Shown here one piece after another: positions 1-36,257 of a stretch of DNA of 36,257 bases. Positions within the stretch are counted from its first letter, which is position 1; each line of letters begins with the position of its first letter. Both the position numbers and the translations under genes were made by a program. The notes beneath the pieces are model-generated. The model was given only the letters and a program-made list of their open reading frames with translations. It was not told the origin of the DNA and did not search any database. The DNA comes from Gammaproteobacteria bacterium (lineage in GTDB: Bacteria; Pseudomonadota; Gammaproteobacteria; GCA-2400775): assembly GCA_002400905.2 (NCBI GenBank), contig NVRQ02000044.1, positions 1 through 36,257 of the forward strand, in the 5' to 3' direction.

Positions 1-2
1 TT

Positions 3-395
3 ATGACAACAGACGCCATGACGTCGTCACGCCCCTATCTTATTCGGGCATTATACGAATGGATTAGTGAAAATGACTTGACGCCGTATGTGTTGGTTAA
101 TGCCGAGGCGCCATCGACAGTTGTGCCACAAGACTATGTTGAGAACGGTAAAATTGTATTGAATATCGGTGGTCAATCTGTGCAAGGCTTGAGCCTGGGC
201 AATGAGGTGGTTGAGTTTAGTGCGCGCTTCTCTGGCCAAGCAATGCCTATTAATGTGCCGATTAGCGCGATATTGGCTATTTATGCTCGTGAGAATGGAC
301 AAGGCATGGTGTTTAATGAAGAAAGCGACATGACGCCACCCTCTTCACCCAGTCCGCCTAAACCAGCGAAGCCACATCTTAAGCTTGTAAAGTAG
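3..395 (+). CDS. sspB: ClpXP protease specificity-enhancing factor SspB
   Basis: Protein start SSRPYLIRALYEWISENDLTPYVLV and central NIGGQSV/F-SARF-G fold are SspB-like; C-terminus ends HLKLVK, like the ClpX-binding tail of SspB. Confidence 0.93.
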   Translation: MTTDAMTSSRPYLIRALYEWISENDLTPYVLVNAEAPSTVVPQDYVENGKIVLNIGGQSVQGLSLGNEVVEFSARFSGQAMPINVPISAILAIYARENGQGMVFNEESDMTPPSSPSPPKPAKPHLKLVK

Positions 396-421
396 CTTGC
401 TGATTGGCTTGATCTAATTAT

Positions 422-1000
422 TTAGTCAAGATACTCGAATATCTTGACGACACGCTTCACACCTTTGATTTTGCTGGCACGTAGTGCGGCACGTTGACCT
501 TCGTCACGTTCAAGAATGCCCATAAGAAAGACGGTGCCTTTTTCTGTTACCACTTTGACATGAATGGGGTTAAGGTCTTTTTCACTTGTGATAGCAGTTT
601 TTACTTTGGTCGTAATCCAAGTATCATTTGAGCCTCGGCCGAATGATTTACGGTCGCCAACGGTGATTTCATTGTGAACACGCGATACTTTGTTGACCTT
701 GCGAGCTATTGACGCGGCACGCTCGCGTAAATTTTCATTGGGTGTTTCGCCAGTTAAAAGCACGATATTATTATAGCTGGTACCACGCACACGAGCCGTT
801 TCTTTTAGTCCTTCATCTTTGCCAAGCAGATCATTAATTTTGAATTCAATGGTCTGATCTTCGATGACGGTGCCGGGTGTGCGGCGTTCAATGGTTGCAG
901 TGGTAACGGCTGCGGCAGCGCCGACAATAATAAGCGGCGCACATGCGTATTGACTGATAGTTAGTAAGACAACACACGTTGTGGTAATGATTTTTTTCAT
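422..1000 (-). CDS. dolP: BON-domain outer-membrane lipoprotein (DolP/YraP-like)
   Basis: 192 aa, N-terminal signal with Cys at a lipobox-like position (QYAC), two BON-like repeats (VLLTGETPNE..., VFLMGILERDEG); next to yraN/lpoA. Confidence 0.88.
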   Translation of the reverse strand: MKKIITTTCVVLLTISQYACAPLIIVGAAAAVTTATIERRTPGTVIEDQTIEFKINDLLGKDEGLKETARVRGTSYNNIVLLTGETPNENLRERAASIARKVNKVSRVHNEITVGDRKSFGRGSNDTWITTKVKTAITSEKDLNPIHVKVVTEKGTVFLMGILERDEGQRAALRASKIKGVKRVVKIFEYLD

Positions 1001-1089
1001 GGGCCGAATAGCTCCTTTGCGATAACGGTCTTTAAGTAATACAAACAGATGATGCGTATTTTAATTTATGCAGGCTTAATCAACTCTTA

Positions 1090-1273
1090 GAGACCTTTGC
1101 ACGAAGCATCTTTTCCACTATGGCGGCGTTAAAAACAGTCTCATACCCCAAGGGTTCTTTTTAATACCCCCTTGAGGGGTACACGCAGAAATGCTCATTT
1201 ACTCGTGTAAACTGCGCTTTTTCGACGATTTTTGCCTTACCCTAACGAAAAATCTACGTCGTGCAAAGGTCTC
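1090..1273. mobile_element. MITE-like non-coding element 1
   Basis: Perfect 15-bp terminal inverted repeats GAGACCTTTGCACGA (1090-1104) / TCGTGCAAAGGTCTC (1259-1273), flanked by 5-bp direct repeat TCTTA (1085-1089, 1274-1278); no ORF inside. Confidence 0.85.
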
Positions 1274-1275
1274 TC

Positions 1276-1671
1276 TTAATCAATGTCGGCATCGAAAGCA
1301 TCTTTTATCCAGTCAATTTTAGCATTGTTATGGTGGGTATGTTTATCATCATTTTCGATTAGCACGACATCGAAACGCATGGCGATATCGTTATGCAGGC
1401 TGTGTTCTTGCGCGTAAGAGAGCGCAGTGCGTGCAATGCGTTGTTGTTTGCGCTGATCAATGCTGTCCGCAGCAGAGCCAAAATCACTACGGCTACGGTA
1501 GCGTACTTCGACAAAAACCAATGTTTTTTCATCGTCCATAATCAAGTCGATTTCACCCCAACGGCTACGGTAATTCTGCGTTTTAAGTTTTAAGCCGCGT
1601 GCTGTGAGGTAATGCATTGCCAAAGATTCGGCCTCGGCCCCTAGCTTAAGATGTTCGGCGCGCGGGTTCAT
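1276..1671 (-). CDS. yraN: UPF0102 family protein YraN (endonuclease-like fold)
   Basis: G..AE..A..YL...G......NYR.RWGEIDLI......LVFVEVRYR motif of YraN; overlaps the lpoA stop. Confidence 0.93.
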   Translation of the reverse strand: MNPRAEHLKLGAEAESLAMHYLTARGLKLKTQNYRSRWGEIDLIMDDEKTLVFVEVRYRSRSDFGSAADSIDQRKQQRIARTALSYAQEHSLHNDIAMRFDVVLIENDDKHTHHNNAKIDWIKDAFDADID

Positions 1672-3620
1672 CAGGGCGCAATCAAGGGTGTTATGGTTAC
1701 GTCGGGCTCAGCGAGTCTTACTGGTGCGCCATTACTGATTTTTGCCCATGATAGCTGCCGACGCAGTCGCCTTTGATCATCCATGCTGAGTATCCCCGTT
1801 TGCCCTTGGTAGGAATAGTATTCGGACTGTTGTAATTCGTTGATATGGGGAATGAGTTTAAAAGCATCGGCTCCAAGAGCATACAGCCGCAGCAGATGTT
1901 GACTATTTTGTGGCCAGAGTTTGGTTATTTGTTGGCGAATTGTTGATGAATTGGGATCGATGGCCCATAGCGTATCGCAAAACATCACACCATTAATGTC
2001 ACGATCCGCTTCGGTATCAATAACGCCGTTAAAAATATGTGAGCTGGCATAAACTGGAAGATTGCTTGCACGATGAAATTTAAGTTGTGGTTTTAATAGG
2101 CGGCCTTGGCGTGGGAACGCCGCTAGAAAAATAAAATCGGCGTCATGACGACGGCGTGGTTCAAAATGCAGCTCTAAGCCTAATTGCTGTTGTAGGCTAC
2201 GCTTGCGTGTTTGACTGAGGTTAAGTTGTAGCATGCTGCGCAAGTCGCGTGAAAAATCGCTGTTGTTCGCATTATACTGCCTGTTTTCAACGATAATACC
2301 GCCAAGCGATTGCCAGTGATCGGCAAAAGCAGTTTGCATGCGTTCACCCCAATCGCCCTCAGGTGTCAAGGTGATGGCTTGTGCATGGTCATCCTGCCAT
2401 GCGCGTTCAGCAACTTGGCGTGCTTCATCTTCGGGTGATAGGCCAAATTGAAAAACTAAATCATGAGGCTGGCCGCCATCACTAAGGTAATTTAGTGCTA
2501 GTAAGGGTGTGGACAGGTCGCTGCGAAATGCCAATGAGTCGATTGCATTTTTACTCAGTGGTCCAATAATAAACTCGGCACCATTACTGACGGCATTTTG
2601 ATATACAGTGTAGACGTCATCGCGTACCTGTCCGTCGGCGTTGGTGACATCGTAGACACGTATGCTCGGTGTGGCATGGTGATCGCTTTGATAATAGGCC
2701 GCTAAAAAACCATCGCGTATGGCCTTTGCTGCGTTGGATAGGGGGCCTTGTAATGGCAGTAATAGTGCAATGCTTGATGGTTGATAGGCTTCGTAGTTTT
2801 GTCGTGCCAATACGCTATCAACGATGAGTTGGTCGGCTGGGTGTGAGGGGAAAAATTGTAGCCATTCGTTAATGCTGCGACTGGCTTGTTGCGCAGGACG
2901 TTTGGCAATAATTGCCAGTTGCAGCCAGCCTAATATATCATTGTTAAATGCGTTGGCTTGGGCAACCTCCAAGGTTTCTAGTGTTGTTGATTGCAGTAAT
3001 TGCCACAGTCTTTGTTGGTTGAACAGTTGTGATTGTTGATCGTCAAGCAATGTATCAAGCGCGATATGCGATAGCGCTGCATCAATAGGCTGGTTTAGCG
3101 CATTGGCAGTGGTGATGCGTAATTTGTGAATTTTTTGTCGTGTTGCGGTATCGGTTTGCTCTGGAATATCGAAATTAAGTGCGATTTGCGCACGATCAAA
3201 ATCGTGTTTTTCCACAGCGAGCTCTGCAACCAATATTTGTCGTTGCAGTAGTTGCAGCGTAGTGAGGTTGTTGATGTTAAGCTCGGCGAGGAGTTCTACG
3301 CTCGCGTCACTCTGGCCAGCTTTAAAATAGCTTTGTGCGGCTTTGAGTAGCCATTCAAATTTAATCCCTTCATCTGCGCTAGCAGTAGAGAGTTGTCGAT
3401 AGAATTCAGCAGCCTTGCTGTAATTACCCGCTTGCTCTGCACTAAAGGCTTGCCGTTCTAGTGGGTTTGATGGGCTGTCGGGTTTTGTTGACGTACCTGT
3501 GCAGGCGCTGAGAAAAATGGCGATAAGCAGTGCGCAGCATTTACGATGAAATGGTGTTTGTCTAAAAAAACTACCATTTGGTTTAGATTGGAATTGGTGG
3601 AGCTTTGTTGGTTCGTGCAC
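1671..3620 (-). CDS. lpoA: Penicillin-binding protein activator LpoA (LppC family lipoprotein)
   Basis: 649 aa, lipoprotein signal (IFLSACTG), TPR-like N-terminal half and periplasmic-binding-like C-terminal half (IALLLPLQGPLSNAAKAIRDGFLAAYY); divergent from rsmI. Confidence 0.92.
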   Translation of the reverse strand: MHEPTKLHQFQSKPNGSFFRQTPFHRKCCALLIAIFLSACTGTSTKPDSPSNPLERQAFSAEQAGNYSKAAEFYRQLSTASADEGIKFEWLLKAAQSYFKAGQSDASVELLAELNINNLTTLQLLQRQILVAELAVEKHDFDRAQIALNFDIPEQTDTATRQKIHKLRITTANALNQPIDAALSHIALDTLLDDQQSQLFNQQRLWQLLQSTTLETLEVAQANAFNNDILGWLQLAIIAKRPAQQASRSINEWLQFFPSHPADQLIVDSVLARQNYEAYQPSSIALLLPLQGPLSNAAKAIRDGFLAAYYQSDHHATPSIRVYDVTNADGQVRDDVYTVYQNAVSNGAEFIIGPLSKNAIDSLAFRSDLSTPLLALNYLSDGGQPHDLVFQFGLSPEDEARQVAERAWQDDHAQAITLTPEGDWGERMQTAFADHWQSLGGIIVENRQYNANNSDFSRDLRSMLQLNLSQTRKRSLQQQLGLELHFEPRRRHDADFIFLAAFPRQGRLLKPQLKFHRASNLPVYASSHIFNGVIDTEADRDINGVMFCDTLWAIDPNSSTIRQQITKLWPQNSQHLLRLYALGADAFKLIPHINELQQSEYYSYQGQTGILSMDDQRRLRRQLSWAKISNGAPVRLAEPDVTITPLIAP

Positions 3621-3679
3621 ACTGGTTCCTATTACTTAAGTGCTATGCGTGTAATCACGTTAGCTTGCAGGGGGTTAGA

Positions 3680-4528
3680 GTGTCAATTGCTGACGGCACC
3701 TTATATGTGGTTGCCACACCAATCGGTAATCTTGATGATATCAGTACTCGCGCTTTACAGGTGCTGAATGAAGTCGATGTTATTGCTTGCGAAGATACGC
3801 GTCATAGCGCGCGTCTACTTCAGCACTTTGGTATTACGACAAAAACGATCGTTTGTCATGACCACAATGAGCGAAATGCTAGTGCTGGAATAGTCGCGTT
3901 ATTGAGTGAGGGCAAATCGGTTGCGCTGGTCTCGGATGCAGGCACACCTTTGATTAGTGACCCTGGGTATATCTTGCTGCGTGAGGTGCATCGTGCGGGA
4001 TTGAGTGTGTCTCCGGTGCCGGGTGCAAGTGCATTGGTTGCGGCATTAAGTGTTGCGGGTTTAGCAACGGATCGCTTTGTTTTTGAAGGTTTTTTGCCTG
4101 CTAAGACCGCTGCACGCAAAGAACGCTTAAAGCAACTCATGGATGAAACAAGAACCTTGATTTTTTACGAGTCATCGCACCGTATTGTAGCAAGCCTGAG
4201 TGATTTTATTGATGTGTTGGGTGCCGATCGCGAGGCAACTATGGCTCGTGAAATCAGCAAAAAGTTTGAGACGATCCGCACAGATAATATGGCTGGTTTA
4301 AACGCTTTTGTTGTGGCAGATACGAACCAACAAAAAGGTGAGTTTGTACTGGTTGTGGCGGGAGCAAAGCCGACCACTGATACGGAGAATGCTGAGCGTG
4401 TTTTGGCGGTATTGTTGGCAGAGCTATCGGTTAAGCAGGCAGCAGTTTTGACAAGCAAAATAACCGGCGTCAACAAAAATGAGCTTTATCAGGCAGCGTT
4501 AGCTATGCGTGATTCTTGCGGCAATTAA
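3680..4528 (+). CDS. rsmI: 16S rRNA (cytidine(1402)-2'-O)-methyltransferase RsmI
   Basis: GTLYVVATPIGNLDDISTRALQVL...CEDTRHSARLL...; in-frame GTG at 3680 preceded by a G-rich SD fits homologue starts better than the track ATG at 3605, which overlaps lpoA. Confidence 0.93.
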   Translation: MSIADGTLYVVATPIGNLDDISTRALQVLNEVDVIACEDTRHSARLLQHFGITTKTIVCHDHNERNASAGIVALLSEGKSVALVSDAGTPLISDPGYILLREVHRAGLSVSPVPGASALVAALSVAGLATDRFVFEGFLPAKTAARKERLKQLMDETRTLIFYESSHRIVASLSDFIDVLGADREATMAREISKKFETIRTDNMAGLNAFVVADTNQQKGEFVLVVAGAKPTTDTENAERVLAVLLAELSVKQAAVLTSKITGVNKNELYQAALAMRDSCGN

Positions 4529-4584
4529 AGGTAGATTGATTTTGATATAAGCTGAAGTAATATGCCGCTGACTGCATGGAGACC

Positions 4585-4613
4585 TTGTCAGATGTTGGCT
4601 GAGCGCTTAAGCT
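4585..4613 (+). promoter_or_regulatory. Possible rnpB promoter (TTGTCA-N17-TAAGCT with GC-rich discriminator)
   Basis: Spacing would put the start near 4620, the inferred mature 5' end of RNase P RNA; the -10 match is weak. Confidence 0.3.
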
Positions 4614-4619
4614 GGCCGC

Positions 4620-4971
4620 GGAAGTCAGCTAGGCAATCGCTGTATCGCTTGCGGTATGGAGGAAAGTCCGGGCTCCATAGGGCGGGATGCCAGGTAACAC
4701 CTGGGCGGCGTGAGCCGACGGAAAGTGCCGCAGAAAATATACCGCCATCACTGCTTGCAGCGATGGTAAGGGTGAAATGGTGCGGTAAGAGCGCACCGCG
4801 CTGCTGGTAACAGCAGTGGCAGGGTAAACCCCATCCGGAGCAAGACCAAATAGGGGGACATTGGTGTGGCCCGCACTGTTCCCGGGTAGGTTGCTAGAGG
4901 TGCGTGGTGACGCGTATCGCAGAGAAATGATTGCCCACGACAGAACCCGGCTTATCGGCTGACTTCCACCT
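4620..4971 (+). ncRNA. rnpB: RNase P RNA, bacterial class A
   Basis: Hallmarks GGAGGAAAGTCCGGGCTCC, CAGGGTAAACCCC, GAGCAAGACCAAATAG, GAGAAATGATTGCC, ACAGAACCCGGCTTATCGG; 5' GGAAGTCAGC pairs with 3' GCTGACTTCC (P1). Ends approximate. Confidence 0.95.
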
Positions 4972-5098
4972 TTCTTTTCGCTATTATTTTCTTGTCTGCC
5001 CCACGCTAAGTCTTTGATTCTTCGTGGCGCCTTTGCGCGTCCAAAAACCTGCTTTTTACCTCCTTCTTAAAAACCTGTAAAACCTGTAACTACGCCAC

Positions 5099-5126
5099 TT
5101 GACAGCGACATCCATAGGTATATAGT
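5099..5126 (+). promoter_or_regulatory. Putative mra (dcw) promoter
   Basis: TTGACA (5099-5104), 16-bp spacer, TATAGT (5121-5126), upstream of mraZ. Confidence 0.75.
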
Positions 5127-5136
5127 GGCTGAGATG

Positions 5137-5161
5137 TGGGAAATTGTGGGAAATTGTGGGA
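5137..5161 (+). promoter_or_regulatory. MraZ operator: three TGGGA boxes at 10-bp phasing
   Basis: TGGGA at 5137-5141, 5147-5151, 5157-5161 separated by AATTG; matches the known MraZ TGGGN repeat arrangement between Pmra and mraZ. Confidence 0.85.
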
Positions 5162-5180
5162 AAAATGTGAGGGTTGCGCA

Positions 5181-5642
5181 ATGTTTTACGGCGTGACCCA
5201 CATCAATCTCGACACCAAGGCGCGTTTGGCAATGCCTACGCGTTACCGCTCCTTGCTTGAACAGCATTGCTCCAGCCAGGTTTGTATTACGGCTGCGGTA
5301 AATGATCGCTGTTTGCTGGTTTATCCGCAACCCGAATGGGAAAAGCTGTCGCGCAAATTATCGGCTATGCCAACGGTTTTTGATGATACCGCACGTAAAG
5401 TTGGCCGCAGATTGATGGGGTATGCGGAAGAACGTCAGCTAGATGGTCAAGGACGTATTTTGCTGACCGCTGGGCAAAAAGAATATGCCGGCATTAGTAA
5501 AAATATTGTGCTAGCGGGTCAAGGCAATAAATTTGAAATTTGGGATGAGGAAAGCTGGAGCGCAGCAGAGCAAGAGTCATTGTCCAGCGATCTATCGGCA
5601 ATTGATCCTGAAAAATTGCCTGATTATTTAAAAAACTTGTAA
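5181..5642 (+). CDS. mraZ: Transcriptional regulator MraZ
   Basis: MFYGVTHINLDTKARLAMPTRYR...DGQGRILLTAGQKEYAGI; start at ATG 5181. The upstream part of the track ORF covers the operator. Confidence 0.95.
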   Translation: MFYGVTHINLDTKARLAMPTRYRSLLEQHCSSQVCITAAVNDRCLLVYPQPEWEKLSRKLSAMPTVFDDTARKVGRRLMGYAEERQLDGQGRILLTAGQKEYAGISKNIVLAGQGNKFEIWDEESWSAAEQESLSSDLSAIDPEKLPDYLKNL

Positions 5643-6589
5643 TGACAGATTTGGCGGCGGCTGGGCATTACCCGGTTATGCTTGTTGAAGCGATAGAGGG
5701 CTTGGCAATCAAAGCAGATGGCACATACATCGATGCGACTTATGGTCGCGGTGGTCACAGTCAAGCGATTTTGTCGCAGCTAGGCCCCGATGGGCGTTTG
5801 CTGGCTTTTGATCGTGATGTTGAAGCCGTTGCCGATGCGCGCCAACGCCTGGCGGGTGACCCCCGTTTCGAAATTGTTCATTCTGCTTTTGGCAATGTGC
5901 AAGAGGTGGTTAGTCAGCAAGGCTTGCTACGTAGGGTCGACGGTTTACTTTGTGATCTTGGTGTTTCATCCCCGCAAATTGATAACGCCGAACGTGGGTT
6001 TAGTTTTCGCAGTGATGGTCCTCTCGATATGCGTATGGATCAAAGTCAGGGGCAAAGCGCTGCTCAATGGCTGCAAGTTGCTGAAGAGAGTGAAATTTCT
6101 CAGGTTTTGCATGAGTTGGGGGAAGAACGTTATTCGCGCCGAATAGCGCGTGCCATTGTTGCGCAACGTGAAGAATCACCGCTGATGACTACGACTCAAT
6201 TGCGTGAGCTGATTATTCAGGCATCGCCGCGGCAGGAGCGCCATAAAGATCCCGCGACACGTAGTTTTCAAGCGTTGCGCATTCAGGTTAATGATGAGTT
6301 GGGTGAGGTGAAGCGTTTACTGGAGCACGCCTTGTCAGTGTTGGCGCCGGCGGGTCGCTTGGTGGTCATTAGCTTTCACTCTTTGGAGGACCGCATTGTT
6401 AAACGTTTTATGCGTAAATATTCGCGCCAAGTGGATAGTTTTCCAAGTGATATTCCTTTTGCTGCGCCGGCGGTACCAAACCAACTTAAGTTAATTGGCA
6501 AGGCGTGTAGCGCGAGTCAATGCGAGTTAGCTGAAAACCCGCGATCACGCAGCGCCATGCTGCGTATTGCTGAGCGCTGCCCATGCTGA
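5642..6589 (+). CDS. rsmH: 16S rRNA (cytosine(1402)-N4)-methyltransferase RsmH
   Basis: HYPVMLVEAIEGL...DATYGRGGHS...LLCDLGVSSPQ...ATRSFQALRI...VISFHSLEDRIVK. Confidence 0.97.
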   Translation: MTDLAAAGHYPVMLVEAIEGLAIKADGTYIDATYGRGGHSQAILSQLGPDGRLLAFDRDVEAVADARQRLAGDPRFEIVHSAFGNVQEVVSQQGLLRRVDGLLCDLGVSSPQIDNAERGFSFRSDGPLDMRMDQSQGQSAAQWLQVAEESEISQVLHELGEERYSRRIARAIVAQREESPLMTTTQLRELIIQASPRQERHKDPATRSFQALRIQVNDELGEVKRLLEHALSVLAPAGRLVVISFHSLEDRIVKRFMRKYSRQVDSFPSDIPFAAPAVPNQLKLIGKACSASQCELAENPRSRSAMLRIAERCPC

Positions 6590-6858
6590 TCCGCGATCAC
6601 ATCGCTGTCATTGTCATCGCATTGCTTGTCATGGTGAGCGCTATCGCTATTGTTTTAAGTCAGCACCACAGTCGCGGCTTAATCACTGAGCTGCAAGGGT
6701 TATATGTCGAACGCGATTGGCTTGATACAGAATGGGGACAGCTCCTCCTAGAACAAAGTACTTGGGCAACGCCCAGTCGGATCGAACATTTTGCGGGAAA
6801 TAAGCTCAACATGAGCGTGCCAAGTCATGATAATTTTGTGGTGCTAGTGCATGAGTAA
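6583..6858 (+). CDS. ftsL: Cell division protein FtsL
   Basis: 91 aa, single N-terminal TM followed by coiled-coil, between rsmH and ftsI. Confidence 0.88.
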   Translation: MLIRDHIAVIVIALLVMVSAIAIVLSQHHSRGLITELQGLYVERDWLDTEWGQLLLEQSTWATPSRIEHFAGNKLNMSVPSHDNFVVLVHE

Positions 6859-8545
6859 GAAGGCCAATGCAGCACCTTATTCATGGCGACGTTACCCTGT
6901 CATGTTTGCTTTGTTTGCTGTTATGGCAGTGCTGGGGTGGCGCGCTGTTGATCTGCATGTGTTTGAGCGCGAATTTTTACAGGCTCAGGCTGATGCCCGT
7001 CACATACGTACGGTTCCATTATCTGCGCATCGCGGCATTATTTCTGATCGCCGTGGTCGGCCGTTGGCAGTGAGTACGCCGGTCGATTCGATTATTGCGA
7101 ACCCTAAACAATTGCTTGCTGAGGTTGAAGATTTTTTGCCCTTGGCAAAAGCCTTGGGTATCAAGTCAAAGCGCTTACGTAAAATACTTGAGCAAAATAG
7201 TGAGCGCGAATTTTTCTACTTGCGTCGACATGTTAATCCCGCTGATGCGCAAAAGGTGGCGGAGCTTAATATGCCTGGTGTTGATTTGCAGCGTGAATAT
7301 AAACGCTATTATCCTGATGCGGAAGTTGCTGCGCATGTGCTTGGCTTTACCGATATCGACGATGTTGGCCAAGAAGGGCTTGAACGTGCTTACGATGATT
7401 GGTTGCAAGGTCGGTCAGGTAAAAAGCGCGTACTTAAGGACCGCTACGGTCGTGTAGTAGAGGATCTTGGTTATATTTCTGAGCCGCAAGCCGGTAATGA
7501 CTTGCAGCTGAGCATTGATCGCCGTTTACAGTATCTTGCTTATCGTGAATTAAAGCGTGCGGTTAAGAAACATAAAGCGCGTTCAGGCTCTGTGGTAATG
7601 TTGGATGCGCGCACGGGTGAAGTGTTGGCGATGGTTAATCAGCCTGCATTTAATCCGAATGATCGTAGCAGCATGCGTGGTGATTGGTACCGTAATCGTG
7701 CCGTTACTGATGTCTTTGAGCCAGGCTCAACGCTTAAGCCTTTTACTGTGGCCGCTGCATTGGAGTCAGGACTATTTAAAGTCGAGTCAAAAATAGATAC
7801 GACCCCAGGTTATTGGCGCGTTGGTGCTAATACCATACGAGATCATAGAAATTATGGTGTGATCGACCTTCCTACCCTAATTCAGAAGTCCAGTAATGTT
7901 GGCGCAAGCAAATTGGCGCTGGCCATTAGCGCAGAGCAGCTATGGAGCACGCTTGACGCCTTTGGTTTTGGTGAGGTGAGTGGAAGTGGCTTACAGGGTG
8001 AGTCAGCGGGTGTTTTGGGAGAGCCATGGCGCTGGCGTGATATTGAGCGTGCAACGATTGCTTATGGTTATGGCGTTTCGGTAACGCCGTTGCAACTTGC
8101 GCGCGCGTACAGTGCGCTTGCTGATGATGGGATGCTAAAGCAAGTTAGTTTTATAAAGCTTGATGAGGCGCCAATCGGAAAGCGTGTTTTGTCTTCGAAA
8201 ACAGTATCGGATGTGCGAGACATGTTAAGTAAGGTAGTGTTGCCGGGCGGTACGGGCACCTTGGCTGCGGTGCCCGGTTATCAGGTGGCAGGTAAGACAG
8301 GCACAATAAAAAAAGTGGTTAACGGCAGTTACGGCAGCGATGCGTATTTATCTGTTTTTGCTGGCATGGCGCCAGCCAATGATCCGCGTTTGGTCACTGT
8401 TGTTTTGATCGAGGAACCTAAGGGCGGCGAATACTACGGCGGTATAGTTGCTGCGCCGGTATTCAGTGCGGTGACTGAAGGTGCTTTGCGACTGCTTGGT
8501 ATTGTCCCAGACAGCGTTACAACAGTTGCGCAGGTTGCCGACTGA
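6851..8545 (+). CDS. ftsI: Division-specific peptidoglycan transpeptidase FtsI (PBP3)
   Basis: Transpeptidase motifs STLKP, SSN, KTGT; RGIISDRRGRPLAVSTP N-terminal motif. Confidence 0.97.
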   Translation: MSKKANAAPYSWRRYPVMFALFAVMAVLGWRAVDLHVFEREFLQAQADARHIRTVPLSAHRGIISDRRGRPLAVSTPVDSIIANPKQLLAEVEDFLPLAKALGIKSKRLRKILEQNSEREFFYLRRHVNPADAQKVAELNMPGVDLQREYKRYYPDAEVAAHVLGFTDIDDVGQEGLERAYDDWLQGRSGKKRVLKDRYGRVVEDLGYISEPQAGNDLQLSIDRRLQYLAYRELKRAVKKHKARSGSVVMLDARTGEVLAMVNQPAFNPNDRSSMRGDWYRNRAVTDVFEPGSTLKPFTVAAALESGLFKVESKIDTTPGYWRVGANTIRDHRNYGVIDLPTLIQKSSNVGASKLALAISAEQLWSTLDAFGFGEVSGSGLQGESAGVLGEPWRWRDIERATIAYGYGVSVTPLQLARAYSALADDGMLKQVSFIKLDEAPIGKRVLSSKTVSDVRDMLSKVVLPGGTGTLAAVPGYQVAGKTGTIKKVVNGSYGSDAYLSVFAGMAPANDPRLVTVVLIEEPKGGEYYGGIVAAPVFSAVTEGALRLLGIVPDSVTTVAQVAD

Positions 8546-10035
8546 TGGCTGTTATGACACTGCATGCATTGCTCGATGGCATTGCCGTAGTTGCTAATGG
8601 CGATGATCGATCAATAGTTGGTTTGAGTGATGACAGTCGCAATGTGGGCCGAGGCCAAGTATTTTTGGCTTATCCAGGATATTGCAGCGATGGTCGTGAT
8701 TATATTGATGCTGCGATTTCGGCTGGCGCTATTGCAGTGGTTTATGACAGCAAGAATTTTGATCCGTTATCAGTTTCCAGCCCAGTACCCATGGTCGCCA
8801 TTGACGCGCTGCAATCGCAGGTTGGCAGTATCGCAGCGCGATTTTTTAGATACCCGTCAAAAGATATGAATATTTACGCGGTGACGGGCACCAATGGCAA
8901 GACATCAGTGAGCCACTTTTTGGCGCAAGCACTCCATGGTGTGCGACCTGTTGGCGTGATGGGTACGTTGGGCAATGGTTTGTGGGGCAGTTTGGCAGGT
9001 TCCCCATTAACGACGCAGTCTGCTTTGAATGTGCAAAAAATGTTGATGCAAATGCGCGCAGACGGTGTTGCCGATGTGGTGGTGGAAGCTTCTTCGCATG
9101 GCTTGGCGCAGAATAGATTGTCTGCGACTCAAGTGAATACTGCAATTTTTACCAATTTAAGCCAAGACCACCTTGATTACCATCACACTATGGCAAATTA
9201 CGCGGCGGCTAAGCGCCGGTTGTTTGAGGTGGAGGGGCTTAAGCATGCGGTGATCAATGTTTATGATGCTTATGGTGCTCAAGTTGCCAACAGCTTGCCG
9301 GCCAATGTTGAGCTGTATAGCTATGGGCTTGGCGGCATGGGTGGCAGTGAATCAGTCAAGCCAATGGTTCGTGGTTGTATCAAGAAATCAAGTCTCAGCG
9401 GCATAGAAATCGATATTGAAAGCCCTCATGGTAATGCGACGTTAGCAAGCTCGATACTTGGGGGTTTTAACGCAGAAAATTTGTTAGCTGTATTGGCGGC
9501 GATGTTAGCGAATGGGGTTGATTTTACTGAGGCCTTAGAAAAGTTATCGCTAACGCATCCGGTTGTTGGTCGCATGGAGCGTTTTACTAAGGAAGGGCAT
9601 GCGCAAGTGTTTGTTGATTATGCGCACACTCCTGCTGCCTTAGATCTTGCGCTGGCTGAAATTAAAAGGTGTTGTCATGGCAGGGTTTACGTAGTTTTCG
9701 GTTGTGGTGGTGAGCGTGATAAGACTAAGCGTGCGCAAATGGGTGAGATTGCCCAAAAATATGCGGACGTTGTTGTGGTGACGGATGACAATCCACGTAA
9801 TGAGTCTGCACAAGCTATCGTCGACGACATTCTTTTGGGCGTAACTGCTGATGATAGCGTTCATGTTGTGCGAGATAGAGCGAAAGCAATCTTATTTTGT
9901 CTTGAGCAAGCAAAAAAAGAAGATGTGGTGCTGATTGCTGGCAAGGGGCATGAGGACTATCAGTTAATAGGGAATGAGCGTTTGGCGTTTAGTGACCGTG
10001 AGCTTGTGCGTGAATTCATGGCGCAGGCGGCTTGA
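8545..10035 (+). CDS. murE: UDP-MurNAc-tripeptide synthetase MurE
   Basis: Mur ligase: VTGTNGKTSVSHF, DDNPRNE motif, GKGHEDYQ; operon position. Confidence 0.96.
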   Translation: MAVMTLHALLDGIAVVANGDDRSIVGLSDDSRNVGRGQVFLAYPGYCSDGRDYIDAAISAGAIAVVYDSKNFDPLSVSSPVPMVAIDALQSQVGSIAARFFRYPSKDMNIYAVTGTNGKTSVSHFLAQALHGVRPVGVMGTLGNGLWGSLAGSPLTTQSALNVQKMLMQMRADGVADVVVEASSHGLAQNRLSATQVNTAIFTNLSQDHLDYHHTMANYAAAKRRLFEVEGLKHAVINVYDAYGAQVANSLPANVELYSYGLGGMGGSESVKPMVRGCIKKSSLSGIEIDIESPHGNATLASSILGGFNAENLLAVLAAMLANGVDFTEALEKLSLTHPVVGRMERFTKEGHAQVFVDYAHTPAALDLALAEIKRCCHGRVYVVFGCGGERDKTKRAQMGEIAQKYADVVVVTDDNPRNESAQAIVDDILLGVTADDSVHVVRDRAKAILFCLEQAKKEDVVLIAGKGHEDYQLIGNERLAFSDRELVREFMAQAA

Positions 10036-11445
10036 ATGATTGCTATGAGTTTGAATGAAGCCATGACAATTATCGACAACGCAGAGTGTGGCGCTGAGGT
10101 AATTTTTTCAGGCGTCAGCATCGACAGCCGAAGTCTTGTGCCAGGTGAATTGTTCGTGGCAATAGAAGGCCCGAGTTTTGATGGGCATGATTTTGTCGAG
10201 GCAGCGCATCAGCGCGGTGCGGCGGCGGCGATGGTGAGCAAAGCGGTGAATTCATCGATACCATTATTACGGGTTGGCGATACGCGAAAAGCTTTGTCAG
10301 GCCTGTCTAAGGGCTGGCGACAACGTTATAAAGCACCGCTGATTGCTATCACTGGCAGCAACGGTAAAACAACGGTAAAAGAAATGTTGGCCTCGATATT
10401 AGGTCAGTATCATCGTGTATTGGTGACGAAAGATAATTTTAATAATGATCTGGGTGTGCCTTTAACCCTGCTGGGCTTATCTGATAAAGATGATTATGCC
10501 GTAGTTGAGTTAGGCGCGAATCACGTTTCTGAGATAGAGGGCCTGAGTTTATTAGTTGAGCCAGATGTTGCTTTGATTACTAATATTGGTGTCGCACATC
10601 TCGAAGGTTTTGGCAGCATAGAAAATATTGCTAAAGCGAAGTCGGAAATATTCCATGGCTTAAAAGAAAATGGCGTGGCGGTGTTAAATCATGATGATCA
10701 TTATTACGATTATCTTGTAGAGCGGGCCGCTGGTTACCGTAAGCTAAGTTTTGGGTGTAACGAACTTGCTGATGTGCGCGTACTAGACGAGACGTTGACG
10801 TGTTCTTTGGAAGAAAATGAATGGCGAACGTGTTTTGATGTGGCAAGCCCTCAAGGTGTAGTAAGCATTCAATTGGCATTGGCAGGGCGTCACAATGTGC
10901 AGAATGCGTTGGCAGCAATAGCTGTGGCCTGCGCAGTAGAAATTCCACTGGTGGATATCGCTAGCGGATTAGCATTGATGTCGCCGGTGTCAGGGCGCAT
11001 GCAAGTTAGAAAGGGCATCGGCGAATGGTCGGTTATCGATGATACGTACAATGCCAACCCCGTTTCATTGGATGCCGCGATTGCAATGCTGGCAACATTG
11101 TCAGGAGCAAAAATAGTTGTGCTGGGTGATATGGCAGAGCTGGGTGATGACGCAGTCGCACTGCACGAGCATGCTGGGCGCATCGCTCGCGAGTATGGTG
11201 TTAATAAGTTTTATGGTGTTGGTGTGCTAAGTGCTCATGCCGTGAAGGCATTTGGTGAAGGCGCAAAACATTATTCTAGTCAGCTTGAGCTGATTAATGA
11301 TTTGATCACCGATTTGCATAGTGTGTGTACGTGTCAGGCAAATACCATTTTGGTTAAAGGTTCTCGCAGCGCAGGAATGGAGCGTGTTGTTGGGGCCTTG
11401 GTCGCGGACACTGTCAACCCATCAAGCATGGCTGGCGTGAGGTAG
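10036..11445 (+). CDS. murF: UDP-MurNAc-tripeptide:D-Ala-D-Ala ligase MurF
   Basis: [35 protein letters not shown]. Confidence 0.96.
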
Positions 11446-11456
11446 GCGAGGCGGCT

Positions 11457-12539
11457 ATGTTGCTCTACTTAACCGAATATTTAGCTGAGTTTTATCGCCC
11501 CTTTGGCGTTTTTCAGTATTTGACCTTGCGTAGTGTGATGGCAGTACTGACTGCCTTGGTGATTTCGTTCGTATTCGGCCCCTACGTCATTAGGAAACTG
11601 TCTTATCAATCCGCTGGTCAGCCAATTCGTGACGATGGTCCAGAAACACATTTAGTTAAAGCGGGAACGCCAACAATGGGCGGTACGCTTATTTTGATTG
11701 CGGTCATTTTCAGCACCTTGTTATGGGGAGACCTGGAGAACCGTCAGTTGTGGGTGGTCGTGCTGGTTACGGCCGCATTTGGGGTTATTGGTTTTATCGA
11801 TGATTATAAGAAAGTCATTCTAGGTAACAGTAAGGGGCTTTCAGCTAAAGCTAAATATTTGTGGCAATCCATTGTAGCGTTATTGGCGGCGCTGGTATTG
11901 TTTTATAACGCAAGCCATGCAGCTGAGACTGAGCTCATTGTGCCATTTTTTAAAGACGTTGCGATGCCGCTTGGTTGGGGTTTTGTTGTTCTCACTTATT
12001 TTGTCATTGTCGGTAGCAGTAACGCGGTAAACCTAACGGATGGTCTGGATGGGCTTGCCATCTTGCCAACGGTTTTAGTGGCGGCAGCGCTGGGTATTTT
12101 TGCTTACATTATTGGCAATATAAATTTCTCTAATTATCTTGGTTATCCCTATATCCCTGGCGTTGGCGAGCTGACAGTTTTTTGCGGTGCTTTGATTGGC
12201 GCTGGCCTTGGCTTTCTTTGGTTTAATACGTATCCCGCGCAAGTTTTTATGGGTGACGTGGGAGCACTTGCACTCGGCGCGGCACTGGGTGTGGTTGCTG
12301 TTATCTCGCGGCAAGAATTGGTTTTTCTGATTATGGGTGGCGTCTTCGTCATCGAGACTGTTTCGGTTATTTTGCAAGTGGCATCATTCAAATTGACGGG
12401 CAAACGTATTTTTCGCATGGCGCCGTTGCATCACCATTTTGAATTAAAAGGTTGGGCGGAACCCAAGGTAATCGTGCGGTTCTGGATTGTTACGGTAATT
12501 CTCGTTCTCGTCGGTTTGTCGACGTTAAAGTTGCGGTGA
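11457..12539 (+). CDS. mraY: Phospho-MurNAc-pentapeptide transferase MraY
   Basis: [44 protein letters not shown]. Confidence 0.97.
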
Positions 12540-12543
12540 GTTT

Positions 12544-13968
12544 ATGCAATCAATGTCGAAGTATCGAGAAGATGTCCAGGATTACGCTGGGGAAGCAGCA
12601 GCGATGATTGCTTCAAAGAATAGCGCCTCCTCGTTGTCTCTAGTGGTTGGCCTAGGCATTAGCGGATGGTCATGCGTAAGGTTTTTGATGGCTAAAGGCA
12701 ATGCCGTCGCGGTTACAGACAGTCGCGATATTGCACCTTACAGTGCAGAGTTATGCCAGCAATACCCTGAAATTGTGTGTTCTCTTGGTGGTTTTGATCG
12801 CGCATTGTTTGATGCGGCGGATGAAATAATAGTGAGTCCAGGTATTGCGTTAGATACTCCTGAGATACAAGCCGCACGTGATTCAGGCAAACGTATTATT
12901 GGCGATATCGAATTATTTAGTCGGTACGCAACTGCGCCGGTCGTCGCGATTACCGGGTCTAACGGTAAGAGTACTGTTACGACTTTATTGGGAGCGATGG
13001 CGAAGGCAAGTGATACGAAAGTAGCAGTTGGCGGCAATATCGGTACGCCTGCATTGGATTTACTTGATAGTGATGTCGAGCTATATGTATTGGAATTATC
13101 AAGTTTTCAACTTGATTTAATATCGTCACTGTCTACAGAGACCGCAGTTGTTTTAAATGTTAGCGCCGATCACCTGGATAGGCATGCCTCTATGCAGGCT
13201 TATGCTGAAACCAAATTTAAAGTATACGAAAATTGCACGTATCCAGTTGTTGATAATGGTTTTATTGCTAGCGCTCAGCAGTTGCTCCCCGTGATGTCGC
13301 AAACTCTATTGGAAAATGCCATTAATTATTCTTTAGCTGCTCCAGTGTTTGATTCAGACTTTGGCGTGCGTGAAGTGAAGGGCGAAAAATATCTCGCACA
13401 CGGGCGGCGGAATTTACTCTGTGTTTCTGAGCTAGCAATTAAGGGTGATCACAATATATTGAATGGGTTAGCAGCGCTAGCAATGGGCTCTACTTTAGGG
13501 TTTCCTGAGTCGGCAATGTTAGGTGTTTTAAAAATATTCTCTGGTTTGCCGCACCGCTGCCAATTGGTGTCGGTTGTAAACGGCAGACGTTTCATTAATG
13601 ATTCGAAAGGTACAAATGTAGGCGCCGCTATTGCTGCGATTAAATCTATTGATGCACCGATTGTCTTGATCGCTGGTGGTGACGCAAAGGGTGCAGATTT
13701 ATCTCCATTGGGTGACGCGATAAGAGGCAAGGTTAAGGCAGTAATCACCTTAGGTAAGGCAGCAGAAAATATTGAATCGTTGCTGCAAGGTGTGGTGAAC
13801 ACTCAGCGTGCTGTGGATATGGTTGAGGCAGTCAGGCACGCAGTTAATTTCGCTGATAGCGGTGACACAGTGTTGTTATCCCCGGCTTGTTCGAGTCTAG
13901 ATATGTTTGCTAATTACGAGGCGCGAGGCAATGCATTTGCCGATGCGGTACGAGGGTTGCAGGGATGA
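12544..13968 (+). CDS. murD: UDP-MurNAc-L-Ala:D-Glu ligase MurD
   Basis: VGLGISGWSCVRFL, ITGSNGKSTVTTLL, NDSKGTNVGA, LLSPACSSLDMF. Confidence 0.96.
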   Translation: MQSMSKYREDVQDYAGEAAAMIASKNSASSLSLVVGLGISGWSCVRFLMAKGNAVAVTDSRDIAPYSAELCQQYPEIVCSLGGFDRALFDAADEIIVSPGIALDTPEIQAARDSGKRIIGDIELFSRYATAPVVAITGSNGKSTVTTLLGAMAKASDTKVAVGGNIGTPALDLLDSDVELYVLELSSFQLDLISSLSTETAVVLNVSADHLDRHASMQAYAETKFKVYENCTYPVVDNGFIASAQQLLPVMSQTLLENAINYSLAAPVFDSDFGVREVKGEKYLAHGRRNLLCVSELAIKGDHNILNGLAALAMGSTLGFPESAMLGVLKIFSGLPHRCQLVSVVNGRRFINDSKGTNVGAAIAAIKSIDAPIVLIAGGDAKGADLSPLGDAIRGKVKAVITLGKAAENIESLLQGVVNTQRAVDMVEAVRHAVNFADSGDTVLLSPACSSLDMFANYEARGNAFADAVRGLQG

Positions 13969-15158
13969 GCGCAGCCACGCAAACGCGGCGTTATGTTAAA
14001 GGTGGGCCTGGGCAAGGAACTAACATTTTTGCATCGAGTCTTGACCTATCATTGTTGGCATCGATGGCTGTCATTATTGGTTTAGGCTTGGTTATGGTGG
14101 CTTCGGCGTCGTTAAGTATTGCTGAGCACCAGACAGGTAATGCCTATTATTTTTTGATTCGACAGCTTAGCCTGTTGGCTGTAGCGTTGGTGGTTGCCTA
14201 CGTTTGTTTTCAAATTCCGATGTCGATTTGGCAACGTATTGCTCCGTGGTTATTGGTTGCAGCGTTTATCTCGCTTGTTTTGGTTTTGGTTCCAGGTATC
14301 GGTGTCACCGTAAATGGCGCTAGGCGTTGGATAGATTTGGTCGTGTTGCGTTTACAGCCTTCGGAATTTGCCAAGCTGGCATTTTTAATTTATCTGGCTG
14401 GTTATCTGCAACATCATCAAAAACAGCTTGGTGATGTGATGCTAGGCTTTATTCGGCCAATGGTAATCTTTGTCGCGTTCGCTTTTTTATTATTGCTGGA
14501 GCCTGATTTTGGCTCGGTTGTTGTGTTGGCTATTTCGGTATTTGGTCTAATGTTTTTGGCGGGTGTAAAGCTGTATCAATTTCTCGTGTTGATACTGATT
14601 GGTGGCGCCAGTCTGGGTGCGTTGGCGGTTTACTCTCCGTATCGATTGGCACGGTTAACGTCATTCCTGGATCCATGGCAAGACCCATTTGATAGTGGTT
14701 TTCAGTTGGTCCAAGCGTTGATTGCTTTTGGCCGCGGTGGCTGGTTTGGCGTCGGTTTAGGTGGTGGCGTTCAAAAGCTATCATTTTTACCTGAGGCGCA
14801 TACTGATTTTCTGTTTTCAGTTATGGCCGAAGAGCTTGGTCTGGTTTCGGTATTAATTGTTATTGGTCTATTTGGCTATATCGTATTGCGTAGCTTTCGC
14901 ATTGCCTACCGATGCCAATTATTGGCTATGCCGTTTGTTGCCTATCTCACTTACGGTATCGCTTTAATGCTCGGTATGCAGGCGTTCATTAATATGGGCG
15001 TCAACATGGGAGTGTTGCCGACGAAAGGTTTAACGCTGCCACTGATGAGCTATGGCGGATCCAGTATTTTAGTGACGTGTGTTTGTTGTGCTTTATTGCT
15101 GCGTGCTGATTATGAAATGCGGCAAAAAAGTAAAAAAGTAAGGCAGCGAGCATGGTGA
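13965..15158 (+). CDS. ftsW: SEDS peptidoglycan glycosyltransferase FtsW
   Basis: Polytopic; GARRWIDL, QPSEFAKLA, PEAHTDFLFSVMAEELGL, LPLMSYGGSS. Confidence 0.97.
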   Translation: MSAATQTRRYVKGGPGQGTNIFASSLDLSLLASMAVIIGLGLVMVASASLSIAEHQTGNAYYFLIRQLSLLAVALVVAYVCFQIPMSIWQRIAPWLLVAAFISLVLVLVPGIGVTVNGARRWIDLVVLRLQPSEFAKLAFLIYLAGYLQHHQKQLGDVMLGFIRPMVIFVAFAFLLLLEPDFGSVVVLAISVFGLMFLAGVKLYQFLVLILIGGASLGALAVYSPYRLARLTSFLDPWQDPFDSGFQLVQALIAFGRGGWFGVGLGGGVQKLSFLPEAHTDFLFSVMAEELGLVSVLIVIGLFGYIVLRSFRIAYRCQLLAMPFVAYLTYGIALMLGMQAFINMGVNMGVLPTKGLTLPLMSYGGSSILVTCVCCALLLRADYEMRQKSKKVRQRAW

Positions 15159-16246
15159 CGCGCGTGATGATTATGGCGGGCGGAACAGGTGGGCATGTCT
15201 ATCCTGGGCTTGCGGTTGCGGATGAATTGATGGCGCGTGGTGCCGAAGTGATTTGGTTGGGAACGAGAGAAGGTATTGAATCTCGTTTAGTGCCCGCTGC
15301 AGGTATTCCTGTGGCATGGATATCGATTTCCGGTTTGCGCGGGAAGTCTCTGGTGAAACGGATTCTCTCCCCGTTTCGCCTTGCCCTGGCGGTGATACAA
15401 GCAGCAGTTGCGTTGCTTCGTTATCGTCCGATGGCCGTTCTGGGTATGGGTGGATTTGTCTCAGGACCAGGCGGCCTCGTCACGTGGTTGTTGCGTAAGC
15501 CTCTTTTAGTGCATGAGCAAAATGCGGTGGTAGGAATGACTAACCGTATATTGGCACCGATGGCAAAACGTATATTTGAAGCTTTTCCGGGCAGCTTCCC
15601 GCGCCGTTATCATGCAGTATCGGTTGGTAATCCTGTTCGATCTGATATTTGTCAGATCGAGGCGCCTGCCAGCCGTTTTGCCGATAGGGTAGGGCCTTTG
15701 CGTTTATTGGTTGTTGGTGGCAGTTTAGGCGCGCAGGCCTTCAATAAAATCGTACCAGAGTTGCTAACACAGTTTTCGATATCAGATAGGCCTGTGGTTA
15801 GGCACCAGACGGGTGAACGTAATTTCGCTGAAGCCTTAGCCCGCTATAGTGAATTTAAGATTGAAGCTGATGTGTCGGCCTTTTTTGAGGACATTTCTGA
15901 GTCATACGCTTGGGCTGATTTGGTGTTATGTCGTGCAGGCGCCTTAACGGTTTCAGAGATTGCTGCAGCGGGTCTGCCTGCAGTGTTTGTTCCGTATCCT
16001 TATGCGGTTGATGATCATCAAACGCACAATGCGCAGTATTTGGTTGATCACGGTGCTGCCCATTTAATGAGTGAAAGCAATTTAACTGTTGCGGCGCTTA
16101 AGGCGACAATCGATCAATTTGTTGCGGATGCGAAAGACAGGCGTGAAAAGTTACGTGATATGGCAATGAAAGCACGACAACTGGCATTGCCGCAATCTGC
16201 AAAACAAGTCGCCGATGCATTTCTTGAGGAGGCTCTGCGTGGTTGA
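15152..16246 (+). CDS. murG: UDP-GlcNAc:MurNAc-pentapeptide transferase MurG
   Basis: MAGGTGGHVYPGLAVA, LGMGGFVSGPGG, HEQNAVVGMTNR. Confidence 0.97.
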   Translation: MVTRVMIMAGGTGGHVYPGLAVADELMARGAEVIWLGTREGIESRLVPAAGIPVAWISISGLRGKSLVKRILSPFRLALAVIQAAVALLRYRPMAVLGMGGFVSGPGGLVTWLLRKPLLVHEQNAVVGMTNRILAPMAKRIFEAFPGSFPRRYHAVSVGNPVRSDICQIEAPASRFADRVGPLRLLVVGGSLGAQAFNKIVPELLTQFSISDRPVVRHQTGERNFAEALARYSEFKIEADVSAFFEDISESYAWADLVLCRAGALTVSEIAAAGLPAVFVPYPYAVDDHQTHNAQYLVDHGAAHLMSESNLTVAALKATIDQFVADAKDRREKLRDMAMKARQLALPQSAKQVADAFLEEALRG

Positions 16247-17687
16247 GGCGATGTCTCCTAAGCTTGAGTATGCGGTATCGCCGCCGGCCATGGGGCGCAT
16301 TAGACATATGCACTTTGTCGGTATTGGTGGAGCCGGTATGGGCGGTATTGCTGAACTTGTGCATAACCTTGGCTATCAAGTGACAGGCTCTGATGTATCG
16401 GTTAACAGTATGGTGCAGCGCTTATCAGGTTTAGGTATACAGGTTCAGCAAGGGCATGATTCAGTCTACGCTAAGGGTTGCGATGTCATTATTGTATCGT
16501 CAGCGGTGAGTGCTGATAACCCAGAGCTAATTTACGCGCATGAGCAGCACATTCCAATTGTACCGCGTGCTGAAATGTTAGCAGAGCTGATGCGTTTTCG
16601 TTACGGCATCGCTATCGCTGGTACGCATGGTAAAACCAGCACCACTAGTTTGATTGCTAGTGTGTTGGCAAAAGCAGGGCTGGATCCGACTTTCGTGATT
16701 GGGGGCAAGCTAAATAGCATTGGTGCCAATGCGCAGTTAGGGAGTGGACGTTATTTGGTCGCTGAAGCAGATGAAAGCGACGCGTCTTTTTTGCATTTGC
16801 AACCGATGATGGCGGTACTAACCAATATTGATCATGATCATATGTCGACTTATGGTAATGACTTCTCTCGTTTACGCGATACCTTTGTTGAGTTTCTTCA
16901 TCATCTACCCTTTTATGGTCTCGCTGTTGTGTGTATTGATGATCCGGAGATACGTGGAATTTTGGACAACATACAGCGTCCTGTTCTGACTTATGGCTTT
17001 GACGATGAGGCGCAGGTTAGGGCGAGTGAATTACGCCAAGAAGGCAATACCACTTATTTTAAGGTTGCCTTACCCTCAGCGACAGATTTGCTTGATATTC
17101 GGCTGAATATGGCGGGTAAGCATAATGTGCTCAACGCATTGGCTGCTTTGGCTGTTGCCTACGAGCTAGGCGTATCCCTCGATGTGATGCAAGAGGCGTT
17201 GTCTACTTTTCAAGGGGTGGCTCGTCGTTTACAACAATATGGACTGATTGAGGTTGGCAATAAGAGCGTGTTGATGATGGATGACTATGCGCATCATCCG
17301 ACTGAGCTTCGTGCCAGCATTGATGCGGTTAAGCAGGGATGGCCTGAAAAACGATTAGTGTTAGTGTTTCAGCCGCATCGCTACAGTCGAACACATGATT
17401 TGTTTGATGATTTCGTGCGTGCTCTTGCCGATGTAGAGGTGTTGCTATTGCTCGAAGTTTATCCTGCTGACGAAGTACCAATTAGTGGCGCGGACAGTAT
17501 CGATCTTTGTCGCAGCATTCGTGCGCGCGGCAGTGTTGATCCAATGTTGGTTAAAAATAGGGATGAGCTGGTCGCGACGCTTAAGAATGTATTGGCAGAT
17601 AACGACCTTATTTTAACTCTAGGTGCTGGCGATATTGGACAGATGGCAGCTGAGCTGCCGCGTTGTCTCAAGGAATGTTCTGCATGA
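16239..17687 (+). CDS. murC: UDP-MurNAc:L-Ala ligase MurC
   Basis: HFVGIGGAGMGGIAE, AGTHGKTSTTSL, DDYAHHPTE; GTG start 16239 with upstream GAGGAGG chosen over the track ATG 16215. Confidence 0.95.
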   Translation: MVEAMSPKLEYAVSPPAMGRIRHMHFVGIGGAGMGGIAELVHNLGYQVTGSDVSVNSMVQRLSGLGIQVQQGHDSVYAKGCDVIIVSSAVSADNPELIYAHEQHIPIVPRAEMLAELMRFRYGIAIAGTHGKTSTTSLIASVLAKAGLDPTFVIGGKLNSIGANAQLGSGRYLVAEADESDASFLHLQPMMAVLTNIDHDHMSTYGNDFSRLRDTFVEFLHHLPFYGLAVVCIDDPEIRGILDNIQRPVLTYGFDDEAQVRASELRQEGNTTYFKVALPSATDLLDIRLNMAGKHNVLNALAALAVAYELGVSLDVMQEALSTFQGVARRLQQYGLIEVGNKSVLMMDDYAHHPTELRASIDAVKQGWPEKRLVLVFQPHRYSRTHDLFDDFVRALADVEVLLLLEVYPADEVPISGADSIDLCRSIRARGSVDPMLVKNRDELVATLKNVLADNDLILTLGAGDIGQMAAELPRCLKECSA

Positions 17688-18613
17688 TGAAAATGACGCA
17701 TAAGCAGACTCTTAATCACGTTCCCTTGCGTGGGCAGCTTAAAATAGACGAACCGATGCGGCGTCATACTTCATGGCGTGTTGGCGGTAAGGTGGATCGA
17801 TTCTATCAGCCAGCAGATATTGATGACTTAGTAAATTTTCTACGTCAAGTGGAATATAGCGAGCCATTACATTGGGTCGGTTTGGGCAGCAATTTATTGG
17901 TTAGAGATGGTGGTTTGCGTGGTACCGCCATTGCGTTGTTTGGTGTATTAGATCATATGCAATTATTGCCTGATAATATCGTCGAGGCTGAGGCGGGCGT
18001 GAGTTGCGCAAAGCTGGCTCGGTTTTGTGCTCAGCAGGGCTTGGTTGATGCGGAGTTTTTTGCTGGCATTCCCGGTACGGTTGGTGGTGCGTTGGCAATG
18101 AACGCAGGTGCCTATGGTGGGGAAACGTGGCCTAAGGTGGCTTCAGTAGAAACCATTGATCGTTATGGCCAGCGTCACCATCGAACTCCTGCTGATTTCG
18201 AAATTAATTATCGTAGTGTCGTTAGTGATCGTAAAGAGTGGTTTATTTCTGCTCGGTTTGAACTTGTCGCTGGTGATGCGGAGGCGAGTAGCCAAAAGAT
18301 AAAGCAATTATTGCGTCAGCGAGCCGATTCGCAACCGCTATCGTTGCCAAATTGTGGCTCGGTGTTTCGCAATCCTATGAATGACCATGCGGCACGTTTA
18401 ATAGAAGCCAGTGGGCTAAAAGGCTATCGAGTTGGCGGTGCCAGTGTGTCTGTGCAGCATGCCAATTTTATTGTGAATGATTCAGAGGCGTGTGCTGCTG
18501 ATATCGAAAAACTCATTGTTGATGTTGCGGATAAAGTATTTAGCGATCACGGTGTTCGTTTGCAGCCAGAAGTTAGAGTGATTGGTGAAAAAAGGAGTGA
18601 ACATGACGGATAA
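17684..18613 (+). CDS. murB: UDP-N-acetylenolpyruvoylglucosamine reductase MurB
   Basis: NTTC-like HTSWRVGG, GLGSNLLVRDGG, GIPGTVGGALAMNAGAYG; ATGA overlap with murC stop at 17684. Confidence 0.95.
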   Translation: MMKMTHKQTLNHVPLRGQLKIDEPMRRHTSWRVGGKVDRFYQPADIDDLVNFLRQVEYSEPLHWVGLGSNLLVRDGGLRGTAIALFGVLDHMQLLPDNIVEAEAGVSCAKLARFCAQQGLVDAEFFAGIPGTVGGALAMNAGAYGGETWPKVASVETIDRYGQRHHRTPADFEINYRSVVSDRKEWFISARFELVAGDAEASSQKIKQLLRQRADSQPLSLPNCGSVFRNPMNDHAARLIEASGLKGYRVGGASVSVQHANFIVNDSEACAADIEKLIVDVADKVFSDHGVRLQPEVRVIGEKRSEHDG

Positions 18614-19616
18614 TATGTTTGCTACTTTGCTCACTGGTGAGACTGTGTCGCGCGATGCGGCAGAGTATGGCAGAACTGCTGTATTGTTCGGTGGCAATGC
18701 CGCTGAGCGTGAAGTGTCCTTGGCCAGCGGTAAAGCTGTGTTTGACGCTTTGGTTGCTAGGGGTGTTGACGCTGAAGTAATCGATCCGATGAGCGATTCG
18801 TTGACTGTGTTAAACGAATTCGATCGCGTGTTTATTATGCTGCACGGTCGTGGTGGCGAAGACGGTACGATCCAAGGTTATCTTGAGACATTAGGTATTC
18901 CCTATACCGGTAGCCGAGTACTTGGTTCAGCTGTTTCGATGGATAAGGTGCGCAGCAAGCAACTGTGGTTGGCAAAGGGAATTGCTACACCGAAATTTAT
19001 TGCGCTGAACGCCGACGATGAGGTGGATGCGAATTTATTGGTATTTCCAGTCGTCGTAAAGCCAGCGAATGAAGGCTCCAGTCTCGGTATGACCAAGGTT
19101 GAACATGCGGAAAAATTAGATGAGGCAATTGATATCGCGGCTGGTTTTGATAAAGAAATATTGGTTGAGGAATGGATTCAGGGTGCTGAATATACCGTTG
19201 CGATATTGGCAGATAGTGCGTTACCCGTAATACGTATCGAGACGACGAATCAGTTCTATGATTACGAGGCGAAATATCAGCGCGACGATACACGTTATCT
19301 TTGTCCTTGCGGGTTGAGTCCTGACAAAGAACAAGAGCTGAAGACTCTGGCCTTGAGTGCATTTTATGCTGTTTCCGCTTGCGGTTGGGGGCGTGTAGAT
19401 ATTATGTGTGATCAATCAGGCCAACCTTACGTGATTGAAGTCAATACGGTGCCAGGTATGACAGATCATAGCCTGGTGCCAAAAGCGGCTGAGGCAATGG
19501 GGGTTGAGTTTCCTGATTTAGTTATGCGTATATTAGACACTAGCTTTGGTGATGAATATATCGATACTTCTGTTGGTGCGATGCTTATTGAGCAGGGGAT
19601 TGATAATGGCTTTTAA
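18603..19616 (+). CDS. ddlB: D-alanine--D-alanine ligase
   Basis: VLFGGNAAEREVSLASG, HGRGGEDGTIQG, VKPANEGSSLGM, EVNTVPGMTDHSLVPKAA; ATG 18603 follows AAAAGGAG. Confidence 0.95.
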   Translation: MTDNMFATLLTGETVSRDAAEYGRTAVLFGGNAAEREVSLASGKAVFDALVARGVDAEVIDPMSDSLTVLNEFDRVFIMLHGRGGEDGTIQGYLETLGIPYTGSRVLGSAVSMDKVRSKQLWLAKGIATPKFIALNADDEVDANLLVFPVVVKPANEGSSLGMTKVEHAEKLDEAIDIAAGFDKEILVEEWIQGAEYTVAILADSALPVIRIETTNQFYDYEAKYQRDDTRYLCPCGLSPDKEQELKTLALSAFYAVSACGWGRVDIMCDQSGQPYVIEVNTVPGMTDHSLVPKAAEAMGVEFPDLVMRILDTSFGDEYIDTSVGAMLIEQGIDNGF

Positions 19617-20451
19617 TCGACGCAAGCACAATCATAAGAAAGTGGGTGCCGCAGCAAAAGTAAAACAATATGGTTCTGTGTTTATAACGGTCACTGGAAC
19701 GGTATTAGTTGTAGTTCTGGTTGTAATGACCGGAAGGTGGCTGGGGGATACAGATAATTTCCCTATCACCAAAGTAAATGTTGAAGGAGGGTTTAAGTAT
19801 GTCTCTCCTGAAGATGTGCAAGCGGCGGTAATGCCCTTTATTGGTGGCGGTTTTTTTCAGTTGGATGTTGACACGATTAAGCAGGCTCTGGCTGAGATGC
19901 CCTGGGTTGAGGCAGTAGTCGTACGCAAGATATGGCCTGATACGGTATTTGTGCATGTCAAAGAGCAAAGTATTTTGGCTCGTTGGGGTGAGCATGGGTT
20001 GTTGAATCGTAATGGCATGCCCTTTTATCCGACGCTAGAGTCGATTGATGAAAACCTGCCATTGCTGCTTGGCCCGGAGGGTAGTCATAAGCATGTTGCT
20101 GATCATTACAAAACTACCAATGTGTTGTTGCGAGATCTTGACTTGGAATTGACCAAGCTTGTCTATACGGCACGCGGGTCATGGCAATTGGAATTTAGCA
20201 ATGATCAAGTGGTGATGCTTGGTAGCGAAAATGTCAGCCAGCGCATGCATCGCTTGGCTGGTTTGTATGGTGAGCTTGTAAACAGTAGAGCAGGCGAGAG
20301 CCTTGTAAAAATTGATATGCGTTATGACACGGGTATTGCTGTGCAATGGCAGCAACGTTTTGATGGGGGCGAATGTCAGAGTATTGATGCTTGTCAGCAA
20401 GCATCAATTGGTGGTCAATCAGTAGGGCAAACAAGGAAGCTGGTTTTTTAA
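19606..20451 (+). CDS. ftsQ: Cell division protein FtsQ
   Basis: Single TM, POTRA domain (FPITKVNVEGGFKYVSPEDVQAAV), between ddlB and ftsA; ATG 19606 overlaps the ddlB end. Confidence 0.93.
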   Translation: MAFNRRKHNHKKVGAAAKVKQYGSVFITVTGTVLVVVLVVMTGRWLGDTDNFPITKVNVEGGFKYVSPEDVQAAVMPFIGGGFFQLDVDTIKQALAEMPWVEAVVVRKIWPDTVFVHVKEQSILARWGEHGLLNRNGMPFYPTLESIDENLPLLLGPEGSHKHVADHYKTTNVLLRDLDLELTKLVYTARGSWQLEFSNDQVVMLGSENVSQRMHRLAGLYGELVNSRAGESLVKIDMRYDTGIAVQWQQRFDGGECQSIDACQQASIGGQSVGQTRKLVF

Positions 20452-20453
20452 TA

Positions 20454-21686
20454 ATGTCAAAGCGAGAAGAAAAAGATCTTATAGTTGGGCTTGATATTGG
20501 TACGTCTAAAGTCGTCGCGATTGTCTGTGAAATTAATCAAGGCGATGAAATGGAGATCATCGGTGTTGGTTCTCATCCCTCGCGCGGATTGAAAAAAGGC
20601 GTAGTCGTTAATATCGAATCAACCGTGCAGTCGATTCAGCGTGCGGTAGAAGAGGCCGAGTTGATGGCGGGTTGTCAAATACATTCTGTTTACGTCGGCA
20701 TTGCGGGCAGTCATATTCGCAGCCTTAATTCACATGGCATCGTTGCGATTAGAGACAAAGAGGTTGCTACGAGCGACGTAGAACGCGTCATGGATGCTGC
20801 GCGTGCTGTCGCGGTGCCAGCTGATCAAAAAATACTTCATGTGTTGCCGCAGGAATATATTATTGATAACCAAGAAGGGATTAGAGAGCCGATTGGGATG
20901 TCGGGCGTTCGCCTTGAAGCAAAGGTGCATTTAGTCACCGGTGCGGTAAGCGCCGCGCAAAACATTATTAAGTGTATTCGTCGTTGTGGCTTGGAAGTGG
21001 ACGAAGTGATTCTCGAGCAATTGGCTTCGAGCTATGCAGTGCTGACTGATGATGAGCGTGAGCTGGGCGTGTGCTTGGTAGACATCGGTGGTGGCACCAC
21101 CGATATCGCTGTTTTTGCTGACGGTGCTATTCAGCATACCGCAGTAATTCCTATTGCTGGTGATCAGGTGACGAACGATATTGCCGTGGCACTGCGTACA
21201 CCAACACCGAATGCAGAAGAGATAAAAATTAAGTATGCCTGTGCACTAACCCAGTTAGCAGGCCAAGACCAAACTATTGAAGTGCCAAGTGTTGGTGATA
21301 GGCCGCCGCGTAGATTGTCGCGCCAAACATTGGCTGAGGTGGTTGAGCCGCGCTATGAGGAATTACTTACTTTGGTTCAAGCGGAGCTTCGGCGGAGCGG
21401 CTACGAAGACTTGGTGGCGGCAGGAATTGTCATGACCGGAGGTTCGTCAAAGATGGAAGGTTTGATCGAGCTGGCGGAAGAAATATTTCATATGCCAGTT
21501 CGGCTTGGGTCGCCGCAGTACGACGGTGGCTTAGTAGATGTAGTACGTAATCCAATTTATGCGACAGGGGTGGGTCTACTTCTGTTTGGTGGTAATGAAA
21601 GAAGTGAAAACAGAGTGGATACCCACAGAGGTGGGTCGAGAGCACTTTGGGGCCGAGTTAAAAGTTGGTTTCAGGGTGATTACTAG
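20454..21686 (+). CDS. ftsA: Cell division protein FtsA
   Basis: LIVGLDIGTSKVVAIV, LVDIGGGTTDIAVF, VMTGGSSKMEGL, C-terminal amphipathic GRVKSWFQ. Confidence 0.96.
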   Translation: MSKREEKDLIVGLDIGTSKVVAIVCEINQGDEMEIIGVGSHPSRGLKKGVVVNIESTVQSIQRAVEEAELMAGCQIHSVYVGIAGSHIRSLNSHGIVAIRDKEVATSDVERVMDAARAVAVPADQKILHVLPQEYIIDNQEGIREPIGMSGVRLEAKVHLVTGAVSAAQNIIKCIRRCGLEVDEVILEQLASSYAVLTDDERELGVCLVDIGGGTTDIAVFADGAIQHTAVIPIAGDQVTNDIAVALRTPTPNAEEIKIKYACALTQLAGQDQTIEVPSVGDRPPRRLSRQTLAEVVEPRYEELLTLVQAELRRSGYEDLVAAGIVMTGGSSKMEGLIELAEEIFHMPVRLGSPQYDGGLVDVVRNPIYATGVGLLLFGGNERSENRVDTHRGGSRALWGRVKSWFQGDY

Positions 21687-21845
21687 GAGTCTGTCGGACT
21701 TAGGCAATCGTAGCGAGGGGAAGCCATTTTTAGTCGGATTTGTCGATCATTTGAGGCGAATAGTGAGTTTATTTAACGAGAATGATCGGGGAATCTGGCA
21801 AAAATGGCTTTCCCGCAGTAGATTTGTCCTAAATCCGACAGGCTC
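21687..21845. mobile_element. MITE-like long-hairpin element 3, between ftsA and ftsZ
   Basis: Ends GAGTCTGTCGGACTTAGG / CCTAAATCCGACAGGCTC (16/18 complementary), bounded by CTAG on both sides (21683-21686, 21846-21849); inner arms GGGGAAGCCATTTTT/AAAAATGGCTTTCCC and CGATCATT/AATGATCG make it almost one continuous hairpin. Confidence 0.82.
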
Positions 21846-21900
21846 CTAGCTCTGTCTTAAAATTTGAAATGAGTTAATTTGGGGTTAAATGAGGAGAGAT

Positions 21901-23067
21901 ATGATGTTTGAATTATTAGACGCACATAATCAAAATGCAGTAATCAAAGTCATTGGTGTTGGTGGCGCTGGTGGTAACGCAGTTGAGCATATGGTGGCAG
22001 CGGATATTGATGGAGTCGACTTTGTTTGCGTCAATACCGATGCGCAGGCGTTAAAAAATTCGCAAGCACGCATTATTTTGCAAGTTGGAGATAGCCTGAC
22101 TAGAGGTTTGGGTGCGGGCTCTGACCCTGAAGTGGGTCGCCAGGCGGCCTTAGAAGACCGTGATCGTATTTCCGAAGTCATTGAGGGTGCTGACATGGTA
22201 TTTATCACTGCTGGCATGGGTGGCGGTACGGGTACGGGTGGTGCGCCGGTGATCGCGCAAATAGCGAAGGAGATGGGGATATTGACGGTTGCTGTTGTGA
22301 CGAAGCCGTTTCCATTTGAAGGGAATAAGCGGACGGCTATTGCTAATGCGGGCATTGAAGCATTAGGGCAGTATGTTGATTCGCTTATTACTATTCCTAA
22401 TGAAAAATTGCTATCGGTTTTTGATCGTAATACTTCATTGCTTGATGCGTTTAAAGGTGCCAATGATGTATTGCTCGGTGCAGTACAGGGTATTGCTCAG
22501 CTGATTACTCGTCCCGGCCTAATTAATGTCGACTTTGCTGATGTGCGCACCGTGATGTCTGAAATGGGTATGGCCATGATGGGTTCGGGTGTTGCTAGCG
22601 GCGAAGACCGTGCTAGAGAAGCCGCCGAGCGTGCGGTTGCTAGTCCACTGCTGGAAGATATTAATCTGGCTGGTGCGAGGGGAATTTTGGTTAATGTAAC
22701 CGCCGGGCTAGACTTGTCGATTGGCGAGTTTGCTGAAGTGGGTGACACGATCAAAGCATTCGCTTCTGACGATGCCACCGTTGTGGTGGGTACGGTGCTC
22801 GATGCCGAACTTACTGACGAAATTCGTGTAACGGTAGTTGCGACTGGCTTGGGTCAGGAGCTACGCAAACCGGTTGAGGAGGTGCCAGTTAAACTAGTTT
22901 ATAAGGAGGCCAACGGTGGTGAAGTCAATTATGACAATTTAGATCGGCCTACTGTAATGCGCGGAAATTCCGTTTCTTCCCCTGATAGATATGCTGGCCA
23001 AGATGATTCTAGCAACAATTTGGAATATCTCGACGTGCCCGCATTTCTGCGTCGTCAAGCGGATTGA
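21901..23067 (+). CDS. ftsZ: Cell division GTPase FtsZ
   Basis: Tubulin signature GGGTGTGGAPVIA, NVDFADVRTVM, C-terminal peptide YLDVPAFLRRQAD; ATG 21901 follows GAGGAGAG. Confidence 0.97.
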   Translation: MMFELLDAHNQNAVIKVIGVGGAGGNAVEHMVAADIDGVDFVCVNTDAQALKNSQARIILQVGDSLTRGLGAGSDPEVGRQAALEDRDRISEVIEGADMVFITAGMGGGTGTGGAPVIAQIAKEMGILTVAVVTKPFPFEGNKRTAIANAGIEALGQYVDSLITIPNEKLLSVFDRNTSLLDAFKGANDVLLGAVQGIAQLITRPGLINVDFADVRTVMSEMGMAMMGSGVASGEDRAREAAERAVASPLLEDINLAGARGILVNVTAGLDLSIGEFAEVGDTIKAFASDDATVVVGTVLDAELTDEIRVTVVATGLGQELRKPVEEVPVKLVYKEANGGEVNYDNLDRPTVMRGNSVSSPDRYAGQDDSSNNLEYLDVPAFLRRQAD

Positions 23068-23147
23068 GGGTCTATTAAGCGAGGAGTCAGCCAAGAAAAG
23101 CTAAATTATGTCTACAGATTGCCGAAAGTGTGATATTGGCACCGTTT

Positions 23148-23175
23148 TTGACAATCAACACTAATGTAGTGTAAA
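23148..23175 (+). promoter_or_regulatory. Possible lpxC promoter
   Basis: TTGACA (23148-23153), N16, TGTAAA (23170-23175) in the ftsZ-lpxC gap. Confidence 0.4.
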
Positions 23176-23224
23176 AGGCTCTTATTAAATCAAGGAATTG
23201 CGGGCGAGGCCCCTCTGGGACATT

Positions 23225-24136
23225 ATGATTAAACAACGAACTCTAAAAAATGTCATTCGCGCTACGGGCGTGGGATTGCATACTGGTAAAAAGGTATTGC
23301 TGACACTGCGTCCAGCGGCTGTGGACACCGGTATTATTTTTCGTCGTATTGATCTTGATGGTTACCCTGAAATTCCCGCACATCCTAACAATGTAGGTGA
23401 CACAAGTATGTCGACTACGTTGGTATATAATGATGTCCGTGTGTCAACGGTTGAGCATTTGTTGTCTGCGATGGCTGGACTCGGTATCGATAATGCTTAT
23501 GTTGATATTAGTGCTGCCGAAGTGCCAATTATGGATGGCAGCGCGGGTCCGTTTGTGTTCTTGCTGCAGTCGGCAGGTATCGAAGAGCAAAATGCCGCTA
23601 AACGTTTTATTCGCATTAAGCAGCCTGTTGAAGTTGTTGATGGTGATAAGTGGGTTAAGTTTGAGCCTTTCAATGGTTTCAAAGTAACGTTTAATATTGA
23701 CTTTGATCATCCTGCTTTTCGTGAGCGTGCGCAGACGGCGACTGTTGATTTTTCAACCACGTCTTTTGTTAAGGAAGTGAGTCGTGCGCGTACATTTGGT
23801 TTTATGCGTGATCTTGAGCAATTGCAGGCACGTAATTTGGCTTTAGGCGGTAGTATGGAAAATGCGATTGTCGTTGATGACTATCGTATTCTGAATGAAG
23901 ATGGCTTACGTTACGATGATGAGTTTGTTAAGCATAAAGTGCTTGATGCTATTGGTGACTTGTATTTGTTGGGCCATAGCCTGATTGGTGCGTTTATTGG
24001 TCATAAGTCTGGCCATTCGCTTAATAATCGCTTGTTGCGTGAATTACTTAAGAATCAAGAAGCATGGGAAGTCGTTACGTTTGATGAATCTGAGCCTGCG
24101 CCTATATCGTTTTCTCAGCCTGTCTCTGTTAGCTAG
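23225..24136 (+). CDS. lpxC: UDP-3-O-acyl-N-acetylglucosamine deacetylase LpxC
   Basis: [63 protein letters not shown]. Confidence 0.97.
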
Positions 24137-24337
24137 CAGGCGGTTGAAACAGTCTCATGTGGCACGAACGGCGTTAAAATTCGCCTCATACCCCAAGGGC
24201 ACGCAGAAGTGCTCATTTACAACGCGTAAGCTGCGCTTTCTAGGTGTACTCCTCAAGGGGGTATTAAAAAGAACCCTTGGGGTGTTCGCCGAATTTTGCC
24301 TTGTCTCGCACTCACCTGAGACTTTTTCAACAGCCTG
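24137..24337. mobile_element. MITE-like element 2, downstream of lpxC
   Basis: Ends CAGGCGGTTGAAACAGTCTCATGTG / CACCTGAGACTTTTTCAACAGCCTG (near-perfect inverted repeats), bounded by CTAG (24133-24136, 24338-24341); internal modules shared with element 1. Confidence 0.82.
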
Positions 24338-24399
24338 CTAGTATCCGCTAGCGTTATATCCCAGCATTATTTTTTTGATGTTGTTTTAGACGATCTACA

Positions 24400-24723
24400 C
24401 TAGCGTATTTCGTTGGGGGATACTTTTACCTTGATGAAGCTAATATTGGGTAACGATGTTTCTTGTTTGAGTTTTCGAATAAGGTCGCGGCTTAGGTAGC
24501 GCAGTTTTGATGCCCACGCTGGTGAGTCCGTTACTATCGTTAATTCAGATTCATTGATTGCTGTCACCCAGCAATGATCATGCATTGCCAATGGTAGGTA
24601 CTTTGTCACATGCTGAGTCAGTTCCATGCGAGCGCTGGCACCAGCGATTAAGTCGGATAGACCGCCTTTGCGTGTGCCGAGTAGTTGCTTAATTGATCTT
24701 GGTCGTGAAGTTTGAGTAGTCAT
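24400..24723 (-). CDS. dciA: DUF721 / DciA-like replicative helicase loading protein
   Basis: 107 aa, RPRSIKQLL...; VTDSPAWASKLRYLSRDLIRKLK typical of DUF721; position between lpxC and secA. Confidence 0.82.
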   Translation of the reverse strand: MTTQTSRPRSIKQLLGTRKGGLSDLIAGASARMELTQHVTKYLPLAMHDHCWVTAINESELTIVTDSPAWASKLRYLSRDLIRKLKQETSLPNISFIKVKVSPNEIR

Positions 24724-24829
24724 TGATCTTGTTTTTAGTCTAGGCGCACTAGCTTAGCAATGTTACTATTTCGCGCGCAAGTCGCTTACTTTCCTAAAAC
24801 CTACATAAGTTGCTGATTTTAAAATAAAT

Positions 24830-27568
24830 ATGGTTGCTAATATTTTTAAAAAAGTTTTTGGTAGTCGTAATGACCGCTATATAAAACGTCTGCGCCCGAT
24901 CGTTGAGCGCGTTAATGTACTTGAGGATGAAGTCAGTCAGCTGTCTGATGAGGATCTCTCTGCTCGTACAGATGATTTGCGACAGCGTGCCATTAGCGGT
25001 GAATCTCTTGACAGCTTGATCCCAGAAGCCTTTGCTACGGTTCGAGAAGCAGGTAAGCGTGTTCACAACATGCGCCATTTCGATGTTCAGCTTATCGGTG
25101 GTATGGTTTTGAACGAAGGCAAGATCGCTGAAATGCGCACTGGTGAAGGTAAAACTCTGGTCGCAACACTGGCAGGCTATCTCAATGCTTTATCGGGAGA
25201 GGGCGTGCATGTCGTTACCGTTAATGATTATCTCGCTAAGCGCGATGCTGAGTGGATGGGGCAGATATACCGGCTCTTAGGTATGTCGGTAGGCGTCATT
25301 TTTAGTGGCCAAAATCAAGAAGAAAAACGCGCTGCCTACGCTTGCGATATTGTTTATGGCACCAATAACGAGTTTGGCTTCGATTATCTTAGAGATAATA
25401 TGGCGTTCTCATCGGCTGACCGCGTTCAACGTAAGTTGAATTTTGCAATTATTGATGAAGTAGACTCGATTCTTATTGACGAAGCGCGTACCCCGCTTAT
25501 TATTTCCGGTGCAGTTGAAAATAAGAGTGATTTGTATGTCAGTGTGAATAAGCTAATCCCTAGCTTGGTTAAACAAGAAGCAAAGGAAAGGGAAGAAGAC
25601 GAAGAGGGGCCTGGTGATTACAGTGTTGATGAAAAGGCTAGGCAAGTCTATTTGACCGAGGAAGGCCATCAGCATGTTGAAGAGTTGCTTGAAAAGGCAG
25701 GCTTGTTACGTTCAGGTGAGAGTCTGTATGACGCTACCAATATTACGTTAATGCATCATATTAACTGCGCTTTGCGTGCTCACGTTTTATTTCAAAAAGA
25801 TGTGCACTATGTTGTCAATAATGATGAAGTTATTATTGTCGACGAGTTTACAGGTCGTACCATGCCAGGGCGACGGTGGTCAGATGGCTTACATCAAGCG
25901 GTTGAAGCGAAAGAGAATGCTGCGATTCAGCAAGAAAATCAGACTTTGGCGTCGATTACTTTTCAGAACTTTTTTCGCTTGTATCGCAAGCTAAGTGGTA
26001 TGACCGGGACTGCTGATACGGAAGCATTTGAGTTTCAACAGATTTATGGCCTGGAAGTTGTTGTTATCCCGCCGCACCGACCTACTGTGCGTGATGATAT
26101 GACAGACTTGATTTATCTCACCGCTAAAGAAAAATACGCCGCGATCATCGAGGATATCGAAGACTGTTGTAAGCGTAAGCAACCAGTGTTGGTGGGTACT
26201 GCTTCTATTGAAACATCTGAGTATTTGTCAGACTTGCTCAATAAAGCCAACATTAAACACGAAGTGCTTAATGCTAAACAGCATGAGCGTGAGGCAGACA
26301 TCATTGCCCAGGCCGGTAGCCCGGGGGCTATCACCATCGCTACCAATATGGCTGGGCGTGGCACTGATATTGTTTTAGGCGGAAGCCTTGAGGCTGCCTT
26401 AAGTGCGGTTGATGGCAATAATAGCGCGGCTGGCCAAACCGAAAATGATAAATGGCAGTCTTTGCATGAACACGTATTAGCGTTTGGCGGCTTGCATGTT
26501 ATTGGTACTGAGCGGCATGAGTCGCGTCGTATTGACAATCAGTTACGCGGTCGTTCTGGTCGCCAAGGAGACCCGGGGTCTACGCGTTTTTATCTTTCAT
26601 TGGAAGATAACTTGATGCGGATTTTCGCCTCTGAGCGTGTAGCTAACATGATGCAGAAGCTTGGTATGCAAGAAGGCGAGGCCATTGAGCATGGCCTGGT
26701 TTCTAAGGCCATTGAAAATGCGCAGCGCAAGGTTGAAGGACATAACTTTGATATTCGTAAGCAATTGCTTGAGTATGATGATGTCGCCAATGATCAACGT
26801 AAAGTTGTTTACGAACAACGCAATGAGTTGATGGATAGCGATGACGTTTCTGGCACTATCAACGCGATTCGTGAAGACGTAGTGAATGAGGTTATTAATC
26901 GCCACGTGCCACCGGGTAGTTTAGAAGAGCAGTGGGATGTACCGAATCTAGAAAAAGATATCGAACAACAGTTTGCGATGAGTGTGCCAATACGTCAGTG
27001 GTTGGATGACGACGATAGTCTGCACGAAGAGATATTACGCCAGAAACTTGTTGATATGGCAGTGGATGCCTACCAAGAAAAAGAAAACCAAGCTGGTTCG
27101 GATTCGATGCGCCATCTTGAAAAGGCCGTGATGTTAAGAGTGTTAGATAATCTATGGAAAGATCATTTGGCGGCAATGGATCATCTGCGTCAAAGTATTA
27201 ATCTGCGCGGCTACGCGCAAAAAAACCCCAAGCAGGAGTATAAGCGCGAAGCCTTTGGCATGTTCAATAGCCTGCTTGAGCGTATTCGTTTGGAAGTTAT
27301 TACCATCATTAGTCGCGTACAGATACGTGATGAGGAAGACGTTGAAGCGATTGAAGAGCAGCGTCGCCAGCAACAGTCGGAGATGCAATATCAGCATGAG
27401 GAGAGCTCGGCTATCCCTGATCAATCAGGCGAGCCTGGCGAGGGTGGGCGAGCAGCAGAACACGCAGGTGAAACTTTTGTGCGTCAGCAACCTAAAGTGG
27501 GTCGCAATGAAGCTTGTCCTTGTGGTTCGGGTAAAAAATACAAGCAATGTCACGGCAAGTTGGCTTAA
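24830..27568 (+). CDS. secA: Preprotein translocase ATPase SecA
   Basis: [42 protein letters not shown]-terminal SEC-C zinc motif [14 protein letters not shown]. Confidence 0.98.
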
Positions 27569-27590
27569 TTTGCCTTCCTATTAGTACAGA

Positions 27591-28820
27591 GTGAGCAATA
27601 AGCTGAATTCATCTGTTACCGTCGAGAAAGACGCAAAACCCATTAAAGGGATTCGTTTGGCGACGGCGTGCGCGGGTATCAAGCAAACGCAACGTGATGA
27701 TGTCACGTTGATTGAATTGGCTGAAGGCTCAGCCTGTGTCGCGGTGTTCACACAAAATCGTTTTTGCGCTGCGCCCGTAGTGCTTGCTAAGCGCCATCTG
27801 CAACAAACTTCACCAAGATATTTACTTATTAATAGCGGTAATGCCAATGCGGGTATGGGCGCTATTGGGCTTGAAGATGCTAAGGCCAGTTGTCGCGAAT
27901 TGTCAGCGCGGACCGATGTTGATGAGGCGTCAATATTGCCCTTTTCTACCGGTGTGATTGGTGAGCGTTTGGCAGTAGATAAAGTTACGGCTGTATTGGA
28001 TGAATTAATTTCTGGCCTAGACGTTGGCCATTGGCCTGCAGCAGCGGTAGCGATTATGACCACAGATACGGTTGAAAAGGTTGCTTCTGTGCGGTGTGAG
28101 ATTGGCGGTCACATTACAACGGTGACGGGTATTACTAAAGGCTCAGGCATGATTCACCCGAATATGGCCACCATGCTTGCTTATATTGCTACGGATGCTG
28201 GCGTCGATGAGGAGGTGTTGTCCCAATGTTTAAATGGCGCTGTTGCGCAGTCGTTTAATAGCATTACAGTTGATGGTGATACGTCAACCAATGACGCCTG
28301 TGTATTGATGGCAACGGGTCAAGGTGGTCTTATTGTCAGTAGCGCAGATGATCCTGCCTACAAAGCACTGAGTGAGGCAGTTAACGCAGTCAGTCGCGCA
28401 TTGGCGTTGGCGATTGTAGCGGATGGCGAAGGCGCTACGTGTCTTGTTCATATCGAAGTTAGCGGTGGTCAGTCAGTTCAAGAGTGCCGAAAAGTGGCTG
28501 ATACTGTCGCTTTATCGCCATTGGTCAAAACGGCATTGTTTGCTCAAGATCCGAATTGGGGCAGAGTGTTGGCCGCTGTTGGTCGCGCTGGTATTGATGA
28601 TCTCGATACAGAAAAAGTGACGATTCATCTCGATGATGTGTTGATTGCAGAAAAGGGCGCACGCGCCGCTAATTATAGCGAACAAGCAGCAAAGCTGGTT
28701 ATGGAGCGACAAGAGTATTGCCTCTATATTGGTTTGGGTCGTGGTACTGAAATGGCAAGGGTGGCCACATGTGATTTGTCTTACGATTATGTGCGTATCA
28801 ATGCAGAATATCGTAGTTAG
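27591..28820 (+). CDS. argJ: Bifunctional glutamate N-acetyltransferase / ornithine acetyltransferase ArgJ
   Basis: GIRLATACAGIK, GSGMIHPNMATMLAYI (autocleavage T), NSITVDGDTSTND; GTG start. Confidence 0.95.
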   Translation: MSNKLNSSVTVEKDAKPIKGIRLATACAGIKQTQRDDVTLIELAEGSACVAVFTQNRFCAAPVVLAKRHLQQTSPRYLLINSGNANAGMGAIGLEDAKASCRELSARTDVDEASILPFSTGVIGERLAVDKVTAVLDELISGLDVGHWPAAAVAIMTTDTVEKVASVRCEIGGHITTVTGITKGSGMIHPNMATMLAYIATDAGVDEEVLSQCLNGAVAQSFNSITVDGDTSTNDACVLMATGQGGLIVSSADDPAYKALSEAVNAVSRALALAIVADGEGATCLVHIEVSGGQSVQECRKVADTVALSPLVKTALFAQDPNWGRVLAAVGRAGIDDLDTEKVTIHLDDVLIAEKGARAANYSEQAAKLVMERQEYCLYIGLGRGTEMARVATCDLSYDYVRINAEYRS

Positions 28821-28862
28821 TTACACCAAACTCAGGTAATATCTGGCCGACTGATATGGAGT

Positions 28863-30077
28863 ATGACATTGAATAATATACTGAATTTCTTGGATGGCGG
28901 CTTATTGGAACCCACAGTTTGGGGTTATATTGGCTGGACATTGTTGCTGACTCATATCACGATCATTGGCGTTACAGTGTATCTGCACCGCTGCCAGGCT
29001 CATCGTGCTCTCCAATTGCATGTGAGTGTCAGTCACTTTTTCCGTTTTTGGATGTGGTTGACCACAGGTATGCGTACCAAGGAATGGGCAGCCATTCATC
29101 GTAAGCACCACGCAAAATGTGAGACCGAAGGCGATCCGCATAGTCCTGTGGTATTGGGTATTAATACGGTGTTGTGGCGTGGTGCCGAGCTTTATCAAGA
29201 AGAGGCTGATAATGCCGAAACCTTGGAAAGATACGGTAAAGGGACTCCAGATGACTGGATAGAACGTCACCTTTACGCGCGATCAAAAAACTGGGGTCTC
29301 TCAGTGATGTTTGTGCTGGATATTATGCTGTTTGGGGTTGCTGGCATTGCCGTATGGGCAGTGCAAATGGTGTGGATTCCATTTTTTGCTGCTGGCGTGG
29401 TCAATGGCTTGGGTCATTGGTGGGGTTATCGCAGTTACGAGTGTGATGATGCCGCGACCAATATTTTACCTATCGGTATTTTGATTGGTGGTGAAGAGTT
29501 GCATAACAATCACCATGCCTTTGCGAGCTCAGCCAAATTATCGTCAAAGTGGTATGAGTTTGATATTGGCTGGATGTATATCTGCCTACTAGAGATGTTT
29601 TTATTAGCTAAGGTGAAGAAGCTACCGCCGGAGCTAACGATTGATCGAGCTAAAATGATCTTGGATACTGACACGGTTGTAGCGATGGTGGGTAATCGTT
29701 TGCAAGTGATGTCGAACTACTGTCAGGATGTATTAAAGCGCGTTCATCGTGATGAGGTCGGCAAGGCAGATAGGGTGGCACGCGAAGACTTACATCGCAG
29801 TCTACCTTTACTGATTCGCGAGGAAAGCTTGATGGATGGCATGAGTAAAGAACGTCTTGAGAGTGTATTGGATGCTAGCGAGGTTTTAACAACCGTTTAT
29901 TCGTTTAAGCGGAATTTGCAAGAGATTATGCGCCGTTCTGCGGTGACTCACGAGCATCTGTTAGAAGCCATACAGGAATGGTGCCGCCAAGCTGAAGCAA
30001 CAGGGATTAAAGCGTTAGAAGAGTTTGCACAGGCATTGCGTGGCTATTCTATGCAGACAGCTCCAGCCATGACTTAG
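28863..30077 (+). CDS. Acyl-CoA desaturase / delta-9-type fatty acid desaturase
   Basis: His boxes HRCQAHR, HRKHH, ELHNNHH with four TM-like segments. Confidence 0.9.
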   Translation: MTLNNILNFLDGGLLEPTVWGYIGWTLLLTHITIIGVTVYLHRCQAHRALQLHVSVSHFFRFWMWLTTGMRTKEWAAIHRKHHAKCETEGDPHSPVVLGINTVLWRGAELYQEEADNAETLERYGKGTPDDWIERHLYARSKNWGLSVMFVLDIMLFGVAGIAVWAVQMVWIPFFAAGVVNGLGHWWGYRSYECDDAATNILPIGILIGGEELHNNHHAFASSAKLSSKWYEFDIGWMYICLLEMFLLAKVKKLPPELTIDRAKMILDTDTVVAMVGNRLQVMSNYCQDVLKRVHRDEVGKADRVAREDLHRSLPLLIREESLMDGMSKERLESVLDASEVLTTVYSFKRNLQEIMRRSAVTHEHLLEAIQEWCRQAEATGIKALEEFAQALRGYSMQTAPAMT

Positions 30078-30098
30078 CTTGGCCGGTAGTTTGATCAA

Positions 30099-30129
30099 TA
30101 AAAAACCCCGCCTAGGCGGGGTTTTTTTA
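30099..30129. terminator. Bidirectional intrinsic terminator
   Basis: AAAAAACCCCGCCTAGGCGGGGTTTTTTT: perfect palindrome with A/T tracts on both sides, between the converging desaturase and rpmG. Confidence 0.93.
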
Positions 30130-30149
30130 TTGAAGACAAAAGTGGGGAT

Positions 30150-30305
30150 CTATTTGATTTTGCCTTCTTTGTAGATCACGTGCTTACGAACCACGGGATC
30201 GTACTTCTTTATTTCCATCTTATCAGGCGTATTGCGTTTGTTCTTTACGGTGGTATAAAAATGACCTGTACCGGCAGAAGAATTCAGTCTAATTTTTTCG
30301 TACAT
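30150..30305 (-). CDS. rpmG: 50S ribosomal protein L33
   Basis: Reverse translation [51 protein letters not shown], 51 aa; below the ORF-track length cutoff. Confidence 0.95.
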
Positions 30306-30323
30306 GATGTTCTTAACCTCAGA

Positions 30324-30560
30324 TTAAACGCTTTCGCCGCGTTTGCGCATATCGGCAACCACCGCATCGATGCCTACTTTATCGATAATACGCATGCCTT
30401 TGGTTGAAAGGCGAATACGCACCCAGCGACCTTCAGATTCAAGCCAAAAGCGGCGTGAAAGAAGATTAGGTAAAAAACGACGACGCGTTCTATTGTTGGC
30501 GTGTGAAACATTGTTTCCCGCCATTGGCCGTTTTCCGGTGATTTGGCATACCCTAGACAT
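30324..30560 (-). CDS. rpmB: 50S ribosomal protein L28
   Basis: [33 protein letters not shown]; start trimmed from 30602 to 30560. Confidence 0.95.
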
Positions 30561-30712
30561 CTTCTTCACTCCGCTAAATATATTGCATGACACACGCACC
30601 AACGCGAATGCATTAAACCAAAGCCCGCCTTTATACCAGAGTCATCGCCGATGAACAAGAAAAATGACCGATAATCGATCTGGTACTCCATCAATATAGC
30701 CTTGTTGGAGTA

Positions 30713-31387
30713 CTACATTAGTCCGCGTTCTGCTATGGATGTGGTTTGGCCGGCACCGATGATGACATGATCGAGAACACGTATGTCGACCAGCGCCAGC
30801 GCCTCCTTAAGATGCCGTGTTAGCGAGATATCGGCCTGGCTAGGCTCTGCATCCCCTGATGGGTGGTTATGGGCAAATATGAGCGCTGAGGCGTTGTGTT
30901 TCAGTGCATGCTTGATAATCTCCCTGGGATAGACAGAGGCTTGGTCTATGGTGCCGTGAAACAGCTTCTCAAAGCGAATGAGATGGTGGCGTGTGTCAAG
31001 AAACAGGCAGGCAAACACCTCATGTGGGTAGTGGCGTAGTTGGCTCGCTAGATAGCGGCGTGTGTGGCCAGGGTTGAGCATAATCTGCTGGCCACTAAGT
31101 TCTTCTGCGACATAGCGCTTGCCTAGTTCCAGCGCTGCTTGAAACTGAACATAAGTGGCATTGCCGACACCGTGATGTTGGCAAAAGCGGTCACAGTCTG
31201 TACCCAATAGGGATGATAACCCACCGAACTCTGCAAGTAGCGATCGACTTACCTCGATGGCATTTTGTTTGGCTGTGCCAGAACGCAGAAATATAGCGAG
31301 TAACTCGGCATTGGAAAGCGTATTTGCGCCGTGATTTAATAGTTTTTCACGCGGCCGCTCGTCCGCAGGCCATTGATGTATTGCCAT
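30713..31387 (-). CDS. radC: RadC family JAB/MPN-domain protein
   Basis: [25 protein letters not shown] motif [14 protein letters not shown]; start trimmed to 31387 after an SD-like GGAGA. Confidence 0.93.
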
Positions 31388-31501
31388 AGTCTCTCCTTGG
31401 ACGTGAATCAATCCATTGATTTTGTCGCGTTTAATGTTACCTTAAAGCGTTTTAATATGTCGTAGTATTGCGATTTAGGCCGGATTGAAACCAAGAATCT
31501 T

Positions 31502-32701
31502 ATGATAGAACTAGTAAATAAACGTGTGTTATTGGGTGTCAGTGGCAGTATTGCCGCTTACAAAAGTGCCGAGCTTGTCAGGTTGCTGCGTAAGCAGGGT
31601 GCTGAGGTACGTGTTGTGATGACGGCGACTGCAACCGAATTTATTCAGCCGCTGACTTTTCAGGCGCTGTCCGGCAATATTGTCTACAGTGCGTGGGATG
31701 ATGCGGATCGTGGCGATGGTATGGGCCATATTGAATTAGCACGTTGGGCAGATGCCATTGTCATTGCGCCTGCTAGCGCCGACTTGCTTGCACGTTTACG
31801 CCAAGGCATGGCTAATGATTTATTGACGACGCTGTGTTTGGCGAGCAATGGCACCATAGCCGTTGCGCCGGCGATGAATCGTCTTATGTGGGACAATGCT
31901 GCGACGAAGGAAAATATGGAGGTTCTCAGGCAGCGCGGCATTCATATCTTAGGGCCAGGTACTGGCGGCCAGGCCTGCGGTGAGACGGGCCTAGGTCGCA
32001 TGTTAGAGCCAGAGCAATTAGTTCAAGGTATTTCAGGCTTGTTTACTAGCGGTATATTATCTGGAACAAAATTGCTGCTGACCGCAGGGCCGACGCGTGA
32101 GCCTATTGATGCGATGCGTTTTCTCAGTAATCGCAGTTCCGGTAAAATGGGTTATGCATTGGCGCAAGCAGCTATCGAGGCGGGTGCTGACGTTACACTT
32201 ATCAGCGGTCCTGTCGCGTTAACGCCACCAGAGCGAGCGAAGCGGCTTGATGTAAACAGTGCTAATGAGATGTATGAAGCAGTGATGTCTGAGATCTCTG
32301 CTAACGATGTTTTTATCAGTGCTGCGGCAGTAGCTGATTATCGGCCGGCTAATCCATCAAAGGAAAAAGTGAAGCGTAAAGACGACAATGTTGATTTAGC
32401 GTTGACGCAAAACCGCGACATTGTCGCCAGCGTTGCTGCCTTAGCCAACAAGCCGTTTACGGTAGGCTTTGCTGCAGAGACCAGCGATATTGAAAAGCAT
32501 GCAATGAGTAAGCTCAAGCGCAAGGGGCTGGATCTTATTGCCGCCAATCAAGTGGGTGATGGCCAAGGTGCAGAAGTGGATGATAATGCGATGACGCTAT
32601 ACTGGGCAGATGGGTGTCAGCATCTAGAAAAGACGACTAAGTCTAAGCTTGCGCGCCAAATGGTAGCGATTATCGGAGAGCATTATCGTGCAGCGACTTG
32701 A
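31502..32701 (+). CDS. coaBC: Phosphopantothenoylcysteine decarboxylase / phosphopantothenate-cysteine ligase
   Basis: [54 protein letters not shown]. Confidence 0.96.
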
Positions 32702-33143
32702 GCTCAAGGTGCTGGATGGGCGCGTTGGTAGGGAGTTTCCGCTGCCCGCCTATGCGACTGATGGTGCAGCAGGGTTAGATTTACGTGCCATGCTTGATGA
32801 AACGACAATCATTGCACCTGGGGAGACAATATTGATCCCAACGGGTATCTCGATTCACATCGGTGATCCCGGTTATGCAGCAGTAATTTTGCCGCGTTCC
32901 GGTTTAGGCCATAAACACGGCATCGTGCTGGGTAATTTAGTTGGCTTGATTGATTCGGATTATCAGGGTGGTTTATTTGTCTCGTGTTGGAATCGCGGCC
33001 AAGCAGAATTTAGCATTGAAGTGGGCGAGCGTATTGCTCAGTTGGTGGTAATACCGGTTGCCCAGGTAAAGTTTGATATCGTCGAAGAATTCGATTTAAG
33101 TTCTCGTGCAGAGGGCGGCTTCGGTCACTCTGGCCGTATGTAA
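32688..33143 (+). CDS. dut: Deoxyuridine 5'-triphosphate nucleotidohydrolase
   Basis: [47 protein letters not shown]. Confidence 0.96.
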
Positions 33144-33144
33144 C

Positions 33145-33191
33145 TATTTTTGCCTTGCCCTAACGAAAAATCACCATCGTGCAAAGGTTTC
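33145..33191. repeat. Truncated (solo right end) copy of element 1
   Basis: ATTTTTGCCTTGCCCTAACGAAAAATCACCATCGTGCAAAGGTTTC closely matches the right end of element 1 (1227-1273, ATTTTTGCCTTACCCTAACGAAAAATCTACGTCGTGCAAAGGTCTC). Confidence 0.88.
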
Positions 33192-33258
33192 AAGTTATTT
33201 ATATTTAAGATTATATTCAAATAAGAATTGGATTTGAGCTGTCGATAAAGTAAAGGCA

Positions 33259-35856
33259 ATGAAAAACAAGCTTAAGTTATTAAATAAGTCCGGTCAGGGT
33301 GCTGGCTCATTCCTCTCGACGCAGACTGCCCATCAGGCAAAATTTAGTATTCAAGGTTTACTATGGATGCTAGCGCTTATTGCTGTTGCGGCCATTCTTG
33401 CTGCCGGCGCCGGCGCCTACGTCTTACTGACTGAGCATTTTACCCAGCGTTACGAACAACAAAATGATGCCGATGCCAATGCAATAGGCCGTGAGCTGTC
33501 TAATTATTTTGTGCGTTTTCATTCACGCATAGAAATTCTTGCCGATGATCCCGTCGCTGAGCAGGCATTGGAGAACGTCAATACGGATGCTTTGCATCAA
33601 CGTGAGGCGGAGATTGCGGTGCTTTTTCCTGAAGCAATGCGGGTTATGTTGTTGCCGGCAAATATTGTGCGATCTGCTCGCCCTAGTGATTTCCCTGAGC
33701 TTGGCTTTGCTGATATCGATTTACTTGATTCACATACTCGAGGCATAACCCCCCCGTTAGAAAGCCATCAATTTGGTAGCGAATACGGACATATCGATTT
33801 TGTTAATCGTATAGACAGTCGCTCCAACCGTAGTTTGTTAGGATTTTTGTTGATCAGCTTTAAAGACGACTTTCTTGATGACGTGGTTAAGGAGATGTCG
33901 CAATATGGTGGCGGCTATTTTGAGTTGCAACAACCCTTGGCAAAAGGTAAGCCATTGGTATTGGCTAAGCACGGCGATGTTGCATTGGCACAAGCGAGGA
34001 ATATGCTTGAACGGCCGGTAGACGGAACGGCTTGGCGACTACATTATTTCCCTCCTGCACCGGCATCATTGGGTTTTGAGTTGAACTCACAAAACTACGC
34101 AATGATCTTTCTTGGCGCAGCGTTGGTATTGCTGATAGTCGTCGTGGTGTTCGCACGATTGATTGCGAGTATGGTGCGCAAAGACTTGAGTAATATCGTA
34201 TCACTGGTGCGCGATATGGTGGCAGGACGATTGTTGCGGCAATTCAGTGAACTACGTTTGCGTAATTTTGTTAGTACGTATGATGCGATTAGCCGCATAG
34301 ATGTAGACATGTCGCCAACACCCATTTCGCTAGGGACTTCCAACGAAAATGGCAACGAAGAGGGTGAGTATGAGCACGCTGAAATACCGAGCTCAGGTTT
34401 TGAAACCATTGATTTGATTTTTCAAGATAATGCTGCCTCAGTGGCTGAGGATATTGTCCCGGTAGTAAAATTGCAGCAAGGCCGACAGGTGCCTGCAGGT
34501 ATTTTTAAAGCCTATGATATTTGCGGTATTGTTGGTGAAACGTTAACTACGGATTTAGTCGTCGATATTGGCCGCGCGTTTGGCAGCGAAGCCTATTCAC
34601 TCGGACAGCAAACGGTTGCCGTTGCGCGTGATGGTCGTTTATCAAGTCCAGAATTACTCAATGCCTTAATAAAGGGTTTGATAGAGAGTGGTCGCGACGT
34701 TATTAATTTAGGCTTGGTGCCAACACCGGTGCTCTATTTTGCGACGAATTATATGAGTACCGCATCGGGCGTGGTGGTGACAGGTAGTCATCATCCATCG
34801 AACAGTAATGGTTTGAAGATGGTGTTAAAGGGCGAGACACTTTCCGGTGAAACCATGCAGGCCTTACGTACCCGTATTGAACATGGCGACTTTCAAACGG
34901 GTGTTGGTAGCATTGAAGAGGTTGATATTGTTTCGGACTATATTGAAAGTATCGTTGGCGATATTGAGCTATCTCGGCCGCTTAAAGTAATTGTTGATTG
35001 CGGTAACGGGGCCGCGGGTGATTTGGCACCACGTTTGCTCCGAAGCTTAGGCTGTGAAGTTATTGAGCTGTATTGTGAGATTGATGGAAATTTTCCGCAC
35101 CATCTTCCCGATCCAAGCCAACCAGAAAACCTCAGTGACGTGATTGAGGCAGTCATGATTAATGACGCCGACCTGGGCCTTGCATTTGATGGTGATGGTG
35201 ATCGGCTTGGTGTTATCGATTCACGTGGCAACGTGATATGGACTGATCGCCAAATGGTGTTGTATGCCAAAGACGTGATTAGTCGTAATCCGGGCGCGGA
35301 GATTATCTATGACGTTAAGTGCTCGCGTCATTTAGGTGCTGCCATCAAGAGTTTTGGTGGCAAGCCAGTGATGTGGAAAACGGGTCATTCGCTCATTAAG
35401 GCACGTATGAAACAAACGGGTGCGCTACTTGCTGGTGAAATGAGCGGCCATATCTATTTCCAGGAGCGTTGGTATGGTTTCGATGATGCGCTTTATACGG
35501 CGGCGCGTTTGCTTGAGATCGTCGCCAGTGACTTGCGCAGTAGTTACGAGCTGTTTGCCGAGGTTCCGAATGGGGTTCGCACGCCGGAGCTAAAGCTTGA
35601 AATGGATGACGCGACCCGCGCCAATTTTATGCGAAATTTAGTTGCCGCAGCAAACTTCCCTGATGCGAGCATTATTACTATTGATGGTTTGCGTGTTGAG
35701 TTCGAAGATGGTTGGGGGCTGGTTCGTGCATCGAATACTACGCCGTGCTTGGTGATTCGCTTTGAAGGGGACAACCCTTCGTCGTTAAAGCGTATCCAAG
35801 GTGAGTTTCGCCAATTGATGTTAGGACTTGATTCAACGCTCCTACTTCCGTTCTAA
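33259..35856 (+). CDS. algC: Phosphomannomutase/phosphoglucomutase (AlgC type) with N-terminal membrane-anchored extracytoplasmic domain
   Basis: C-terminal half has TGSHHPSNSNGLKM phosphoserine loop, FDGDGDRLG metal loop, GEMSGH; N-terminal ~390 aa has two TM segments flanking a ~220-aa domain. Confidence 0.92.
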   Translation: MKNKLKLLNKSGQGAGSFLSTQTAHQAKFSIQGLLWMLALIAVAAILAAGAGAYVLLTEHFTQRYEQQNDADANAIGRELSNYFVRFHSRIEILADDPVAEQALENVNTDALHQREAEIAVLFPEAMRVMLLPANIVRSARPSDFPELGFADIDLLDSHTRGITPPLESHQFGSEYGHIDFVNRIDSRSNRSLLGFLLISFKDDFLDDVVKEMSQYGGGYFELQQPLAKGKPLVLAKHGDVALAQARNMLERPVDGTAWRLHYFPPAPASLGFELNSQNYAMIFLGAALVLLIVVVVFARLIASMVRKDLSNIVSLVRDMVAGRLLRQFSELRLRNFVSTYDAISRIDVDMSPTPISLGTSNENGNEEGEYEHAEIPSSGFETIDLIFQDNAASVAEDIVPVVKLQQGRQVPAGIFKAYDICGIVGETLTTDLVVDIGRAFGSEAYSLGQQTVAVARDGRLSSPELLNALIKGLIESGRDVINLGLVPTPVLYFATNYMSTASGVVVTGSHHPSNSNGLKMVLKGETLSGETMQALRTRIEHGDFQTGVGSIEEVDIVSDYIESIVGDIELSRPLKVIVDCGNGAAGDLAPRLLRSLGCEVIELYCEIDGNFPHHLPDPSQPENLSDVIEAVMINDADLGLAFDGDGDRLGVIDSRGNVIWTDRQMVLYAKDVISRNPGAEIIYDVKCSRHLGAAIKSFGGKPVMWKTGHSLIKARMKQTGALLAGEMSGHIYFQERWYGFDDALYTAARLLEIVASDLRSSYELFAEVPNGVRTPELKLEMDDATRANFMRNLVAAANFPDASIITIDGLRVEFEDGWGLVRASNTTPCLVIRFEGDNPSSLKRIQGEFRQLMLGLDSTLLLPF

Positions 35857-35864
35857 TAGCGTAA

Positions 35865-36132
35865 TGGGCACCTCTATTCATTGCTTATGGCCTCTGCCTG
35901 ATCTGAAGCGTGCAGAGGCAAGGCGCACAACCCGCTGATAAGGCTGGTTGCCTTATCAGCGGGTTGTAACGCAGCAGACGCGTGCTTCAGATTACGCCCT
36001 ACGGGGCTTACAGACGAGTCCAGGCTCGGCGTTATCATTGCTTAACAGGCCACAAGCCTGCCTGCGCAATGATGCCTTGATCCTGAACTCGTCTGTAAGC
36101 CAGAGACCATAAGCAATTAATAGAGGTGCCCC
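35865..36132. mobile_element. MITE-like element 4 with multi-arm secondary structure
   Basis: Ends GGGCACCTCTATTCATTGCTTATGGCCTCTG / CAGAGACCATAAGCAATTAATAGAGGTGCCC (29/31 complementary); possible 3-bp TAA duplication (35862-35864, 36133-36135); two large internal hairpins. Confidence 0.85.
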
Positions 36133-36151
36133 TAAGAAGGATTACAAAAAA

Positions 36152-36257
36152 TCAGAGATTAAGCTGACCTTGCTTCCCAGTGCCCTTGGGCCGCGACGTG
36201 CCATCGGGGTACATTTTTCGTCGACTGTAGAATTGATGAATAGACTCTTTAATTAAA
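36152..36257 (-). CDS. Unidentified protein, C-terminal fragment (truncated by window edge)
   Basis: Minus strand open frame ...LIKESIHQFYSRRKMYPDGTSRPKGTGKQGQLNL* entering from the right edge; too short for the ORF track. Confidence 0.45.
   Translation of the reverse strand, partial: LIKESIHQFYSRRKMYPDGTSRPKGTGKQGQLNL

Follow-up and report, generated by a model that had tools for sequence, protein, structure and literature searches.

A non-autonomous IS5-type MITE beside an algC-like gene carries a twin-hairpin core found in many proteobacterial genomes

The window, by which we mean the whole stretch of 36,257 bp that was analysed (contig NVRQ02000044.1 of the gammaproteobacterial assembly GCA_002400905.2), ends on its right with an algC-like gene, a foldback element and a short flank. 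The features are listed here, with the hairpin units scored by R1, a covariance model that we built from the hairpin unit and used for genome scans.

33259-35856, + strand: algC-like phosphomannomutase/phosphoglucomutase gene (NCBIfam PgmG-type mutase match, below the model cut-off); its 3' end abuts the element
35866-36131: foldback element, 266 bp, directly 3' of the algC-like gene
35866-35895, + strand: left terminal inverted repeat GGGCACCTCTATTCATTGCTTATGGCCTCT, 30 bp; its outer 13 bp also end the intact IS5-family elements L179 and L337
35896-35997, + strand: hairpin unit A, sense on + (R1 match 60.8 bits; comparison with sister copies)
35996-36007, + strand: centre mini-hairpin GCCC-UACG-GGGC (UNCG on +, GNA triloop on -)
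36005-36101, - strand: hairpin unit B, sense on -, homologous to unit A (R1 match 86.4 bits, E 1e-17; alignment A1)
36102-36131, - strand: right terminal inverted repeat
36132-36257, no strand assigned: right flank of the element, 126 bp, 99% identical to G000:C90:14523-14648 (L191)

Elsewhere in the window, at 28863-30077, we noted a fatty acid desaturase of the DesA family with a C-terminal domain similar to the tail of ISL3 transposases (NCBIfam NF049919).

A preliminary description of this DNA had proposed a cloverleaf-like non-coding fold after algC, and the fold is real: the RNA fold of the element has an energy of -165.6 kcal/mol vs -92.7 +/- 5.0 kcal/mol for dinucleotide shuffles (z -14.5; reached by 0/200), and the DNA fold has a z of -15.8 (0/200 shuffles). 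The terminal stem, arm A and arm B are all present in the sequence where that description had placed them. The terminal arms (35866-35899/36098-36131) are 91% complementary, the outer stem of arm A lies at 35896-35909/35984-35997, its inner stem at 35927-35944/35950-35967 is 18 bp long and perfect with a TGGTT loop, and the stem of arm B lies at 36005-36027/36079-36101. In unit A, AAG and AA bulges stand on either side of GCG/CGC, the loop is UGGUU, and the inner stem has been perfected in the window copy. The extent given earlier (35862-36135, 268 bp) needs a small correction, since the element proper is 266 bp (35866-36131); the two hairpins inside the terminal stem are there, but the small junction hairpin at 35996-36007 had been overlooked, and once this GCCC-TACG-GGGC hairpin is counted the figure has four arms. 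The only Rfam match on the window element is mir-4178, at 23.3 bits vs a gathering score of 90, and searches of ten loci with divergent copies found no Rfam family over the element.

Three congeners lack an element here and have argB within about 10 bp after algC, an arrangement that we take to be the empty site (the gene names zipA, ligA and argB are our own presumed assignments, made by reading the sequences). On contig C90 the counterpart of the window's right flank forms the end of the gene before ligA and lies beside another copy of the element. Because the right flank duplicates the flank of the C90 copy and is not the expected argB, the contig is probably chimeric or misjoined at the right end of the window, or else rearranged there through the repeat. 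No clean target duplication bounds the window copy, which is unusable for reading one because its right flank comes from another site. The same gap in genome G004 (L184, G004:C154) holds another member of the superfamily, which has different terminal repeats and precedes argB, so that this gap of about 10 bp has received two separate insertions, one in the window's genome and one in G004.

The preliminary description had made its case depend on there being other copies and on changes that keep the stems paired. Copies exist, and the substitutions between them keep pairing. In the window's own genome, a 2.16-Mb draft of 180 contigs in which contig ends cut some full-length copies, 61 blastn pieces represent about 6-7 copies of full length and about ten that are shortened or internally deleted. 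The close DNA family is also found in 3 of 4 sampled congeners. Relatives that are full-length (262-284 bp) and laid out in the same way were found in Thiotrichaceae NORP24 (over 40 element matches), NORP146, Bermanella, Porticoccaceae, an Aeromonadales MAG and others, and relatives are scattered across the Gammaproteobacteria, a distribution to be read with the caveat that MAG binning may put contigs in the wrong genome. An exact scan for the end GGGCACCTCTATTNATTGC returned at least 111 stretches, mainly from marine gammaproteobacterial MAGs; these ends also occur in cyanobacteria, Chlorobiaceae and others, there around unrelated short interiors. In NORP146, a derivative of 159-166 bp that lacks arm A is present at several sites (L090, L127, L138:1317-1475, L146), each with its own target duplication. 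Since these single-arm derivatives have spread with duplications of their own, the full core is not required for movement. Several contigs of NORP24 and of the window's genome terminate inside element copies; copies of the element break assemblies.

We also noted an exactly conserved 22-bp insertion, CCAACAGTAGGCGCTTTAGGCG, in hairpin arms of two genomes, at three different positions (L037:44-65, L040:1479-1500, L253:1600-1621). Locus L040 (G004:C10, around 1420-1610) holds a lone arm-B-like unit within a different inverted repeat, TTCTATGTGTACTTAC/GTAAGTACACATAGAA.

Relatives in NORP24 and other genomes are bounded by direct target duplications of 4 bp, mostly TTAA and also TTTA, TATA and TTAT, with TTAA..TTAA duplications seen in L087, L105, L139, L149 and L168. 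The 3-bp TAA duplication expected earlier was therefore rejected. The suggested search for an autonomous IS with GGGCACCTCTATT ends was successful. L179, from a Gloeomargaritales cyanobacterium, is 1243 bp long with a TTTT target duplication and an IS5_4 transposase (NF033581, 270.5 bits vs a cut-off of 140), while L337 is 1255 bp long, its IS5_4 transposase frame is open and its duplication is ATAA; it comes from a gammaproteobacterium in which the core is found too. Degraded relatives are found in the genome and genus of the window copy; they lie in that genome (TTAA followed by GGGAATCTCTATTAATTG ahead of an IS5_4 pseudogene) and in NORP174. A second end type, GGGAACCTCTGATCAAT, is shared by IS5_4 copies in G145 and MITEs in G080. 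Partner transposases are demonstrated solely for the GGGCACC and GGGAACC end types. IS5_4 matches in NORP24 are weak despite its many element matches, and the complete genomes G290 and G383 have no IS5_4 match, so in these three the helper would be missing or of another type. The autonomous IS5 elements themselves are without the core (no R1 match in L179, L223, L228, L335, L337, L344, L350 or L354). Among gammaproteobacterial loci from the exact end scan, candidates of 2-3 kb for a transposase-bearing IS between two terminal inverted repeats proved to be separate MITEs around ordinary genes.

The window element is multi-copy, shorter than 500 bp and has no transposase inside, which is the size and content of a MITE. 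Because it shares its ends with IS5 elements, its relatives have 4-bp duplications and it is without coding capacity, the window element is, by its defining sequence features, a non-autonomous IS5-type MITE. Mobilisation in trans by an IS5-family transposase is what we infer from these features. Of the three options offered earlier (structured RNA, transposase substrate or protein-binding repeat), the transposase substrate is supported by the ends shared with the IS5 family.

The interior of the element has its own organisation. Arms A and B are homologous hairpin units of about 97 nt with the internal loops CAAGGCG/CAACGC, and they align as one when read on opposite strands. Among 53 full-length elements with 47-97% pairwise identity, CAAGGCG and CAACGC are near-invariant in both units. 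Neighbouring units face each other in 54/54 pairs, the spacing between them is exactly 7 nt in 43/54, and 47/54 of the centres in this wider set of pairs contain C(TN[CT]G)G, that is C(UNYG)G. As RNA the centre is a UNCG tetraloop (CUNCGG), and on the other strand it reads CCGNAG, which as DNA is a C(GNA)G triloop; C(GNA)G is a very stable DNA mini-hairpin.

Beyond the family of the window element, the same core lies within inverted repeats of about 30 bp that have quite different sequences. The end types around it include GGGAACCTCTGATCAATT, GGGAAACTCTGCACGAAT, CTAGTACTCTTTCAAGGTAATAA, CTAGTGTCCCTTAACAG, TTAACCCGGCAACAATG, CTAGTACAGCAACCAC, TAGTGTAGTGCGTCAC, GGCCTGTTAACG and more. Many of these ends start at CTAG or TTAA, which is consistent with YTAR-type targets. 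The R1 unit was detected in 105 of 369 sampled Gammaproteobacteria, representing 83 of 271 genera, and in 63 of 399 sampled Pseudomonadota, some of them outside the Gammaproteobacteria; copy numbers from R1 are lower bounds, as the best 10-11 candidates per genome were scored. Altogether the core occurs in well over a hundred proteobacterial genomes, usually within different mobile-element ends. Searches by blastn with several elements against plasmids, phages and E. coli genomes found no match save one, on the Variovorax paradoxus 2u118 megaplasmid (L393:2501-2769, NZ_CP138516.1), which is a twin-hairpin element with other ends, TAGGGCCTGTTAACGCTATGG. No description of the core was found in Rfam 15 or in the open-access literature searched. 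The earlier suggestion that the element is more elaborate than a simple MITE is supported as well, by a conserved and covarying hairpin pair common to MITEs with unrelated ends.

In a rough survey based on open reading frames, 27 elements were co-directional with their neighbouring genes, 11 lay between divergent and 10 between convergent genes, and 4 were inside long frames, with no clear pattern of orientation, and the same survey found no conserved gene neighbourhood. The twin-hairpin element of L280 (G087:C131, about 1470-1740) is situated in a long open frame, presumably ABC transporter-like, and either inactivates the frame or adds residues to it in frame.

Pairing is well preserved throughout the family. 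In the alignment of the 53 full-length elements, 71 of the 94 pairs have at least two Watson-Crick types and 38 have three or more, and at the level of single units about 31-32 of 34 pairs covary. Among 142 distinct units, whose alignment had been fitted to the model, 97.1% of pair cells are standard vs 59.9% when shuffled and 34-42% when slid. The aligned rows share ancestry, so these pair-cell counts are non-independent.

The pairs that depart from Watson-Crick are informative about which strand matters. Such cells in the units are 346 G.U vs 48 A.C, and 42 of 44 genomes have the excess in that direction. When gains are counted by parsimony on the unit tree, reading each unit on its own strand, the inner hairpin has 119 G.U vs 16 A.C (about 7:1), and the outer stem 31 vs 24. 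The 53-element alignment, which was made without the model, gives a corresponding result when read on one strand. Arm A has 167 G.U vs 24 A.C, arm B is reversed with 14 vs 50 (excluding one column, a possible register artefact, in which all 53 have U.G), and the terminal stem has no G.U excess (13 vs 26). A bias tied to the strand of the genome cannot yield this asymmetry because the two units point opposite ways. Selection on a single-stranded fold is the simplest reading, because the G.U excess follows each unit's own strand, and the single-stranded form of each unit in its own sense, RNA or single-stranded DNA, is probably under selection.

We considered whether the element could be an ordinary selfish MITE, with an interior inherited by descent, a palindrome kept by template-switch correction alone and a core that has no function. 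The window copy itself lends something to this idea. Its sister copies read CAACCCGC...AAGGATTGT where it reads ACAACCCGC...GCGGGTTGT, each side having changed to match the other; the 18-bp perfect inner stem is private to the window copy and derived, the family being without such a stem, and it looks like the template-switch correction of a quasi-palindrome. Correction of this kind could account for a part, perhaps much, of the Watson-Crick covariation with no selection involved, and the single-arm derivatives still spread. However, it does not explain the retained bulges or the strand asymmetry. Correction should erase bulges, yet the CAAGGCG/CAACGC loops have stayed near-invariant while whole elements diverged, and it predicts equal numbers of G.U and A.C gains, which is not what the inner hairpin has. 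The same core also recurs with unrelated ends at constant spacing. We consider a functionless core unlikely.

The core could instead act as single-stranded DNA, in which case its hairpins would form where one strand lies exposed, either at replication forks or while DNA is taken up, and be bound by a protein, aiding transposition or maintenance in the manner of HUH or integron hairpin substrates. The strand-specific constraint suits single-stranded DNA as well as RNA, facing units would offer one hairpin in the sense orientation whichever strand is exposed, the bulges are conserved, and the centre can be read as the DNA triloop. Against this, the marks of movement, direct duplications and matching inverted ends, are those of a DDE transposase, which needs no single-stranded hairpin, and no candidate protein emerged; overall this role seems to us improbable. 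Finally, if the element were an independent structured RNA gene downstream of algC with no relation to transposition, the extreme fold stability and the covariation would be accounted for, but this reading is already largely excluded and highly improbable given the scattered multi-copy insertions with target duplications, the ends matched to IS elements, the empty sites in congeners, and the lack of an Rfam family or, in the rough survey, of a conserved gene neighbourhood.

We know of no structured MITE whose single core is found with many unrelated end types and in over 80 genera. The ends, lengths and duplications of ERIC and NEMIS/Correia differ from those of the window element. These and other structured MITEs are likewise small, non-coding, foldback and transcribable, and are spread by trans-acting transposases (reviewed in PMC10969869). 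The Chunjie MITE of Geobacter uraniireducens resembles the window family in size (178-235 bp) and in its many full and partial copies in one genome, but it belongs to a different organism group, and the passage on it reports no twin hairpin conserved across genera (PMC10969869). REP/BIME sequences with RAYT transposases are, like the core, paired inverted hairpins that are intergenic and of high copy number (PMC2817692), and the core has the inverted hairpin pair in every one of its 54 facing pairs; in contrast, its units, at about 97 nt, are not short REPs, and they are enclosed by terminal repeats of 30 bp, with duplications of 4 bp. The nearest experimentally tested example is MITEPsy1 of Pseudomonas syringae pv. 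phaseolicola, which has the IS5-related ends GGAAGGTCTGAAAAAGCC and a 4-nt duplication (CTAG or YTAA), is non-coding and jumps in vivo (PMC3189936). It shares the IS5-related ends, the 4-nt duplication and the absence of coding capacity with the window element, but, compared by description only, it is 100 nt long, of restricted distribution and described with no twin-hairpin core (PMC3189936). Integron attC sites were rejected as a match by reading, because their RYYYAAC/GTTRRRY boxes are not matched by the unit motifs CAAGGCG and CAACGC.

The explanation that we favour, and hold to be somewhat probable, is a non-autonomous IS5-type MITE with a conserved twin-hairpin core that is retained as an orientation-independent hairpin, most likely of RNA. 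An IS5-family transposase made elsewhere in the cell would recognise the ends and move the element in trans, and the core would be dispensable for each single jump. The core would be kept since, in either direction of insertion, one of the two units folds in the orientation that works. The fold would most likely form in read-through RNA of a neighbouring gene. There a host RNA-binding protein or RNase could bind or cut the unit, so that the insertion becomes tolerable or the transcript is protected; the main alternative to RNA would be a hairpin of single-stranded DNA at the replication fork.

More broadly, the twin-hairpin core may be a separate and widespread structured nucleic-acid module of the Pseudomonadota, a new class of RNA or single-stranded DNA that many different IS5-type ends have carried and that serves its carriers or hosts in some way, the facing arrangement allowing it to function in either orientation of insertion; we judge the case for this broader reading to be evenly balanced. 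MITE interiors are commonly viewed as dispensable leftovers. Here the ends vary freely, and it is the interior that keeps its motifs, spacing, orientation and strand-specific pairing, in at least 83 genera of a small sample. The twin-hairpin core, absent from Rfam, offers a testable case of small mobile elements in many genomes retaining a structured nucleic acid.
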